Positions 1 to 64,000 of a DNA stretch of 64,000 bases are shown one piece after another. A program made the translations under genes and the position numbers. Each line of letters starts with the position of its first letter. Position 1 is the stretch's first letter. The DNA is from Salegentibacter salarius (lineage in GTDB: Bacteria; Bacteroidota; Bacteroidia; Flavobacteriales; Flavobacteriaceae): positions 1 through 64,000 of the forward strand of contig NZ_FVZF01000005.1 of NCBI RefSeq assembly GCF_900168265.1, in the 5' to 3' direction. The notes under the pieces are model-generated. The model saw nothing but the letters and a program-made list of their open reading frames with translations, did no database searches and was not told the origin of the DNA.

Positions 1-46
1 ACGTTGGGCACAATTCTCCAAATGAAGAAACTTCATTAATTTCTTC

Positions 47-144
47 GGCTAACGTCAAGGAAAAGGATAGAGAAAAGAGGAAATTAGTAAAAGAGTGAAA
101 AAATACAACTAATTGAAAATCAATAATAAAATTTGACGTTAGTC
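47..144 (+). repeat. Divergent attC-like site nested in cassette 1
   Basis: Ends are inverted repeats, GGCTAACGTCAA (47-58) and TTGACGTTAGTC (133-144), 11 of 12 matching. The right end reads GACGTT followed by AGTCAGAAT, the same GTT-N7-AT layout that opens the other cassettes, but the inner sequence is purine-rich and unlike the main family. Its flanks (leader 3-53 and bases 130-149) recur around the IS110 element at 8312-8363 and 9972-9991. Confidence 0.5.
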
Positions 145-164
145 AGAATTAAAAACAACAAAAA

Positions 165-647
165 ATGAAGATTAAAGCCTTTATTATTTCCCTTACCCTG
201 ACAATTATTTCTTTTTGTGAATCCTACGGACAAGAAGGAAATTTAAATGATGTTGAATATACCATAATAGCAAAAGGAACGGACTCACCAATCCCCGATC
301 TTCAAATAGTATGTTTCAATAAATATTTCAACAAAGATTATTTACCGAGCGATTTTCGAAAAAAATACAACCTGGACGAAAAACGTCTCTATAAAAAGAA
401 AATGTTAGTTGAACTTTTTCACTCCGACACTGATGGAAAAGGCCTGGACGAAATTGAATTGATAGGAATTCAAGAAAATGATGAGAATCTAATCGTAAAT
501 TACAATGTAATTAACAGCGACACCAAAAATGACGAAGAGAAACTATCACCTTTTTTAATAGTTCAAGTTCCAAAATCAAAGAAAGATATCAAATTCGTCG
601 TAAATGGTTCAGAATTAGGAAAAGGAACTGAGCTCTACGTGGATTAA
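165..647 (+). CDS. Secreted protein of unknown function (cassette 1)
   Basis: A 160-residue exported protein that I do not recognise. Residues 1-22 are a signal peptide: lysines at 2 and 4, a hydrophobic stretch, and a likely cut after SYGQ. The mature part is polar and acidic with no cysteine pairs or repeats. The gene starts 160 bases into its cassette because a leader containing a second attC-like site lies ahead of it. The ATG follows an A-rich run with no Shine-Dalgarno box, usual for Bacteroidota. The stop lies ten bases before site 1. Confidence 0.75.
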   Translation: MKIKAFIISLTLTIISFCESYGQEGNLNDVEYTIIAKGTDSPIPDLQIVCFNKYFNKDYLPSDFRKKYNLDEKRLYKKKMLVELFHSDTDGKGLDEIELIGIQENDENLIVNYNVINSDTKNDEEKLSPFLIVQVPKSKKDIKFVVNGSELGKGTELYVD

Positions 648-657
648 AACTGTGCCC

Positions 658-784
658 AACAAAATATAAAAACAATGCTTTAATTTAGTCTCAAATTTAA
701 ACTATGTGCGTTTTTTTCTAAACCTGATTTTTCCTACAGAAAAAATCATTACCTGTAAGCAGCACAGTTTTTATACGGGACGTT
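658..784 (+). repeat. attC-like site 1 (inner type II)
   Basis: Left junction TGTGCCCAAC is the exact reverse complement of the cassette 1 start GTTGGGCACA (bases 3-12). The right junction opens cassette 2 with GTTGGCAGCA. The inner part lacks the GATTGTCC/GGACAATC hairpin and instead carries a variant shared only with site 8. Confidence 0.9.
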
Positions 785-812
785 GGCAGCAATACAAAAA
801 TCTGAATAAAAA

Positions 813-1817
813 TTGAAAAAAGACAGATTAAATTTTATTGATTTAGATCTTAATAAGATCGCACAAACTATTGAAAAACAGAATTCAATAATCAGCAGTG
901 GACTTGCTGGAATCCAAGGAATCGAAAAAATTGCAGAAACTATTTCTAAACAAATAGGTCAATATGATAGACTAAATTCTTCACTAAATCAGACGATTGA
1001 ATCTGCTTTTAAAAATCCCGAATTTATATCAAGATTAAATTCTTGGGGTAATTTAAACAGAGAACTTTCTATTCAATTTTCTAATGAAGAAGTACTTAAA
1101 AGTATCACCAGATTTACTTTTAATAGTCAGAGAATTATCAATGATTTTGATAAAATCACCAAATCCCTAAATTTCGATGGTTTTGGTCAAATAAATACCG
1201 TTAATGTTGCTATAAGTGGTTTAAGCAAAACTCTGATAAAAGATATTGCTAGAGAGGATTCTTGGAGTGACTTGGACTATGTTAACTCAGCAAATGAAGA
1301 ACTATTAGATATTTCAGAACCGGACCTAATAGCTAGTCCTCAAGAAATTTTAGATTACAGAGATAAATTATTATCCCATCTTCAAGAGCTAATTCTAAAA
1401 GCTAAGTCACCAAAAGTTGTTGAATTTCTATGGAAGTTTATGAACCTGGCAAGTTTTGTACTTTCGGCTTATTCTGCATTTGTTCCAAAACCAAATCACA
1501 CTACTCTTCAGATCCAAATCCAAAATCCGCAAAATGTCCAGGTGATGGAATCAAAATTTGAAAATTTCAAATTAGAGATTGAAAAAAAATTAGATGAAAA
1601 ACTAGCTAATCTGGATAAACAAAGAATAGCTAAAACGAATGTTAACTTAAGATTTTCAAGTAAGAAGAACTCTAAGAAGCTCGGATTGGTTAAAAAAGGA
1701 CAAATTATTAACGTTGTAGAAATAAGACATAAATGGCTTTTAATAATGTATATTGATGTTGAAACCGGTGAACCAAAATCAGGTTTTGTGTTTAAAAAAT
1801 ATTTTCAAAAAATCTAG
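813..1817 (+). CDS. Protein with C-terminal bacterial SH3-like domain (cassette 2)
   Basis: A 334-residue protein read from a TTG start at 813; no in-frame ATG occurs nearby. Residues 1-60 are polar and look helical (repeated Ile-Glu/Gln-Lys patterns). A hydrophobic stretch near residues 210-225 (FLWKFMNLASFVLSAYSAF) may be a single membrane segment. The last 60 residues resemble a bacterial SH3 domain (NVNLRFSSKKNSKKLGLVKKG, then a W and GFVFKKYF), a fold usually involved in peptide or cell-wall binding. There is no signal peptide, so a cytosolic N-terminus is likely. Role unknown. Confidence 0.75.
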   Translation: MKKDRLNFIDLDLNKIAQTIEKQNSIISSGLAGIQGIEKIAETISKQIGQYDRLNSSLNQTIESAFKNPEFISRLNSWGNLNRELSIQFSNEEVLKSITRFTFNSQRIINDFDKITKSLNFDGFGQINTVNVAISGLSKTLIKDIAREDSWSDLDYVNSANEELLDISEPDLIASPQEILDYRDKLLSHLQELILKAKSPKVVEFLWKFMNLASFVLSAYSAFVPKPNHTTLQIQIQNPQNVQVMESKFENFKLEIEKKLDEKLANLDKQRIAKTNVNLRFSSKKNSKKLGLVKKGQIINVVEIRHKWLLIMYIDVETGEPKSGFVFKKYFQKI

Positions 1818-1831
1818 ATCGTACTGCTGCC

Positions 1832-1953
1832 AACAACTTATAAAAACAATGCTAAAATTAGTCTCGAATCGAAATTCCGTGCTCGCTTGCAACGCCTGAT
1901 TGTCCTGCGGACAATCAAGCTCGCCAGCTCGCACTGTTTTTATACGGGACGTT
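1832..1953 (+). repeat. attC-like site 2
   Basis: Left junction TGCTGCCAAC pairs with the cassette 2 start GTTGGCAGCA. The right end opens cassette 3 with GTTGGCTGTA. The inner hairpin is GATTGTCC-TGC-GGACAATC. Confidence 0.93.
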
Positions 1954-1992
1954 GGCTGTAATTAGTAAAACTCAGAAAGCATACATTTTAAT

Positions 1993-2547
1993 ATGATAGA
2001 AAATGGTTTAAATAGGGAGAAAATAAAATTTGGGATGATTGCATGTTTCCTGACTTCTCTCTTCTTTCTGTATCAACATTTTTGGCAAGATACTGTAGTT
2101 GAGAATAATGATTTAGTCTCTTTCTCAGGAAATTTGGAAAATTATGTGTTTGAAAATTATAATAGTGGTATAAGGTATGATTTAAAAAATTACGTACTTA
2201 AACTTGAAAATTCACCTGATACTTATCAGATAGGAGCGGACGAAATATGGCTTTTTGATAAAAATAATTTTATCAATGAAATCCAAATAGGTGAAGAAGT
2301 TCTATTTCAAATTCCCAAAGAACAAGAGAAACATAGATTTAATAATGGGAATTTACCTATTTATGGCATTTCCCGAAATGATATAGTTTTTCTTAATTCT
2401 AAAGAAGTACTGAGAGAGAAAAGAGCCCCAACATCACTTGTGATTTCTCTAATTTTGATGCTGGCAGCTTTTTCACTTTTTTTTCTTTTCAGGAAAACGG
2501 CTGAACCAAAAAAACTACAGCCAACAACATATAAAAACAATGCTTAA
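1993..2547 (+). CDS. Membrane protein with two transmembrane segments (cassette 3)
   Basis: A 184-residue protein with a transmembrane segment at about residues 15-33 and another at 147-166, enclosing an extracytoplasmic domain of about 110 residues rich in charged residues. That topology resembles DUF3592-type proteins, but I see no firm family motif. The reading frame runs into site 3, so the last eight residues (PTTYKNNA) are encoded by the site itself and the stop is the TAA of TGCTTAA. The cassette's own sequence therefore supplies no stop codon. Confidence 0.75.
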   Translation: MIENGLNREKIKFGMIACFLTSLFFLYQHFWQDTVVENNDLVSFSGNLENYVFENYNSGIRYDLKNYVLKLENSPDTYQIGADEIWLFDKNNFINEIQIGEEVLFQIPKEQEKHRFNNGNLPIYGISRNDIVFLNSKEVLREKRAPTSLVISLILMLAAFSLFFLFRKTAEPKKLQPTTYKNNA

Positions 2548-2643
2548 ACCAGTTTTGAATCGAAACTCCGTGTTTGCTTGGTTCGCTGATTGTCCTGCGG
2601 ACAATCTCGCTCGTCCGCTTGCACTGTTTTTATACGGGACGTT
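2523..2643 (+). repeat. attC-like site 3
   Basis: Left junction TACAGCCAAC pairs exactly with the cassette 3 start GTTGGCTGTA. The right end opens cassette 4 with GTTACCCAAC. Its left arm supplies the stop codon of the upstream gene. Confidence 0.93.
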
Positions 2644-2652
2644 ACCCAACAT

Positions 2653-3060
2653 ATGAGAAAAGCAACTTACATAAAATTTAAAGCTCCAAAGCCTGGGCAT
2701 CAATCGCAAACCGACGGAATAATAAAGCAAACTTTTAAGAAAGCTGTCAATGGAATTTTGACCTCACTAATTCCAAAAGCGAATCCGGACTTTGACCATA
2801 GAATTAACCTTATAGAAAACTGGCTGATTGAATTTGATTCAGAATCTGGAATCCCAGAACGGGAAATTGGTTTAGATAAAAATGAACTACCGATTTTAAA
2901 GATGCCTTATAAAAACAATTATGGATATTGGACTGACAACAATCTAGTATTAAAAGATTTTCAAGAACATTTTTCTTCTTTTGAAATCAGTGGTGAAGAT
3001 TTTGAAAAATATTGGAAATTGTTTGACCGATCAGCGGATGAAAAAAATGAAATATTTTAA
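2653..3060 (+). CDS. Cytosolic protein of unknown function (cassette 4)
   Basis: A 135-residue soluble protein without signal peptide or membrane segment. The open frame extends upstream into site 3, but the ATG at 2653 lies only ten bases after the GTT of the site and is the sensible start, because the upstream extension is simply translated repeat. The sequence starts with MRKATYIKFKAPKP and is rich in Lys, Asp and Trp; no family recognised. The stop precedes the right cassette end by about five bases, so the gene fills almost the whole cassette, leaving no room for a promoter outside the site. Confidence 0.75.
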   Translation: MRKATYIKFKAPKPGHQSQTDGIIKQTFKKAVNGILTSLIPKANPDFDHRINLIENWLIEFDSESGIPEREIGLDKNELPILKMPYKNNYGYWTDNNLVLKDFQEHFSSFEISGEDFEKYWKLFDRSADEKNEIF

Positions 3061-3073
3061 AAAAACGTTGGGT

Positions 3074-3195
3074 AACAACATATAAAAACAATGCTTAATT
3101 TGTTCTCAGATCAAAGTTCCGTGCTCGCTTGCAACGCCTGATTGTCCTGCGGAAAATCACGCGCGCCAGCTCGCACAGTTTTTATACGAGACGTT
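3074..3195 (+). repeat. attC-like site 4
   Basis: Left junction GTTGGGTAAC pairs exactly with the cassette 4 start GTTACCCAAC. The right end opens cassette 5 with GTTACCACAC. Confidence 0.93.
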
Positions 3196-3205
3196 ACCAC
3201 ACATT

Positions 3206-3859
3206 ATGAAAACCAAATTTCTAATTATTTTCCTTTTAATCTTAACCTCCTCCTGTAAAAACAGAGAGGATATTCAGGCCACTTGGATCGGCGCCTATTC
3301 TTTAAGTCAGGAAACCTCTCATTTCGCACCTCATAGTGCTATCCATCAAATACTGACATTTAGAACAGATTCGGCTTTTGTAGTTGAAAGAATCATATGC
3401 GATTCTGTCTTTATCAGTAAAGCTCATTATAAATTTGAAAAAGGTGTTCTTTATCTGGGCGATAAAAAAGAAGCAATAAAAGTGGAATTGAATTCTGACA
3501 GCTTAGTCATAATAGGGGATGACAATCGCCAAAGAGTTTACAAGAAATTGAAAAACATAAACCTACCTGACCATAACAAAGAAATAAAATATACAGGCAA
3601 TACTTATGTAATCAATTCACAACAAGGGACGGACACTATAAAGTTCCTCAGTAATAATACTTACCTCTCAAAAATGGAAAATATTGACCGATGTTGGGAT
3701 CAAATAAACCATTCCGGTTATGAAATCCTTTTTTTGGGTGGATTTGAATCTCCTACTCTGGTGTTAAAACATGTTAGAGGAGACAGCCTCGAATTTTCTT
3801 CCTATGCTCAAGAAGAACATTCAGTTTCCTTGAGAAAATTAAACAAAAACGTGTGGTAA
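3206..3859 (+). CDS. Lipoprotein of unknown function (cassette 5)
   Basis: A 217-residue lipoprotein: residues 1-17 are a signal peptide ending in the lipobox LTSSC, so Cys17 is predicted to be lipidated. Two similar halves of alternating beta-like sequence follow (ATWIGAYSL..., then KYTGNTYVI...), each opening like a lipocalin-type or DUF-type barrel, but I cannot assign a family. The ATG is 13 bases after the site's GTT. The stop TAA (3857-3859) lies within the last four bases of the cassette (GTAAC), overlapping the start of site 5. Confidence 0.78.
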   Translation: MKTKFLIIFLLILTSSCKNREDIQATWIGAYSLSQETSHFAPHSAIHQILTFRTDSAFVVERIICDSVFISKAHYKFEKGVLYLGDKKEAIKVELNSDSLVIIGDDNRQRVYKKLKNINLPDHNKEIKYTGNTYVINSQQGTDTIKFLSNNTYLSKMENIDRCWDQINHSGYEILFLGGFESPTLVLKHVRGDSLEFSSYAQEEHSVSLRKLNKNVW

Positions 3860-3978
3860 CAACATATAAAAACAATGCTCAAACCAGTCTCAAATCGAAA
3901 CTTCCGGCTCGCTTGCTCAGCGGATTGTCCTGCGGACAATCACGCACGCCAGCTCGCACGGTTTTTATACGAAACGTT
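3858..3978 (+). repeat. attC-like site 5
   Basis: Left junction GTGTGGTAAC pairs exactly with the cassette 5 start GTTACCACAC. The right end opens cassette 6 with GTTGTGAAAA; the usual GGGAC or GAGAC before GTT is GAAAC here. Confidence 0.92.
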
Positions 3979-4328
3979 GTGAAAAACACCGCTGACTAAC
4001 AATACGCAGGAAAAATAAAACTGACTCGGATATATAACGGACTCTAAAAATGCCATTTTGAAAGGAAAAATAAATTGAGTTTTAAAAGAAGAGTTGCGAC
4101 GGACTTCTCACTCAGGCGGAGAAAAAAAGAAACGATAAAAATATCATTTTTGAGAGGTTAGTAAATCAGAGTTTCAGATCCAAATAAAACGGACTTTCTC
4201 ACTCAAGCAGAGAAAAAAATCGGACGTGAAAATGCCTTTTTTGAGAGGTAAGCAAATAGAAACTTTAAAAGCAAAAGGCAGCGGATTGAAAAGCGAAGCG
4301 GCTCACTCGGGCGAGCGGTGCATTTCAC
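3979..4328 (+). other. Cassette 6: no protein gene; degenerate tandem repeat of about 90 bases
   Basis: About 350 bases with no credible open frame on either strand. Two related units start at 4100 and 4190 (CGGACTTCTCACTCAGGC versus CGGACTTTCTCACTCAAG), each continuing through a GAGAAAAAAA run and a TTTTTGAGAGGT block. A shorter relative starts at 4038. The cassette ends still pair, and the pairing extends to 13 of 15 bases. It may encode a structured RNA or be a decayed gene. Confidence 0.6.
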
Positions 4329-4450
4329 AACAACGTATAAAAACAATGCTTAATTTAGTCTCGAATCGAAAGTGCGTGCTCGCTTGCAGCGCCTGATTGT
4401 CCTGCGGACAATCAAGCTCGCCAGCTCGCACAGTTTTTATACGGGACGTT
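4329..4450 (+). repeat. attC-like site 6
   Basis: Left junction ATTTCACAAC pairs 9/10 with the cassette 6 start GTTGTGAAAA. The right end opens cassette 7 with GTTGTAAAAC. Confidence 0.92.
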
Positions 4451-4488
4451 GTAAAACATTTCGCCACAACTTTTTAGAGGAATAGCAA

Positions 4489-4992
4489 TTGGAAAAACCA
4501 TACAGATCGTATTCAGGGAAAAGAAATGAATTACTATATGAATTAGCGGATCAATTCCTCGAACTTGGAAAAAAAGGCTTTGAAAGAAAAACAAAGGACT
4601 TTGAACCGCAACCATTTGCATCACTTGTAAATCTGGCATTTGCTGCAGAATTATTCCTAAAATATCTGATTGAAGAAAACAGTGAAAAAGGTTGGGGACA
4701 TAATCTTAAAAAGCTATTTAATAAATTAGATGAGAACGACCGGAATACTATTTATATGTCTCTAATTTTTAGTTATTCCCAGAAAGGTAGAGTTGACGAA
4801 TTGAAAAATGGTAAAATGACGGAGTTACTCGAAAATCATTCTAATTTGTTTGAGGACTTCCGATATTTATATGAAAATCCTGGACGGGCATTTAAATCTG
4901 ACAAAGTGGATTTCGGATTTTTAATGGATTTTGTTGTTATTACAAAAGGGTTGTGTGATCAGCGAAAATCGGATTCAAAAAAACGTAACTAA
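4489..4992 (+). CDS. HEPN-like protein (cassette 7)
   Basis: A 167-residue soluble helical protein. The pattern FAAELFLKYLIEE followed by GHNLKKLFNKLD and then FEDFRYLYE resembles HEPN-fold proteins of the AbiV/RY-YE kind, which include RNases of defence and toxin systems. A clear R-x4-6-H catalytic motif is not evident, so activity is uncertain. The start is TTG at 4489, supported by AGAGGAAT 6-13 bases upstream, one of the few Shine-Dalgarno-like boxes in the array; no ATG lies nearby. Assignment rests on pattern similarity only. Confidence 0.65.
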   Translation: MEKPYRSYSGKRNELLYELADQFLELGKKGFERKTKDFEPQPFASLVNLAFAAELFLKYLIEENSEKGWGHNLKKLFNKLDENDRNTIYMSLIFSYSQKGRVDELKNGKMTELLENHSNLFEDFRYLYENPGRAFKSDKVDFGFLMDFVVITKGLCDQRKSDSKKRN

Positions 4993-5011
4993 GGGAATAA
5001 AAACGTTTTAC

Positions 5012-5132
5012 AACAACATATAAAAACAATGCTTAAATCAGTCTTGAATCGAAACTTTTTGCTCGCTTGCTCAGCGGATTGTCCTGCGGACAATCACGCG
5101 CGCCAGCTCGCACAGTTTTTATACGAGACGTT
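5012..5132 (+). repeat. attC-like site 7
   Basis: Left junction GTTTTACAAC pairs exactly with the cassette 7 start GTTGTAAAAC, and pairing resumes after one mismatch (13 of 14). The right end opens cassette 8 with GTTGTGAGTC. Confidence 0.93.
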
Positions 5133-5439
5133 GTGAGTCATCGAGAGGATTTTTAGGGAAAGATTGAAAATAGAGAAAGCCGGTGATTTTTGTTTTTCAA
5201 TCTTTGGTCGTTTAATTAGCAAATGACGGGTAAATCGGCAATAGCTATTTATTCTTAAAATCTATTTTCAGCCATTTCTGCATTGGTTCGTAAGAACTTT
5301 AAAAAAAGGCGTTTTATCGGTAATTGTAGTTTTTCTCGGGAAGAAAAAAAGCTACGTGTTATAAAATCAATCAGCCGGAAGTGGCGCTTTTTTTTAGCAC
5401 ATTTGGAAGTTTCGGCTGTCGGATTTGAAGACGTCTCAC
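5133..5439 (+). other. Cassette 8: no convincing gene
   Basis: About 307 bases. The only frame of note starts at a TTG (5283), reads about 50 strongly basic residues (VRKNFKKRRFIGNCSFSREE...) and then runs into site 8. It has no ribosome binding signal and no recognisable domain, so I treat it as doubtful. The cassette ends still pair 9/10. Confidence 0.5.
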
Positions 5440-5564
5440 AACAAAATATAAAAACAATGCTTTAATTTAGTCTTAAACCGAAACTATGTGCGTTTTTGCG
5501 AAGCCTGGTTTTTCCTTCAGAAAAATCATTGCTTATAAGCAGCACAGTTTTTATACGGGACGTT
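5440..5564 (+). repeat. attC-like site 8 (inner type II)
   Basis: Left junction GTCTCACAAC pairs 9/10 with the cassette 8 start GTTGTGAGTC. The right end opens cassette 9 with GTTGTGTGTA. The inner part (AAACTATGTGCG, then TTATAAGCAGCACAG) matches site 1, not the main family. Confidence 0.9.
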
Positions 5565-5602
5565 GTGTGTAAGTGTGAAAAAGTCTAACTTAATTTAAAA
5601 CT

Positions 5603-6040
5603 ATGGATATGAAAACAAAATCGAATTTTAAAACTGCAATTCTGAATTTATTTATTCCTCTATTTGTTTTGACTGCAAGTTTAGAATCAGTTGCTCAAGA
5701 AAAAAAATCGACGGATTTAAAAGATTTTAAGTTGGTGGTAGAGAAAACGGAAAGTGGAATTAAAATGCAGGGTGTTAAAGGAACTGCGTGGGTTGACTTG
5801 TCATTTACTATAAATAACGACCGACCACAAGCGATTGACGAATATGGAATGACTGATTTGGATAATGTTTCATCAAACAAGGATTCAAATCTTGCTGATT
5901 TTCTTTTTACCATAACCAGAACTGATAAAGGAATTGAATTCAAAGGATTAGAGGGAACAGCCTGGACTGATTTAAGTTTTTCACTCGCAGAAAATGGGAA
6001 ACAAGCGATTGACCAAAATGGAATGACAAAACTGGATTAA
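5603..6040 (+). CDS. Secreted two-repeat protein (cassette 9)
   Basis: A 145-residue exported protein. Residues 1-32 are a signal peptide ending near ESVAQ. The mature part is two copies of a module of about 45 residues, each with the pattern GI..(Q/K)G..GTAW.DLSF and ending QAID..GMT.LD. The duplication suggests binding repeats, but I know no family name for it. Translation may start at the ATG at 5603 or the second ATG at 5609. The stop is about 15 bases from the cassette end. Confidence 0.75.
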   Translation: MDMKTKSNFKTAILNLFIPLFVLTASLESVAQEKKSTDLKDFKLVVEKTESGIKMQGVKGTAWVDLSFTINNDRPQAIDEYGMTDLDNVSSNKDSNLADFLFTITRTDKGIEFKGLEGTAWTDLSFSLAENGKQAIDQNGMTKLD

Positions 6041-6054
6041 AAACACCTACACAC

Positions 6055-6176
6055 AACATTATATAAAAACAATGCTCAAACCTGTCTCAAATCGAAACTC
6101 TCTGCTCTCTTGCAACGCCTGATTGTCCTGCGGACAATCAAGCTCGCTCGCTCGCACAGTTTTTATACGGTACGTT
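6055..6176 (+). repeat. attC-like site 9
   Basis: Left junction TACACACAAC pairs exactly with the cassette 9 start GTTGTGTGTA (14 of 15 over the longer stretch). The right end opens cassette 10 with GTTGGCAGTA. The spacer after AAC is ATTAT instead of the common AACAT. Confidence 0.93.
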
Positions 6177-6192
6177 GGCAGTAAGATAAAAA

Positions 6193-6705
6193 ATGAAAAA
6201 GTTATTTACGATAGTTACAATTCTTCTAAGTCTGACTGCAGTGAGTCAAGAATTGTCCGTTCTCGAAATCCAGGCCGAGGTTGATAATATAAATTCCGAC
6301 AACGGTTTAAAACATCACGTTTTTGATACAAATGAAATTTACAATCAGACTACTGATGGTGGCAGATCTTTTGAGCTCTGGGTGGATAAAGGAAATATCA
6401 AAAAGATTACTCAGACTCTTTTTCTCTCAAACGGACAATTTATTACCACTGTTTATCTTAAAAATGAACAACCAATATTAATTACAGAGACGGAAAAGCA
6501 TTTTCAGTGGAATAAGGATCTTACCGAAATTGATTATGATAAAGAGTTGGAAACTAACTATTCAGAACTAATTTATTCTTACAATTGGGATAAAGACCCA
6601 ATTAAAGTGGAAACAAAAGGGGAAAGTCTGAGACAGGAAACAATTTGTGGTTTAAGTGATTATTGGGGACTTTTGAAAACTGCAAAAAAGGTTGTGGAAA
6701 AATAA
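6193..6705 (+). CDS. Secreted protein of unknown function (cassette 10)
   Basis: A 170-residue exported protein: signal peptide at residues 1-18 (MKKLFTIVTILLSLTAVSQ), then an acidic, beta-rich domain with several Trp and Tyr residues and a single Cys near the C-terminus. No domain recognised. The start is ATG at 6193, 17 bases after the site's GTT. Its cassette ends pair in 13 of 14 positions. Confidence 0.75.
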   Translation: MKKLFTIVTILLSLTAVSQELSVLEIQAEVDNINSDNGLKHHVFDTNEIYNQTTDGGRSFELWVDKGNIKKITQTLFLSNGQFITTVYLKNEQPILITETEKHFQWNKDLTEIDYDKELETNYSELIYSYNWDKDPIKVETKGESLRQETICGLSDYWGLLKTAKKVVEK

Positions 6706-6717
6706 AATCCTACTGCC

Positions 6718-6838
6718 AACAATATATAAAAACAATGCTTAATTTAGTCTTGAACCGAAACTTTCTGGGTGTTTGTGTTGCCTAATTTTCCCAGGAAAAT
6801 TAAAGCTTACCAGCCGCACTGTTTTTATACGGGACGTT
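6718..6838 (+). repeat. attC-like site 10
   Basis: Left junction TACTGCCAAC pairs exactly with the cassette 10 start GTTGGCAGTA. The right end opens cassette 11 with GTTGCCATTA. The inner hairpin is changed to TAATTTTCC-CA-GGAAAATTA: the sequence differs but the hairpin is kept. Confidence 0.92.
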
Positions 6839-6858
6839 GCCATTAATTTAAACGGACA

Positions 6859-7524
6859 TTGGAAATAACAAAAAAAGAGATTGAACAACTGATTGAATTA
6901 AGAAAAGAAGATACTTTTCTCAATCACTTTTGGAATATACTGTCTCGTAATTACCAGCCCAATGGAGAAGTTGGACGGACTGAAATAAAGGTTTGGAGAC
7001 AAAGCATTTGGAATTCTACGTTTTATCCAATTTTCATATTCGAACTTAACGCGAATAATCATTTGGTAAATATAAAAGATAAGATAAACCCAATTGGAAA
7101 GCTTTTCTTCGTATTATTTGTAGCAGGTCAGCTGTATCTCCTTCTTCCAAGGACTCTACCTCAAGCGGACTACTTACTCAGCTGGGTTCCTTTTTTGGTA
7201 GTATTTGCCTTTTTATGGATTCTAATTCTTATCGGAAGAAGTTTATATCGGTTTGAAAAGAAAAATCAACTGAAACAAATATTTGAAATTTTAGATATTG
7301 AGACCGAACCAGAAAAAATTGAAAAAGAATGGTCTCTAAAAAACATTTTAATTAGATCATTTACCTATCCATTTTGTTTGTTTCTCATATTCCTAAGCAT
7401 TTTCTTATATATACCAGAAGGACAATACCTTCTGACATTTGGTACTTTATCTATGGTTGGCTTTTACCTTGTCTCGGATTTGAGAATGATATTGAGGAAA
7501 AAAACTAATGGCAACAATGTATAA
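6859..7524 (+). CDS. Multi-pass membrane protein of unknown function (cassette 11)
   Basis: A 221-residue membrane protein from a TTG start at 6859. An N-terminal cytosolic part of about 80 residues is followed by hydrophobic segments at about 83-99, 106-127, 165-185 and 188-205. No transporter or enzyme motif is visible. The stop codon TAA (7522-7524) is the TATAA of site 11's left arm, so the last residues (GNNV) are encoded by the site. Cassette ends pair in 13 of 14 positions. Confidence 0.72.
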   Translation: MEITKKEIEQLIELRKEDTFLNHFWNILSRNYQPNGEVGRTEIKVWRQSIWNSTFYPIFIFELNANNHLVNIKDKINPIGKLFFVLFVAGQLYLLLPRTLPQADYLLSWVPFLVVFAFLWILILIGRSLYRFEKKNQLKQIFEILDIETEPEKIEKEWSLKNILIRSFTYPFCLFLIFLSIFLYIPEGQYLLTFGTLSMVGFYLVSDLRMILRKKTNGNNV

Positions 7525-7634
7525 AAACAATGCTTAAACCTGTCTCGAATCGAAACTTCCTGCTCGCTTGCAACGCCTGATTTTCCTGCGGACACTCGAG
7601 CTCGCCAGCTCGCACTGTTTTTATACGGGACGTT
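7513..7634 (+). repeat. attC-like site 11
   Basis: Left junction TAATGGCAAC pairs exactly with the cassette 11 start GTTGCCATTA. The right end opens cassette 12 with GTTGTAAAAC. Supplies the stop codon of the upstream gene. Confidence 0.93.
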
Positions 7635-7650
7635 GTAAAACATCGAAAAA

Positions 7651-8181
7651 ATGAATCGTACAATTTTAGTAGGAATTTTAATTCTGGTATTGAGTTGTAA
7701 ATCGACCGATCTAAAATCAGAGGCTGAATTCCCGGTGGTTGATGAATCGGTAAACCTTTACGCTTTTATAGGAGAAAAAATATCAATTACGGAATTTGAC
7801 CCAAATGAAAACCCTATCCGGATTGAAATCGATTCGGTAACTGGAGACACCCTCAGATTTAAAAGTTTTGTAATGGATAATGCTTTTAATAACAGATATA
7901 AGGTGGTTAAAAATATTTTCAACAAATTAGAAACGGACACGGTTGATTTTGTTGCTTACGATCATTACGGCCGACCTGGATTTGAGGATGTTAAAGATGT
8001 GCTTCTATACTTATCGTGGAATGAAGAAAAAGGACATTATTATCATCAAAAATATCAATTTGATTCGGTGGTGAAAAATGATAAGGGTACCTGGACAGGA
8101 AGTAATGGAGAAAGCATACAGGAATTGTTCAGTAAAAAGAAAGATGGAGTATTAACTGCTCGCGGGATATTTGATAAATAA
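7651..8181 (+). CDS. Lipoprotein of unknown function (cassette 12)
   Basis: A 176-residue lipoprotein: residues 1-16 are a signal peptide with lipobox VLSC, Cys16 being the predicted acylated residue. The mature part is acidic, with Gly/Tyr-rich patches (SWNEEKGHYYHQKYQF), and could be a small beta-barrel or binding domain; no family recognised. The ATG at 7651 follows an A6 run. Confidence 0.75.
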   Translation: MNRTILVGILILVLSCKSTDLKSEAEFPVVDESVNLYAFIGEKISITEFDPNENPIRIEIDSVTGDTLRFKSFVMDNAFNNRYKVVKNIFNKLETDTVDFVAYDHYGRPGFEDVKDVLLYLSWNEEKGHYYHQKYQFDSVVKNDKGTWTGSNGESIQELFSKKKDGVLTARGIFDK

Positions 8182-8193
8182 AAAACGTTTTAC

Positions 8194-8314
8194 AACAACA
8201 TATAAAAACAATGCTTAAATCAGTCTCCAATCGAATCTCTGCGCCAGCTTGCTTAGCGGATTGTCTTGTGGACAAACACGCCCGCCAGCTCGCAAAGTTT
8301 TTATACGGGACGTT
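8194..8314 (+). repeat. attC-like site 12
   Basis: Left junction GTTTTACAAC pairs exactly with the cassette 12 start GTTGTAAAAC. The right end opens cassette 13 with GTTGGCACAC, which does not pair with that cassette's end (see site 13). Confidence 0.92.
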
Positions 8315-8363
8315 GGCACACATTCCCCACATGAAGAAACTCCATTAATTTCTTTGGCTAACG
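8312..8363 (+). repeat. Leader copy shared with cassette 1, interrupted by the IS110 element
   Basis: These 52 bases match bases 3-54 with only a few differences, including the hairpin GAAGAAA...TTTCTTY and the end GGCTAACG. In cassette 1 a purine-rich stretch follows; here the similarity stops at 8364 and resumes at 9972 (AATTTGACGTTAGTCAGAAT), on the far side of the transposase gene. Confidence 0.7.
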
Positions 8364-8602
8364 GGATGCAAAATATCACCTCCTTTATTAAATTTAAGTG
8401 GACTCTATGTGTGGCCGTTTTTTAAATTGGTGCTTGCAATAAAGCCCGTGACACATTCTGGTCGAAATGTAAAAAAGCCCCTGAATTAGTGGTTCAGGAG
8501 CTTGTTGATAATTTCAGTGGTGCCCCTTTTGGAGAGCCCGTTCAGAATATTGTTCAAATCAAAGATACATTTCCTTAGAGTCTTTTTCTAAAATATTTAA
8601 TT
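8364..8602 (+). ncRNA. Candidate bridge RNA region of the IS110 element
   Basis: IS110-group elements encode a structured bridge RNA in the non-coding end before the recombinase. Here the stretch contains a hairpin at 8476-8502 (AAGCCCCTGAA / TTCAGGAGCTT) and G/C-rich loops downstream. Transcript ends and guide loops cannot be fixed by eye. Confidence 0.4.
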
Positions 8603-9971
8603 ATGGGACGAAAAAAGCTTTCAATGGAAATCATTAATCCCAATGCAGCCGGGATTGATGTTGGCAGTCGCTCACACTATGTGGCCGTTGGGCAATTACC
8701 AGGAGATGTAAAGGAATTTGGCGTGTATGCCGAAGAACTTTCGGCACTTGGAGTATGGTTAAAATCTAAAGAGGTTACAACTGTTGCAATGGAGTCCACA
8801 GGTGATTATTGGCAAAACCTGTTTTCGGAGCTGGTTAAACAAGGCTTGGAAGTTGTCCTGGTCAATGGAAAATTCACCAAAAATGCTAAAGGGAAGAAGA
8901 CGGACGTAAAGGATTGTCGCTGGATCCAGCAGCTACATACTCTAGGGCTTCTCTCCGGGAGTTTTCTTCCAGATGAGACCACAGAGAAGCTGCGCACTTA
9001 TTGCAGACAGCGTGGCAACTGGGTAGATCAGGCGGCATCCACCACTCATAAAATGCAGAAGTTTCTCAAGTTCTTAAACTTTAGGCTTGATGTAGTGGTA
9101 AAGGATGTCTGTGGCCTTACAGGACTTGCAATTATTGGTGATATTTGTAAAGGAAATTTAGATCCGGAAAAACTTGCAAAGCACCGGCATTACAACTGTA
9201 GGAAGTCAGAAGAAGAGATAGCCAAAGCATTGCACGGTAACAATAGAGAAGATTTCCTTTTTGGCCTAAAGCAGGAATACGAAACTTACCTGTTTCTGCA
9301 GAAGAAGATTGAGGAATGTGATAAACAGATGGAAAAGTTTATCAATGCAGAGCTCAAAAAGTATCCCGGCAAAAGGGCACTTAAAACCACCGAAAAACCA
9401 TACAAGAGGATCAATAAGAATGCCCCTAAAATTAAAAACCTTAACCAGATAGCCTATCAGTATTTTGAAGGTGTCGATTTATTTACCATAGAAGGCTTAA
9501 GCCACGCTACAGTAGTATCAATAATGAGCGAGATAGGGCCAGAAGGGTTTAAAAAATTTGAATCTGCCAAACACTTTACTTCCTGGCTAAGATTAGCACC
9601 AAACAATAAAATATCCGGAGGAAAAATCTTAAGCCATAGAATACCAAAAGGAAGCAACCGGCTGAAAATTGCTTTTAGACAAGCGGCCAATTCAATAGGA
9701 AATCTGAAAGACACACATCTGTCTAATTTTTTTAAAAGAGTAGCCTACAGGAAAGGTAGGACTGCAGCAGTCTCAGCAACAGCCAGAAAACTTGCGGTAA
9801 TAGTTTGGAACATGATGGTAAAAAAAGTTCCATATCTTCCACCAACTGAATACCTATTCTTGGATCAAAAGCGGAAATTAAAGATGGTGGCAAGGTTAAG
9901 GAAAAATATAGCTAAATTGGAACTCAAACCAGAGGATCTGGGGTTTTCACCAACCTTAGTATCGACCAACT
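8364..9971 (+). mobile_element. IS110-family insertion sequence
   Basis: The element holds one transposase gene (8603-9973) preceded by about 240 non-coding bases, the usual IS110 layout with a long left end. Boundaries are inferred from where similarity to the uninterrupted copy in cassette 1 stops (after base 54, and again before base 130). There are no obvious terminal inverted repeats, as expected for IS110. It lies inside a palindromic attC-like site; IS1111/IS110 relatives are known to target integron attC sites. Confidence 0.65.
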
Positions 9972-9973
9972 AA
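8603..9973 (+). CDS. IS110-family transposase (DEDD recombinase)
   Basis: A 456-residue recombinase. The N-terminal RuvC-like domain has the expected acidic residues: GIDVGS at about 17-22, MESTGDYW at about 63-70 and KTDVKDCRW around residue 100. The C-terminal Tnp_IS116/IS110/IS902 domain (about 300-385) contains FTSWLRLAP and the SGGK serine motif, then GSNRLKIAFRQAANS. The length and order of domains look complete, so the enzyme may be active. It belongs to the same strand as the cassette genes but is an insertion, not cassette cargo. Confidence 0.92.
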   Translation: MGRKKLSMEIINPNAAGIDVGSRSHYVAVGQLPGDVKEFGVYAEELSALGVWLKSKEVTTVAMESTGDYWQNLFSELVKQGLEVVLVNGKFTKNAKGKKTDVKDCRWIQQLHTLGLLSGSFLPDETTEKLRTYCRQRGNWVDQAASTTHKMQKFLKFLNFRLDVVVKDVCGLTGLAIIGDICKGNLDPEKLAKHRHYNCRKSEEEIAKALHGNNREDFLFGLKQEYETYLFLQKKIEECDKQMEKFINAELKKYPGKRALKTTEKPYKRINKNAPKIKNLNQIAYQYFEGVDLFTIEGLSHATVVSIMSEIGPEGFKKFESAKHFTSWLRLAPNNKISGGKILSHRIPKGSNRLKIAFRQAANSIGNLKDTHLSNFFKRVAYRKGRTAAVSATARKLAVIVWNMMVKKVPYLPPTEYLFLDQKRKLKMVARLRKNIAKLELKPEDLGFSPTLVSTN

Positions 9974-10016
9974 TTTGACGTTAGTCAGAATATAAACCAA
10001 CATAACATTTTTTAAA

Positions 10017-10601
10017 TTGAAAAAATTTATAACTTTTTTAGCCATATTCCTTTCTCTCACCTCTTGTGGACAGAAACATCAAGACCACAATCCTGATAAT
10101 AATATTTATTCCAATCAAGAACTGGGTTGGACAATAGAAGTTCCGAAAAATTGGGACGTTATAACACAGACTCAAATTAAAAAATTAGAAGAAATAGGAA
10201 AAGAAACCTCGGACTACGAAATAGATACATCTGGATTGAAATATTTGATCGGTTTCAAAAAAAATATATTTAATTTTTTTCAGTCCTCGTCTGAACACCT
10301 TGACCATCCTGAAAAGTGGGAGTTCTACCAAAAAGGATTAAAAGAAATGGTTTTTAATAACTATGTTTCAAACGGTGTCCAAGTGGATTCGACCGCAACC
10401 AAAATAATAGAGGTGGACGGGCTTGAATTTCAGCATTACAAATTTCGGATTTATAATTCCAAAGGAGAACTTGTTTTAAATCAATTGGTTTACAGTCGTC
10501 TGATAAATAATGAGTCTTTTGGAGTTAACATCAATTATAACAACGAAGCGGATAAAGAAGAAATGTTGAAAGCCTGGTTCGACTCTAAGTTTAGGAAATA
10601 A
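10017..10601 (+). CDS. Lipoprotein with PsbP/DUF1795-like domain (cassette 13)
   Basis: A 194-residue lipoprotein from a TTG start at 10017: signal peptide of 16 residues, lipobox SLTSC, predicted acylation at Cys17. After a short linker, the segment GWTIEVPKNWDVIT opens a domain resembling the PsbP/DUF1795 group of small exported proteins. It follows the IS110 element by 43 bases and shares the GACGTTAGTCAGAAT boundary with cassette 1. Its cassette's right end does not match its left end, so the cassette may be a fusion of two. Confidence 0.72.
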   Translation: MKKFITFLAIFLSLTSCGQKHQDHNPDNNIYSNQELGWTIEVPKNWDVITQTQIKKLEEIGKETSDYEIDTSGLKYLIGFKKNIFNFFQSSSEHLDHPEKWEFYQKGLKEMVFNNYVSNGVQVDSTATKIIEVDGLEFQHYKFRIYNSKGELVLNQLVYSRLINNESFGVNINYNNEADKEEMLKAWFDSKFRK

Positions 10602-10611
10602 TACGTGCTAC

Positions 10612-10733
10612 AACACTGTATAAAAACAATGCTTAAATCAGTCTCGAATCGAAGGTCAGCGCTCGCTTGCAACGCCTGATTGTCCTGCGGACAATCAAGC
10701 TCGCCAGCTCGCACTGTTTTTATACGGGACGTT
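10612..10733 (+). repeat. attC-like site 13
   Basis: Left junction GTGCTACAAC would pair with GTTGTAGCAC, but cassette 13 starts with GTTGGCACAC, so the two ends belong to different original cassettes. The right end opens cassette 14 with GTTGGCAACA. Confidence 0.92.
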
Positions 10734-10790
10734 GGCAACAATTACTAAATGAACATTTTTAAACAACCAATAATTTTAATCTAAACAAAA

Positions 10791-11399
10791 ATGAAAATCA
10801 TAATTTCTCTCGTTATACTTCTATTTTCAATTTCAAATATAATTGCTCAAGAAAAAATTTCAATGAATATCGATTATAGTACTGATAGTCAGGATTTACA
10901 AACAATTTTGAGATTTGAACAAATTAATTTGGCAAAATTCAATTTCATTGGTAATATAAAGGGTCAAGATTATACTATAAAAATTGATGAATATAAAAAA
11001 GGAGAATTAGTAAAAACGGACACGATATTCTATAGCTCACAAGATGATTATTTCAAAATAAAAGAAGATACTCTCAAACTAAACTTTATAACTAAGAACA
11101 CAAATAAAGAACTTATTTTTCAATTAAACGGTAACGGATTTTCAAGTCCAAAAATGAATTATGAAATATCTGAATCCAACGGAAGATATGCCTACAAAGA
11201 TTTTTTAAGCTCAGAAAACTCAAAAAGTTATGATAAGAATAGTTCATTTCCTCTATTCACAATTATAACGCCTACGGTTTACGAAGACGGTTCTAAATCA
11301 TATTGTAGAGTTGCACAATCAGGAATAAAACCAGAAAATTTAGGTAAAGAATTTGATATCCCTCATTATTTTGTTGCAACAATGACTTTCAATAGATAA
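10791..11399 (+). CDS. Secreted protein of unknown function (cassette 14)
   Basis: A 202-residue exported protein: signal peptide at residues 1-19 (ends IIAQ), then a Lys/Asn/Ser-rich, probably beta-stranded domain of about 180 residues with no recognised motif. The C-terminus (FDIPHYFVATMTFNR) is hydrophobic and beta-like. The ATG follows a 57-base leader with no Shine-Dalgarno box. Confidence 0.72.
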   Translation: MKIIISLVILLFSISNIIAQEKISMNIDYSTDSQDLQTILRFEQINLAKFNFIGNIKGQDYTIKIDEYKKGELVKTDTIFYSSQDDYFKIKEDTLKLNFITKNTNKELIFQLNGNGFSSPKMNYEISESNGRYAYKDFLSSENSKSYDKNSSFPLFTIITPTVYEDGSKSYCRVAQSGIKPENLGKEFDIPHYFVATMTFNR

Positions 11400-11407
11400 C
11401 AGTTGCC

Positions 11408-11528
11408 AACAACATATAAAAATAATGCTCAAGCCTGTCTCAATTCGAAACTCCGTGCTCGCTTGCTCAGCGGATTGTCAGGCGGACAATCACAAACGCC
11501 CGCTCGCACAGTTTTTATACGAGACGTT
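11408..11528 (+). repeat. attC-like site 14
   Basis: Left junction AGTTGCCAAC pairs 9/10 with the cassette 14 start GTTGGCAACA. The right end opens cassette 15 with GTTGTAAACT. Confidence 0.92.
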
Positions 11529-11562
11529 GTAAACTATGCATAAAAGACTCTAATTCCTATAA

Positions 11563-11748
11563 ATGACTGACCAGAATTTTTACATCGGGATTCTTCTTGT
11601 AATTGTTTGTTCTGTAGTATCCTATTTTCAAGTAAAGGACGCATTGAAGATCAAAAAGAATGATGAAACCAGGAAATATTATAAAACAAAAATTCTCGGA
11701 TCCTTATTGTTTTTTTTCGTGTATGGAATTTATTTAATCTTTAGTTGA
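11563..11748 (+). CDS. Small two-segment membrane protein (cassette 15)
   Basis: A 61-residue protein made of two transmembrane segments (about 6-24 and 45-60) joined by a basic loop (KIKKNDETRKYYKTK). No family recognised. The gene occupies the first two thirds of its cassette; the 67 bases after the stop hold nothing visible. The cassette ends pair 10/10, which supports an intact unit. Confidence 0.65.
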   Translation: MTDQNFYIGILLVIVCSVVSYFQVKDALKIKKNDETRKYYKTKILGSLLFFFVYGIYLIFS

Positions 11749-11815
11749 AAGTTAGCCGGATAGCTTGCAACTGATTCACCGCCTATATCAAAAATTAAAA
11801 TAAAGCACAGTTTAC

Positions 11816-11935
11816 AACAACATATAAAAACAATGCTCAATAAGTCTTAAATCGAAACTACGGGCTCATTTGCTTAGCGGATTGTCCTGCGGACAATCAC
11901 GCTCGCCAGCTCGCACAGTTTTTATACGGAACGTT
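11816..11935 (+). repeat. attC-like site 15
   Basis: Left junction AGTTTACAAC pairs exactly with the cassette 15 start GTTGTAAACT. The right end opens cassette 16 with GTTACAAAAC. Confidence 0.93.
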
Positions 11936-11946
11936 ACAAAACATTT

Positions 11947-12654
11947 ATGAGAAACTTACTGACCATTATTTTTTTGACTTTATGCTTGAATTGTATAAGT
12001 CAAAACCAACCGCGACAGCTGATTGAACAAACCGCTCAAAAAGTCGGAATTCAAAACTCAGAAATATTTTCAAGACTTTCGACATCACAACAATTCGATA
12101 ATGGGACTCTGATAGTAATCCCTGAAATTGCAGAACAGGGAGACGGATATATAATTTTCAACAGCAATATCATTCTGATCAATCAAAATACTGGTGAAGT
12201 CAAAGCAAAATTTAGCGGACAGAAAGACTGGTATATTGATGCTGTTTCAATTGATAAAATTGAAATAGAGCCCAAACTTTATCAATTGAACGAAACAACT
12301 GTCGCTTTCGGACTAAAAGTATTTTATTCAAACCAAAGCCGACCAAATCCTTATTCAAGTACTCAGTTATCATTATACGCTCTGGAAGAAAATAAATTAA
12401 ATTGCGTTTTAAAAGATTTCTCAATAAAGAAATTTAATGGAGAAACGGACACAACTTGTAAAGGTGAATTTGAAGAACATTCGAAAAATATACAAGTTTT
12501 GGATACTTACACAAATAAGTTTGCGGATTTAGAATTCACCGACAAAATCGAGTTCAGCGAAAGGAATGAAGACTGTGAAAAGGTAAAGGAGAAAACCAGA
12601 AAGGAAACTGAAATCCTAAAATACGAGAATGGTGAGTATAAAAACGTTTTGTAA
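11947..12654 (+). CDS. Secreted protein of unknown function (cassette 16)
   Basis: A 235-residue exported protein: signal peptide at residues 1-19 (LCLNCISQ; a Cys lies near the cut, so lipidation is possible). The mature part is a soluble domain with strand-like repeats (GTLIVIPEIAEQGDGYIIFNS) and a highly charged C-terminal tail. The stop TAA (12652-12654) sits inside the conserved GTAAC cassette end. The ATG is only 14 bases from the site's GTT. Confidence 0.75.
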   Translation: MRNLLTIIFLTLCLNCISQNQPRQLIEQTAQKVGIQNSEIFSRLSTSQQFDNGTLIVIPEIAEQGDGYIIFNSNIILINQNTGEVKAKFSGQKDWYIDAVSIDKIEIEPKLYQLNETTVAFGLKVFYSNQSRPNPYSSTQLSLYALEENKLNCVLKDFSIKKFNGETDTTCKGEFEEHSKNIQVLDTYTNKFADLEFTDKIEFSERNEDCEKVKEKTRKETEILKYENGEYKNVL

Positions 12655-12773
12655 CAATGTATAAAAACAATGCTCAAACCTGTCTTGAATCGAAAGTCCG
12701 TGCTCGCTTGCTCAGCGGATTGTCCTGCGGACAATCACGCTCGCCAGCTCGCACTGTTTTTATACGAGACGTT
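12653..12773 (+). repeat. attC-like site 16
   Basis: Left junction GTTTTGTAAC pairs exactly with the cassette 16 start GTTACAAAAC. The right end opens cassette 17 with GTTGTGCGCA. Confidence 0.93.
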
Positions 12774-12798
12774 GTGCGCAAGCTAAAAAAAATACTAT

Positions 12799-13518
12799 AT
12801 GAACGAAGAGTTTAATCCAAACAGTATTGAAAACCAAAGAGAAATGGACAAAATAGGCTTGGAACTATTTGTTCATAATCTTAAAGAAAACAGCTTCAAT
12901 GACGCCGTTAATGAATTAATAACAAACTTAAAAACGGAACTAAATAAGGAAATAACGGAATTCTTAGAGTTTCAAGAACAACAGGAAAATGCGCATCAGA
13001 ACTACCACCTAGACACCTATTTCTTAGAAGACAAACTGCTGGCTCTTTCCGAGATGAATATTGTTTATGCCTACAAAGATTTTGAAATAAACCTTAAGAA
13101 ACTAATTAGTGCCGCTTACGGTATTGAAACCAAAGAATTCTACAAATGGGATTCCGTTACCGACTTTTTAAAGTCTAAAAAAATTAGATATTCAGAACTG
13201 AATGCATATCAAGAAATTAATGATTTACGCAAAGTCAATAATTCTATAAAGCATTCAACTAAACATATTGACAACAAAATTAAAAGTATTTCGGAATTTT
13301 CGAATCTTAAATATATGAGACACTATGAACTTTCCGCATTTTTTAAAAGAATAAAGGACTGTCCTAATAAATTTTTAGAAGCTCTTTCTTCAGAGATTTA
13401 TCGAAATTTATATGAATTTAACGATGACCGATTAAATAAAATAGCTGAGCTATATTCGTTGAGAATGGACAAAGAAACTGCTAACCGATTTATAGAAAAT
13501 TTAAAACAAAAGTATTGA
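12799..13518 (+). CDS. HEPN-like helical protein (cassette 17)
   Basis: A 239-residue soluble, mostly helical protein. The core around residues 90-160 (YKDFEINLKKLISAAYG..., then INDLRKVNNSIKHSTKH) resembles RiboL-PSP-HEPN or MAE_28990-type HEPN proteins, which often end helix 3 with an (N)xxKH motif. The spacing is not the strict R-x4-6-H of active RNases, so I only call it HEPN-like. A start at 12799 or at the internal Met15 would both work. If correct, it is one of three such cassettes in the array. Confidence 0.55.
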   Translation: MNEEFNPNSIENQREMDKIGLELFVHNLKENSFNDAVNELITNLKTELNKEITEFLEFQEQQENAHQNYHLDTYFLEDKLLALSEMNIVYAYKDFEINLKKLISAAYGIETKEFYKWDSVTDFLKSKKIRYSELNAYQEINDLRKVNNSIKHSTKHIDNKIKSISEFSNLKYMRHYELSAFFKRIKDCPNKFLEALSSEIYRNLYEFNDDRLNKIAELYSLRMDKETANRFIENLKQKY

Positions 13519-13542
13519 TTAATTGGATAAAAGCCAGCGCAC

Positions 13543-13666
13543 AACAATGTATAAAAACAATGCTTAAATTAATCTCGAATCGAAAGTCTGTGCGTACTTG
13601 CTGCGTCTGATTTTCCTGCGGAAAATCATCGTCGGCAATCGCCGCACTGTTTTTATACGGGACGTT
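13543..13666 (+). repeat. attC-like site 17
   Basis: Left junction AGCGCACAAC pairs 9/10 with the cassette 17 start GTTGTGCGCA. The right end opens cassette 18 with GTTGTGATGC. The inner hairpin is TGATTTTCC-TGC-GGAAAATCA. Confidence 0.92.
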
Positions 13667-13697
13667 GTGATGCATAAAAGACTAAATTTCTTCGATA

Positions 13698-13862
13698 ATG
13701 GAAAAACTTATAAATTTAAAACCAGTTTACCTTTATTTACTTTCTGGAGTATTCTTTATTTTGTCTAAATTGAGTACGGACGGATCTGTTCTAAGCTATA
13801 TATTAACCATTATTGGAATTGCTATTTTAATCGCTGCTTTTGTAAAATATTTTCGGACTTAA
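13698..13862 (+). CDS. Small two-segment membrane protein, 54 residues (cassette 18)
   Basis: Short frame read by eye: it starts MEKLINLKPVYLYLLSG and ends AFVKYFRT. Two hydrophobic segments (about 9-24 and 33-48) are joined by a short polar loop with SKLSTDGS, a helical hairpin like that of cassette 15. It is the only frame that explains this cassette, whose ends pair 10/10. The ATG lies 32 bases after the site's GTT. Confidence 0.6.
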   Translation: MEKLINLKPVYLYLLSGVFFILSKLSTDGSVLSYILTIIGIAILIAAFVKYFRT

Positions 13863-13900
13863 CTTCCGCCGACTCCGATATACTAAATTTTACGCATCAC

Positions 13901-14021
13901 AACATTATATAAAAACAATGCTTAATACTGTCCCAATTCGAAATTCAGTGCTCGCTTGCTCAGCTTATTGTCCTGCGGACAATCACGCGCGCCAGCTCGC
14001 ACAGTTTTTATACGAGACGTT
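13901..14021 (+). repeat. attC-like site 18
   Basis: Left junction GCATCACAAC pairs exactly with the cassette 18 start GTTGTGATGC. The right end opens cassette 19 with GTTGTAGCCA. Confidence 0.93.
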
Positions 14022-14056
14022 GTAGCCAATTTAAGAAACAGGCATTAGATAAGACA

Positions 14057-15124
14057 ATGAGAAATATAGTAATAGTAGTATTCATCCTATTTTCAATTAA
14101 TGTGTTCGGACAGAAAAATAGAGCAGACAATGTAATTGAAATGAATTCAAAATTTACTTTAGAATTACAAACGGAGGATTCATTAACATATACTTTTAAG
14201 ATAGTATCTAAAGAGCCTTTTACACAGGAAATCGAATGGTCTGATGGAAGGAAGTATTTGGATAGTGTTTCTTTAAAAAACCAAATCCAAGGGATCCTTA
14301 CAAGAGGAAAATTTGGCAGCAGGACTAGTAGCATTTTATTGATTCAGAATGGACTTGAAAATTCGATTAGTTATAAACTGGAAATTAAAGTTCCTCAAAA
14401 AAGAAAACTTGTTAAGACCTCAGTCGTTGATTTACTTACAAATGTACCTTCAACTGAACTTTGGCCTTATATGATTGAGTATGTTCAATTCTCTAACTTC
14501 ACTGCAGCACATGAACTTGAAGAATATGTTCATAAACCACAAATTGATTCATCATGCATAGAAAACAAAGAATACAACATTGAGTATGGTAATAAACTAT
14601 TTATTGATCACTCTGCCTTAACAATCAATAGATTAAAAAGCGATAAATCATTTGATTTAAATGAATTACTGCAGTTCGAAGATTCTTTAAAAACTGAGGA
14701 TGTTTCACTGGGACATTTTTGGAGTTTAGGAGAAGGTATTTATCCGAACAGTAGTGATTTTACTTTTGGCAACCCAATAAGTTATCGACGATTAGAATGT
14801 CCATATTTTGACGGAACAACTAATTTCTTCTACACGAAAGAGGAAAAGTCGGTTAAGGTGGTTTCGTATGGATGGAAAGAATTTAAGAAAAGCGGCTTCC
14901 CGATTTCCGAGAACTCAGATTCTGAGGATAAAGACTTAGCATTTAAGGAAAAGTATGATTTTGTTTTAACTCAAATCAGTAAGCTCTTGGGAGAACCAAT
15001 ATCCAATGTGAGAGAAGATAGCGGCAGACGAAAAACAAAATGGAAAAGTAAAACCAACATGCATGCTTACTTATTCAATTTTAGTAATATTAACGAGATA
15101 CGATTGTACATTTATAAGGAGTAA
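14057..15124 (+). CDS. Secreted protein of unknown function (cassette 19)
   Basis: A 355-residue exported protein, one of the larger cargo proteins. The signal peptide spans residues 1-18 (ends NVFGQ). The mature part begins with a beta-rich region (residues 30-115) and continues with a mixed domain containing a Cys-containing loop (LECPYFDGTTNFFY) and a C-terminal segment that ends in strands (MHAYLFNFSNINEIRLYIYKE). No enzyme motif recognised. The stop is 11 bases before the cassette end. Confidence 0.72.
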   Translation: MRNIVIVVFILFSINVFGQKNRADNVIEMNSKFTLELQTEDSLTYTFKIVSKEPFTQEIEWSDGRKYLDSVSLKNQIQGILTRGKFGSRTSSILLIQNGLENSISYKLEIKVPQKRKLVKTSVVDLLTNVPSTELWPYMIEYVQFSNFTAAHELEEYVHKPQIDSSCIENKEYNIEYGNKLFIDHSALTINRLKSDKSFDLNELLQFEDSLKTEDVSLGHFWSLGEGIYPNSSDFTFGNPISYRRLECPYFDGTTNFFYTKEEKSVKVVSYGWKEFKKSGFPISENSDSEDKDLAFKEKYDFVLTQISKLLGEPISNVREDSGRRKTKWKSKTNMHAYLFNFSNINEIRLYIYKE

Positions 15125-15135
15125 AAACTGGCTAC

Positions 15136-15296
15136 AACAACATATAAAAACAATGCTCAAGCCTGTCTCGAATCGAACCCCGATAGCTATCGGGGGTGCT
15201 CGCTTGCAACGCCTGATTGTCCTTCACTCCGCAAAAGCTACGGGACAGGACGGACAATCAAGCTCGCCAGCTCGCACTGTTTTTATACGAGACGTT
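15136..15296 (+). repeat. attC-like site 19, expanded (161 bases)
   Basis: Left junction TGGCTACAAC pairs exactly with the cassette 19 start GTTGTAGCCA. The right end opens cassette 20 with GTTGGCAACA. It is longer than its relatives because of an 18-base perfect palindrome at 15178-15195 (CCCC-GATAGCTATC-GGGG) and an extra stretch in the loop of the inner hairpin. Confidence 0.92.
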
Positions 15297-15327
15297 GGCA
15301 ACAATTTGAACAAGGATCCTTCTCTGA

Positions 15328-15705
15328 ATGAAAAAAATTAATATCATACTTGGTTTAATTGGGGTAATAGGTTTGGCATTTTTCTTTGGCACAGCTGATC
15401 ATAAAGTGGACTGTGAATCGTTAAAACAAAATGAAAAATCGGACGAATATAGCGGAGTGATAATAGAAAAGTACATTGATCAAGATCAACATATGTATGA
15501 GAAAGTGATTCTTGATAAAAGCCCAGGAACCGACGTAATTCTTTTGGATTGGGAAACAAGTGGATTTTTTGATTTTCTAAAAATTGGCGACTCAATTTCG
15601 AAGAACCCGAACAGTCTGCAAGTAAATGTTTGGCGGAATGATAAAGACACCATTTATACCCTGAAATTCTATTGTTTAGAGGAAACATACAGTTTAAAGA
15701 AATAA
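15328..15705 (+). CDS. Membrane-anchored small protein (cassette 20)
   Basis: A 125-residue protein with an N-terminal hydrophobic segment (residues 5-21, ILGLIGVIGLAFFFG), most likely an uncleaved anchor, followed by a soluble beta-rich domain of about 95 residues. The pattern SGVIIEKYID, then a W-containing strand, then KIGDSISKNPNS resembles the small OB-like domains common in Bacteroidota hypothetical proteins, but I cannot name the family. ATG start at 15328. Confidence 0.7.
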   Translation: MKKINIILGLIGVIGLAFFFGTADHKVDCESLKQNEKSDEYSGVIIEKYIDQDQHMYEKVILDKSPGTDVILLDWETSGFFDFLKIGDSISKNPNSLQVNVWRNDKDTIYTLKFYCLEETYSLKK

Positions 15706-15715
15706 AACAGTTGCC

Positions 15716-15835
15716 AACAAAATATAAAAACAATGCTTAATTTTTCTTGAATCGAAACACCGTGCTCGCTTGCTCAGCGGATTGTCCTGCGGACAATCAC
15801 GCTTGCCAGCTTGCACTGTTTTTATACGGGACGTT
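15716..15835 (+). repeat. attC-like site 20
   Basis: Left junction AGTTGCCAAC pairs 9/10 with the cassette 20 start GTTGGCAACA. The right end opens cassette 21 with GTTGGCAATA. Confidence 0.92.
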
Positions 15836-15873
15836 GGCAATAATATAAGATAACACCTAACTAATCAAATACA

Positions 15874-16419
15874 ATGACAACGTATTACACTTTTACTCTT
15901 ATTCTTTTCCTCTTCATTTACAGTGCTCACTCTCAAACGGAGCAGAAGAAAGCGACGGATACTGTAAAAGAACAAACTGCTGACACCTTTTTTAGCTACC
16001 ATCCAGACGGAACCATATCAATGGAGGTCCCTTTAGAAGACGGATTAAAATCTGGAAATGGGATATTATTGGGCGAGGATGGAAACATTGTCGGCATCAG
16101 ACATTATAAAAGTGATACTTTAAATGGTTTCGGACTTTTATTAAACGAAAATACTTTTAAGCCAAAACATATATACCAAAGTAAAAATGGAAAGCCTGAG
16201 GGTGTTTTAATTAACTTTTACGATAGCGGCATTATTAAAAAATTTCGAACCGCAGATATCTTTAATGACAGCCAAATTTTAGAATTCCACGAAAATGGAG
16301 TAATCAAGGAAATTGGCCAAACTAAAAAGGGAAAAGCCCACGGCACATTTTTTTACTTTGATGTAAATGGGAAATTAGAGAAAAGGGTCGAATATGAAGA
16401 AGGGAATATCGCAAAGTAA
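15874..16419 (+). CDS. Secreted MORN-repeat protein (cassette 21)
   Basis: A 181-residue exported protein: signal peptide at residues 1-20 (ends AHSQ), then about five MORN-type repeats, visible as (Y/F)hPDGTIS.EV, GEDGNIVGIRHY, .KNGKPEGVLINFYDSG, FHENGVIKEIGQ.KKGKAHGTFFYFDVNGKLEKRVEYEEG. Repeats of this kind occur in the YwqK antitoxin family and in surface proteins of Bacteroidota. Whether it neutralises a toxin or binds lipid or peptide cannot be told; no partner gene lies beside it. Confidence 0.8.
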   Translation: MTTYYTFTLILFLFIYSAHSQTEQKKATDTVKEQTADTFFSYHPDGTISMEVPLEDGLKSGNGILLGEDGNIVGIRHYKSDTLNGFGLLLNENTFKPKHIYQSKNGKPEGVLINFYDSGIIKKFRTADIFNDSQILEFHENGVIKEIGQTKKGKAHGTFFYFDVNGKLEKRVEYEEGNIAK

Positions 16420-16429
16420 AACTATTGCC

Positions 16430-16550
16430 AACAACATATAAAAACAATGCTTAAATCAGTCTCTAATCGAAGTTCCGTGCTCACTGGCTTAGCGGATTGT
16501 CCTGCGGACAATCACGCGCGCCAGCTCGCACAGTTTTTATACGAGACGTT
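16430..16550 (+). repeat. attC-like site 21
   Basis: Left junction TATTGCCAAC pairs exactly with the cassette 21 start GTTGGCAATA. The right end opens cassette 22 with GTTGGCAAAA. Confidence 0.93.
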
Positions 16551-16569
16551 GGCAAAAATTAAATAAAAA

Positions 16570-16770
16570 ATGGAACAAATTTTAGTAATTGCTATTATCA
16601 TTGTAGCCTTTTGGTCCCTCATTACAACCTTTAGAGCTATTTATCTTATTCTAACAAAAGAATTTAAAGGAGATAAACTCAGTTGGATTTTAATTTCCCT
16701 GGTCGCCATAATCGGACCGATACTTTGGATAACAAAAGGGAAAAAACTGATCTCTTCAGCTCGCAAATAA
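16570..16770 (+). CDS. PLDc_N-like small membrane protein (cassette 22)
   Basis: A 66-residue protein with two transmembrane segments (about 4-27 and 38-58). The second has the LSWILISLVAIIGPILW pattern of the PLDc_N domain, which occurs at the N-terminus of cardiolipin synthases and as a stand-alone inner-membrane protein. Residues after it are basic (KGKKLISSARK), consistent with a cytosolic tail. The 90 bases between the stop and site 22 show no second gene. Confidence 0.65.
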   Translation: MEQILVIAIIIVAFWSLITTFRAIYLILTKEFKGDKLSWILISLVAIIGPILWITKGKKLISSARK

Positions 16771-16860
16771 AACTGGAAGAGGGAAACGGTGCGGACTGAA
16801 TAACTGGCGTGGTGTTTCTTAGAGTTTTATGGACTATTAATCGGAAGAAAAACTTTTGCC

Positions 16861-16981
16861 AACAACATATAAAAACAATGCTCAAATCAGTCTTGAATCG
16901 AAATTCGTTGCTCGCTTGCTTAGCGGATTGTCCTGCGGACAATCACGCTCGCCCGCTCGCACAGTTTTTATACGAGACGTT
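16861..16981 (+). repeat. attC-like site 22
   Basis: Left junction TTTTGCCAAC pairs exactly with the cassette 22 start GTTGGCAAAA. The right end opens cassette 23 with GTTATGCCAC. Confidence 0.93.
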
Positions 16982-17003
16982 ATGCCACATTGAATAAACC
17001 ATT

Positions 17004-17864
17004 ATGAAGAATTTTTTTTCACTTCTTTTCCTTCTACTCTTTATATCCTGCTCAGTTAATCAAAAAACGAACTGCGATTACATCAAAGATTATTACCCCA
17101 AGATCTACGAAGCGGAATTGAATTATAATCAAAAAAGCTATCAAGAGGCATTTGATCTCTATAGTGAAGCGTTTAATTCTTGTAAACCAAAAAATACTTT
17201 AAGCAATTATGAAATGGACAAATATGCAGAAGTATCTGCTATTTTAGGAAAAGAAGAAATAGCTCTTGATTTCATTCAGAAAAATATTAATCAGGGAATG
17301 CTATTACGTTCCTATCTACACAATCCTGTATTTGCTGATGTCTTTAAAACTGATCGTGGAAAAAAAATAGTTTCGGACTATGAAGCTGACCGCTCTGAAT
17401 ATTTAGCGACTCTGGACCTTGAGCTTAGATCCGAAATTCAGGAAATGATGCAAAATGATCAAATGTATGTGGAAGAGCAGGAAAAACGAAATGTAATTTT
17501 TGAAAGAAACACTTCAAGGTTAATTGAAATTTTTGAAGAAATAGGTTATCCTGGAAACAATATAATTGGTCCTTTTAATGTAGATTTCACAAACTCGGAT
17601 ATAACCATTTTATTAATGCATACACCAGACTCCATAAGAATTAATTATTTTATCCCAAAATTGAAACAATTTGTAAAAGAGGGTTCCTGTGATCCAAAGA
17701 CTTTGGGAGTAGTAATTGATAATTTGCACTTATTCAACGATGAGCTTCAAATAATTGGAACCTATGAAAACAAAGAACACAATATGATTTCCGATAAAGA
17801 CCAGGTAAATATAAATCGGCTTGAAATCGGACTTCCCACTTTAGAAATGCAAGAAAAACTTTAA
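17004..17864 (+). CDS. Lipoprotein with DUF6624-like domain (cassette 23)
   Basis: A 286-residue lipoprotein: signal peptide with lipobox LFISC (Cys16). Residues 35-75 form a TPR-like helical pair (YQEAFDLYSEAFNSC...). Residues 130-280 resemble DUF6624: a conserved charged helix, a turn with GYPG, then LLMHTPD, and a C-terminal LIxDNLHLFNDELQIIGTYE block where other family members have DRV...Q.YGTQ. Many Bacteroidota carry such proteins; the function is unknown. ATG at 17004, 23 bases after the site's GTT. Confidence 0.72.
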   Translation: MKNFFSLLFLLLFISCSVNQKTNCDYIKDYYPKIYEAELNYNQKSYQEAFDLYSEAFNSCKPKNTLSNYEMDKYAEVSAILGKEEIALDFIQKNINQGMLLRSYLHNPVFADVFKTDRGKKIVSDYEADRSEYLATLDLELRSEIQEMMQNDQMYVEEQEKRNVIFERNTSRLIEIFEEIGYPGNNIIGPFNVDFTNSDITILLMHTPDSIRINYFIPKLKQFVKEGSCDPKTLGVVIDNLHLFNDELQIIGTYENKEHNMISDKDQVNINRLEIGLPTLEMQEKL

Positions 17865-17896
17865 TATACTAACCAGCGGACAAAAAAACGTGGCAT

Positions 17897-18017
17897 AACA
17901 ATATATAAAAACAATGCTCAATCAGTTCTTGAATCGAAGTTCCGTGCTCGCTTGCTTAGTGGATTGTCCTGCGGACAATCACGCACGCCAGCTCGCATAG
18001 TTTTTATACGGGACGTT
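17897..18017 (+). repeat. attC-like site 23
   Basis: Left junction GTGGCATAAC pairs exactly with the cassette 23 start GTTATGCCAC. The right end opens cassette 24 with GTTGGCGGTA. Confidence 0.93.
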
Positions 18018-18035
18018 GGCGGTAATTGAATCAGA

Positions 18036-18611
18036 ATGGAAGAAAAAATAGATGAATTTGTTTACAAAGCTAATCCAAATGAATGGTTAGAAGTTTCTGA
18101 TGAATTACATCATTCTCTTGAAATGATTTTAAAAAATAATTCATCCGTCTATTTTAAACCCGACACGTGGGACGGAATACCTATTAAAAAAGATATGAGT
18201 TCACGATCTGTTTTTCTATTAATGGGTTTCGCAGTAGAAAATTTGATTAAGGGCACTTTAATTTTTGACAATCCAGAATTTATAAATACTGGAAAATTAA
18301 GCGGCAAAATTAAAACACATAATTTACAGTCTCTGATCGAAAAAACAGACGAAATCGAGCTGACTGATTCGGAACAAAATTTAATTGGTGTTCTTTCGGA
18401 GGCGATACCGGATTGGGGGAGATATCCATCTCCATTGGCTTTCCTAAACCTAAAAAATGAAGTATTGTATTTTCAAGAGACATTTATTACTTACCAATCC
18501 GTAAGAAATAAAATAAGAAAAGTTCTAATCGACAAACTTAAGAGTGGCTGGGTTTCAGGTAGAGAAAATCAAAGGACGAATGTTCAAATAATAGAGTTTA
18601 GGGAAAAGTAA
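18036..18611 (+). CDS. HEPN-like protein (cassette 24)
   Basis: A 191-residue soluble helical protein. The order FLLMGFAVENLIKGTLI, then HNLQSLIEKTDEIELT, then DWGRYPSPL matches a HEPN-like family of hypothetical proteins in which a helix with FA.E...KG is followed by HNL and a GRYP loop. No canonical R-x4-6-H is visible, so RNase activity is not implied. Similar in plan to the cassette 7 protein but not close in sequence. Confidence 0.6.
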   Translation: MEEKIDEFVYKANPNEWLEVSDELHHSLEMILKNNSSVYFKPDTWDGIPIKKDMSSRSVFLLMGFAVENLIKGTLIFDNPEFINTGKLSGKIKTHNLQSLIEKTDEIELTDSEQNLIGVLSEAIPDWGRYPSPLAFLNLKNEVLYFQETFITYQSVRNKIRKVLIDKLKSGWVSGRENQRTNVQIIEFREK

Positions 18612-18621
18612 AACTACCGCC

Positions 18622-18705
18622 AACATTATATAAAAACAATGATAAAACCTGTTTCAAATCGAAACCCCGTGCTCGCCAGCTCGCACAGTTTTTATACGAG
18701 ACGTT
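18622..18705 (+). repeat. attC-like site 24, short form (84 bases)
   Basis: Left junction TACCGCCAAC pairs exactly with the cassette 24 start GTTGGCGGTA. The right end opens cassette 25 with GTTGTAATGC. The inner hairpin (GATTGTCC...GGACAATC) is missing, leaving GTGCTCGCCAGCTCGCAC between the outer arms. Confidence 0.93.
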
Positions 18706-18730
18706 GTAATGCATTAAAATCAAACTGAAA

Positions 18731-19183
18731 TTGATAGACAAAATCCTACTAAAAGACTCAATTGATTTTAACGGGACTATACCTGAATTGAAAGAAAAGA
18801 TTAGGCAGAATAGAGAAGGTGAATTTGAGTTGGAATGGATTGACCAATATGACTTTAAGTTTTTATCCCATTTTTCGTTAGGAACATTAATTGTTAATGG
18901 GTTTCCTGGCGCTACCGACGGAATTAAAGGTTATGGAAATTTAAGTGAGACTGGAAATGGAAATACTCGAATTAAACTGAAAACAAAATTACGGATTGAA
19001 TTATATTTCGCTCTCTTTGTTTTTGTATTTATATTTTTTTGTGGTTTTATGGCTGATGAAAATTTCCCCATTTGGATTTATTTCTTGCTTCCTATTTCTC
19101 TGTTGTGGTTTTGGTTTATTTTCAGAATACAGGAAAAGAGACTATTTGAAAAATTCAAAAACTATATTAAGCGAATAAAATAA
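18731..19183 (+). CDS. Membrane protein with C-terminal hydrophobic hairpin (cassette 25)
   Basis: A 150-residue protein from a TTG start at 18731. Residues 1-88 are a soluble N-terminal domain with a ... NGFPGATDGIKGYG loop; two transmembrane segments follow at about 94-113 and 117-133, then a basic tail (RIQEKRLFEKFKNYIKRIK). Such soluble-then-hairpin proteins are common in Bacteroidota but I know no name for this one. Confidence 0.65.
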   Translation: MIDKILLKDSIDFNGTIPELKEKIRQNREGEFELEWIDQYDFKFLSHFSLGTLIVNGFPGATDGIKGYGNLSETGNGNTRIKLKTKLRIELYFALFVFVFIFFCGFMADENFPIWIYFLLPISLLWFWFIFRIQEKRLFEKFKNYIKRIK

Positions 19184-19191
19184 CGCATTAC

Positions 19192-19312
19192 AACAATATA
19201 TAAAAACAATGCTTAATTTGTTCTTGAATCGAAAAATCCTGCTCGCTTGCATAGCGGATTGTCCTGCGGACAATCACGCTCGCCCGCTCGCACAGTTTTT
19301 ATACGAGACGTT
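19192..19312 (+). repeat. attC-like site 25
   Basis: Left junction GCATTACAAC pairs exactly with the cassette 25 start GTTGTAATGC. The right end opens cassette 26 with GTTGTGTGTA. Confidence 0.93.
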
Positions 19313-19338
19313 GTGTGTAATGCTACCAAAAATTCAAA

Positions 19339-19902
19339 ATGAATCTTAGATTACAAACCAATAGATTATTAATTACACCTATTTCATTATCGGATTTAGA
19401 GAAAATTCACGAATTACATTCTCTTCCGGAAACTGACCGATTTAATACTTTGGGGATTCCCAAAACCCTAAATCAAACAGAAAGAATAATTAAAGATTGG
19501 ATTGAAAAGAATGAAAACGGACAGAACAAAAATTTCACATTTAAAGTTGAATTAATTGATAGAAAAACATTTATTGGGCTAATTTCCCTGAATTTGGGAA
19601 AGCCTAAATTCAAAATTGGAGAAGTCTGGTATAAATTTCATTCTGATTTTTGGAATAAAGGGTATGCGACAGAATCTCTGAAAAAAATCCTGGAATTCGC
19701 ATTTGGTGAACTTGACTTACATCGGATTGAAGCTGGATGTGCTGTTGAGAACATTGGAAGTATTCGGACTTTAGAAAAAGTTGGGATGACAAGAGAGGGA
19801 AGAAAAAGAAAAGTTTTGCCTCTTAAAGATGGTTGGTCGGATAACTTTGAATATGCTATTTTATCAACTGACCAAATAAGCACTACAAACAACAGTATAT
19901 AA
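19339..19902 (+). CDS. GNAT-family N-acetyltransferase, RimJ/RimL-like (cassette 26)
   Basis: A 187-residue cytosolic acetyltransferase of the Acetyltransf_3 group. Visible are the N-terminal LQTNRLLITPISLSDLEKI strand and helix, the IGEVWYKFHSDFWNKGYATES acetyl-CoA loop (about 94-114) and HRIEAGCAVENIGSIRTLEKVGM (about 133-155), which completes the fold. Relatives acetylate ribosomal proteins, small amines or antibiotics; the substrate here is unknown. The stop TAA (19900-19902) is the TATAA of site 26. Confidence 0.85.
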   Translation: MNLRLQTNRLLITPISLSDLEKIHELHSLPETDRFNTLGIPKTLNQTERIIKDWIEKNENGQNKNFTFKVELIDRKTFIGLISLNLGKPKFKIGEVWYKFHSDFWNKGYATESLKKILEFAFGELDLHRIEAGCAVENIGSIRTLEKVGMTREGRKRKVLPLKDGWSDNFEYAILSTDQISTTNNSI

Positions 19903-20011
19903 AAACAATGCTAAAACCTGTCTCAAATCGAAACATTGTGCTCGCTTACTTAGCGGATTGTCCTACGGATAATCACGCTCGCCAGCTCGCACAGTTTTTA
20001 TACGGGACGTT
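19891..20011 (+). repeat. attC-like site 26
   Basis: Left junction TACAAACAAC pairs 9/10 with the cassette 26 start GTTGTGTGTA. The right end opens cassette 27 with GTTGTAAAAC. Supplies the stop codon of the upstream gene. Confidence 0.92.
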
Positions 20012-20027
20012 GTAAAACATTTGAAAA

Positions 20028-21344
20028 ATGACTTATTTAATGAAGAACATAATTTCAATATTCATATTTTTTTTAACCGTCCTTAGCTATTCTCAAAAAA
20101 AACAAACTATAGAATGGATAAATAACAATTCTATTCTTATTGAAGACGCTAATCCAAACTCTGAACTGATTGATTTTGGGCAAAATACTCCCGATAAATT
20201 TGCTAATGCTAAAATTTATGGTTTTGGAGAAGCCTCTCATAATACAAAGGAATTTTTTGACCTTAAAGCAAAATTTTTTAAATACTTGGTCAAAACTCAA
20301 GGTGTCAGAGTGTTTATAATGGAAGAATCGTATCAAGCTGAATCTGGAATTAATGAATGGATAGGTGGTGGAAAAGGAGACATTAAAACAATAGCTGAGA
20401 ATTTTAACATCGGATTTTGGCGTTCTAAAGAAGTAGTAAATTTATTGCAATGGATGAGGAATTTCAACTTAGATAAATCAAAAGAAGATCAAATTCGCTT
20501 TTATGGAATGGATATTCAAAATGGAAAAAACATCAATAAAGAGATACGAACGTTTATTAATGAGAATAAAATCAATATTGACGAAACACTATTGACTACT
20601 GTAGATAGTTGCGCGAAAAAAACAATAAACTATAATAAACCTGACGATTGGTGGCAACTTCAGATCCCAAGATTAAATAAATTAAAACAGCAAATACTGA
20701 CTTCAAAAAACGAAAGTAAAGAGTATAAATCTTTAATCAGAAGTTTAAATTATTTGATAGGTTATACTAAATATGCGTCGTGCATTAAAGATGAATACCC
20801 AAAAAGCACTGAATTTAGAGACTTAAAAATGTTTGAAAACGTTAAATGGATTGTGGAAAATCGTTCGCCAAACGGAAAAGCTTTTATCTGGGCTCATAAT
20901 GAGCACATTAACAAAAAAGAGATGTACTACGCTGGGAGTGATATAATTAATTTAGGTCGTCATTTAAAAGACTACTATTCAGAAAATTACTATAGTGTAG
21001 GTTTTGACTTTGCGACAGGAAAGATTAATGGTTATGTAGTAGATAAAAAACAAGGTAACCACTGGAAAACTTACCATATAGAGAAACCTTTTAGAAGAAC
21101 TTACGCCAAAACGTTAAATGCGGCTAACAAGGAAATTTATTTTATCGATTTAGATAATGCAATTGAAAAAGAACCAACAGAATTCTTTAGCAAGAAAAAA
21201 TCATACTTACTTATAGCTGGAGGCGGATATCAACCTAAACCGTTACATAAGATAAAGATTTCAAAAATATATTCAGAATCCTATGATGGTTTAATCTTTG
21301 TAAAAAAAATATCACCTCCCGATTATAAATTAAGAGAACTCTAA
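20028..21344 (+). CDS. Erythromycin esterase-like protein, exported (cassette 27)
   Basis: A 438-residue member of the erythromycin esterase (Ere/PRADC) superfamily. After a signal peptide (cut near SYSQ, residue 22), the family motifs appear in order: YGFGEASHNTKEFF (about 63-76, with the E and H of the active site), a FIMEESYQAESGINEWIGGG segment, IRFYGMDIQ (about 161), and WAHNEHI (about 286-292). Known members hydrolyse macrolide lactone rings, but most homologues in Bacteroidota are uncharacterised and exported. The start may be the ATG at 20028 or the one at 20040. The largest non-IS cassette gene. Confidence 0.8.
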   Translation: MTYLMKNIISIFIFFLTVLSYSQKKQTIEWINNNSILIEDANPNSELIDFGQNTPDKFANAKIYGFGEASHNTKEFFDLKAKFFKYLVKTQGVRVFIMEESYQAESGINEWIGGGKGDIKTIAENFNIGFWRSKEVVNLLQWMRNFNLDKSKEDQIRFYGMDIQNGKNINKEIRTFINENKINIDETLLTTVDSCAKKTINYNKPDDWWQLQIPRLNKLKQQILTSKNESKEYKSLIRSLNYLIGYTKYASCIKDEYPKSTEFRDLKMFENVKWIVENRSPNGKAFIWAHNEHINKKEMYYAGSDIINLGRHLKDYYSENYYSVGFDFATGKINGYVVDKKQGNHWKTYHIEKPFRRTYAKTLNAANKEIYFIDLDNAIEKEPTEFFSKKKSYLLIAGGGYQPKPLHKIKISKIYSESYDGLIFVKKISPPDYKLREL

Positions 21345-21355
21345 GAACGTTATAC

Positions 21356-21473
21356 AACACTGTATAAAAACAATGCTTGAACCAGTCTCAAATCGAAATT
21401 CCATGCTCGCTTGCTTAGCGGATTGTCCTGCGGGCAAAAACGCTCGCCCGCTCCTGTATTTATACGAGACGTT
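21356..21473 (+). repeat. attC-like site 27
   Basis: Left junction GTTATACAAC pairs 9/10 with the cassette 27 start GTTGTAAAAC. The right end opens cassette 28 with GTTGTAAACA. The right arm is slightly eroded (CTGTATTTATA). Confidence 0.9.
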
Positions 21474-21505
21474 GTAAACAATTTCGCCAATGAACATTTC
21501 TATAA

Positions 21506-22102
21506 ATGAAAAATAAAAAAACACTAATTCTAATAGTAATAATTTTTACAAGCTCATCAGTAAATAAAATCCAAGGACAGGAAGAAAGTTTCACCAACCC
21601 TGTAGCCTTTTTAGAAATATTTATTGGACCATATGGAGGTGAAAATAAAGGAGTATTATTAGGTTCAGAAATGAATTACCAGTGGAATAAAAACTTAATG
21701 ACACTTAGATATTCAAGTTTACAAGAATCTGGAGACTCTAAACTTTTAAAACAGACAACGAATGCAAACACAGATGAGTTGGCACTTCTTTACGGTTTAA
21801 GAAAAATTAATAATAGTCATTCATTATCAGGCTCCGCAGGACTTTCCTATAATGTTTATAAATCTAATAGCCGTAATGAAAATAACGAAATTAGAGACAG
21901 GTTTATCGGACTTGCATTAGAAGCTAATATTAAGTGGTTCAAATACAAAACGGACAGTCCTTTTAATGTAGGATTTGGCTTAAAACTATCTGGTAATATT
22001 TCAAAGAATTCCTACGTGGGTTTATCAGCAGTTTTAAGTTTAGGATGGCATAAAATATATGAAGAAAGAATTGATCCTGACGACTCCGAAGACGAAGATT
22101 AG
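21506..22102 (+). CDS. Exported beta-barrel-like protein (cassette 28)
   Basis: A 198-residue exported protein: signal peptide at residues 1-24 (ends IQGQ). The mature part has regular amphipathic strands with Gly/Tyr/Ser turns (MTLRYSSLQESG, LSGSAGLSYNVYKSN, FNVGFGLKLSGNISKNSYVGLSAVLSLGW) as in small outer-membrane barrels. The tail DPDDSEDED is acidic and not a barrel-type aromatic end, so membrane insertion is uncertain. Confidence 0.65.
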   Translation: MKNKKTLILIVIIFTSSSVNKIQGQEESFTNPVAFLEIFIGPYGGENKGVLLGSEMNYQWNKNLMTLRYSSLQESGDSKLLKQTTNANTDELALLYGLRKINNSHSLSGSAGLSYNVYKSNSRNENNEIRDRFIGLALEANIKWFKYKTDSPFNVGFGLKLSGNISKNSYVGLSAVLSLGWHKIYEERIDPDDSEDED

Positions 22103-22116
22103 GCTCAACTGTTTAC

Positions 22117-22237
22117 AACAATATATAAAAACAATGCTCAACCCCATCTCAAATCTAAACTTCGCAATCGCTTGCTAAGCGCATTGTCCTGCGGACAATC
22201 ACGCGCACCAGCTCGCACAGTTTTTATAAGGGACGCT
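22117..22237 (+). repeat. attC-like site 28 (core GCT)
   Basis: Left junction TGTTTACAAC pairs exactly with the cassette 28 start GTTGTAAACA. The right end reads GACGCTG instead of GACGTTG, opening cassette 29 with GCTGTGGGAC, the only internal site with an altered core trinucleotide before the decayed end. Confidence 0.9.
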
Positions 22238-22258
22238 GTGGGACATTAAAATAATAAT

Positions 22259-22798
22259 ATGAAAACAAAGGAAATCAAAGAATTTTTACCATTAGCAATC
22301 TTATCAATTATCGGACTTGTTTCAGTTCTTCAAGTTCTGTTGACCGATTACACTTTTAATTACCGACAATATATTGGATTATCATTATTAATAGTTTGTG
22401 GCATATTCTTTTTCACTGACAGAAGGTTATATAGATATTTTTTCGGTATTACATTGATTTTAGGAACTTTAAATTTAATTGCTTTTTCTACTTATATTTT
22501 TGCCTTCTATTTTATTTTCTTTCCAATACAGATATTACCATTTATTTTTTTAGTGGTTTATTTAATTAAATATAGAGAACGCATTAGTGATTTATATTTC
22601 CGATCCATTCAAAAAAGTGAGGAAGAAGAACAGGAGTATTACGATAGAAAATTAAAAAGGTTCAAAGAAAAATTTTCTGAATTGAGCGACCCAGAAATTG
22701 AAGACAAGTTAAATCAAGAACTAGTTCCAGAAGCAAAACAGGCATTGTTAGAAATAATAGAAAATAGAAACCAGGAAACACACCACAACATTATATAA
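22259..22798 (+). CDS. Membrane protein of unknown function (cassette 29)
   Basis: A 179-residue protein with four hydrophobic segments (about 10-28, 36-51, 57-75 and 80-104) followed by a charged cytosolic tail with a coiled-coil look (SEEEEQEYYDRKLKRFKEKFSELSD). No family recognised. The stop TAA (22796-22798) belongs to the TATAA of site 29; the last residues (THHNII) are encoded by the cassette end and site. The cassette ends pair only in the first seven bases and with an altered GCT core. Confidence 0.7.
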   Translation: MKTKEIKEFLPLAILSIIGLVSVLQVLLTDYTFNYRQYIGLSLLIVCGIFFFTDRRLYRYFFGITLILGTLNLIAFSTYIFAFYFIFFPIQILPFIFLVVYLIKYRERISDLYFRSIQKSEEEEQEYYDRKLKRFKEKFSELSDPEIEDKLNQELVPEAKQALLEIIENRNQETHHNII

Positions 22799-22907
22799 AA
22801 ACAATGCTTAAATCAGTCCCGAATCAAAACATCCTGCTCGCTTGCTTAGCGGATTGTCCTGCGGACAATCACCCGCGCCCGCTCGTACAGTTTTTATAAG
22901 AGACGTT
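22787..22907 (+). repeat. attC-like site 29
   Basis: Left junction ACACCACAAC pairs only partly with the cassette 29 start GCTGTGGGAC (6 of 10). The right end opens cassette 30 with GTTGCCCACA. It supplies the stop codon of the upstream gene. Confidence 0.9.
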
Positions 22908-22958
22908 GCCCACAATACTCACAAATATGAAACTTAATAAATATAAACAACAACCAAA

Positions 22959-23528
22959 ATGAGAAATCTGATTTTAATATTTTCCTTTTTTATTTTTACA
23001 GGCTCCACCATTAAAGCTCAGGAATTTGTCTATTTTGGGGCAAAGAGTGGTATTAATCTTACTAATCTAAGTTCTGATAATTTTGCTAAAACCAGCTTTA
23101 GAACTGGATTTCATTTGGGGCTACTGGCCGAAGTCCCTTTGTCTAATAAAATTTCTATTCAACCTGAAATCTTATATTCTACACAAGGCACAGAGGCAGA
23201 TGTAATTACTTTCGAGGGAAATCTCAATATAGATTACAACTTGGAATATTTACAGGTTCCCGTTTTAGCTAAAATATATCTTACAGAATCTTTATCTATA
23301 GAAGCAGGTCCTTCATTTAATTTTTTAGTAAAAGAAGAAATTTGGGATAGGAAGACCGAATACGGGAGCAGTTTTGAATTCGGAGGGGCTTTGGGAGTCT
23401 CCTATGCAATTAGCAATGGGTTTTTTGTTACCACTCGATATTTTTACGGTTTTACTAATGCTCTTGATGCTTATAGTACCAAATTTAACAATAGCGGATT
23501 TCAATTGGGTATTGGATTTATGTTTTAA
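22959..23528 (+). CDS. Outer-membrane beta-barrel protein, PorT-like (cassette 30)
   Basis: A 189-residue exported barrel of the outer membrane protein beta-barrel (PF13568) type. Signal peptide at residues 1-21 (ends IKAQ), then YFGAKSGINLTNLS, PLSNKISIQPEILYSTQG, YLQVPVLAKIYL and SIEAGPSFNFLV, the usual strand order of this family, ending in aromatic F (GFQLGIGFMF), as barrels do. Family members are found near T9SS genes or as stand-alone porin-like proteins. The cassette's right end has lost its pairing sequence. Confidence 0.82.
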   Translation: MRNLILIFSFFIFTGSTIKAQEFVYFGAKSGINLTNLSSDNFAKTSFRTGFHLGLLAEVPLSNKISIQPEILYSTQGTEADVITFEGNLNIDYNLEYLQVPVLAKIYLTESLSIEAGPSFNFLVKEEIWDRKTEYGSSFEFGGALGVSYAISNGFFVTTRYFYGFTNALDAYSTKFNNSGFQLGIGFMF

Positions 23529-23533
23529 AAATT

Positions 23534-23653
23534 ATAAAAATAAGTACTGTGCTTACTTAGTTCTTGAATCGAAACATCGTGTTCCCTTGCTTAGCGGATT
23601 GTCCTTGCGGACAATCACGCACGTCAGTTTGCACAGTTTTTATATGAGACGTT
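23534..23653 (+). repeat. attC-like site 30, left arm decayed
   Basis: The inner part (CTTAGCGGATTGTCC) and the right arm are recognisable, but the left arm is scrambled and the expected TGTGGGCAAC end is absent. The right end opens cassette 31 with GTTTGTATTA. Confidence 0.75.
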
Positions 23654-23706
23654 TGTATTAATACACACAGATTACAAACTTAATTCTATGAATCAACAAA
23701 AAGTAA

Positions 23707-23714
23707 TAACTTTG
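23707..23714 (+). promoter_or_regulatory. Bacteroidota -7 promoter motif before the toxin-antitoxin pair
   Basis: TAACTTTG fits the TAnnTTTG consensus and lies 22 bases before the antitoxin ATG. The upstream -33 element is not clear. Toxin-antitoxin cassettes in large integrons usually carry their own promoters. Confidence 0.5.
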
Positions 23715-23736
23715 TATTTACAAAAAAAACAGGTTT

Positions 23737-23982
23737 ATGGAAACTTCAATTATTAAGATCGGAAACTCGAGAGGATTAAGGCTTAGTAAAACAATCTTGG
23801 AAAAATATCACATTAAAGACAAAGTAGAATTGATTCTTGAAAAAGGACAAATCATTTTGCGACCTATAGAATTACCGAGAAAAGACTGGGAGGAAAAATT
23901 CAAGGAAATGGCAAATAATAATGACGATGAACTTCTTATGAATGATATTTTTGAGGATGAAAATTTTGATGAATGGACCTAA
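23737..23982 (+). CDS. mazE: MazE/AbrB-type antitoxin (cassette 31)
   Basis: An 81-residue antitoxin with an N-terminal SpoVT/AbrB-like DNA-binding fold (residues 1-45: IIKIGNSRGLRLSKTILEKYHIKDKVELILEKGQIILRP) and an acidic C-terminal tail (NDDELLMNDIFEDENFDEWT) of the sort that wraps the toxin. It overlaps the next gene by 10 bases, the normal translational coupling of mazEF pairs, and is preceded by its own promoter motif. It should repress its own operon and neutralise the toxin at 23973-24296. Confidence 0.9.
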   Translation: METSIIKIGNSRGLRLSKTILEKYHIKDKVELILEKGQIILRPIELPRKDWEEKFKEMANNNDDELLMNDIFEDENFDEWT

Positions 23983-24296
23983 AACAATATTCCATGATTC
24001 TGGTAAATCTTGATCCAAAAGTTGGAAGTGAGATTAAGAAAACACGACCTTGTGTAATTATTTCGCCAAACGAAATGAACAAATTTTTGAAAACAATTGT
24101 TGTAGCCCCGATGACAACAAACCTCAAAAAATATCCGACCAGAATTTCGATTAAATCAAATGATAAAAAAGGAATGATTGCAATCGACCAAATTCGGACA
24201 ATTGACAAGCAAAGAATTATAAAAGTCTTTGATTCTCTGAGCAAATCTGAGGTTAGAAAATGCAAAGAAGTGCTAAAAGAAACGTTTGTAGACTAA
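23973..24296 (+). CDS. mazF: MazF/PemK-type endoribonuclease toxin (cassette 31)
   Basis: A 107-residue toxin of the PemK/MazF family, predicted to cut mRNA at short motifs. Family features are present: YSMILVNLDPKVGSEIKKTRPCVIIS at the N-terminus (with the conserved GSE..K.RP), VVAPMTT in the middle, and KGMIAIDQIRTIDKQRI near residue 80. Length is normal for the family. A toxin-antitoxin cassette may stabilise the array against deletion. Confidence 0.92.
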   Translation: MDLKQYSMILVNLDPKVGSEIKKTRPCVIISPNEMNKFLKTIVVAPMTTNLKKYPTRISIKSNDKKGMIAIDQIRTIDKQRIIKVFDSLSKSEVRKCKEVLKETFVD

Positions 24297-24310
24297 TAGT
24301 ACTTAATGCC

Positions 24311-24432
24311 AACAGCATATAAAAACTATGCTTTAAACCGGTCTCAAATCGAAAGTCCCCGCTCGCTTGCTTAGCGGATTGTCCTTGCGGACAATCACGT
24401 ACGTCAGCTTGCACAGTTTTATGAGGGACGTT
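24311..24432 (+). repeat. attC-like site 31
   Basis: Left junction TAATGCCAAC pairs with 8 of 10 bases of the cassette 31 start GTTTGTATTA. The right end opens cassette 32 with GTTTTGCAAA. The right arm is eroded (CAGTTTTATGAGGGAC). Confidence 0.85.
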
Positions 24433-24458
24433 TTGCAAAATTTAAAATAATAAGAACT

Positions 24459-25078
24459 ATGAATAAAATTTTACTGATTACAGTATTTACTTTTATAAGT
24501 CTTAATTTCTATAGCCAGTCTAATAAAGAAGAATTACTTGAAAAGGATATAGAGAAAATTGTTGAAGAAATAAAGTTTATGTACCACTATGATCAGGCAA
24601 CCCGAGAATACTTACATTTTCAAACTTTTGATAAGAATATAACTGACAGCATTGAAAGTTTAAGTAAAGAAAAAAGGGATAATAGAATTAATTACACTCC
24701 AGTAAAATCTGATTCTTTAAAAAATAAAATTTGGTCTAACTATATTAATCCTATGGATCAAATCCATACAGAGCGTATGATTGAATTAACCAAAAAATAC
24801 GGTTTTCCTTCGGCTCAAAGGCTTAAGAGGTTTTCAAAAGATTCAATAGATTTCAATCCACTTATATTACTAATTCATTCCCATCTGAATTTTCTAAAGA
24901 ATTGATTGAAATTACAGAATATGAAAAAAGCAAAAACAGAATTAAAAAATGTGATTTCGGATACCTACTTTGGCATTTGAAGGGTAGGTCTGATTTTAAA
25001 CCAATGTTGGACAATGGTTACGAGATGGCAAAAAATGAAGATGGAACTTTCAGTTTAAAAGCTGTGGATTGTGATTAA
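24459..25078 (+). pseudogene. Frameshifted secreted protein (cassette 32)
   Basis: The first frame (24459-24905) gives a signal peptide (ends FYSQ) and 130 further residues, then stops early. Coding resumes in another frame from about 24883 (PSEFSKELIEITEYEKSKNRIKKCDFGYLLWHLKGR...) and runs to TAA at 25076-25078. The joined product would be about 206 residues of the family ending AKNEDGTFSLKAVDCD. A one-base change near TCCCATCTG (24880-24888) would restore it. Either a decayed gene or a sequence error. Confidence 0.7.
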
Positions 25079-25087
25079 AACTTTGCA

Positions 25088-25207
25088 CAATATCATAAAA
25101 ACATGCTCAAACCTTTTTCGAATCGAAAATCTGTGCTCACTTGCAACGCCTGATCGTCCTTCGGGCAATCACGCTTGCTAGCGAGCACTGTTTTTATACG
25201 GGACGTT
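25088..25207 (+). repeat. attC-like site 32, eroded left end
   Basis: The left junction reads TTTGCACAAT where TTTGCAAAAC would pair with the cassette 32 start. The arm CATAAAAACATGC lacks one A-T step. The right end is normal and opens cassette 33 with GTTATGCCAA. Confidence 0.8.
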
Positions 25208-25285
25208 ATGCCAATTAAAACCAGTTTTCCTTTCAGTTGAAATAAAATGATCTTACTTTTGATAATATCAAATGATAGTACCATA

Positions 25286-26236
25286 ATGAAGCCTCCCTAC
25301 GAAATTACTCCTAATATTTTAAAGATTATAACTTCTATTGCCGAGAAGTTAGGAGCTATAAATGCCAATTATTTAAATAAACCTTCTCCTAAACTGAGAA
25401 AGGAAAATAAAATTAAAACCATCCATTCTTCATTAAAAATAGAGGGAAATACGCTAACTGAGGAACAAATAACTGCACTTATAGAAAACAAAAGAATCAT
25501 AGGTCCTAAGAAAGACGTAAAGGAGGTTTTGAATGCTATTGAAATCTATGAACACTTAGAAAATTATGATCCATTTGGTGAAAAATCTTTCTTAAAATGC
25601 CATCAAGATCTAATGCAAAACTTAATAATTGATGCAGGAAAATATAGAAAAGAAGGTGTAGGTATTATGAAAGGTTTAGCAGTAGAACATTATGCTCCTC
25701 CTCATCAAAATGTGCCTTTTCTAATGAAAGATTTGTTTGAATACCTACAGACCTCGAACGAAATCGAACTGGTTAAAAGCTGTGTGTTTCATTATGAAAT
25801 GGAATTTATTCATCCGTTTTTAGATGGAAATGGAAGAATGGGTAGACTGTGGCAGACTTTAATTTTAATGAATAAATATCCTGTATTTGAATATCTGCCT
25901 TTTGAGACGTTGATCAGTAATGACCAGGAGAAATATTATTCTGCATTGTCTGTTAGTGATAAGGCAGGTAATTCAACAGCATTTATCGAATATATGCTTG
26001 GAGTAATAAACAGATCATTAGAAGATTTACTCAATTTTACCAATAGAACGCTTACTGAGAAAGACAGACTCGAATATTTTTTATCCTTGAATAAAAAAGA
26101 ATTCACCCGGAAAGATTATATGAAAGTTTTTAAAGATATTTCTGGAGCAACAGCAAGCAGAGATCTTAAGAAAGGTGTAGAACAAAAGTTATTCGAGAAA
26201 ATTGGAGATAAAAATAGAACCACGTATAGAATATAA
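25286..26236 (+). CDS. Fic-domain protein (AMPylase type) (cassette 33)
   Basis: A protein of 316 residues from the ATG at 25286; an in-frame ATG at 25247 would add 13 residues. The inhibitory helix motif SSLKIEGNTLT (about 45-55) is followed by the Fic core with the full active-site signature HPFLDGNGRMGR (about 182-193), including the catalytic His and phosphate-binding Gly/Arg. A C-terminal winged-helix-like part ends KGVEQKLFEKIGDKNRTTYRI. Fic enzymes transfer AMP or other groups to target proteins, with the helix keeping activity in check. The target is unknown. Confidence 0.88.
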   Translation: MKPPYEITPNILKIITSIAEKLGAINANYLNKPSPKLRKENKIKTIHSSLKIEGNTLTEEQITALIENKRIIGPKKDVKEVLNAIEIYEHLENYDPFGEKSFLKCHQDLMQNLIIDAGKYRKEGVGIMKGLAVEHYAPPHQNVPFLMKDLFEYLQTSNEIELVKSCVFHYEMEFIHPFLDGNGRMGRLWQTLILMNKYPVFEYLPFETLISNDQEKYYSALSVSDKAGNSTAFIEYMLGVINRSLEDLLNFTNRTLTEKDRLEYFLSLNKKEFTRKDYMKVFKDISGATASRDLKKGVEQKLFEKIGDKNRTTYRI

Positions 26237-26242
26237 ATGGTC

Positions 26243-26361
26243 CTATATAAAAACAATGCTAAAGTCTGTTCTTAATCGAATTTTTGTGTTTTTTCGTGTT
26301 GCGCCTGATTTTCCTGCTGAAAATCGAACTCACCAGCAGTATTGTTTTTATACAAGACCCT
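26243..26361 (+). repeat. attC-like site 33, decayed at both ends
   Basis: The arms TATAAAAACAATGC and TTGTTTTTATA survive but the left AAC end is gone and the right core reads GAC-CCT instead of GAC-GTT, giving cassette 34 the start CCTAGCCAAA. Confidence 0.8.
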
Positions 26362-26375
26362 AGCCAAAATCAAAT

Positions 26376-27196
26376 ATGAGAACCAAATTAATTTTAATAT
26401 TCATTTTTTTATAGCTACTAAAAGTTTTGCCTGTAGCTGTGAGACCCCAAAACCGGCTGTCGAATTTTATCAATCTGATTACGTTTTTGAAGGTAAAGTA
26501 TTTGAAAAAAAATATGCTTCAGATTCGCTTACCAATACAGTAACTTTTGAGATAAGTAAACATTATAAAAATGGGGATAATCCCAAGTTTTTAAAATTTC
26601 AATTGAATTCTGAGGCAGAGGTTACAGGTCTTTACTCTTCGTGTTATTGGTCTGCAGATAAGGGAGAGAAATGGTTAGTATATGCAAAAACAATAAATGG
26701 AAAATTAGATTTTCAATTCTTTTGTTCCAATAGCAAAACTCTAAATGAATCAAAGATTTATTCATCAGAACAAAAAGTTTTAAACTTTGGAAATCAATTA
26801 GATATGACTCAATATCGTTATAGATCCTATGATGCTAAACCAACAACAAACTTAGATTCAATTTTAAAAATTTATCAAAAGAAGAAATTGAAACCTTCAA
26901 AAGGATTTGCTGGAATTTGGTTAGATATTGACGCTCAGGGAAATCTAACGAAAGCTAATCTTCAACCTAATAGGGAGTTGGAGTATGAACAAATCGATAC
27001 GTTATTTGGCGTGAATCAATTTAAAAATGTTTACAGAGAACCAATATCAGATTTAGAAAATATTGCTTTAGAAATAGCTAGAAAAATAAAACATTGGGAG
27101 AAATACTATTATCTTGATTTAGAGAAACCTGTGAAATATAGAAAAGCCCTAAAAATTTATGTAAATAAAGATTCAATTATACAAGTAGAACATTAG
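26376..27196 (+). pseudogene. Frameshifted exported protein (cassette 34)
   Basis: The ATG at 26376 opens a signal peptide (MRTKLILIFIFL) that hits TAG after 12 codons; the remaining protein (IATKSFACSCETPKPAVEFYQSDYVFEGKVFEKK...) continues in the next frame to 27196. The break falls on a run of seven T (26404-26410); one more T would restore a 273-residue lipoprotein or secreted protein with the FACSCETP motif seen in many exported Bacteroidota proteins. Slippage-driven phase variation, decay or sequence error are all possible. Confidence 0.72.
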
Positions 27197-27211
27197 GATC
27201 ATACTTTGGCT

Positions 27212-27303
27212 AACAATATATAAAAATAACGCACAAACCAGTCTCGATTTAAAATTCCCTGCTTTTTTTACCACCCCTGCTGCAGCTACAGACAATCAAG
27301 TAG
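27212..27303 (+). repeat. attC-like site 34, left half only
   Basis: The left junction TTTGGCTAAC pairs with TAGCCAAA of the cassette 34 start and shows that its lost first bases were GTT. The left arm is TATAAAAATAACGC and the inner part is degenerate; no right arm or GACGTT end remains. This is the last recognisable site of the array. Confidence 0.7.
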
Positions 27304-27367
27304 CTCTAATTTGGAGGAGCTTACAGGATAGTTGGATTAACAAGAAAAATAATTGATGATAGAATAG

Positions 27368-27808
27368 ATGAAGTTTAGAGTTTTAAATTTAGTCATTTTA
27401 ATATTGTTATTTTATGGCTGCGACAGAAGTAATGATGAAAGAATCTATCGTTTTGTAATTAAGAATGATTCAGGTTATGATATTAACCTGGAAATTTTTG
27501 ACAGTGATAGTAATGATTTTATCAAAATAATTACAATCCCAAATTCAAATTTTGTTAGTAAAGATTTTCAATCTTCGGATATGGGTGAAGTTTATGGAAT
27601 TCAGGATTTTTTTGAAGGAGATTCCGTGAATGTAGTTTATGGGAATAATTTAAAAATAGAATCTTACAAATGTGTTTTTTTAGAGACAGAAAGTAATGGT
27701 TGTAGTGAAAACGGCAATATTATAAATGATGGGGATCCGCAGTGTGACCGAGATAGGGTGGGAAACCTTTATAAAACAACGTATACGTTTATACCCGAAA
27801 ATTTTTAA
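27368..27808 (+). CDS. Lipoprotein of unknown function
   Basis: A 146-residue lipoprotein: signal peptide with lipobox LLFYGC, predicted acylation at Cys18. The mature protein is short and acidic, with four further Cys residues (ESYKCVFLETESNGCSENG... and DPQCDRDRVG) that could form disulfides. No domain recognised. It follows the last half site and probably was the final cassette of the array, whose own site has been lost. Confidence 0.7.
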   Translation: MKFRVLNLVILILLFYGCDRSNDERIYRFVIKNDSGYDINLEIFDSDSNDFIKIITIPNSNFVSKDFQSSDMGEVYGIQDFFEGDSVNVVYGNNLKIESYKCVFLETESNGCSENGNIINDGDPQCDRDRVGNLYKTTYTFIPENF

Positions 27809-28132
27809 AGCCTAAACTCAGTAAGGGCGTGAAGTAAAAAATTAATTTGGCAGTAGATTTTAAAGCATCTATAAGTTAAAGTTTGGTTAAAGGTATCAAT
27901 TTCGGTTACACTAAAAATGGCCTATTCTGAAGCGCTAGTAATAGTAAGCTTTTTTGATTTTCGTTTAGTACCTCTTCCTCCGCTTAAAAGCCCCAAACAC
28001 CAGTATTTAGGGGCTTTGTTTTTCTCATCTAGACCATAGAAAAATTCTCCATTTCCATTACAAATATTTCATCTTTTCAGTTCCCAGGAATTAGCTTAAA
28101 ATAATTTTCGTAATATGTGATAAAAATATATT
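27809..28132. other. Intergenic region at the array/chromosome boundary
   Basis: A 324-base gap with no credible gene. It holds a hairpin terminator (27986-28024) and, after it, the A/T-rich leader of the next gene. No attC-like half site, tRNA or direct repeat that might mark an attachment site was seen. Confidence 0.5.
27986..28024 (+). terminator. Hairpin terminator
   Basis: AAAGCCCC (27987-27994) pairs with GGGGCTTT (28010-28017) and is followed by GTTTTT. It would end transcription leaving the array and, through the A run before it, could work in the other direction too. Confidence 0.7.
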
Positions 28133-28765
28133 ATGAATAAGATTTTACTAGTTTTCACCTTATTTTCATTGTTTTCTTTTAATTCTCAGGCGCAGGATAA
28201 TTACTTTCCTATAAAGGAAAAAACTCTGAGTATTGGAGGTGGCGCTTCAATTAGATTAAACCAAACCGACTACGAGGCAGCTCTTAGCCGGGAAGTATTT
28301 GCACTTAACTTGAGGCCAAATGTTGGCTACGCAATTGGGGAGAATCTTATGCTGGGTGTTGGCCTGGGCTATTCTTATAATGAAACCACTACGGATGATT
28401 CAGTGAATAATAGAGATCAAACGGCGAACGGAGTTGGAGTCTTCCCTTTTATTCGCAAATATTTCAATATAAATAACAGATTTGCTCTTGATCTTACAGG
28501 AGAACTGGGCTATGAACATAGCTGGGGAACAAATTATACCGTTGGGGAGGGATATGAATCTACGGCGAATAGGTTTGAAGCTTCTATAAGACCCGGCATA
28601 TCTTATTTTGTTAGTGATCATATTGCTCTGAATGCACAACTTGGGGGCATTTTTTACCAACATACTTCCAGAAAAGTTAATGGTGAACTGGATACAAGAT
28701 ATAATAGTTTAGTAGCTTCTCTCCAAATGGAGCAGTTTTATTTTGGAATCAATTTCTTCTTATAA
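28133..28765 (+). CDS. Outer-membrane beta-barrel protein
   Basis: A 210-residue exported barrel. Signal peptide at residues 1-20 (ends SQAQ). The rest is regular strands with the typical Gly/Tyr/Asn turns: LSIGGGASIRLNQ, LNLRPNVGYAIGENLMLGVGLGYSYNETTTDD, FALDLTGELGYEHSW, FEASIRPGISYFVSDHIALNAQLGGIF, ending FYFGINFFL with the terminal aromatic residue that outer-membrane insertion requires. Length fits an eight-stranded barrel. A terminator follows, so it is a single-gene unit. Confidence 0.82.
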   Translation: MNKILLVFTLFSLFSFNSQAQDNYFPIKEKTLSIGGGASIRLNQTDYEAALSREVFALNLRPNVGYAIGENLMLGVGLGYSYNETTTDDSVNNRDQTANGVGVFPFIRKYFNINNRFALDLTGELGYEHSWGTNYTVGEGYESTANRFEASIRPGISYFVSDHIALNAQLGGIFYQHTSRKVNGELDTRYNSLVASLQMEQFYFGINFFL

Positions 28766-28776
28766 AGAATCTTTTT

Positions 28777-28806
28777 CTCCCGTTTTCGGTTTAAAAACGG
28801 GGGAAT
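28777..28806 (+). terminator. Hairpin terminator after the barrel gene
   Basis: CCCGTTTT (28779-28786) pairs with AAAACGGG (28794-28801), 12 bases after the stop. The T run is weak downstream but strong (CTTTTT) upstream, so function may be bidirectional. Confidence 0.5.
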
Positions 28807-29024
28807 TTCCTAGTAGCAAAAAAGGAAGACTAGTCTTAACTTAAGGGATAACCTTTTTGGGAAATCAGCGGTAACTATGGTGCATTTTTATTTATAAGTC
28901 TATAGATTAGATTTTTAAGACCAGGTTGAAATTAATATCGAGCATATTCTGCTTTATTTTAAACCTGTTATTGCATAGCTGCTTCTCCAATTAAGGTTTC
29001 AAGTTTAACCTTAATTTCTGTGCT

Positions 29025-29174
29025 ATGAATCCATTCTATATTTTTCTTGAAAATTACAAGACAGCTACAGCCGGTTTTCATATTCTGGCCAAACTATTCA
29101 TTTTGTTAATCCTAACCTGGATAGTTGTTGCAGCTATTTTTGCAGTTCTGGGAACCTTAAATTTGATATTTTAG
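29025..29174 (+). CDS. Small single-pass membrane protein, 49 residues
   Basis: Short frame read by eye: it begins MNPFYIFLENYKTATAGFH and ends VLGTLNLIF. One long hydrophobic segment (about 22-47) follows a polar N-terminus. It lies alone between the barrel gene and the convergent histidine kinase, whose stop is 36 bases away. Codon use is ordinary for the region. No homologue recognised, so a chance frame remains possible. Confidence 0.45.
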   Translation: MNPFYIFLENYKTATAGFHILAKLFILLILTWIVVAAIFAVLGTLNLIF

Positions 29175-29209
29175 TTGCCAATCAATCTTTTAAATTCTGG
29201 CTTTCCGGC

Positions 29210-30301
29210 TTAGTTATGTGCAGGCATGATAAAGCTGAAAACTGTTTCTTTGTCTGAAGATTTCACGTTGATATCTCCCTGGTGCGCTCTGGCAATTTCT
29301 GAAGCTATATATAGGCCAAGACCTAAACCTTGTTTAGGTTCCTCACCTTCAATGCGATAAAAAGGCTCAAATAATTTCTCTCTTACTTTTTGCGGAATTT
29401 TCACACCTTTATTGGTAATTTCCAATTTAAATTCCCCGTTAACACAAACAGCCTCAAGTTCTATAGGTTTATCCAGCGAGCCGTGGGTTACAGCATTTCC
29501 CAGGAGATTAGAGCATAATTGTGCAATTCTATTAGGATCACAATTAACAGGATTTTCAATTTTAATATTTGTAGAGAAATCCCGGTTTGGAGATATGGTT
29601 TTAATTTCATTGATTACCTGCTCCAGAATATTTTCTAGCTTTCCAAAATCCTTTGTTTTATTTAATTTGATGCCTTCCCCTAATCGGCCACGAGCAAAAT
29701 CCAGCAGATTATCTATTAAATTTTCCATCCTAATGCTGGTAGATTTAATGAGTGCGGCATTGCGTTGTACAATATCTTCCTTACTAAATTTCATAAGAAT
29801 TTCAGCACTCATTCTGGTGGTGGCAATAGGATTCTTAAGGTCGTGCCCTAAGATTGCTATAAATTGCTCGCGCAATTCGGCTATATGTTGCTCTTCATTA
29901 AGCTCTGCTACTGCCTTTTCTTTCTCTTCAATCGCTTCAAGATGAAAACTTATTAGTTCAGCATAAAGTTGAAACATTCCTCTAATTTCTTCCGTATCAA
30001 TTTTTGCTGCCTTTTTATCTATAGCGCAAAGCGTGCCAAAGAAACTTCCATCCTTTTTATAAATCGGTACCGAGATATAACTGGAAATGCCGTACATCGC
30101 TGGAATAGGATGTTTAGCATAAGTATCACTGGTTGCTACATTATCAATATAAATTGGTTCTTCTTCTCGGCGTACCTGCTCACAAAGTGTAGTTTCTACT
30201 TCCAGTTCGTCACCTGATTTTAAGCCAAATGAAATTCCATCTTTACTGGCGCAAGTTATCCATTTGTCTTCGGTAACGCGCGCAATCGCTGCGAATCCCA
30301 T
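29210..30301 (-). CDS. GAF-domain sensor histidine kinase
   Basis: A 363-residue soluble kinase. A GAF domain occupies residues 1-115 (MGFAAIARVTEDKWITCA... GTLCAIDKKAA), then a short coiled coil, the HisKA box FIAILGHDLKNPIATTRMSAEIL (His near 153), and a HATPase_c domain with the N box (LLGNAVTHGS) and G boxes (GLGLGLYIASEI). It senses a cytosolic signal and should phosphorylate a response regulator not present nearby. Related coding sequence (INKIPIVSQLLDIVCLNTG) continues in frame upstream of the first ATG without any start codon, so the true start may be elsewhere. Confidence 0.88.
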   Translation of the reverse strand: MGFAAIARVTEDKWITCASKDGISFGLKSGDELEVETTLCEQVRREEEPIYIDNVATSDTYAKHPIPAMYGISSYISVPIYKKDGSFFGTLCAIDKKAAKIDTEEIRGMFQLYAELISFHLEAIEEKEKAVAELNEEQHIAELREQFIAILGHDLKNPIATTRMSAEILMKFSKEDIVQRNAALIKSTSIRMENLIDNLLDFARGRLGEGIKLNKTKDFGKLENILEQVINEIKTISPNRDFSTNIKIENPVNCDPNRIAQLCSNLLGNAVTHGSLDKPIELEAVCVNGEFKLEITNKGVKIPQKVREKLFEPFYRIEGEEPKQGLGLGLYIASEIARAHQGDINVKSSDKETVFSFIMPAHN

Positions 30302-30638
30302 TCCTGTATTAAGGCAAACAATGTCTAATAGCTGAGAGACGATCGGGATTTTATTAATATTTGCAACGTCTGCTTTATAATTTTTATGCGTAGTGGAAGT
30401 CTTAATAAGTATAAATTTTTGAGTGTAAAAAGTTTATAAAATTAGTAAATATTTTTGATTCCTGAAAAGGTTATAATTCAGTCCTGGGGCTTTATATCAG
30501 ATTTCTACCTGCTCATTATCAAAAAAATGTAGTCTGTATCATTACTGATTATTTTACCTGTTTTGCTACTTAACTTTAGGATATAATTAAATACAAGCTT
30601 GTACCTAAACCGTTTATAAATCCTAAAATTTAATTGTT
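30302..30638. other. Intergenic region between divergent genes
   Basis: 337 bases between the histidine kinase (leftward) and the exported protein at 30639 (rightward). The first 100 or so bases are an in-frame extension of the kinase without a start codon. The rest is A/T-rich and should hold both promoters; no exact TAnnTTTG motif was found. Confidence 0.45.
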
Positions 30639-31193
30639 ATGAAAACATTAGTCGTTATTTTGATGCTTGCGAGCTTTAGCTTTAGTAGCTACGCTCAGAG
30701 AATTACAGAACTGGAAGAAACTAAGGTTGCTTATTCTCCTATTGTTCTGGCAGAAACCGATAATCCAGATGAATATCGATACGAGGTGAACGATGGTTTC
30801 GCCGCCGAATTCACTGAAAACCCGATGGCATTTATGGAATCTTATTTTGATATTTCTGATTTTATTGAAGAAGTAAAAGATAAGGATTATAATTCTTACC
30901 TGGTGCGTTTCTCAACTGATAAGGGTTTTCTTGAAGCCAATTATTCAAAAGATGGAGAATTAAACCGAACCAGGCAGTTGTTTAAAGATATTGCCTTGCC
31001 TCTAGCGATTAGAAACGAATTGTGGAGACAAACCGAAGGCTGGAGTATGGTAAAGAATAGTTACAAAGCTAAGGGACAGCGTAATCTTTTGGATCAAGAA
31101 CTTTATCGAATTAAAGTTGTAAAAAACAATAAATCGAAAATTATTAAAATTGATCCTAAAAATATAAATGAAGAGCGTGTGGCCGGTATGTAA
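30639..31193 (+). CDS. Exported protein of unknown function
   Basis: A 184-residue secreted protein: signal peptide at residues 1-20 (ends SSYAQ), then an acidic domain with PMAFMESYFDISDFIEEV and YNSYLVRFSTDKGFLEANYSKDGELNRTRQLF, the second part resembling the PepSY-like or BLIP-type beta-lactamase-inhibitor-like fold of many Bacteroidota periplasmic proteins. A strong terminator follows directly, so it is a single transcription unit. Confidence 0.75.
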   Translation: MKTLVVILMLASFSFSSYAQRITELEETKVAYSPIVLAETDNPDEYRYEVNDGFAAEFTENPMAFMESYFDISDFIEEVKDKDYNSYLVRFSTDKGFLEANYSKDGELNRTRQLFKDIALPLAIRNELWRQTEGWSMVKNSYKAKGQRNLLDQELYRIKVVKNNKSKIIKIDPKNINEERVAGM

Positions 31194-31215
31194 TTTCTCT
31201 AGAACCTCAAACTAT

Positions 31216-31275
31216 TGCCTGTAAAGTATAAACTTCAGTCTAAATGAAGCTCGAAAAAACTTTACAGGCATTTTT
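31216..31275 (+). terminator. Hairpin terminator
   Basis: TGCCTGTAAAGT (31216-31227) pairs perfectly with ACTTTACAGGCA (31259-31270) and TTTTT follows. The 31-base loop contains a second small hairpin (ACTTCAGT). Confidence 0.8.
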
Positions 31276-31447
31276 ATGTCTTTATATCAAATATGAACCT
31301 ATTGACATCATAAAATAAATTCCTGGTAGCAAAATCAGGGTTCTTCATTAAATTAATTTACTTGATATCAATTACTTAGATTCAAAAAAATATTCAACAA
31401 GAAAAAATAGTTTTAAATTACATGAGTATATCTTAAATGTAAAAATT

Positions 31448-32212
31448 ATGAAAGCACTTGTTGTAGATGATGAAGAACTGGCAAGAAGAAAAGTGCTTAA
31501 CTTGCTTGCCGAAGTAGAGGAAATTGAAGTTTTGGGTGAATGCTCCAATGGGAAATCGGCCATTGCCCAAATTAATAAGCTTAAGCCGGAACTTGTTTTT
31601 CTTGATATTAGTATGAAAGATATGAGTGGTTTTGAAGTGCTGCAGAAGCTTAATGTGAACCCAAAACCGGTGGTTGTTTTTGTAACTGCTTATGATAATT
31701 ATGCGACTAAAGCTTTTGATGTAGATGCCTTCGATTTCCTGCTGAAACCCTTTAGGGACGAGCGGTTTTTTAAAACCATAAAAAAAGTACTTAATATCTC
31801 AAATAATGAAGTTCAGGAAAATTTTGAAAAGCGCCTGCAAACTTTATTTGAAGTTTATAGCAAAGACAGGAAAACCTCCAAAATTCCCTTAAAACTTCCG
31901 GTTAGGCAGGGCAATAAAACCGTTTTATTAACACCCGACGAGATCAGTTATATCTGTGCCTCTGGTTATTACGCTGAAATTTATACTGAAAATAGCAAGT
32001 ATTTACTAAGGGAATCTTTAAATAATCTGGAAGAATTTTTCAAAGATCACGCCTTTTTTAGAATTCATAGATCGGCCATTATTAATCTTAATCACATTAA
32101 AGAAATTGTTCATTCAGATTTCTCTGAAGTAGATGTGAAAATGAAAGACAATAAATTATTACGCATCAGTAAATCCAATAAAAAGGAATTATTTGATAAA
32201 CTCGGAATTTAA
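31448..32212 (+). CDS. LytTR-family response regulator
   Basis: A 254-residue two-domain regulator. The receiver domain (1-120) has the acidic pocket VVDDEE (8-13), the phosphorylated Asp in LVFLDISM (about 54), the FVTAY threonine and the LKPF lysine. The LytTR DNA-binding domain (about 145-254) contains EISYICASGYYAEIYTE, LLRESLNNLEE and FFRIHRSAIINLNHIKEI. Family members bind direct repeats upstream of target promoters. The gene after it encodes the matching LytS-type kinase, so the two form a standard pair. Confidence 0.92.
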   Translation: MKALVVDDEELARRKVLNLLAEVEEIEVLGECSNGKSAIAQINKLKPELVFLDISMKDMSGFEVLQKLNVNPKPVVVFVTAYDNYATKAFDVDAFDFLLKPFRDERFFKTIKKVLNISNNEVQENFEKRLQTLFEVYSKDRKTSKIPLKLPVRQGNKTVLLTPDEISYICASGYYAEIYTENSKYLLRESLNNLEEFFKDHAFFRIHRSAIINLNHIKEIVHSDFSEVDVKMKDNKLLRISKSNKKELFDKLGI

Positions 32213-32323
32213 AAGAACCTCAAAATGAGCCTTTCAGCCTTAAAAAATAAATATATAGACGTAAAGCTTATTTTGCTTTTGGCGGCCTTCTATACTTTAT
32301 TCAACCTGGTGTAGCTGGGCAAA

Positions 32324-33331
32324 TTGGCTTATATGCGTGCCTTTGTTTACCGGGAAATCGTAGAATCCTGGCACGACATTATTATCCATAATATGCTTAT
32401 AGACTGGATTATTGTTGTGGTCTATATGGGCCTGATTGCGATAAGTACTAAGCGACTTTTAGATAAAAATTATTCGTGGATAAGAATTTTTCTACTGCAT
32501 ACCTTATTTTCAATTTTAATAGGATTTGTAATTCGGTTTTTCTTTGATCTCCATGGGATTCTACTCGGCTTAATGACTTTTGCCGATTATAGTTTAAAAG
32601 CCAGCATAGACCGAATGATATTTGTGATAGATCTTAATTTTCTGATCTATTTTGCGATGATTTTTATCATCTACACCTATTATTATTTAAAACAGGTAAA
32701 AGAGACTGAAAAGCAAAAGACACTACTGGAATCTCAACTTACCAATACGCGTATGAAGATGTTATCTTCTCAGCTACAGCCGCATTTTTTATTCAATACC
32801 TTAAACTCAATTTCGGTTTTAGTAGAAATAGATGCTAAAAAAGCCCAGGATACCATTGCAGATCTAAGCGACCTGCTTCGGGAGATCTTGTACAGTAGTG
32901 AGAATTATAAGGTTACGTTGAGAAAAGAATTACGAATGCTGGACTATTATTTAAATATTCTTACTTTAAGGTTTTCAGATCATTTAATAATCGAAAAAAA
33001 TATAGACGAGAGCCTTTTAGATCAATTAGTGCCTTCTTTACTATTGCAACCTGTTATAGAGAATTCGGTTAAACACGGTTATTCTTACCATAACATACAT
33101 CTTAAGATTGTAATCAATATTTTTAAATCTAGAGGTTACCTGGTGCTTAGCGTCTATAATAATGGAAAACCACTTACCGAAAAACAAGAAGCTTTGTTAG
33201 AAAAAGGAGTTGGCATTTCTAATACCAGGGATCGTTTACTTACACTTTACGGAAAGAGAGCCAGTTTTAAAATACGTAATAAAGACGCTGGGGTAGAAAC
33301 GCTAATAAAAATTCCCTATTCCAAAACCTGA
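32324..33331 (+). CDS. LytS-type sensor histidine kinase, N-terminus interrupted by TAG
   Basis: The kinase has membrane segments, then a His_kinase (PF06580) box QLQPHFLFNTLNSISVLV and a HATPase domain with ENSVKHGYSYHN and GVGISNTRDRLLTLYG. The natural frame starts at ATG 32225 (MSLSALKNKYIDVKLILLLAAFYTLFNLV), but codon 30 is TAG (32312-32314), after which LGKLAYMRAFVYREIVESW continues in frame. A Trp (TGG) there would restore one transmembrane segment. Restart at TTG 32324 or ATG 32333 would give a kinase lacking its first membrane segment. Its partner regulator is 111 bases upstream. Confidence 0.75.
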   Translation: MAYMRAFVYREIVESWHDIIIHNMLIDWIIVVVYMGLIAISTKRLLDKNYSWIRIFLLHTLFSILIGFVIRFFFDLHGILLGLMTFADYSLKASIDRMIFVIDLNFLIYFAMIFIIYTYYYLKQVKETEKQKTLLESQLTNTRMKMLSSQLQPHFLFNTLNSISVLVEIDAKKAQDTIADLSDLLREILYSSENYKVTLRKELRMLDYYLNILTLRFSDHLIIEKNIDESLLDQLVPSLLLQPVIENSVKHGYSYHNIHLKIVINIFKSRGYLVLSVYNNGKPLTEKQEALLEKGVGISNTRDRLLTLYGKRASFKIRNKDAGVETLIKIPYSKT

Positions 33332-34414
33332 TTATAAACTTAAACGTTCCCCGTTCTTACTGGCAGATTCATAGATCTTTTCCAGAATTATAATATCTTT
33401 TAATCCATCTTCCCCGGGAACCAGGACTGGTTTATCCTGAATTATCGCCAGGGAATCATCATCCATTTGTACAGCTTGCTGATTCTTACCAAATGGAGGT
33501 AAAACAGTTCCATCACTGGCTTTTCCTTTTACCCCGGAATAAGATTGAAAAGGTCTTAAATAATACCATCCATCTTCGCAATTTGCTTCAAGATTATTTA
33601 GATTTTCTCCAAAGCTGGTTTTACAATCAGCGGTAATTCCGTTTGGGAATTCAAGATTAAAAGTGGTCGTTTCATCTACTTCATCAAAAATTTCGGGTCT
33701 ATTAATGGTATGTCTTGCACTTACCGAAATAGGTTCTAAACCGGTGCTATAGCGCGCGGCATTTAAAGGGTAAACTCCCATATCATACATTGCACCGCCA
33801 CCCATTTCTTTTTCCAGTTTCCAGGGTGTCATGGGGTCTCCATAATAACCGGCTTCTGCTTTTAGGTTTTTCATTTTACCAAAAGGTTTGGTTTCTGCCC
33901 ACTTTATTAATGTTTGAGTATTCTTTTCGTGTTGCATTCTATAGCCAATAGAAAGTTTTACCCGGTTTTTATTACAGGCTTCGATTATTGCCCGGCATTC
34001 TTCCGAAGTTTTTGCCATAGGTTTTTCGCACCAAACATGTTTCCCCGTATTTGCGGCTTTAATGGCATATTGGGCGTGCAACCCGGTAGGTAATACAATA
34101 TAGATAACATCTATCTCATCGTTATTAGCAATACGGTGCATATTGTCATAATTATACACGTTTTGATCTTTAATACCGTATTTACGTTGCCAAACCGGGA
34201 TTTTTTCGGGACTTCCGGTAACTATACCCTTTAGTTCACAAAATTCTGTTTCCTGCAGTGCGGGCGCCAATTGGCCGGTGCTGTAATTTCCCAATCCAAC
34301 CAGGGCAACGCCTAGTTTTTCTTTGTTCTTAGGAAATAAAAAGTTCGGAATTGGTAGCGTGCTTGCGGCAATCAATAATCCCGATTTTTTAATAAATGCT
34401 CTACGATCTTGCAT
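33332..34414 (-). CDS. Gfo/Idh/MocA-family oxidoreductase, exported
   Basis: A 360-residue NAD(P)-dependent oxidoreductase of the glucose-fructose oxidoreductase type. It starts with a Tat-like signal (DRRAFIKKSG, then hydrophobic residues to about 28), followed by the Rossmann fold GVALVGLGNYSTGQLAPAL and the family signature WCEKPMAKTSEEC (about 132-144). The C-terminal domain (PFGKMKNLKAEAGYYGDP..., GGGAMYDMGVYP) is the oligomerisation/substrate part. It ends head to head with the kinase at 33331 without a gap. Substrate probably a sugar; unknown. Confidence 0.85.
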   Translation of the reverse strand: MQDRRAFIKKSGLLIAASTLPIPNFLFPKNKEKLGVALVGLGNYSTGQLAPALQETEFCELKGIVTGSPEKIPVWQRKYGIKDQNVYNYDNMHRIANNDEIDVIYIVLPTGLHAQYAIKAANTGKHVWCEKPMAKTSEECRAIIEACNKNRVKLSIGYRMQHEKNTQTLIKWAETKPFGKMKNLKAEAGYYGDPMTPWKLEKEMGGGAMYDMGVYPLNAARYSTGLEPISVSARHTINRPEIFDEVDETTTFNLEFPNGITADCKTSFGENLNNLEANCEDGWYYLRPFQSYSGVKGKASDGTVLPPFGKNQQAVQMDDDSLAIIQDKPVLVPGEDGLKDIIILEKIYESASKNGERLSL

Positions 34415-34562
34415 ACTGAAGTTTTTAATTGGGTTTAAAAGTTACTCAAGTGTTCTTAAATTCTAACTTCAAAAAATACATTTAACTATTTTTTAAAACC
34501 TGATTCACAAGGCTTAGGCTGAATTTCCTTAACTTAAAGAAAGATTTTAAAACTTACTAATT

Positions 34563-35138
34563 ATGAAAAAATTACTCTTTTTAACCGGAGATTTTGCTGA
34601 AGATTACGAAACTATGGTTCCTTTCCAAATGCTGGTTATGTTAGGATATACCGTCCATACCGTTTGCCCCGGAAAGAAAAAAGGAGAGAAGATAAAAACT
34701 GCTATCCACGATTTTGAAGGAGACCAGACTTACACTGAAAAACCGGGTCATTTATTCGAACTCAACTACTCTTTTGATGATGTGAAACCGGAAGATTATG
34801 CCGGTTTGGTAATGGCCGGTGGGCGTGCTCCGGAATATCTCAGATTAAATAAAAAGGTAATTGAAATCACTAAGCATTTCTTTGAAAAAGATAAACCGGT
34901 AGCTGCAATTTGCCACGCCATTCAAATTCTTACTGTCGCAGATGTCTTAAAAGGAAGAACCCTCACAGCTTACCCAACCATAGGCCCGGAAATTGAATTG
35001 GTAGGAGGGAAGTATAAAGAGGTTGAACCTACAGAAGCGGTGGTAGATGGCAATCTAGTGACCTCGCCAGCCTGGCCAGGGCATTCGGCTTTTATTGCGG
35101 AATTTGTAAAACTTTTGGGAGCTAAAATCGAGATTTAA
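34563..35138 (+). CDS. DJ-1/PfpI-family protein
   Basis: A 191-residue protein of the PfpI/DJ-1 superfamily, cytosolic. The nucleophile elbow is [10 protein letters not shown] (Cys about 119, with the neighbouring His), and the acidic residue that supports it is in [13 protein letters not shown] (about 80-90). Relatives act as proteases, glyoxalase III/deglycases or chaperones. Length is normal. Divergent from the oxidoreductase at 34414 across 148 bases. Confidence 0.87.
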
Positions 35139-35478
35139 AAGATTTGAAGGTTTTATTGGAAAATAAGTTTCCCAGCTTTCAAGGAGGTGGCCGCAGGCCG
35201 GATGGTTTCAACCACCCCTTTCTTCAGCAAGCTGAATTCATTCCCCTCCTTTGAAAGGAGGGGAGCTTTTTTATACTAAATCAGGGGCAGAAGCTAAAGC
35301 TGTTTAAATATTGATTTTTTTTCTCAAAGATAATTTAGAAAAACTTTTTTAGCTCCTCCAGTTATTTTGAAGGGAAGCAGGCTGCAGTTTCAAAAGAACT
35401 TTTAAAGCTCCTCCCCTTATTTTCAAGGGGAGGTGGCCGCAGGACGGAGGGGTTAATGTTGAGATTTTTTTCTATTGT
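35139..35478. other. Intergenic region with flavobacterial hairpin repeats
   Basis: A 340-base gap without a gene. It holds two copies of a G/A-rich repeat ending in AGGTGGCCGCAGG(C/A)CGGA (about 35180-35200 and 35430-35450), each beside a C-rich/G-rich hairpin, plus the terminator at 35243-35270. Similar AGGGGAGGTGGCCGCAGGCCGG repeats are common in Flavobacteriaceae. Confidence 0.6.
35243..35270. terminator. Hairpin terminator within a repeat
   Basis: CCCCTCCTTT (35243-35252) pairs with AAAGGAGGGG (35254-35263), followed by AGCTTTTTT. It lies between the convergent DJ-1 and miaA genes. A second hairpin, CTCCCCTT / AAGGGGAG, is at 35411-35432. Confidence 0.65.
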
Positions 35479-36402
35479 TCAAGAATGAGATCTATCACTG
35501 ATTTTTGAGTCAATGAATTGCTGAATTTCTTCTACAGGGGTTTTATATTCAAACCAGTTTGTTTCCCTATCTTTTCTAAACCAGGTGAGTTGTCTTTTGG
35601 CAAATCTCCGGGTATTTTTTTTAATTTCTGAAACTGCAGTTTCCAGGGAATCTTTTCCTTCCAGAAATGCGAAGAGTTCTTTATAACCCACGGTATTTAA
35701 AGCATTCAATTCGCGTTTCGTGAAAAGTCCCTCAGCTTCATCCAATAGACCTTCATCTATCATAAGATCTACCCGTTCGTTTATGCGATCATAAATTATT
35801 TCGCGGTCAGCGCTAAGCCCTATACTTATCGCGGTGAAATTTCGTTTCTTTTTTGGCTGGTTGAGGTAAGAGGAGTAAGGATTTCCACTGCTTATACAAA
35901 CTTCCAAGGCTCTAATAACTCGATGCGGATTTTCTAAATCTACTATTTTATAATAATCAGGGTCTAATTTATGCAATTGTTGTTGTAAAGTATCTAAACC
36001 TTCTTTTTCTAATTTCAGGTTAAGCTCCTGCCTTATTTCTAAAGAAACTTCAGGGAAATAATCTAAACCTTCCAATACACTTTTGGTGTAGAGTCCACTG
36101 CCGCCAACCATGATCACGATATTATTATTTTGAAATAATTCGTCTAATTTCTGAATGGCTTCAGATTCAAAATCGCCTACGTTGTAATTGTCTTCAATAG
36201 AAATATGCTGTATAAAATGGTGTTTAGCCGCCTGTAACTCATCTGCGGAAGGAACCGCTGTGCCAATGCGCATTTCTTTATAAAACTGCCTTGAATCTGC
36301 TGAAATTATTTCAGTATCAAACTTATTTGCGAGTTGAATGGCCAAAGAAGTTTTGCCAATGGCAGTGGGCCCCACAATATTAATAAGGTAATTAGTGTTC
36401 AT
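35479..36402 (-). CDS. miaA: tRNA dimethylallyltransferase
   Basis: A 307-residue MiaA from ATG at 36402; the longer frame (MLNFAITAENHF...) to 36438 would overlap the upstream gene more deeply and lacks family similarity. Seen: P-loop GPTAIGKTSLA at the N-terminus, EIISADSRQFYKEM, the DYFPEVS and HRVIRALEVCISSG blocks, and the C-terminal NTVGYKELFAFL...KKNTRRFAKRQLTWFR motif. The enzyme adds a dimethylallyl group to A37 of tRNAs reading UNN codons. It overlaps the channel gene upstream by 11 bases, so both are probably cotranscribed. Confidence 0.95.
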   Translation of the reverse strand: MNTNYLINIVGPTAIGKTSLAIQLANKFDTEIISADSRQFYKEMRIGTAVPSADELQAAKHHFIQHISIEDNYNVGDFESEAIQKLDELFQNNNIVIMVGGSGLYTKSVLEGLDYFPEVSLEIRQELNLKLEKEGLDTLQQQLHKLDPDYYKIVDLENPHRVIRALEVCISSGNPYSSYLNQPKKKRNFTAISIGLSADREIIYDRINERVDLMIDEGLLDEAEGLFTKRELNALNTVGYKELFAFLEGKDSLETAVSEIKKNTRRFAKRQLTWFRKDRETNWFEYKTPVEEIQQFIDSKISDRSHS

Positions 36403-37225
36403 GAAGTGGTTTTCCGCAGTTATGGCAAAATTCAGCATTGTCTAAATGCTTTGTTTCGTTACAATGCGGGCAGGCTTGTGTATTTTTAGGAATTTTATCC
36501 TTTTCAGACCTGGTGATCTCTGAAGTAACAATTCCTGTTGGCACCGCAATAATTCCATAACCAACAATCATAATAAAAGAAGCTATAAAACGTCCAACCG
36601 GTGTTACGGGGTGGATATCGCCAAAACCAACGGTGGTAAGCGTAACGATACACCAGTAAATGCTAAGCGGGATATTATCAAAACCTCCTTTTTCTCCTTC
36701 TACCAGGTGCATTACCGTACCCATAATGATGCATATAATAAGTACAGCAAATAGGAAGACAATAATCTTGGGCCTACTATTTCTTAAGGCTAATAAAAGG
36801 CGGTTAGACTCACCTATATAGCGAGTGACTTTTAAAATTCTGAAGACTCTAAGTAATCTTAAAGCTCTAACAGCAAATAGTAAGTTATGGCCGCCAAAAA
36901 TAAAGGCGAGATAGGTTGGGAGTGTAGATAGTAGATCTACAATTCCATAAAAGCTGAAAATATAATTCTTAGGTTTTTTTATAGCGATTATTCGCAGAAT
37001 GTATTCTATGCTGAAAATTATAGTGATTACCCATTCTGCGATATAGAAATGCCAGTAGTACTTGGTATTAAGCGTTCCTACACTCTCCAGCATTACTAAG
37101 GCGATACTTATAGCAATTACAATAAGTAAGGTCACGTCAAAAAACTTCCCTGAAGGAGTATCGGCTTCATAAATTACTTCATGAAGTTTTGCTTTCCAAC
37201 CTGATTTTGGTTCTATTTTCGGCAA
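36392..37225 (-). CDS. Voltage-gated potassium channel-like ion transporter with zinc ribbon
   Basis: A 277-residue inner-membrane channel of the Kv type. Six transmembrane segments are visible; S4 carries spaced arginines (LRLLRVFRILKVTRYIGESNR). The pore helix is followed by the selectivity filter TTVGFGDIHPV (about 194-204), with GFG in place of the more usual GYG. The last 30 residues form a zinc ribbon (CPHCNETKHLDNAEFCHNCG). Immediately downstream and overlapping is miaA. Confidence 0.9.
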   Translation of the reverse strand: MPKIEPKSGWKAKLHEVIYEADTPSGKFFDVTLLIVIAISIALVMLESVGTLNTKYYWHFYIAEWVITIIFSIEYILRIIAIKKPKNYIFSFYGIVDLLSTLPTYLAFIFGGHNLLFAVRALRLLRVFRILKVTRYIGESNRLLLALRNSRPKIIVFLFAVLIICIIMGTVMHLVEGEKGGFDNIPLSIYWCIVTLTTVGFGDIHPVTPVGRFIASFIMIVGYGIIAVPTGIVTSEITRSEKDKIPKNTQACPHCNETKHLDNAEFCHNCGKPLHEH

Positions 37226-37290
37226 TAATTGGTGATTTACGAATTATTCAAATTTAAATAAATTACTGAAGCTGGTAAGTAATTTAGAAC

Positions 37291-38664
37291 TTATTTAGCC
37301 AGGGGATCTAACTGAACAATTTTTAACCTGGAATTACGACGCAAATAACTTTGAATAATATGCTGCGCGTCCCTGTCGTTTTTCATGGGTGTGATTATAG
37401 ACCTAATAATGTCTAAATTATTAATTTGATGATTCAAATTAAAGTAACCAATACCTTTAAATTCCCCGTCTTCAACCAGTAAAGCACTTTTTTCGTCTAT
37501 TTCCCGCCCGCGGTCTATAACCAGCATGTGTTGGTTTTTATAAGAATGTTTCTCTATTAGTGCTCTAACTCTTTCGTTGTAAGCTTCAGCTGGTTCTTCC
37601 TTGATACAGGCGCCGTGACATTTTTTAATGGTATAATTAAAGCAATTTCCAGATCCTTTTTCCAGGTGACAAAGTCTATGGCAGAGTTCATATGTCTCTA
37701 TCCATTTTTCTAATACATTTCTGGCTCTTTTTAAAGAAGAAAAGGTAGTGATGCTATTCTTTTTCCCGGCTCTGGCTATATAAAGGTTGATATACCCATT
37801 CTCATCTGTAGAATGATAAAGCGCGTGACTAAAAATGTTCTTTTTTAAGGCTTTGTTGTATTTGGGTTTGTTATGCTTTATTTCCTGGTTTTCTTTTAAT
37901 AAGGCGGCGAGTTCATTACCCGTAGCTTCATAACTTACTGAAGAAACTTCTTTTTGCAATTGACGGGCTTTGTGTTGTTCGCTGGTAAAATGCTGTGTGA
38001 CCCGTTTTTTGATATTCTTGCTTTTCCCGATATAAATAATATCACCGTCTGCATTATGAAAATAGTATACGCCGGTAATGCCGGGTAGATCTTCTAAAAT
38101 ATAAACCAGGCGGGTATCAACCTGGCGTTTTGGTTCAAGTTTTACGGCATCTTTTAAAATATTCTTTTCAACATCTTTGGCGAGTAACATTTTAAAGAGC
38201 TTTACAGTTGCCTGGGCATCTCCGCTAGCTCTATGCCGGTCACTTAAAGGAATTCCCAAAGCTCTCACCAGTTTGCCTAAGCTATAAGATTCCTGGCCGG
38301 GAATAAGTTTTTTAGAGAGTTCTACAGTACATAGTGATCTTCTTTCAAAATCAAAGCCCAATCTTTTAAATTCGGTGCGAAGAATGCGATAATCGAATTT
38401 TGAATTATGAGCCACCAAAACACAATCTTCGGTGATTTCTACAATGCGTTTGGCAACTTCGTAAAACTTAGGCGCATTGCGAAGCATATCGTTATTTATG
38501 CCGGTAAGGTTAACTACAAAAGGTTGAATTGCTTTTTCTGGATTTACCAGGCTTATAAACTGATCAACAACCTTTAGCCCATCAAATTTATAGATAGCAA
38601 TTTCGGTTATTCCCTCTTCGTTATACTTACCACCGGTGGTTTCTATGTCTACTACTGCGTACAA
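37291..38664 (-). CDS. DEDDh exonuclease fused to a GIY-YIG nuclease domain
   Basis: A 457-residue two-nuclease protein. Residues 1-165 are a DnaQ-like 3'-5' exonuclease with YAVVDIETTGG (Exo I), VLVAHNSKFDYRIL (Exo II) and HRASGDAQAT (Exo III with the catalytic His). Residues 195-275 are a UvrC-type GIY-YIG domain (GVYYFHNADGDIIYIGKSKNIKKRVTQHF). The arrangement corresponds to the Cho-like / PolC-epsilon-UvrC fusions that take part in nucleotide excision repair. Separate transcription unit; the next gene starts 24 bases away. Confidence 0.9.
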   Translation of the reverse strand: MYAVVDIETTGGKYNEEGITEIAIYKFDGLKVVDQFISLVNPEKAIQPFVVNLTGINNDMLRNAPKFYEVAKRIVEITEDCVLVAHNSKFDYRILRTEFKRLGFDFERRSLCTVELSKKLIPGQESYSLGKLVRALGIPLSDRHRASGDAQATVKLFKMLLAKDVEKNILKDAVKLEPKRQVDTRLVYILEDLPGITGVYYFHNADGDIIYIGKSKNIKKRVTQHFTSEQHKARQLQKEVSSVSYEATGNELAALLKENQEIKHNKPKYNKALKKNIFSHALYHSTDENGYINLYIARAGKKNSITTFSSLKRARNVLEKWIETYELCHRLCHLEKGSGNCFNYTIKKCHGACIKEEPAEAYNERVRALIEKHSYKNQHMLVIDRGREIDEKSALLVEDGEFKGIGYFNLNHQINNLDIIRSIITPMKNDRDAQHIIQSYLRRNSRLKIVQLDPLAK

Positions 38665-38688
38665 AAAATATGCTTCTGTTTTCTATAA

Positions 38689-39342
38689 TTAATCTCTGGC
38701 TCCAAAAATTTCACTTCCTATACGCACCATATTACTACCGGAATCTATAGCAATTTTATAATCGCCGCTCATTCCCATAGAAAGTATTTCCATATCTGAA
38801 TATTGTTCTTTAAAATCTTTAAAAACCGATTTTAGGTGATCAAATTCCTTTTTTACCTGTGCTTCATCATCGGTGAAAGTAGCCATTCCCATTAGGCCTT
38901 TTACTTTTACGTGATCTAATTTTTTAAACTCTTCTGAATCTAATATTTCTTTAGCTTCATCTGCTGAAATTCCAAATTTACTGTCTTCTTCAGCAATTTT
39001 AATCTGCAACAGGCAATTTATACAATGGCCATTTTTGTCGGCTTCCTTATTAATTTCTTTCAGTAATTTCAAACTATCTACCGCGTGAATAAGGGAAACG
39101 TATGGCGCCATATATTTCACTTTGTTACGCTGGACGTGGCCTACCATATGCCATTTAATATCTTTGGGAAGTTTTTCCCATTTTTCGGTCATTTCCTGGA
39201 TCTTATTCTCTCCAAAATGTCTTTGGCCGGCTTCGTAAGCTTCTAAAAGATCGTCTACAGGTTTGGTTTTTGAAATAGCCACCAGGGTTATATCCTTAGG
39301 TAATTCATCCTGGAAACTTTTAATATTTTCTGAAATATTCAT
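38689..39342 (-). CDS. YggS-family pyridoxal phosphate-binding protein
   Basis: A 217-residue PLP homeostasis protein. The PLP lysine sits in TLVAISKTKPVDDLLEAYEAG (Lys about 26), followed by GENKIQEM and WHMVGHVQRNKV, which is diagnostic for the family, and MGMSGDYKIAIDSGSNMVRIGSEIFG at the C-terminus, which binds the phosphate. It buffers PLP and influences amino-acid and keto-acid metabolism. It is 12 bases downstream of the DUF1015 gene, likely the same transcript. Confidence 0.93.
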   Translation of the reverse strand: MNISENIKSFQDELPKDITLVAISKTKPVDDLLEAYEAGQRHFGENKIQEMTEKWEKLPKDIKWHMVGHVQRNKVKYMAPYVSLIHAVDSLKLLKEINKEADKNGHCINCLLQIKIAEEDSKFGISADEAKEILDSEEFKKLDHVKVKGLMGMATFTDDEAQVKKEFDHLKSVFKDFKEQYSDMEILSMGMSGDYKIAIDSGSNMVRIGSEIFGARD

Positions 39343-39354
39343 GCAATTTACTTT

Positions 39355-40599
39355 TTAGTTGATTTCAAACTCATAAATGGTTAATCCGCTTAATAGTTTG
39401 GGTTCAATATAGGTGCTTTTTGGGGGCATTGTTAAACCTTCATCGGCAGTTTCCTTAATTTCTTTTATGCTTAACGGAAGCATCCCAAAACCTACAGCAA
39501 ATTCTCCTTTATCTATACGAGTTTTAATTTCTATGAGATCATTCTTACCGTGAATATAAGAAATACGCTTGTCATTTCTAAGGTCTTCAATTCCCAAAAT
39601 TGGCTGAAGCACTTTTTTATATAAAATATAAGGATCTAATTTAGATAAAGAATCACCAAATTCATAGTTTGTTTTTCGCAAATAAAGGGAATAAAATTCC
39701 CCATCCAAATACATATTGAAATGATGTTTTTGCTCTGGCTTATAAACTTCCATCCCATGATTTTCAATCCGGAAATACTCATCTAGTTGAATAAGGAACT
39801 CTTCCTTGGTATGTCCATTCAAATCGGTTATTAATCTGCTAAATTCGTGGATCTTTAAATTACTTTCCGAAATAAGGTAGCTCATAAAATAATTATAAGC
39901 TTCTTTTCCGGTATGATTTGCGTTGGCTGCTTTTGATTCCTGGGCCAACAAATAGGAAGAGGCACTTCTATGGTGGCCATCGGCAATATACAAATGCGGC
40001 ATTTGCTCAAACTCTTCCTTAATTTGTTCTAATAGATCTTCCTCATCAATCTTCCATAAATAATGAATTTCCCGGTTGGCAGTGGCAAATTCGTATTCGG
40101 GCCGGGTTGCCATAACCTGGTCAATCACCTCATTTATCTTAGAATTATCAGGATAGGTAAGTAATACCGGCTCGGTATTAAAGCCCACCACTTTTAGGTA
40201 ATCCTTGAACATTGTTTCGCGGTGGGCAATGGTGTCTTCGTGTTTTTTAATGAGGTTGTTTTCATAATCTTCGGCACTGGCCGCAGCGATAATTCCGCAG
40301 CAACTACTTTCCCTGCTTACAATCTTATAAAGGTAGTAAGCGGGTTTTTCATCTTTTATAAAAGAGTTTTCTTCTTTGAATTCCAGGTAACGATTTTTAA
40401 CCATTTGAAATCGTTGTCCGCCCGTAATCTCGTGCTGAAATTTATAACCCGGATTCAGAATATGTAAAAATGAATACGGGTTATACTGCAAGATTGCTCT
40501 TATTTCAGCTTCAGTATAATCTTCAAAAGATTTTGTAGCTACAAGACCGGCTTTGGCACGTTGCGGTCTAACCGCTCTAAATGGAAGTATTTTGGTCAA
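39355..40599 (-). CDS. DUF1015-family protein
   Basis: A 414-residue cytosolic protein. It begins ILPFRAVRPQRAKAG and contains YLYKIV, then the LYIADGHHRSASSYLLAQESK segment (about 205-225) with the conserved HHR, typical of DUF1015 proteins. The function is not established; the family often neighbours serine/phosphoglycerate genes, but here it precedes the YggS gene and probably forms an operon with it. Confidence 0.87.
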   Translation of the reverse strand: MTKILPFRAVRPQRAKAGLVATKSFEDYTEAEIRAILQYNPYSFLHILNPGYKFQHEITGGQRFQMVKNRYLEFKEENSFIKDEKPAYYLYKIVSRESSCCGIIAAASAEDYENNLIKKHEDTIAHRETMFKDYLKVVGFNTEPVLLTYPDNSKINEVIDQVMATRPEYEFATANREIHYLWKIDEEDLLEQIKEEFEQMPHLYIADGHHRSASSYLLAQESKAANANHTGKEAYNYFMSYLISESNLKIHEFSRLITDLNGHTKEEFLIQLDEYFRIENHGMEVYKPEQKHHFNMYLDGEFYSLYLRKTNYEFGDSLSKLDPYILYKKVLQPILGIEDLRNDKRISYIHGKNDLIEIKTRIDKGEFAVGFGMLPLSIKEIKETADEGLTMPPKSTYIEPKLLSGLTIYEFEIN

Positions 40600-40656
40600 C
40601 TATAAATATTGAAATTCTACTTAATTAGTGAGATTTTAATGAGATTCAGAAAAAAC

Positions 40657-40752
40657 TGAATTCGTCAAGCTGAACTCGTTTCAGCTTCTCACATGTTTTA
40701 ATTACACATCTTAGATTCTGAAATATCCCGAAACTTCGGGACAGAATGACGA
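40657..40752. repeat. Interspersed repeat, copy 1 (CGTCAAGCTGAACT...GAATGAC)
   Basis: Starts CGTCAAGCTGAACTCGTTTC, continues with an A/T-rich middle and ends ATCCCGAAACTTCGGGACAGAATGAC. A second copy is at 43532-43637. Both sit between genes and are typical intergenic palindromic repeats of Flavobacteriaceae. Confidence 0.65.
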
Positions 40753-40812
40753 CTTAAAAGTTAATAGAAAAACTCATTAAATTATTCTTACTCATTGAAA
40801 AAATTTTAGCAC

Positions 40813-41700
40813 TTAGCTGAATTGTGAAGAAACCTTGTCGGCTTTTTTACTTTCAGAATAATCATAAAAACCTTCCCCAGATTTTATTCCCAGTTTTCCG
40901 GCCATAACCATGTTAGTCAGTAACGGGCAGGGTGCGTATTTCGGATTTTTAAAACCGTCGTACATTACTTCAAGGATAGAATGACAAACATCTAAACCAA
41001 TAAAATCTGCTAACTGAAGCGGGCCCATTGGGTGCGCCATTCCAAGTTTCATTACGGTGTCAATTTCTTTAACACCGGCCACACCGTTGTAATACGCTTC
41101 AATGGCCTCGTTTATCATGGGCATTAAAATACGGTTGGCAACAAAACCCGGGTAATCGTTAGCTTCAACCGGAACTTTTTTTAGGTTTTCTGAAAGCTCC
41201 ATAATGCTTTTAGTAACCTTATCGCTAGTATTATAACCGCGAATAATCTCTACCAGTTTCATAATTGGCACAGGATTCATAAAATGCATTCCAATTACAC
41301 GCTCTGGATTGGAAACTTCAGAAGCGATTTTTGTAATAGAAATTGAAGAAGTATTACTCGCCAAAATGGTTTCTGCTGAGCAATTCTCGTCCAGTTGCTT
41401 AAAGATCTTAAGTTTTAGGTCTTCATTTTCTGTAGCTGCTTCAACTACAAGATCTATTTCCTTAACACCTTCAGGAATATCGGTATATGTTGTGATGTTG
41501 TTAAGCGTTGTCTCTTTATCTGCTGCGCTAATTTTTTCTTTAGAAACCATTCGGTCTAAATTCCCGGAAATAGTTTTCATTCCTTTATCCAGACTTTCTT
41601 CTGAAATGTCTATAAGGTTTACTTTGTATCCAAATTGGGCAAAAGTGTGGGCGATTCCGTTGCCCATAGTTCCTGCTCCTATAACTGCTATATTCTTCAT
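40813..41700 (-). CDS. 3-hydroxybutyryl-CoA dehydrogenase
   Basis: A 295-residue NAD-dependent 3-hydroxyacyl-CoA dehydrogenase. N-terminal Rossmann motif IAVIGAGTMGNGIAHTFAQFGY, then ETILASNTSSISIT and VIGMHFMNPVPIMKLVEIIRG with the catalytic His, and the C-terminal helical domain (YPGFVANRILMPMINEAIEA, PMGPLQLADFIGLDVC). It oxidises (S)-3-hydroxybutyryl-CoA to acetoacetyl-CoA or the reverse, in fatty acid or butanoate metabolism. Downstream of the Gfo/Idh gene on the same strand with a 56-base gap. Confidence 0.93.
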   Translation of the reverse strand: MKNIAVIGAGTMGNGIAHTFAQFGYKVNLIDISEESLDKGMKTISGNLDRMVSKEKISAADKETTLNNITTYTDIPEGVKEIDLVVEAATENEDLKLKIFKQLDENCSAETILASNTSSISITKIASEVSNPERVIGMHFMNPVPIMKLVEIIRGYNTSDKVTKSIMELSENLKKVPVEANDYPGFVANRILMPMINEAIEAYYNGVAGVKEIDTVMKLGMAHPMGPLQLADFIGLDVCHSILEVMYDGFKNPKYAPCPLLTNMVMAGKLGIKSGEGFYDYSESKKADKVSSQFS

Positions 41701-41756
41701 TTTGTGTGGTTTTTATATGAATTTCAGTCTTAAAATCGACTGAAATAGTATTTATA

Positions 41757-42722
41757 TTATTTACTAAAACTTTCAATAACTCCATTTGCAACACGCAAAG
41801 CTTCAGCGCCCTGTTCCAGCGTCACTATTGGAGTGGTATTATTATTTATGGCGTCGGCAAAAGTTTCCAATTCGTCTAAAATGGCGTTGTTTGGGGAAAC
41901 ATCAGGATTATCAAAATAGATTTGTTTTTTCACTCCTTCGGCATTTTGCAAGATCATCGCGTAATCATCTTCTTTTTCGGGCGCATCTTTCATTTTTACC
42001 ACCTCACATTTTTTCTCCAGAAAATCTACCGAAATGTAAGCGTCTCGCTGGAAAAACCTGGATTTACGCATATTTTTCATTGAAATTCGGCTGGCGGTTA
42101 AGTTGGCCACGCATCCGTTTTCAAATTCAATTCTTGCGTTGGCAATATCTGGAGTATCGCTAATCACTGAAACTCCGCTGGCATTAATATTTTTCACCTT
42201 CGACTTTACTACGCTTAAAACCGCATCAATATCGTGGATCATTAAATCCAGAACCACGGGAACATCTGTGCCACGCGGATTAAACTCTGCAAGACGATGC
42301 GCCTCAATAAACATAGGATTTTCAATTCGGGAAGCTACAGCTCTAAAGGCAGGATTAAAACGTTCTACGTGACCAACCTGACCTTTAACTTTATATTCCC
42401 TTGCTAGAGCGATAAGTTCTTCGGCTTCAGCAAATGTGTTGGTAATGGGTTTTTCTATAAAAAGATGCTTACCTGCCGTTATTGTTTTTTTCGCTACTTC
42501 AAAATGGGAAAGGGTAGGAGTTACTACATCTACCACATCTACCGCCTCGATGAGGTCTTCTATGGTATCGAATTTTTTATAACCGAATTCCGCAGAAATC
42601 TTTTCAGCATTTTCTGAATTGGCATCGTAGAAGCCTACAAGCTCATATTTTTCAGACTGGTTGAGTAATTTTAAATGTATCTTCCCTAAGTGTCCTGCAC
42701 CAAGCACGCCAACTTTCAACAT
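41757..42722 (-). CDS. Gfo/Idh/MocA-family oxidoreductase
   Basis: A 321-residue cytosolic NAD(P)-dependent oxidoreductase without signal peptide. N-terminal Rossmann motif VGVLGAGHLGKIHLKLL, VDVVTPTLSHFEVAKKTITAGKHLFIEKPITNTFAEAEEL with the EKP signature, and FNPRGTDVPVVLDLMIHDIDAV in the substrate domain. It could act in sugar or polysaccharide precursor metabolism; the substrate cannot be told. Distinct from the exported paralogue at 33332. Confidence 0.87.
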   Translation of the reverse strand: MLKVGVLGAGHLGKIHLKLLNQSEKYELVGFYDANSENAEKISAEFGYKKFDTIEDLIEAVDVVDVVTPTLSHFEVAKKTITAGKHLFIEKPITNTFAEAEELIALAREYKVKGQVGHVERFNPAFRAVASRIENPMFIEAHRLAEFNPRGTDVPVVLDLMIHDIDAVLSVVKSKVKNINASGVSVISDTPDIANARIEFENGCVANLTASRISMKNMRKSRFFQRDAYISVDFLEKKCEVVKMKDAPEKEDDYAMILQNAEGVKKQIYFDNPDVSPNNAILDELETFADAINNNTTPIVTLEQGAEALRVANGVIESFSK

Positions 42723-42803
42723 ATTTTTTAGCTTTTTTCACAAAAATAGCATTTTGATTGCAAATAGTTTAGGGATTAGACGGGGAATCTCCCGCGATTT
42801 CGC

Positions 42804-42835
42804 TTGGCAACTTTGACTTGTAATGAGTATTTTTG
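42804..42835 (+). promoter_or_regulatory. Candidate promoter of pcm
   Basis: TATTTTTG (42828-42835) fits the TAnnTTTG -7 element and a TTGG lies 20 bases upstream as a -33 element. The GTG start of pcm is 21 bases downstream. Confidence 0.5.
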
Positions 42836-42855
42836 CAATCTAAACGGGAAATTAA

Positions 42856-43500
42856 GTGATTCAGGACAATTATAGACATAAAGGAAAAAGACAACAATTG
42901 GTGAAGACCGTAAAGAAAAAGGGAATCACCGATAAAGTGGTTTTAGACGCGATAGGGAGAATTCCCAGGCATCTCTTTATGGATAGTAGTTTTGAAGATC
43001 ACGCCTACCAGGATAAAGCTTTTCCTATTGCTGCAGATCAAACTATTTCCCAGCCTTATACCGTAGCTTTTCAAACCGAAAAACTGGAAATCGAAAAAGG
43101 CGATAAAGTTTTGGAAATTGGCACCGGAAGTGGTTATCAAACCGCAGTTTTATGTGAACTTGGTGCGAAAGTTTACAGTATAGAACGCCAGCGAGAGCTT
43201 TATAGAAAAACAAAAATGTTTCTGAATAAAATAGGCTATCGTCCTAAGCATCTTAGTTTTGGAGATGGCTACAAAGGAATGCCAGATTATGCGCCTTTTG
43301 ATAAAATAATTGTAACTGCCGGCGCTCCTTTTGTTCCTAAAGATCTTTTAGGACAGTTAAAAGTTGGAGGCAGGATGGTAATTCCTGTGGGAGACGATGT
43401 GCAAACAATGACTCTTTTTATAAGAAAATCTCCTACAGAATTCGATAAAACCGAATTTGGGCAGTTCAGGTTCGTGCCTTTACTTGGCGATAAGAATTAA
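42856..43500 (+). CDS. pcm: Protein-L-isoaspartate O-methyltransferase
   Basis: A 214-residue SAM-dependent repair methyltransferase from a GTG start. Seen: the AYQDKAFPIAADQTISQPYTVAFQTE segment unique to the family, SAM motif VLEIGTGSGYQTAVL (about 95-109), the Y(S)IERQREL acidic loop and IIVTAGAPFVPKDLLGQLKVGGRMVIPVG. It methylates isoaspartyl residues in damaged proteins. Alone on the + strand between leftward genes. Confidence 0.95.
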   Translation: MIQDNYRHKGKRQQLVKTVKKKGITDKVVLDAIGRIPRHLFMDSSFEDHAYQDKAFPIAADQTISQPYTVAFQTEKLEIEKGDKVLEIGTGSGYQTAVLCELGAKVYSIERQRELYRKTKMFLNKIGYRPKHLSFGDGYKGMPDYAPFDKIIVTAGAPFVPKDLLGQLKVGGRMVIPVGDDVQTMTLFIRKSPTEFDKTEFGQFRFVPLLGDKN

Positions 43501-43531
43501 ATAGAAGTAGAGGTTGCTTAAAATGCCTTTT

Positions 43532-43637
43532 CCGTCAAGCTGAACTTGTTTCGGCTTCTAACATGATTTAATTTCTAAGCTTATTAGATCTCCGAATAAA
43601 TTTCGGAGCAGGCTCTGAAACAAGTTCAGGATGACAT
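43532..43637. repeat. Interspersed repeat, copy 2
   Basis: Begins CCGTCAAGCTGAACTTGTTTC and ends CAAGTTCAGGATGAC, with CTCCGAATAAATTTCGGAG hairpin inside; matches the copy at 40657-40752 at both ends. Confidence 0.65.
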
Positions 43638-43642
43638 AATAA

Positions 43643-43682
43643 AAAAGCCGGTTTAAAACTATTTAAACCGGCTTTCTCTTTT
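43643..43682. terminator. Bidirectional terminator between pcm and yidC
   Basis: AAAGCCGGTTTAAA (43644-43657) pairs perfectly with TTTAAACCGGCTTT (43662-43675), flanked by A and T runs, between the convergent stops of pcm and yidC. Confidence 0.85.
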
Positions 43683-43697
43683 TAAGCTACAATTAGC

Positions 43698-45569
43698 TTA
43701 CTTCTTCTTTTGTTGATTTTTTTGCTGTTCTGCCTGCTCCATCATTTCCTGCATTTTCCTGGTGAATTTATTCTGTTTCTTAGGCTTTTTCTTGTTCTCC
43801 TGGATCTTTGCATGAATTTTATCTTCATCAATAATCACATATTTAATCACTAACATAATACCAATGGTAATTAGGTTAGAGGTAAAGTAGTATAATGAAA
43901 GTCCACTCGCATAGTTGTTGAAGAAAAACAACATCATAATTGGAGACAGGTACATAATAAATTTCATATTAGGCATTCCCGGCTGCTGAGCTTGCTGCAT
44001 ACTTTGCCCCGTGGTCATCATCATATAAATAAAGATGGCGATAGATGCTAAGATTGGAAATAAACTCACGTGATCTCCATAAAATGGAATGTTGAAAGGT
44101 AACTCGGCTATAGTATCATAACTTGATAGATCGTCTGCCCATAAAAATCCTTTCTGCCTTAGTTGGAAAGCACTTGGGAAGAACTGGAATAAAGCGTAGA
44201 AAACTGGAATTTGCATTAAAGCGGGTAAACAACCACTCATTGGGCTGGCTCCTGCTTTACTATACAGCTTCATAGTTTCCTGCTGCTTTTTCATCGCATT
44301 ATCCTTATACTTCTCGTTAAGCTCGTTAATTTCAGGTCTTAAAACCTTCATTTTAGCTTGTGAGAGATAAGATTTGTAAGTAACCGGAGAAAGAACAATT
44401 CTCACTACAATGGTCATAACAATAATCGCGATACCGTAACTTGGTAGAACTCCGCTCAGAAATGCAAAAAATGGAATAAATACATATTTGTTGATCCATC
44501 CAAAAATTCCCCAGCCTAATGGTACAACTTCATCAAGGTTACGGTCATAATCGTTTAATATCTTATAATCTGTAGGCCCGTAATACCAATCCATATTATA
44601 ATTAAGCTCGCCGCCCTGTAATTCCAAAGGTAATTGTGCGGCAAATTTTTTGGTATAAACCGTATCTACCTCTTCATCTTCTACAAGATTTTCTGAAGTA
44701 AATTTTCCTCTCTCAAAAGGATTATCGGTTAATAATATAGAGGTGAAGAAATGCTGCTTGAAGGCTACATAAGTAATATTTTCATCTTCCTGTTCCTCAA
44801 AATCACCGCTGCCTAAATAATCGTCATCACCTTCATCATATTCATAGATAAGCTCGGTATAACGATTTTCGTAGGAAATACTTTTTGCGTGGCGATAACC
44901 TTTTAATTCCCAGTTTAAATTAATATCTCTTGAACTGTTTATTACATCGTTTAAGCCCTGGGATCTAATGCTAAAATCCAACATATATTCACCCGGTTTC
45001 AGTACGTAACGATATTCAAGGAATTCGTTTTCTGAAACTTTAAGTTTCATAGAGATAATCTGGTTATCCCCGCTTTGAGTTATTTCAGGTTCAAAATAAA
45101 GATTTTCGGTATCTAAGGTTCTACCGTCTGTAGTGGTGAAATTAATATTGAAGGAAGCATTTCCATCTTTAATTAAGTAAACCGGAATAGAATCAAAAGT
45201 CTTATAATTGGTTAACCTTGCTTCGGAAATATATCCACCTTTATTGTCTATTTTAAGTTCTAAAACATCGTTAGAAATCGTGGTAGTATTTTCTGTAGCC
45301 GACGGAAGACTTGCCGAATACCCAAAAGCGCCTAAACGCTCACGTGCCTGGGCAAGGGCAGTAGAATCTGCACCCTGGCTTTGTACATCCTGTTCTTGTT
45401 GTGGTGGTTGGTTGGAATCTGTATTTCCTGGAACTTCAACCTGCTCGGTTTCTTGCTGTGGGTCTACAGCTTCTTCTGAAGCGCTATTGGTGTATAACAT
45501 CCAAATTAAGATTCCCCCAATAAGTATAAATCCAATTAAGGACTGAACATCAAATTTCTTTTCTTCCAT
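43698..45569 (-). CDS. yidC: Membrane protein insertase YidC
   Basis: A 623-residue insertase of the Gram-negative type. N-terminal transmembrane segment (about 9-25), a large periplasmic domain (about 60-340), then the conserved core with the five-helix fold: GIAIIVMTIVVRIVLSPVTYKSYLSQAKMKVLRPEI (with the conserved Arg), the MSGCLPALMQIPVFYALFQF segment, and MKFIMYLSPIMMLFFFNNYASGLSLYYF. A long basic tail rich in Lys and Gln ends the protein. It follows pyrG on the same strand with a 52-base gap, an order conserved in Flavobacteriaceae. Confidence 0.96.
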   Translation of the reverse strand: MEEKKFDVQSLIGFILIGGILIWMLYTNSASEEAVDPQQETEQVEVPGNTDSNQPPQQEQDVQSQGADSTALAQARERLGAFGYSASLPSATENTTTISNDVLELKIDNKGGYISEARLTNYKTFDSIPVYLIKDGNASFNINFTTTDGRTLDTENLYFEPEITQSGDNQIISMKLKVSENEFLEYRYVLKPGEYMLDFSIRSQGLNDVINSSRDINLNWELKGYRHAKSISYENRYTELIYEYDEGDDDYLGSGDFEEQEDENITYVAFKQHFFTSILLTDNPFERGKFTSENLVEDEEVDTVYTKKFAAQLPLELQGGELNYNMDWYYGPTDYKILNDYDRNLDEVVPLGWGIFGWINKYVFIPFFAFLSGVLPSYGIAIIVMTIVVRIVLSPVTYKSYLSQAKMKVLRPEINELNEKYKDNAMKKQQETMKLYSKAGASPMSGCLPALMQIPVFYALFQFFPSAFQLRQKGFLWADDLSSYDTIAELPFNIPFYGDHVSLFPILASIAIFIYMMMTTGQSMQQAQQPGMPNMKFIMYLSPIMMLFFFNNYASGLSLYYFTSNLITIGIMLVIKYVIIDEDKIHAKIQENKKKPKKQNKFTRKMQEMMEQAEQQKNQQKKK

Positions 45570-45621
45570 GCTTTTTTAAACTATAACTTGCTTTTGGTCA
45601 ATAAGTCGGCCATTATTGATT

Positions 45622-47280
<1,659 letters not shown>

Positions 47281-47377
47281 TTATTCAGGGCGCTAAATTA
47301 CAAAGAAGAATAGAAAAGGCGTTAATTTTAAACCTAATATTTTAAAAGTTAAAACCAGGTTTTTAACTGCGAAAAAT

Positions 47378-47614
47378 TCAGGGTTTTGGAAACTTTCTTC
47401 TTATATCCCTAAGTAATTGCTCCATCCCGTTAAGTTTAAGTTCAAAGACCTCGCTCATTTGCTGGCCAAGCTTTCCTTCAGGAAAACCTTTTTGCCGATA
47501 CCAGACCAAATAATATTCGGGAATGTCGCTTAAATAATAGCCTTTGTATTTTCCAAAATGCATTTTAGCATGGGCTAGTTCTAAAAGTGCTTTGTGGTTG
47601 GGTTGTATACTCAT
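47378..47614 (-). CDS. DUF3820-family protein
   Basis: A 78-residue cytosolic protein with the HFGKYKGYYLSDIPEYYLVWYRQKGFPEGKLGQQM core of DUF3820 (sometimes called a putative quorum-sensing-regulated virulence factor). Function unknown. It lies 22 bases downstream of the response regulator and could belong to that operon. An interspersed palindrome (47618-47637) sits between the two genes. Confidence 0.85.
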   Translation of the reverse strand: MSIQPNHKALLELAHAKMHFGKYKGYYLSDIPEYYLVWYRQKGFPEGKLGQQMSEVFELKLNGMEQLLRDIRRKFPKP

Positions 47615-47617
47615 TTA

Positions 47618-47637
47618 CTCGAGAATCGAGATTTAAT
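47618..47637. repeat. CTCGA(G/T)AATCGAG palindrome, copy A
   Basis: CTCGAGAATCGAGATTTAAT between the response regulator and the DUF3820 gene. Related copies are at 49193-49290, 56002-56093 and 62125-62219. Confidence 0.6.
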
Positions 47638-48005
47638 TATTGCTGTTGCAAAAGAGGTTGAAGTTCCTTGAATTTGTCTTTATTTAAAGGTTTTTCTACA
47701 TATTTTATCACCGAATCATATTCTTTAGCTCGGTTTTGGTCTATAGCGCTGGTGCTTGAAGTAAGGATAATTATTTTATGTTTTTGTGATTTAGATTTTA
47801 GATTATCCAGAAACTCCCAACCATTCATTTCGGGCATATTTAAGTCTAAAAAAATGAAGGTGTTTTGTTTATCTTCCAAATAGACCAAAGCCTCTTCGGG
47901 ATTGGTGAAATCTAAAACATCTTCATTATAACCTTCTATTTCAAGGAGTTTTCGCGTGATAAAATTGGCTATGGGCTGGTCGTCTACCAGGATAATGGTG
48001 CTCAT
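47637..48005 (-). CDS. Single-domain response regulator
   Basis: A 122-residue receiver without output domain. Acidic pocket ILVDDQP (5-11), phosphorylated Asp in FIFLDLNMPEMNGWEF (about 53), the ILTSST switch Thr/Ser and the VEKPL lysine. The start codon overlaps the end of the histidine-box protein gene by 4 bases (ATGA), so the two are translationally coupled and presumably act together in a phosphorelay of the Rcp type. Confidence 0.92.
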   Translation of the reverse strand: MSTIILVDDQPIANFITRKLLEIEGYNEDVLDFTNPEEALVYLEDKQNTFIFLDLNMPEMNGWEFLDNLKSKSQKHKIIILTSSTSAIDQNRAKEYDSVIKYVEKPLNKDKFKELQPLLQQQ

Positions 48006-48868
48006 AACTCTTTTGCTTTTAATTGGTTCAATTCGGTGGTGGCCATTTTAATTACTTCTTGCAAAACCTGGTCCATTTCTTCAGAAGATTGTTTGAGTTT
48101 TGGCAGAAGTTCTTCCCTGCAGGTTGCATCATCAAAAACGTCATAAAGCTGAACTATACCTTGAATTCTGGATAATGGTTCTCTTACATTATGTGCGTTT
48201 AAAGCCGAAATACGCAATAATTTCTCGTTTTTTTCTACCACTTCTTTCGTGCGATCGGCGATAGTTTGCTTTTGATTCTCTACGATTTGATTGATCTTTT
48301 TATTCTGATTTTTAATAATATCTAAAGCCTGCAGAAGGGATTTGTTTTTACTGTCTAATTCTTCTTTAAGATAAATTTCCTGGAATTTCGCCTGGAAACT
48401 GTCGCTAATTAATTTCAACATTTCAATATCTCCAACATCAAAAGCTTTACTTTCATCGGTTACCAGGGAAACGGTAAAATCTATATCCATTTTTTTAAAG
48501 GTCCAGCACCAGAGAAAAGGCGACTCTAAATTTGTTTCAGAAATTTTTTCGCTTAATTGGGTGGGAATCTTTTCAGTTCTAATAGGAATATTGTCTTCCA
48601 GGATCTGTACTTCGTATGGGAGCAGATTTTCTTTCTGAATAAGTTCAAATTGACCTTTTGAATTACATTGGCAGTAAACCAGGTAAGAACCCGCCTGGTT
48701 AACGCTGATCCTGAATAAATGGAAATTCAGCAGATATTTTAAGAAACGCTCGGAAACCTTAGAAACTTCTTTCAAACTGTTACAACGATTTAAGTTGTTG
48801 CTGAATTTAGAAAAAGTTTCGTAGGTTATTCTGTAAACCCGCGAGTTCCTATCCTGTAGGGATTCCAT
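48002..48868 (-). CDS. Histidine-box (DHp) protein with no ATPase domain
   Basis: A 288-residue soluble protein. Residues 15-165 look like a GAF-type sensor, residues 165-215 form a coiled coil (KNKSLLQALDIIKNQNKKINQIVENQKQ), and residues 222-280 have a HisKA-like pair of helices with the phospho-acceptor box RISALNAHNVREPLSRIQGIVQLYDVFD. The protein ends right there: the HATPase_c domain that would follow in a kinase is absent. It may relay phosphate from another kinase to the coupled receiver, or be a kinase that lost its catalytic domain. Confidence 0.75.
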   Translation of the reverse strand: MESLQDRNSRVYRITYETFSKFSNNLNRCNSLKEVSKVSERFLKYLLNFHLFRISVNQAGSYLVYCQCNSKGQFELIQKENLLPYEVQILEDNIPIRTEKIPTQLSEKISETNLESPFLWCWTFKKMDIDFTVSLVTDESKAFDVGDIEMLKLISDSFQAKFQEIYLKEELDSKNKSLLQALDIIKNQNKKINQIVENQKQTIADRTKEVVEKNEKLLRISALNAHNVREPLSRIQGIVQLYDVFDDATCREELLPKLKQSSEEMDQVLQEVIKMATTELNQLKAKEL

Positions 48869-48873
48869 AAAAG

Positions 48874-49032
48874 TTATTCTGGGGTTTCCAGTAATTCGTT
48901 GTCTATTTTGATTCCGGAAACATCGGCTATGGTATTCAGCATATTTACTAAATCGGCCTGTGCCATCAATTCCTGAACTTCTGGAGAGGCTTCTTCATAA
49001 GAAACCATTGGATATCGTGAGGTTAAATTCAT
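48874..49032 (-). CDS. Small protein of 52 residues, first gene of the phosphorelay-like operon
   Basis: Short frame read by eye: it starts MNLTSRYPMVSYEEASPEV and ends IKIDNELLETPE. The stop is 5 bases before the start of the histidine-box gene (48868), so the three genes 49032-47637 look like one operon. The sequence is acidic and helical-looking, with no recognised domain. Confidence 0.55.
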   Translation of the reverse strand: MNLTSRYPMVSYEEASPEVQELMAQADLVNMLNTIADVSGIKIDNELLETPE

Positions 49033-49184
49033 TTTAGTAAAAATTTGTAATAAGATTTAGGGTTTTGAAATATTTTACAAAATAAGTTAAAATTATAAAG
49101 CGGCCTAAAAAAAATCTTTTCTGTTTGTGATTATTTAACAGAACTCTCAAAATTTAAAAAACTATGCAACAAATTAGAAAATCA

Positions 49185-49290
49185 TATTTTTGCTCGAGAA
49201 TCAAGATTTAAAAGATTGGGCCCGAAGATTCGGGATACCCCGAAAATCGAAAGAAAATACAATTAACACCTCGCAGGCCTGCCTCGAGAT
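49185..49290. repeat. Promoter motif and palindromic repeat before the FAD oxidoreductase (copy B)
   Basis: TATTTTTG (49185-49192) fits the TAnnTTTG -7 element. Directly after it lies CTCGAGAATCAAGATTTAA and then GGCCTGCCTCGAGATAG, related to the CTCGATAATCGAG repeat copies at 56002 and 62125. Copy B lies in the transcribed leader. Confidence 0.5.
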
Positions 49291-49312
49291 AGTTTCGTTT
49301 AGATTTTATATA

Positions 49313-50872
49313 ATGAAATATCAATATCAAATTAGAGTAAGTCCAGAAGAAGCTGCAAGTGAGCAACAAATAAAAAGGGCTGTTTCTCGTCACGGCAGTA
49401 TTCCTCAGAAAGAAATAACCGCTATAAATATTTTAAAGCGATCTATAGATGCCAGGCAAAGGGCGATAAAGATCAATTTAAAGGTAGAGGTTTATGTGAA
49501 TGAAGAATTTAAGGAAGAGAAGATTAGGCTGCCTGAATATCAAAATGTAAGTAATAACGAAGAAATTATTATAGTTGGAGCAGGGCCTGCCGGATTATTT
49601 GCCGCATTGCGCTGTATGGAGCTGGGATTTAAACCCATAATTATTGAACGGGGTAAAGATGTGAGATCACGTCGTCGTGATCTCAAGGCTTTAAATATTG
49701 AGCATATTGTAGACGAAGACTCTAATTACTGTTTTGGCGAAGGTGGTGCAGGTACTTACAGTGATGGTAAACTTTATACCCGCTCCAAAAAACGCGGTGA
49801 TGTAGACCGAATTTTAAAATTACTTGTGGGTTTTGGCGCTACCCCAGAGATTATGGTAGAGGCACACCCGCATATTGGAACCAATAAACTTCCGGCAATT
49901 ATTGCAGATATTCGTGAACTTATTATAGCTTGTGGCGGAGAAGTTCTTTTTGAAACCCGGCTAACCGATATTCTTATTAAAGATAATGAAGTAGCAGGAA
50001 TAAAAACTCTAAGCGGTGAAAGTATTAAAGCGAAAAAGATCATCCTGGCTACGGGACATTCGGCGCGGGATATTTTTGAACTTTTACACCGAAAAAATAT
50101 AAAAATTGAAGCCAAAGCTTTTGCCCTTGGGGTAAGGGTAGAACATCCGCAGGAACTTATAGATCAAATTCAGTATAAATGTGATTCCAGGGGAGAATTT
50201 CTTCCGCCTTCACCTTATAGTATCGTAAAACAGGTAAAGGGTAGGGGAATGTATTCGTTTTGTATGTGCCCAGGCGGAATTATCGCTCCCTGTGCAACTT
50301 CCCCGGGAGAGGTGGTTACCAATGGCTGGTCTCCCAGTAAACGCGATCAACCAACAGCAAATTCTGGAATTGTAGTAGAATTAAGACTTTCAGACTTTAT
50401 AAATGTTGAAAAGGATCCCTTGGCGGCAATGGAATTTCAAAAACAAATTGAGCAAAAAGCCTGGTTTGAAGGAGGAAGTACCCAAAAAGTTCCGGCGCAA
50501 CGCTTAGTAGATTTTACCCAGGGAAAAATATCTGGAAATTTGCCGGTAACTTCCTATAAACCCGGGGTAACTTCTGCTGATTTAGGAAATGTATTTCCAG
50601 AATTTATTCATAAAACTTTACAGGAAGGCTTTAAAGAATTCAATAAAAGTATGCGTGGTTTTTTAACCAACAATGCCGTGGTTCACGCCCCGGAGTCCAG
50701 AACTTCTTCTCCGGTGAGAATTCCGCGAGATCCTTATAGTTTTGAGCATATACAAATAAAAGGACTATATCCTTGCGGGGAAGGTGCCGGTTATGCCGGC
50801 GGTATAATTTCCGCAGCGATAGATGGAGAAAGGTGTGCCGAAAAATGTGTGGAAAGTTTAATAAATTCTTAG
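49313..50872 (+). CDS. FAD-dependent oxidoreductase
   Basis: A 519-residue flavoprotein from the ATG at 49313; an open frame extends to 49190 but that part is repeat sequence. The N-terminal 85 residues (YQYQIRVSPEEAASEQQIKRAVSRH) are the characteristic extra domain of this uncharacterised family. The FAD fold has IIVGAGPAGLFAALRCMELGFKPIIIERG (about 87-115), FGEGGAGTYSDGKLYTR and a C-terminal GLYPCGEGAGYAGGIISAAIDG. The family is widespread in bacteria; the substrate is unknown. Confidence 0.88.
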   Translation: MKYQYQIRVSPEEAASEQQIKRAVSRHGSIPQKEITAINILKRSIDARQRAIKINLKVEVYVNEEFKEEKIRLPEYQNVSNNEEIIIVGAGPAGLFAALRCMELGFKPIIIERGKDVRSRRRDLKALNIEHIVDEDSNYCFGEGGAGTYSDGKLYTRSKKRGDVDRILKLLVGFGATPEIMVEAHPHIGTNKLPAIIADIRELIIACGGEVLFETRLTDILIKDNEVAGIKTLSGESIKAKKIILATGHSARDIFELLHRKNIKIEAKAFALGVRVEHPQELIDQIQYKCDSRGEFLPPSPYSIVKQVKGRGMYSFCMCPGGIIAPCATSPGEVVTNGWSPSKRDQPTANSGIVVELRLSDFINVEKDPLAAMEFQKQIEQKAWFEGGSTQKVPAQRLVDFTQGKISGNLPVTSYKPGVTSADLGNVFPEFIHKTLQEGFKEFNKSMRGFLTNNAVVHAPESRTSSPVRIPRDPYSFEHIQIKGLYPCGEGAGYAGGIISAAIDGERCAEKCVESLINS

Positions 50873-50979
50873 TGAGCTGAAAGGTTAAATTCTTGATAAT
50901 TGTCAAGACATTAATAGTGTTGATTTCTGTTTTTTTTATCTTCATTTTTTGAAAACAACTACCGATAAAAACCAGAATT

Positions 50980-52506
50980 ATGCCCATAGTAGGTTCCTTA
51001 ATTAAAAGTCTTATAGATCTTCGCGATACCATAGTTTCCGAACCGGAAGCTGAAGAAGCCCAACAAGAAGTACTTACCAAATTACTTAGAAAAGCAAAGG
51101 ATACACAGTTTGGAAAGCATTACGATTTTGAGTCGATTTTAAAAGCCGACGATATTCAAAAAACCTTTGCAGAAAAGGTGCCTTACTTTGACTATAATAA
51201 ATTAAATGCAGAATGGTGGCATAAACTTCACGATGGTGAGAAAGATGTGACCTGGCCTGGAAGACCGCCTTATTTCGCGGTGAGCTCTGGAACCACGGGG
51301 AAATCAAGTAAACGTATTCCTGTGACCGATGAAATGCTGGAATCTATTAGGAAAGCAGGGATCAAGCAGGTAAGCGCATTGAGTAATTTTGATCTTCCTC
51401 CAAATTTCTTCGAAAAGGAAATTATGATGCTTGGCAGTTCTACAGATCTGGAAAAAGAAGGAGACCATAAGGAAGGTGAAATCAGCGGAATTAGCGCCAG
51501 TAATATTCCTTTTTGGTTTCGAGGTTATTACAAACCCGGTGAAGAAATTTCTAAGATTGAAGAATGGGATGAGCGGGTACAGCGAATAGCCGAAAATGCT
51601 AAAAACTGGGATATTGGTGCACTAAGCGGGATTCCCTCCTGGTTAGAATTAATGATGAAAAAGGTTATTGAATATAATAACCTGAATAATATTCATGATA
51701 TATGGCCAAACCTGCAGGTGTATGCTTCAGGTGGCGTTGCCTTTGAGCCTTATGAAAAGAGTTTTAATGCTTTATTGGCGCGACCTATTACAGTTATTGA
51801 TACTTACCTTGCTTCAGAAGGATTTTTGGCGGTACAGGCAAGACCTGATACCAACGCCATGAAGCTTATTCTGGATAATGGAATTTACTTCGAATTTGTT
51901 CCGTTTAAAGCCGAATATATTAACCAGGATGGTTCTATAGTAGATGATGCGCCGGTAATTTCTTTAGATGAAGTTGAAGAAGAAAAGGATTACGTATTGC
52001 TTATTAGTACTGTTTCCGGTGCGTGGAGATATCTAATTGGAGATACCATTAAATTCACCGATGTAAAGCGGAAGGAAATTCGCATTACCGGAAGAACAAA
52101 ATTCTTTTTAAATGTGGTTGGTTCTCAACTTTCAGTAAATAAAATGAATGATGCCGTGCAGGAGCTTGAGAAAAAATTTGATATTAAAATTCCTGAATTT
52201 ACCCTTGCTGCGGTAAGAATTGATGGCGAGTTTCATCACCACTGGTATTTAGGAACCGAAGGCGAGACCCCGGAAGAAGAACTTAAAGAGGCTTTAGATG
52301 AATCGCTTAAAAATGCTAATAAGAATTATAAAGTTGCCCGTTCTAAAGCTTTAAAGGGCGTTAAAGTGACCAAAGTTCATCCAGATATTTTCCCGGAATG
52401 GAGTGCTGCCAATAAGAAAAAAGGTGGGCAGGTAAAAATGGAAAAAGTTATGGACGAAGAGAAATTTGCGAAATGGGAAAAATTCGTAAAGGAAAAAAAC
52501 GCTTAA
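50980..52506 (+). CDS. GH3 auxin-responsive-promoter-like family protein
   Basis: A 508-residue enzyme of the GH3 family, adenylate-forming acyl amido synthetases. Visible are the ATP loop YFAVSSGTTGKSSKRIPVTDEM (about 101-122), the internal YASGGVAFEPYEKSF, WRYLIGDTIKFT and the C-terminal RITGRTKFFLNVVGSQLSVNKMNDAVQ segment. Bacterial homologues are common in Bacteroidota, with unknown acid and amine substrates. Convergent with the peptidase gene; the stops overlap by 4 bases. Confidence 0.88.
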   Translation: MPIVGSLIKSLIDLRDTIVSEPEAEEAQQEVLTKLLRKAKDTQFGKHYDFESILKADDIQKTFAEKVPYFDYNKLNAEWWHKLHDGEKDVTWPGRPPYFAVSSGTTGKSSKRIPVTDEMLESIRKAGIKQVSALSNFDLPPNFFEKEIMMLGSSTDLEKEGDHKEGEISGISASNIPFWFRGYYKPGEEISKIEEWDERVQRIAENAKNWDIGALSGIPSWLELMMKKVIEYNNLNNIHDIWPNLQVYASGGVAFEPYEKSFNALLARPITVIDTYLASEGFLAVQARPDTNAMKLILDNGIYFEFVPFKAEYINQDGSIVDDAPVISLDEVEEEKDYVLLISTVSGAWRYLIGDTIKFTDVKRKEIRITGRTKFFLNVVGSQLSVNKMNDAVQELEKKFDIKIPEFTLAAVRIDGEFHHHWYLGTEGETPEEELKEALDESLKNANKNYKVARSKALKGVKVTKVHPDIFPEWSAANKKKGGQVKMEKVMDEEKFAKWEKFVKEKNA

Positions 52507-53171
52507 TCCTCGTCTTCATCTATTTCGTCAATTAAAGCCATAATTTCTTCTTGTGAAAGATATAATTTCTTGATTCGCGCCTTGTAGGAATCTGCAAGGT
52601 GCGTGTGGTTTAAGATAAAATCTTTAGTAGCAATAATATATTTACCAAGGCCGTGGTTTACCGCATAGGTATCTGCGGCTCTTTCAGCTTCCTGTATATA
52701 TTTCTTTGAGGTTAAATATTTAATGCCGAACCAAACCATATTTGCCGCGTTGCGTTCGCGATAATCCATAATATGCCCCAGCTCGTGACCAATCCAACCA
52801 ATTAAGACTTCTGAAGGAACATTTTTTACATCAAAAACTTCATCTTCAATCTTTATGTGTTCACTAATCATTACAAAGTAAGAACGATTTTTCTTATTTT
52901 TTAGTAAACCCGAAAGTTTTGGCTGGGCCTGCATAAAAGATTTCTGGATCTTCTTTTTAAATTTAAATTCAATAGGAGTATCCCTTAATTCGGGGTAATG
53001 GGAAAGTGCGACGTAAGTCTCGCGCCATATTTCATCGGGTACTACTTTGTTTTCAAATTTTAAAGTGTCTTTTTGTTTCATGGTTTTTTGTGCGTGCAGA
53101 GCACTCCAATTTAATTGAGAAATTAAAATTGAAGCTATTAATATAAAGTAAGTTTTAGGCCCAGATTTCAA
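52503..53171 (-). CDS. Exported zinc metalloprotease-like protein
   Basis: A 222-residue exported protein: signal peptide at residues 1-27 (ends LHAQ). The zinc motif HELGH (GWIGHELGHIMDYRERNA, about 129-146) with a downstream EAERAADTYAV (about 164-174) providing the third ligand resembles M48-type peptidases. It is shorter than a full M48 enzyme. The acidic C-terminus (ALIDEIDEDED) overlaps the GH3 stop by 4 bases. Confidence 0.78.
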   Translation of the reverse strand: MKSGPKTYFILIASILISQLNWSALHAQKTMKQKDTLKFENKVVPDEIWRETYVALSHYPELRDTPIEFKFKKKIQKSFMQAQPKLSGLLKNKKNRSYFVMISEHIKIEDEVFDVKNVPSEVLIGWIGHELGHIMDYRERNAANMVWFGIKYLTSKKYIQEAERAADTYAVNHGLGKYIIATKDFILNHTHLADSYKARIKKLYLSQEEIMALIDEIDEDED

Positions 53172-53253
53172 ATTGATATTTCTTTTAGAATCTATCTAAA
53201 AATATAGCCCACTTGCGCTGTTGTACCAAAAATCAAGTTATAAAATAAACATA

Positions 53254-53286
53254 AAAAAAGGTCGCCTAAGAAGGTGACCTTTTTTA
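53254..53286. terminator. Hairpin terminator after the DUF4168 gene
   Basis: AAAAAGGTCGCCT pairs with AGGTGACCTTTTTT (one G-T pair), flanked by A and T runs, 27 bases past the stop of the leftward DUF4168 gene. Confidence 0.75.
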
Positions 53287-53312
53287 TTAGATTTCTAAAA
53301 ATTATTTAGAAA

Positions 53313-53795
53313 TTATCCTTGCATTAGCTGTTGTAAACGCTGTTGTAATTCGGTATCGGTTTGAAGAGCCATTGCGATTTTCTCGTAACGTGCAACCTCA
53401 AGACCTTGTTCTGAAATAGCGTTTTCCATTTCTTTTTGAAATTCGCCTTGCATACTTTCTATTTCTGCAACTACTTCTTTGTGCTTTTTCTTCTCTTCCT
53501 CAGTTGCGTCACTTTCAGTATTTGGGTCTAAAGCCGCCTGGTGAATTTCATTAAAACGTTGAATATCAAATCCGCTATCTTCAACTTTCTTCGCCATTGC
53601 TTTTTGTGCTTCTTGGTTTACCATTCTAATTCTTTGGTAAGCATCAGCAAATTTAGAAAGCTCCTCGTCGCTAACATCTACTTCTACAGCTTGTTGCTGT
53701 TGTTGCGGTAATTGCTGGGTTTGAGCAAATACACTTGCTGTACCTAAAAGGGCGAAAGCGAATAATAAACCTGCAATCTTCTTTGATTTAATCAT
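53313..53795 (-). CDS. DUF4168-family exported protein
   Basis: A 160-residue periplasmic protein: signal peptide at residues 1-24 (ends SVFAQ), a Gln-rich linker (LPQQQQQ), then a helical DUF4168 domain (VDVSDEELSKFADAYQRIRMVNQEAQKAM..., QGLEVARYEKIAMALQTDTELQQRLQQL). Highly charged with a coiled-coil look. Function unknown. Its own terminator follows, so it is a single-gene unit. Confidence 0.87.
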   Translation of the reverse strand: MIKSKKIAGLLFAFALLGTASVFAQTQQLPQQQQQAVEVDVSDEELSKFADAYQRIRMVNQEAQKAMAKKVEDSGFDIQRFNEIHQAALDPNTESDATEEEKKKHKEVVAEIESMQGEFQKEMENAISEQGLEVARYEKIAMALQTDTELQQRLQQLMQG

Positions 53796-54055
53796 AATCT
53801 TTGTTTAAATTTTTAAATGGCTTGCAATCTATAAATACGCTATTGCTATTCAAAAAATATTGCTCATTAATTTGTGTTTTTTAGAGAAGCTTAACTCAAT
53901 TAAGGCTGTTGTTAACATGTTTTCCCTAATTGCTCAGTTTTTTATTTTAAGATTTATGATGAGTAAAACAAATGAGTGTTTGTTTTACGTAAATATTTTA
54001 TGTCATAAACTTTGTAATTATCTTAAATTCAGCCTCTTATTTGGTTTTTGAAATT

Positions 54056-55921
54056 TTAAAAGCCCCGTGCGGAGATCACTTCAAGGTTAATAGGTTCGCC
54101 AATACTTTTCTCTATTTCTTTTTTGATTTCCCTAATTTCATCACCTTCCAGGTTATCGGGGCCCACCAGCGTTAGGGAAACTCTTAGCGGTTCTTCAAAT
54201 CTCACGCTCACATTTCTAATTACCAGTTCATTTATTGTAGATCCTTCTAATTCACGGGTGATATTAGCTTCTTTTTTAATTCGGTTAAAGGAAAGCGAAA
54301 GTGGCACCATAACCATTCCAATTAAAATTAGGGTATAAATTAATCCGATCCTGGCTCTTCTAAATGGCGCAAAGCCAAGGAAAAGAAAGGTGATGCCGGC
54401 AAACATAATAATTCCGGCAAGGTTGGTTAAATACAGTAAAAACGCTCCTGAAAATACTGCCCAGTCCCACCAGCCAATTCCAATTCCCGCTACTGCCAGT
54501 GGAGGTACTAATGCCACCGCAATTGCAACACCAGCCAGGCTTTTAGCAATGCCTTCTTTGGCGTGAGCATAAGCTGCAGCAATACCTGAAGCTACGGCAA
54601 TTCCCATATCTAAAAGGGTAGGAGATAGCCGGGCATCTACTTCAGAAGTAATTATCTTAATTGGAATAATTAGGCTAACTCCTGCCGAAAATAACAAACA
54701 AACTCCTGTACCAATAAGAATAGTTATAAGTCCCTGTCTAAGCATATTCGTGTCGTAGCGCACCATTCCCATTGCAAACGATACAATGGGAGAAATAATT
54801 GGCGCCAGGATCATGGCTCCAATTATTACCGGAGAGGAATCTCCAAAAAGCCCAAAAGTTGCAATTAGGGTAGAAAGGATCATCATGACTACATACACAG
54901 AACTGGTTTTGGAGTTTTCTCTTAGTACTTTAAACAAATCCTGAAATTCCTCGGTAGTAGCCCTTGGGTATATGGGAAGTGTTCTTTTGGTTAATTCTTC
55001 TCGTTTTTCACCGGTTGGTAACGTATTGGTTTTAATACTTTTTTTGAGATTGGCTTCATCTTTCTCGGTACCATATTTACTGGATTGCGCGAGACATAAT
55101 GATTCCGGTTCTACCCGGAGGTCTATTTCTTCAGCTTGCTCCTTTTCACCATCTATTGTGAATTCAATAGAAGAATTGTTTTTTATTTTAAGTTTGGTAA
55201 TTCTTATTCTTCCTATAAAAGACGGGGTTTTATTTAATTGTTTTCCGCCGGGGAGTAAACTGCGTAATAAAAACCAGATTAACTGTAATAAATTGGTTGG
55301 TGAAATAACCAGTACGTTAAACATACCATCGTTTAATGAACTGTCTGAAACCAGTCTCCTGGAAACTACGGAGCTAAGTGCGTGTTCCACCACAATTATT
55401 CCCAGGGCAGAAGTACGAATTATTTTTTCATCTTCTGAAGTTAATTCATAAGAATTATGGGAAAGAGAAGACAAGTGCCTAATATTCTTAAAAAAGGAAA
55501 GAACTTCCCGAAATACGTTGTTATTCTGATGATCTTCAGTAAAAATAAAAACGTTCCCAATATTCACCGATTGGAATACGGGAATATCATTGCAGAAAAG
55601 CATATCTAGTTTATGAACCTCTTCATCATTGAGGATTTCCTCAATAACTTTTTCCGGATCGTCTGAAATCCCTAAACCTTTAGTGGTAAAAGTATTTTCA
55701 GGATGAGGTAAAATACCAATATTAATATTTTCCTGGGCTGCCCTGGGTAAAAACTCTCTTAAATTTTCATCGCTTAAATAGGTGACTATAATATCATTAT
55801 CTCCTCGCTTAAAGTCTGTTTCAGGATAGCTTAAGATCTTTTTTTCGGTGTTTTCTAGTAATGGAAAAATATCTTCTTCCATTTTTTGTTTATCCTCAGG
55901 ATGATGTAAAATATACAGCAT
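54056..55921 (-). CDS. DUF389 membrane protein with diacylglycerol-kinase-like N-terminal part
   Basis: A 621-residue protein. Residues 1-290 are a soluble domain resembling the lipid-kinase/DAGK fold (YILHHPEDKQKMEEDIFPLLENTEKK, a NVFIFTEDHQNNN stretch, IEFTIDGEKEQAEEIDLRVEPESL), without the GGDGT catalytic loop I would expect for an active kinase. Residues 330-560 are DUF389 (TIGR00341), with at least six membrane segments including GLFGDSSPVIIGAMILAPIISPIVSFAMG. A small C-terminal domain follows. Role unknown. Confidence 0.82.
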   Translation of the reverse strand: MLYILHHPEDKQKMEEDIFPLLENTEKKILSYPETDFKRGDNDIIVTYLSDENLREFLPRAAQENINIGILPHPENTFTTKGLGISDDPEKVIEEILNDEEVHKLDMLFCNDIPVFQSVNIGNVFIFTEDHQNNNVFREVLSFFKNIRHLSSLSHNSYELTSEDEKIIRTSALGIIVVEHALSSVVSRRLVSDSSLNDGMFNVLVISPTNLLQLIWFLLRSLLPGGKQLNKTPSFIGRIRITKLKIKNNSSIEFTIDGEKEQAEEIDLRVEPESLCLAQSSKYGTEKDEANLKKSIKTNTLPTGEKREELTKRTLPIYPRATTEEFQDLFKVLRENSKTSSVYVVMMILSTLIATFGLFGDSSPVIIGAMILAPIISPIVSFAMGMVRYDTNMLRQGLITILIGTGVCLLFSAGVSLIIPIKIITSEVDARLSPTLLDMGIAVASGIAAAYAHAKEGIAKSLAGVAIAVALVPPLAVAGIGIGWWDWAVFSGAFLLYLTNLAGIIMFAGITFLFLGFAPFRRARIGLIYTLILIGMVMVPLSLSFNRIKKEANITRELEGSTINELVIRNVSVRFEEPLRVSLTLVGPDNLEGDEIREIKKEIEKSIGEPINLEVISARGF

Positions 55922-56001
55922 AGTCAGTTATTGCGATTGCAAGGCCAAGATAAGGCTTTTTGAAATCGGTACTAAATCTTTAACCGGAGTTTTGGATTTT
56001 A

Positions 56002-56093
56002 CTCGATAATCGAGATTAAATGATTCGAGTCTTGCCTCGAAATCAAATTGTATTTTCCAATCATAAGGCTTCGTGAGCTTGCTTCGAAGTAGT
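56002..56093. repeat. CTCGATAATCGAG repeat, copy C
   Basis: CTCGATAATCGAGATTAAATG, then TTGCCTCGAAAT, then AGGCTTCGTGAGCTTGCTTCGAAGTAG. Parallel in order to copy D (62125-62219) with about 80% visual identity. Confidence 0.65.
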
Positions 56094-56116
56094 GTACCTA
56101 CAATATTAGAGCAACG

Positions 56117-57988
56117 CTATTCTTCTTCTTTTAAGTATTTATCCAAAAATTCCCTGATTTGCCTGTAAGCTTTAATTTCATTTTCTTTTTTAATAAATCC
56201 GTGACCCTCATCTTCAAAAACAATATATTCAACCGGTACATCATTTTCTTTTAAAGCTGCTACAATTTCATCAGATTCTACCTGGAGTACCCTGGGATCG
56301 TTAGCACCTTGTAAAACCATTACAGGATTTTTAACCTGGTCAGCGTGAAAAAGCGGTGATTTATTATAAAGTGCTATGGAATCTTTTACCGGATCACCCA
56401 TTTCCTCATAAAGCGCCTCACGGAAAGCTTCCCAGTAAGGGGGAATAGATTTTAAGGTGCGCAGCCAGTTGGTAACACCAAAAATGTTTACTCCCGCCTC
56501 AAACTCATCTGGAGTAAAGGTCATCGCGGCCATCGTCATGTAACCACCGTAACTTCCGCCTATAATTCCTATTTTTTCAGCTTCTATATAATCTTGATCC
56601 TGAAGCCATTTTTTGCCCCAAATACAATCTTTAAGATCTTCATCCCCATGCTTTTTATCATCCATTTTATAAAAGGTTTTTCCATAACCGCTACTGCCAC
56701 GGTTATTTACCGCCAGGATTGCATAACCCTGGTTCACCAAATATTGAATTAATGCAGAATAACCTACCCGCGATTGACCTCCCGGGCCACCGTGCACCCA
56801 AACCAGTGCCGGTACTTTGTTATTTTCTGAAGCTTGATGAGGTTTGTAATAAATGGCTGGGATCTCCAGGCCATCAAAAGATTCGTAGCGAACTACTTCG
56901 GCTGAAACCAGGTCTTCAGCATCGATTTCAGGATTTAGAGTGTTGGTTAATTTTTTTAGTTCTCCAGATGAAAAATCATACACATAAAGATTATTTGGAG
57001 CCTTGGCGGTACCAATGGTGAGCCTCATTAATTCTTCACTATCTGAAATATTTACGGCTACAATATCTTCATTTTGCATATCTGGAAGATCTACTTCTTC
57101 CCCGGTTTGCGTATTTTTAATTATAAGGCTGTTCTTCCCATCTTCATTAATCCCTATCACGCGGTATTTATCATTTTCACTAAGATAACTGTACATTACA
57201 TCCCAATTTGTTTCAAACAGGTTGTCGCTTTGTTTGGTTTTCAAATTGTATTCAATCAGGCTTTTAAATTCTCGTCCGGCGTTAGTAATATAATAGAAAT
57301 GCTCATCATTTTTATCAAAACCCGAAGCCGAATATTCAGCAGCTTCTTCTGAAAGTTCCGTCATCTCCTTGGTTTGCAGGTCATAAAGATAGAGCTTATT
57401 TTCACTGGTAGTGATCGATTTTGTTAGGGCTAAAAGTTGCCCATTGTGAGAAATATCCTGTACAGAGAGATTTTCTTCAATTTTATAGATCATTTCGCTT
57501 TTCCTGCTCTCCATATCCATTTCATAGAGATCAAAAAATTGCGGGTTTCTCTTGTTGGAAATATAATAGAAGCCAGATTTATCTTTATTCCAACCTGCAA
57601 ACTGTGCTTTTTCATTTTCACCCGGGGTTAGATCTGTGGAATTTCCGTTTTCTTCCAGCAGATAAATATGATTGATCTCGTTACCGCCTTTATCTGCGGA
57701 ATAAAGCATATTCTCTGAATTGGGAACATAATCTATAGCGAAGTAAGAATCTTCTTTAGAGTTAGTGATTTGTTGCATCTCTGCGTTTGAAATATCAATT
57801 TCAAACAGATTAAATATTCCACTTTTATCTGAACTCACCAGCAATTTATCCTCATCGGGAGAAAAATAACCTCCGGCTATACGAGTGTTTTCATAAAATT
57901 GTTCAATGGTATAATCTTGTGGTTGGGTTGTTTCCTGTGCGAGTAATGGCAGGCTGACAAAAGCCAGGAGATAAATGAATAGCTTCAT
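56117..57988 (-). CDS. S9-family prolyl oligopeptidase, exported
   Basis: A 623-residue exported serine peptidase. Signal peptide at residues 1-17 (ends LLAQ), a beta-propeller of about 350 residues, then an alpha/beta-hydrolase domain: PALVWVHGGPGGQSRVGYSALIQYLVNQGYAILAVNNRGSSGYG, nucleophile elbow GIIGGSYGGYMTMAAM, Asp in GANDPRVLQVES and His in EDEGHGFIKKEN. Predicted to cut short peptides in the periplasm. Confidence 0.93.
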   Translation of the reverse strand: MKLFIYLLAFVSLPLLAQETTQPQDYTIEQFYENTRIAGGYFSPDEDKLLVSSDKSGIFNLFEIDISNAEMQQITNSKEDSYFAIDYVPNSENMLYSADKGGNEINHIYLLEENGNSTDLTPGENEKAQFAGWNKDKSGFYYISNKRNPQFFDLYEMDMESRKSEMIYKIEENLSVQDISHNGQLLALTKSITTSENKLYLYDLQTKEMTELSEEAAEYSASGFDKNDEHFYYITNAGREFKSLIEYNLKTKQSDNLFETNWDVMYSYLSENDKYRVIGINEDGKNSLIIKNTQTGEEVDLPDMQNEDIVAVNISDSEELMRLTIGTAKAPNNLYVYDFSSGELKKLTNTLNPEIDAEDLVSAEVVRYESFDGLEIPAIYYKPHQASENNKVPALVWVHGGPGGQSRVGYSALIQYLVNQGYAILAVNNRGSSGYGKTFYKMDDKKHGDEDLKDCIWGKKWLQDQDYIEAEKIGIIGGSYGGYMTMAAMTFTPDEFEAGVNIFGVTNWLRTLKSIPPYWEAFREALYEEMGDPVKDSIALYNKSPLFHADQVKNPVMVLQGANDPRVLQVESDEIVAALKENDVPVEYIVFEDEGHGFIKKENEIKAYRQIREFLDKYLKEEE

Positions 57989-58095
57989 AATTATAAGTTT
58001 TGGTTAGTGAGATAGTTTGATTATCAATAAACTATGCTGAATAAATTTACGTAATTTTCATTAAAATACATCAAAGAGTAATTTTTTTGTAAAAA

Positions 58096-58542
58096 ATGAG
58101 GTTTATTGCTATTTTGAAGAAAATTTTAAGGATGAAGAATAGAAGCTCAGCAGCAAATACTTTTAAACTTAGAAAAGATCACGATACAATTAGAGTAAAA
58201 GATCTAAAAACTTCCGTAAATTTTTACAAAGATATCCTTGGGTTAGAACAAATAGATAATGGCGGTTTGGGAGACCATATTAAATGGTTTCAGCTAGGTA
58301 ATAAAGTACAGCTGCATTTGGTGGAAAGCGATGCGCTAATAGAAAAGCATAAAGGTTTTCATTCCGCCTTTAATACCGAAAATCTAACAGAATTTATGGA
58401 ATTGCTAAAGACTAATAATATTCCTTTTGAAAACGGGAAAGGTGAAAAAGATACGTTCACCAACCGGCCCGACGGGATCAGGCAAATTTATTTTAAGGAT
58501 CCCGATGGCTACTGGATTGAAGTTAATGATAATAAAGTTTAG
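58096..58542 (+). CDS. Glyoxalase/VOC-family protein
   Basis: A 148-residue vicinal-oxygen-chelate protein. The core HDTIRVKDLKTSVNFYKDILGLEQIDNGG starts near residue 30, KVQLHLVES and GKGEKDTFTNRPDGIRQIYFKDPDGYWIEVND complete the fold with the metal-binding His/Glu positions. The N-terminal 20-28 residues are basic; ATG at 58132 (Met13) is an equally good start. Substrate unknown. The stop overlaps the convergent HAD gene by 4 bases. Confidence 0.85.
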   Translation: MRFIAILKKILRMKNRSSAANTFKLRKDHDTIRVKDLKTSVNFYKDILGLEQIDNGGLGDHIKWFQLGNKVQLHLVESDALIEKHKGFHSAFNTENLTEFMELLKTNNIPFENGKGEKDTFTNRPDGIRQIYFKDPDGYWIEVNDNKV

Positions 58543-59351
58543 CTCTTTAAAGTATATTCTGCTTTAAGCAAGCCTAGCTCGTCTATAGTTTTTAAAACTC
58601 CGTTTTCGTTATTGCTGAAAGTAGTTACATATTTACTCGCGTTAATAATTTCAGGATGCGCATTTTTCATCGCATAACTGTATTTCGCGTTCTGCATCAT
58701 TTCCAGGTCATTGAGGTAATCGCCAAAAACCAGGGTTTCTTCAGGAGTAATATTTAACTCTTTTTGAATTCCGCTTATAGCATTTCCTTTATTGGCGGTT
58801 ATGGAAGTAATATCTATAAAAACATTAGCTGCGATGGCCACCTTATAGTCGTTTGTATATTCTTTAAAATGAGGAAAAGTGTGTTCTTCAACACCATTAA
58901 AGTTGCAAAAAGTGACTTTTAAAACGGTGTCGTCTACTTCAGTAAGATCTTCAACCTTTTCAATTCTTTTGTAGAATTTGTTGATCTCGTTAAAGAAGCT
59001 ATCGTCTTTACTTTCTATGTAAGCCGAGTTTTTTCCGCATAAAACCAAATGAGTTTCTGGAAGTTCCCTTCCTTTTCGAATAAAATCCATTGCGGCTGAC
59101 TTGTCTAACGAATTTACATAAAGATCTTTTCCTTTATGAACCACATGGGTGCCATTTTCAGCAAAAAAGAGCATTCGGTCTTTTATTCTATCAAACTTGC
59201 TTTCAAGGTTGTGAAACTGACGGCCACTGGCTACCGAGAACATAATTCCCTTTTCATTAAGCGATTCTTCTATTTCCCAAAAATCGGGGTGGATCTCGTG
59301 TTGATCATTCAACAAAGTTCCGTCCATATCGGTAACAATCAATTTTATCAT
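58539..59351 (-). CDS. Cof-type HAD-family phosphatase
   Basis: A 270-residue HAD hydrolase of the Cof/YidA (IIB) type. Motif I is LIVTDMDGTLLND at the N-terminus, motif II VASGRQFHNLESK, Lys in the DVTSITANKGNAISGIQKEL stretch (about 195-215) and motif III VFGDYLNDLEMMQNAKYSYAMKNAHPEI. Cytosolic; acts on small phosphorylated metabolites such as sugar phosphates or flavin precursors. Confidence 0.93.
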   Translation of the reverse strand: MIKLIVTDMDGTLLNDQHEIHPDFWEIEESLNEKGIMFSVASGRQFHNLESKFDRIKDRMLFFAENGTHVVHKGKDLYVNSLDKSAAMDFIRKGRELPETHLVLCGKNSAYIESKDDSFFNEINKFYKRIEKVEDLTEVDDTVLKVTFCNFNGVEEHTFPHFKEYTNDYKVAIAANVFIDITSITANKGNAISGIQKELNITPEETLVFGDYLNDLEMMQNAKYSYAMKNAHPEIINASKYVTTFSNNENGVLKTIDELGLLKAEYTLKS

Positions 59352-59514
59352 AGCGCAAATTTAAGCGGCAAATATAAAAGATTAGTAACCGGAAGCAGGT
59401 AAGAAAAGATCAAATGTGCTTTTAGCAGTATAAATTTTTGTGATCTATTTCTTTGATACCCAAAAAGCTGCACTTTCACGAGCTATTTTTATTTAAAATA
59501 ATTATAAATAAGCT

Positions 59515-59544
59515 TTTGAAAATTCAATTTGCTTTATACATTTG
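59515..59544 (+). promoter_or_regulatory. Bacteroidota promoter of the siderophore receptor gene
   Basis: TTTG (59515-59518) and TACATTTG (59537-59544) with an 18-base spacer match the -33/-7 consensus closely. The ATG is 40 bases further. Upstream A/T-rich sequence (59490-59510) could hold an iron-dependent operator, but no Fur box can be read with confidence. Confidence 0.7.
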
Positions 59545-59583
59545 CCCGGTATTTAAAATCAATCTAAATAAAAACAAACACTA

Positions 59584-62064
59584 ATGAAGCTTTCAAAGAA
59601 CCTCATTATACTATTTCTTTTTGCTATTCAGTTTAGTTTTGCTCAAAGCACCGGGGCAATAAAAGGTAGTGTAGTAAATAGCGAGGCAAATACGTTGTCT
59701 AATGTAAATATAGAAGTTAAAGGTCTTCAAATTGGAGATGAAACCAATAACCGGGGAGAATTTAGTTTAAAGAATATTCCAGAGGGAAATTATACCATCC
59801 AGGTTTCTTATGTAGGTTATGAAACCCAAAACCTAAAGGTTAATGTACAGCCGGGTACCACCACAAAAATTCCATCTATTATTTTAATAGGGAAGCAAGA
59901 GCAACTGGGTACAGTTGTATTGAGGGGAAATGGAAATGGAAATAAGTTTACCCGAAATACCAGCGTGAGTGTAGCAAAGATGCCACTTAAAAAGATAGAG
60001 AACCCGCAGGTTTATAATAATATTACCGCTGAGCTTTTACAGGAACAGGTGATCACCAATTTTGACGATGCGATTAAAAATGCCTCGGGTCTTACCAAAC
60101 TTTGGGAGTCTACCGGGCGTGGCAATGATGGTGCGGGATATTTTTCACTGAGAGGTTTTCCTGTGCAACCAACTTTGGTAAACGGTTTGCCGGCACTAAC
60201 TAACGGGAGCCCAGATCCTGCAAATATGGAAAATATTGAAGTGATTAAAGGCCCCTCGGGAACTTTATACGGCAGTAGCCTGGTTTCATATGGCGGACTA
60301 ATAAATATTACTACCAAAAAGCCTTATAATTATTTTGGCGGAAATATTTCTTATACCCTAGGAAGCTTCGGACTTAATCGTGTAACTGCTGATGTGAACA
60401 CTCCGCTTGATGAAACCGGCGATGTTGCTTTAAGGGTAAATACTGCATATCATACCGAAAATAGCTTCCAGGATGCAGGATTTAATAAGTCTCTGTTTGT
60501 AGCGCCTTCGTTAAGTTATAAGGTAAATGATAAACTTTCGTTCTTTATAAACACTGAATTTTATGATTCTGAAAGTACCAATCCTTTAATGCTATTTGTA
60601 GATAGAGGAGCGCCACTTACAGCTACTAATCTTGAAGAATTGGGCTATAATAATGAGAATTCTTACACTAGTAACGATCTTACGGTAGAAAATCCAACCT
60701 TTAGTTTGCAGGCACAAATGAATTATGAGCTTTCAGACCGATGGACCTCACAAACAGCGGTTTCAACTGGTTCGGCTAAAGCTTTGGGGAATTATTCATA
60801 TTTATACGAAACCACGCGCTTTAAGCAGGATAGGGAAGAAGTGCCCGGAGAAGTAACTAATCTTGATGAAGGGCTTATTTTTACTCGCTATATAAGCAAT
60901 CAAAATTCTACAACTTTAAGCACTGATATTCAACAGAATTTCATGGGAGATTTTGAAATTGCAGGAATGCGTAACCGTACCGTAGTTGGCCTGGATTACT
61001 TTAATAGAAGAGTGATAGACAATAATACCGGTTATATTAAAAATGGGGATGTTTATATTGGAAATGCAAGTTTACAAAATGTGAACGAAAGTGTTTTCGG
61101 AATTTACGAGCCTGCAAATTATATTACAGATAATGATAGCGGAATTCTTAGTAAAGAAGCCACTGCAGGTTTGTTAGAAAATGTAAACCGAAATAACAAT
61201 ATTGCTGAAGAAGATATTTATAGCGCATATATTTCTAACGTTCTTAACTTTACTCCACAGCTTGCTTTAATGACCAGCCTAAGATTAGACCAGTTTGAAA
61301 CTGAAACCAATAGCCAGACTGCGCTATCTCCAAAATTTGGAGTGGTTTATCAGCCAATTCTAGATAAAGTAGCGCTTTTCGCAAATTATATGGATGGATT
61401 TAGTAATGTTGGGCCAAGACAGGTGGATAACCTTGAAACGGGGGAAAGCCGAACTTTGGTTTTTGACCCGGAAAGAGCAAAGCAATTTGAGGTTGGAACT
61501 AAATTTAATTTATTGAATAATCACCTTTCGGCTACCTTAAGTTATTACGATATCCAGGTTTCTAATATAGTAATGCAAGACGCCGAAAATCCTTTTAACC
61601 TTGTACAGGATGGCGAACAATATAGCCGCGGGTTTGAAGCCAGTGTAACTGCCAGCCCTATCGAAGGTTTGAATTTAATCGCAGGATTTAGCCATAACGA
61701 TAGTGAATTAACCGAATCTGATCAGGTAGATTTTCTTGGAAGAAGACCAGAATCTGCAGGGCCTGAAACTTTAGCTAATTTCTGGGTGAGTTATCGTTTT
61801 ACTCGGGGAAATCTTGAAGGTTTCGGACTTGGTTTTGGTGGAAATTATGCCAGTGAGAATATGATCTTTAATCGCCAAACTGCAGGAGTCTTCACGCTAC
61901 CATCGTATACTATTTTAAACACCTCTGTGTTTTATAATGTAGATAAATTTGGGATTAATTTGAAGTTAAATAACCTTACTAACGAAGAATACTATACCGG
62001 TTGGTCTACAATAAATCCGCAAAGACCAAGAAACTTTGCAGCAAGCTTAACTTATAATTTTTAA
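59584..62064 (+). CDS. TonB-dependent siderophore receptor
   Basis: An 826-residue outer-membrane receptor. Signal peptide at residues 1-20 (ends SFAQ), then a CarboxypepD_reg-like beta sandwich (GAIKGSVVNSEANTLSNVNIEVKG..., residues 22-110), the plug domain (QVITNFDDAIKNASGLTKLWESTGRGNDGAGYFSLRGF..., GPSGTLYGSSLVSYGGLINITTKKP) and a 22-strand barrel ending NFAASLTYNF with terminal Phe. It should import ferric siderophores using TonB energy. The PepSY protein downstream is a usual partner. Confidence 0.95.
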   Translation: MKLSKNLIILFLFAIQFSFAQSTGAIKGSVVNSEANTLSNVNIEVKGLQIGDETNNRGEFSLKNIPEGNYTIQVSYVGYETQNLKVNVQPGTTTKIPSIILIGKQEQLGTVVLRGNGNGNKFTRNTSVSVAKMPLKKIENPQVYNNITAELLQEQVITNFDDAIKNASGLTKLWESTGRGNDGAGYFSLRGFPVQPTLVNGLPALTNGSPDPANMENIEVIKGPSGTLYGSSLVSYGGLINITTKKPYNYFGGNISYTLGSFGLNRVTADVNTPLDETGDVALRVNTAYHTENSFQDAGFNKSLFVAPSLSYKVNDKLSFFINTEFYDSESTNPLMLFVDRGAPLTATNLEELGYNNENSYTSNDLTVENPTFSLQAQMNYELSDRWTSQTAVSTGSAKALGNYSYLYETTRFKQDREEVPGEVTNLDEGLIFTRYISNQNSTTLSTDIQQNFMGDFEIAGMRNRTVVGLDYFNRRVIDNNTGYIKNGDVYIGNASLQNVNESVFGIYEPANYITDNDSGILSKEATAGLLENVNRNNNIAEEDIYSAYISNVLNFTPQLALMTSLRLDQFETETNSQTALSPKFGVVYQPILDKVALFANYMDGFSNVGPRQVDNLETGESRTLVFDPERAKQFEVGTKFNLLNNHLSATLSYYDIQVSNIVMQDAENPFNLVQDGEQYSRGFEASVTASPIEGLNLIAGFSHNDSELTESDQVDFLGRRPESAGPETLANFWVSYRFTRGNLEGFGLGFGGNYASENMIFNRQTAGVFTLPSYTILNTSVFYNVDKFGINLKLNNLTNEEYYTGWSTINPQRPRNFAASLTYNF

Positions 62065-62082
62065 TTAAATAGAATTTCCTTG

Positions 62083-62124
62083 GTCACCACTAAAATTGTT
62101 TTGAGTTTTGGTGGTGGCTTTTTT
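62083..62124 (+). terminator. Hairpin terminator after the receptor gene
   Basis: GTCACCACTAAAA (62083-62095) pairs with TTTTGGTGGTGGC (62107-62119, a few mismatches), followed by TTTTTT. Confidence 0.7.
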
Positions 62125-62219
62125 CTCGATAATCGAGATTAAATGCTCCAAGGCCTGCCTCGAAATTAAATTATATTTTTCAATTAAGAATGCTTCGTGA
62201 GCTTGTTCCCAAGTAGTTT
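62125..62219. repeat. CTCGATAATCGAG repeat, copy D
   Basis: CTCGATAATCGAGATTAAATGC, GGCCTGCCTCGAAATTAAATT, then TGCTTCGTGAGCTTGTTCCCAAGTAG: same order as copy C. It ends three bases before the start codon of the PepSY gene. Confidence 0.65.
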
Positions 62220-62222
62220 TCT

Positions 62223-63347
62223 ATGAAGAATAAAAAAGCAAAAAATAAAAGCTTTAAGAAGTTTATTGCTAAACTTCATTTATGGCTGGGACTTGGTTCC
62301 GGTCTTATTGTTTTTATAGTGGCTGTTACTGGTTGCATCTTTGTTTTTCACGATGAAATTAAAGATATCACCAGGGATTACCGAAAAGTAACTCCTGAAA
62401 CTTCAGCATATGTTGCGCCTTCCAATCTTCAAAACAAAACTAAAAATATTTTTCCTGAAGCCCAACCGGGAATGGTAGTTTACCAGGGTAGTGATCGGTC
62501 TGCTTTTGTTTATTCGATGATAGATGATGAGCCGCATCATATTTATTTTAATCCTTATTCTGCTGAATTTCTTCAGAAAGAAAATCTTGAAAATGACTTT
62601 TTTCTTATCGTGGAAGATTTGCATATGCATCTCTGGCTTCCGGAGAAAATAGGAAAACAGGTGGTTGGGATCTCCACGCTCATTTTTGTTTTTATGCTTA
62701 TTTCAGGAATAATACTCTGGTGGCCAAAAAAACAAAAAAACCTTAATAAAAAACTTCAAATTAAATGGAATGCAAAGTGGCGGCGCGTTAATTATGACTG
62801 GCATAGCGTAACCGGATTGTATATTTCATTAATTGCCTTGTTTGTTGCCATTACAGGACTTAGTTTTTCTTATGAATGGATGAATCACGGCCTTTATGAT
62901 CTGGCAAACTTTTGGCAGGAAAAGCCGAAAGATGAATTGAATATTCAGTTTGAAGAGGCCGAATATTCTGAAAATGCTATGGATATTGCTTTAGCTAGAA
63001 CCTTAAAACTAAAGCCTGAAGATGAAATGTTCTTTGTTTGGGAGCAGGGTGGAAGCGCGCCAATAACCACGGGTTCCTATCCTGATGCGCTGGATTATGA
63101 CCATCAGTCAAATTTCTATTTTCATCCTAAAACCGGGGCATTACTAGAAGATCACGAGTACTCCAGCAAAAGTGCCGGGATGAAATTACAGGAAATGACC
63201 TATGGTTTACACACCGGGCAATATTTTGGGATTACCGGTAAGATTATCGCTTTTTTTGCCAGCCTGTTTGTGGCCGCACTACCCGTTACTGGTTTTCTTA
63301 TTTGGTACGGTAGAAGAAACAAAAAACAAGCAGCTATTAAAAAATAG
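62223..63347 (+). CDS. PepSY-associated membrane protein (iron-regulated reductase type)
   Basis: A 374-residue inner-membrane protein of the PepSY_TM family. Transmembrane segments at about 16-38, 144-164, 192-212 and 340-365; the first is preceded by KKFIAKLHLWLGLGSGLIVFIVAVTG, with conserved His that may bind heme. PepSY-like extracytoplasmic stretches lie between. Members often sit beside siderophore receptors and are thought to reduce ferric siderophores at the membrane. It is 159 bases past the receptor, which has its own terminator. Confidence 0.88.
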   Translation: MKNKKAKNKSFKKFIAKLHLWLGLGSGLIVFIVAVTGCIFVFHDEIKDITRDYRKVTPETSAYVAPSNLQNKTKNIFPEAQPGMVVYQGSDRSAFVYSMIDDEPHHIYFNPYSAEFLQKENLENDFFLIVEDLHMHLWLPEKIGKQVVGISTLIFVFMLISGIILWWPKKQKNLNKKLQIKWNAKWRRVNYDWHSVTGLYISLIALFVAITGLSFSYEWMNHGLYDLANFWQEKPKDELNIQFEEAEYSENAMDIALARTLKLKPEDEMFFVWEQGGSAPITTGSYPDALDYDHQSNFYFHPKTGALLEDHEYSSKSAGMKLQEMTYGLHTGQYFGITGKIIAFFASLFVAALPVTGFLIWYGRRNKKQAAIKK

Positions 63348-63440
63348 AACAAACTTTTATTAAGAATTAAATTGGTAATTCTAGCTAAAAATAATATTCT
63401 ATAAGTAGTATAAAAAAATTATAAACCTGATTCAGATGGC

Positions 63441-64000
63441 TTAAAAGGAGATGGTTACTCCAAAGTTAACATCATGAAATAAATTATCAATAGGCACTAT
63501 TGGTGATGAATCATAGATATTTTGATATAGAAATCTTAATCCTAAATATTGTGTAAAATTGTAGGTTAGTTCAAAACTACTTGCCAGCCTATAATTTTTG
63601 AATGGCGAAGAATAGGTAGGTTGGTAATAGCCGCTAATATCCAGATCGAATAAATCACCGAGATTTTGTTTTAAACTTATATAAGAATTACCTCGTACCT
63701 TATTTACTTCAATGGGAGATAAGTTTAGCGGCAAGAGCTTATCTTTTACACCGGAGTAGTCCCAACGCTCAAATTCGTATAAACTACCAATACCAAAAAA
63801 CAAAGCAGTCTGTTCTTTTACAATGGCTCGCCATCTTAAGTTTAAGCCAGCTGCATATTTTCTATCCAGTCCTCTTACTTCATTCCAATGCATCTGGTAA
63901 AAAGGTTCCAATGCTATCTTTTTGCTTTGCAGATTCATATATTCTAAATATAAAAAACCACCACTCATTAGGCTTTTATCACCAAAAAAGCTGTATTCAA
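63441..64000 (-). CDS. Outer-membrane barrel protein, DUF481-like (partial, runs off the right edge)
   Basis: The last 175+ residues of an outer-membrane protein. The frame stays open to the end of the window (EYSFFGDKSLMSGG...), so the true start lies beyond base 64000 and the ATG at 63968 is internal. Barrel-like strands include YAAGLNLRWRAIVKEQTALFFGIGSLYEFERWDY, NLGDLFDLDISGYYQPTYSSPF and the C-terminal VNFGVTISF with terminal Phe, in keeping with DUF481-type proteins. Confidence 0.8.
   Translation of the reverse strand, partial: EYSFFGDKSLMSGGFLYLEYMNLQSKKIALEPFYQMHWNEVRGLDRKYAAGLNLRWRAIVKEQTALFFGIGSLYEFERWDYSGVKDKLLPLNLSPIEVNKVRGNSYISLKQNLGDLFDLDISGYYQPTYSSPFKNYRLASSFELTYNFTQYLGLRFLYQNIYDSSPIVPIDNLFHDVNFGVTISF

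What the first reader, a model, noticed from the sequence alone, without database searches (positions are those of the whole stretch)
8312..10614. IS110 element inside an attC-like site, in a cassette whose two ends do not match
The leader before the IS (8312-8363) and the 20 bases after it (9972-9991) match cassette 1, where no IS is present, so the insertion point lies within the palindromic site. IS110/IS1111 relatives are known to target attC sites. Cassette 13 is also the only early cassette whose ends fail to pair (start GTTGGCACAC, end GTGCTACAAC), as if two cassettes were fused here.
Basis: partly seen in the sequence, partly recalled or inferred. Interest (0 to 1): 0.6.

Follow-up and report, generated by a model that had tools for sequence, protein, structure and literature searches.

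The report
RNA-guided IS110 at cassette heads
A jumping gene of the RNA-guided IS110 family sits at the exact inner edge of a gene cassette's recombination site; most of its relatives and shrunken derivatives examined in other Bacteroidota sit at the same kind of spot, and the full-length ones carry a short predicted RNA guide that tends to match it.

Summary
The 'leader' (8322-8363) and the 20 bases after the IS (9972-9991) are the ends of the IS110 element itself; they recur on relatives in unrelated places. The 'palindrome' GCTAACG/CGTTAGTC is the element's subterminal repeat, not an attC. Cassette 1 is not an empty site: it carries a ~135-bp internally deleted (MITE-like) derivative. In 20 of 23 full-length elements and 8 of 10 MITE ends, CGTT (the attC R' core) lies exactly 11 nt before the element's AT core, so the insertion falls just inside the cassette, beyond its 10-bp paired arm. 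A bridge-RNA-like structure in the left end has a target loop whose four bases before AT covary with the target (61 of 92; shuffled mean 30.1; 0 of 50,000 reach it). Its donor loop matches the right end in 80 of 80 positions. A close copy (Salegentibacter lacus) sits in a glycoside-hydrolase gene without an attC-like arm, but with CGTT and a matching guide: a linear sequence is read, not the hairpin. Cassette 13's ends pair 7/10, the lowest in the array; fusion is possible but unproven.

The parts
8187..8321 (+). attC-like site closing cassette 12, with R' triplet GTT at 8312-8314 and head of cassette 13 (GTTGGCACAC, 8312-8321)
   Evidence: repeated palindromic site in an array of about 29 cassettes; head/tail complementarity
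8322..8323 (+). left copy of the AT core
   Evidence: L007 aligned with six homologues lacking the IS leaves a 3-nt deficit when CATTCC..AGAAT is removed; five of the six have AT at that place
8324..9989 (+). IS110-family element, 1666 bp between cores
   Evidence: ends shared with L007, L058 and relatives in unrelated flanks
8357..8363 (+). left subterminal inverted repeat GCTAACG
   Evidence: conserved in the left-end alignment
8411..8584 (+). predicted bridge RNA region (segment analysed; true RNA ends not known): target loop, then hairpin, then donor loop
   Evidence: consensus structure of 21 sequences with compensatory changes
8451..8456 (+). target guide ACAC + AT; equals the four head bases before the core plus the core (ACAC-AT, 8318-8323)
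   Evidence: guide-target covariation 61/92 against 30.1 shuffled, 0 of 50,000
8542..8548 (+). donor guide TCAGA + AT; equals the IS right end TCAGA-AT (9985-9991)
   Evidence: 80 of 80 positions in 16 elements, shuffled mean 67.6, 0 of 20,000 reach it
8603..9973 (+). DEDD transposase/recombinase, 456 aa
   Evidence: Pfam PF01548, PF02371
9979..9989 (+). right end CGTTAGTCAGA; has the same CGTT-N7-AT form as the target and includes the right subterminal repeat CGTTAGTC
   Evidence: is the left flank of tandem copies L022b and L160b
9990..9991 (+). right copy of the AT core
9992..10614 (+). remainder of cassette 13: small lipoprotein-like ORF (10017-10601) and tail GTGCTACAAC (10605-10614)
   Evidence: no Pfam match; 'lipoprotein-like' judged by eye from the N-terminus
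13..149 (+). MITE-like internally deleted relative of the IS in cassette 1 (cores AT 13-14 and 148-149), inside a cassette whose ends pair 10/10 (3-12 and 651-660)
   Evidence: both IS ends present without transposase or bridge RNA region

Best explanation
This is an IS110-family element that finds its target with a bridge RNA made from its own left end. It inserts at CGTT-N7-AT, which in this array is the R' core of a cassette recombination site plus the AT that usually follows the cassette's 10-bp paired arm. Shown by comparison here: the element's ends, the AT core, the fixed CGTT register, covariation of the four target-guide bases and of the donor guide, the RNA's two-loop structure, and internally deleted derivatives at the same kind of site. 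Inferred: that the RNA is made and used as in IS621, that a circular intermediate with the RE-AT-LE junction is the donor, that CGTT is read by the recombinase or by another part of the RNA (it lies outside the covarying guide bases and is present in both target and right end), and that the cassette stays excisable with the element inside.
For: Same ends in unrelated contexts. CGTT exactly 11 nt before the core in 20 of 23 full-length elements and 8 of 10 MITE ends, at most 1 at any other offset from 4 to 59. Empty-site comparison for L007. Target guide 61/92 against 30.1 +/- 4.9. Donor guide 80/80 with four different sequences among 16 elements. Structure with compensatory changes in 21 sequences. 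Three close relatives (W, L007, L058) each carry a guide that fits their own target better than the others' targets: 4, 4 and 5 of 5 against 0-3. An inverted-repeat arm ends 14-18 nt before the core in 17 of 23 left flanks against 24 of 87 distinct control CGTTRN6AT sites; arm strength p<=0.01 in 8 of 23 against 5 of 87. Cassette tails complementary to the head left of the IS: 3 of 21 exact, 1 of 21 with one mismatch.
Against: Three of 23 elements do not have CGTT in register: L012 is one base longer, L018 and L064 have no CGTT. L017 and L064 match 0 of 4 guide bases, L018 1 of 4, five more 2 of 4, and only 5 of 23 match 4 of 4. Sliding the guide by 2 also gave a mild excess (34/92 against 22.2; 54 of 50,000). 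A right target guide could not be shown: mild excesses at offsets 0 and 3 only (180 to 243 of 5,000 shuffles reach them, eight offsets tried). The elements are related, so shuffles overstate independence. The hairpin test is weak site by site: the window's own site has p=0.09 and 15 of 23 flanks do not reach p<=0.01. In 15 of 21 loci no complementary tail was found and in 2 only with two mismatches; several contigs end too soon. No empty site was found for cassette 13 itself in 14 other genomes of the genus.
Confidence: 0.88

Rival explanations
1. One reading: the leader and palindrome are cassette sequence (an attC-like site) and the IS jumped into the middle of it.
For: Leader and tail also occur in cassette 1 without a transposase.
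Against: The same leader and tail flank the IS in a Salegentibacter glycoside-hydrolase gene and in other cassettes, and MITEs with the same two ends occur in other genera.
Confidence: 0.03
2. No real targeting: the element merely lives in cassette arrays and is carried along with cassettes.
For: Many copies are found in array-like contexts.
Against: Exact 11-nt register beside attC-like sites of unrelated sequence in several genera, the same register in a non-attC gene (L007) and in tandem self-insertions (L022b, L160b), and guide-target covariation.
Confidence: 0.04
3. Cassette 13 is a chimera: recombination between two IS copies at the heads of two cassettes joined the head of one (GTTGGCACAC) to the body and tail of another (expected head GTTGTAGCAC). 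This is compatible with the best explanation.
For: Lowest head/tail pairing of the 29 assigned cassettes (7/10). The guide ACAC fits the present head 4/4 and the head predicted from the tail 3/4 (read from the sequences).
Against: Three point changes or a 2-base slip (GTTG.GCAC against GTTGtaGCAC) explain it equally well. No second full-length copy was found in the assembly.
Confidence: 0.35

Closest known systems
IS621 and other IS110-family bridge-RNA elements (PMC11208160, passages read)
   Same: DEDD recombinase, long left end with a two-loop RNA, left target guide and left donor guide that include the core dinucleotide; target and donor share the core.
   Different: Core AT; only about four target-guide bases covary; an extra CGTT 11 nt before the core is shared by target and right end; subterminal repeat GCTAACG/CGTTAGTC longer than the 2-3 bp described there for IS110-group elements; no right guide demonstrated.
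IS1111-attC group (ISKpn4, ISPst6, ISPa25), as described in PMC11187229 (passages read); the Tetu and Holmes paper was not held and the Post and Hall paper was seen only as a citation
   Same: Elements with a target-matching RNA that insert at one end of attC sites of gene cassettes; subterminal inverted repeats.
   Different: There the non-coding RNA region lies downstream of the transposase gene; here it is upstream. This one is in Bacteroidota, beside cassettes of a recombinase that fails the integron-integrase cut-off, and its insertion point leaves the cassette's paired arm whole. The exact insertion point of the known group was not compared.
ISEc11/ISXne4 natural re-direction (PMC11187229, passages read)
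   Same: Related elements with different guides sit in correspondingly different targets.
   Different: Here the guide differences follow the cassette-specific bases of one kind of site instead of a switch to an unrelated target.

Membership tests
IS110 family (bridge-RNA elements) | DEDD N-terminal domain and Transposase_20 C-terminal domain | tested here: met
IS110 family (bridge-RNA elements) | non-coding RNA with target and donor loops matching target and donor | tested here: met
   by sequence only: for left guides; right guides inconclusive
IS110 family (bridge-RNA elements) | circular intermediate, RNA-dependent insertion | not testable with these tools
   needs experiment; tandem RE-AT-LE junctions seen in L022 and L160
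IS1111 group | long RNA-coding region downstream of the transposase | tested here: not met
   the RNA region is upstream (8411-8584); only 16 bp lie between the stop codon and the right core
IS1111 group | subterminal inverted repeats (7-17 bp in PMC11208160; usually 11-13 bp in PMC11187229) | tested here: inconclusive
   GCTAACG/CGTTAGTC is 7-8 bp but lies 33 nt in from the left core
integron attC (the target) | cassette start GTT.. complementary to the cassette's own end ..AAC around a long palindrome | tested here: met
   window array; elsewhere 4 of 21 IS-bearing loci
integron attC (the target) | acted on by an IntI-type integrase | tested here: not met
   the recombinase beside the array (C46) scores 210.7 bits against TIGR02249, below the cut-off of 265, and the match skips model positions 180-239; hence 'attC-like'. 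That this recombinase acts on the array is inferred from position

The most novel reading that the evidence does not exclude
A lineage of RNA-guided elements specialised on cassette arrays of a non-IntI, integron-like system in Bacteroidota. It anchors on the invariant CGTT of the recombination site, follows the cassette-specific bases with a fast-changing 4-nt guide, inserts beyond the paired arm so that the cassette stays mobile, and brings a CGTT-bearing right end that mimics the site. The elements and their MITEs would thus travel inside cassettes, and the cassette recombinase might even act on the element's right end.
Probability: 0.3. Interest if true: 0.75.

Novelty: new variant of a known kind. 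Interest (0 to 1): 0.58.

Why it matters
It links two recombination systems: an RNA-guided element and a cassette array. The guide reads bases that differ between cassettes, so arrays are a natural record of how bridge RNA guides change. The family gives a set of related elements with different guides and matching targets, useful for learning the targeting rule (an anchor plus a short guide) and for asking whether a cassette can carry a whole IS.

Tried and rejected
Rejected: attC-like palindrome as the target (it is the IS's own repeat). Rejected: the shared leader as a cassette promoter or leader. Tried without success: a right target guide (17 elements, eight offsets); RNAalifold on the whole left end (uninformative; the trimmed region worked); folding z-scores of the left flanks as an attC test (z from -3.9 to +1.6, did not discriminate; replaced by the arm search); an empty cassette 13 (14 other genomes of the genus, only a 30-base match); literature on IS110 with Bacteroidetes integrons (0 papers with all five terms) and on Flavobacteriaceae integrons (3 papers, off the subject by title and abstract start; 16 papers hold at least 3 of 4 terms, 10 listed, none on this by title). 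These searches cover only the open-licence library, so they do not show that nothing is in print.

Rows dropped. Of the 21 loci L007-L027 (at least 59% identity) five had no usable left end: L008 lacks it, L011 has other sequence there, L019-L021 start inside it; the other 16 gave 17 left ends, and W, L058, L059, L064, L065 and L089 make 23. L090/L073 (second copy in G125) gave no left end by pattern. Partial or more distant hits (L060-L063, L066-L075, L091-L120) and L028-L056 were not counted. L023 and L065 were added only, so examine 21. The donor-guide count uses 16 of 21: L022a, L022b, L027 and L064 had no right end within reach, and L059's donor loop was not found by the pattern (in the alignment it reads TCGAGAT as its right end does). 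L089 counts although its right core reads AG. The structure leaves out L064, L022b and L065 and adds L019 and L023. The MITE count uses 10 left ends: cassette 1 (counted once; identical copies in C38 and C46) and 9 ends from 8 loci; 47 of the 62 matches were not examined. In one search the script stopped at L022b, its guide was miscalled; it was set by hand from the alignment.

Full report
What is there. The window starts with an array of about 29 small cassettes separated by palindromic sites of roughly 115 bp; most cassette starts (GTT + 7 nt) are complementary to their own ends. Cassette 13 holds a 456-aa DEDD transposase of the IS110 family (PF01548, PF02371).

Where the element ends. They recur also around relatives of the IS in other genomes: L007 (Salegentibacter lacus, 95% protein identity), L058 (G241, 93%) and, less similar, L009, L010, L025 and others. 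So they are the element's ends. In L007 the IS interrupts a gene whose uninterrupted homologue in L076 is a glycoside hydrolase of family 2. Alignment with six homologues without the IS (L076-L081) shows that removing CATTCC...AGAAT leaves three bases too few; five of the six have AT at that place, which fits an element bounded on both sides by an AT core. In the window the cores are 8322-8323 and 9990-9991, with 1666 bp between. GCTAACG (8357-8363) and CGTTAGTC (9979-9986) are subterminal inverted repeats.

Cassette 1 is not an empty site. Window 13-149 has both ends but neither transposase nor RNA region, that is, a MITE-like derivative. Window 1-175 occurs again in C38, and its first 95 bases in C46, at 100% identity. 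Similar derivatives of 93-140 bp occur in G157, G177, G248, G126 and G040.

The target. I listed 23 full-length left ends, found by transposase similarity and by the element's own end, not by the flank (what was dropped is told in Tried and rejected). CGTT stands exactly 11 nt before the core in 20 of 23, and in 8 of 10 MITE ends; no other offset between 4 and 59 has more than one. The exceptions are L012 (12 nt), L018 and L064, and the MITEs L163 (CCTTG) and L164. In the array CGTT is the R' core of the attC-like site. The best inverted-repeat arm ends 14-18 nt before the core in 17 of 23 left flanks, against 24 of 87 distinct control CGTTRN6AT sites; arm strength reaches p<=0.01 in 8 of 23 against 5 of 87 (the first run gave 8 of 21 against 6 of 98, duplicates included). 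The window's own site reached only p=0.09; its identity rests on the array. In the window 25 of 30 heads have AT at the required place, so most cassettes offer the core. Two of the 30 (3193 and the occupied 8312) fit the window element's guide ACAC-AT. In L010, L015 and L024 a tail exactly complementary to the head was found downstream, in L058 with one mismatch (4 of 21; two more with two mismatches, 15 with none). Where both ends are seen, the insertion leaves the cassette's paired arm whole.

The copy in L007 has no attC-like arm (p=0.79) but has CGTTCCCAAAC-AT and the guide AAAC. Tandem copies (L022b; MITE L160b) sit at the right end of another copy, which itself reads CGTTAGTCAGA-AT. So a linear sequence seems to be read, and the right end has the same form as the target.

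The guide RNA. The left end holds a conserved RNA-like region (window 8411-8584) with a target loop, a hairpin and a donor loop. A consensus structure of 21 sequences shows compensatory changes, above all in the apical stem of the donor loop. In the target loop the four bases before AT equal the four target bases before the core in 61 of 92 cells, against 30.1 +/- 4.9 in shuffles, 0 of 50,000 reaching it. Slid registers gave no comparable result, the largest being 34 of 92 at slide 2 (54 of 50,000). Five of 23 match all four bases: W, L007, L058, L022b, L025. L017 and L064 match none. The donor loop matches the five bases before the right core in 80 of 80 cells over 16 elements with four different sequences, 12 of the 16 having the same one. 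No right guide could be shown. Since related elements share guides and targets, the shuffles overstate significance; the trio W/L007/L058 (L007 90% and L058 87% identical to W in DNA), with three different guides that each fit their own target best, is the least affected case.

Cassette 13's ends. Head GTTGGCACAC and tail GTGCTACAAC pair 7/10, or 8 pairs with a TA bulge. Of the 28 other assigned cassettes 20 pair 10/10, 7 pair 9/10 and 1 pairs 8/10. A recombination between two IS copies at two heads would give this, but so would a few mutations.

The array's own recombinase. On C46 a 374-aa tyrosine recombinase ends about 48 nt before the head of the MITE cassette. It passes NF040815 (230.9 against 220) but not the integron-integrase model TIGR02249 (210.7 against 265), whose positions 180-239 find no match. 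I therefore say 'attC-like'. Relatives at E<=1e-70 occur in 41 of 149 sampled family genomes, own genome included. Behind the gene in the 20 loci looked at, a GTT head-like sequence was seen in each and a short palindrome in front of it in most, both judged by eye; the strict pattern CGTTRN6AT was found in 6 of 20. PMC9024848 (passages) reports complete integrons in Bacteroidetes proper only for Salinibacter ruber, beside those of Chlorobi and Ignavibacteriae.

Known background. Bridge RNAs (PMC11208160) and seekRNAs (PMC11187229), passages read, describe RNA-guided targeting in IS110/IS1111 elements and IS1111 elements that target one end of attC sites. The present element differs in group (RNA upstream of the gene), in host phylum, in its CGTT anchor shared by target and right end, and in its MITEs. 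I call it a new variant of a known kind.

Noticed in passing
G000:C46 (L002:143-1267, minus strand): Array-adjacent tyrosine recombinase below the cut-off of the integron-integrase model and lacking its middle part; relatives in 41 of 149 family genomes; in 20 loci looked at a GTT head-like sequence follows the gene, in most behind a short palindrome, by eye. Looks like a widespread non-canonical integron in Flavobacteriaceae.
   Followed up: partly
window 1-24313: Cassette starts and ends pair over 10 bp (not 7) in most cassettes, and 25 of 30 heads have AT directly after the 10 bp.
   Followed up: partly
C10:1-175, C38:614-788, C46:1-95: The MITE-bearing cassette start is present three times at 100% identity, once next to the recombinase gene; real duplication or assembly repeat cannot be told apart.
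   Followed up: no
L022:1027-2146 and following; L160: Tandem copies of the IS and of a MITE, the second inserted at the right end of the first.
   Followed up: partly
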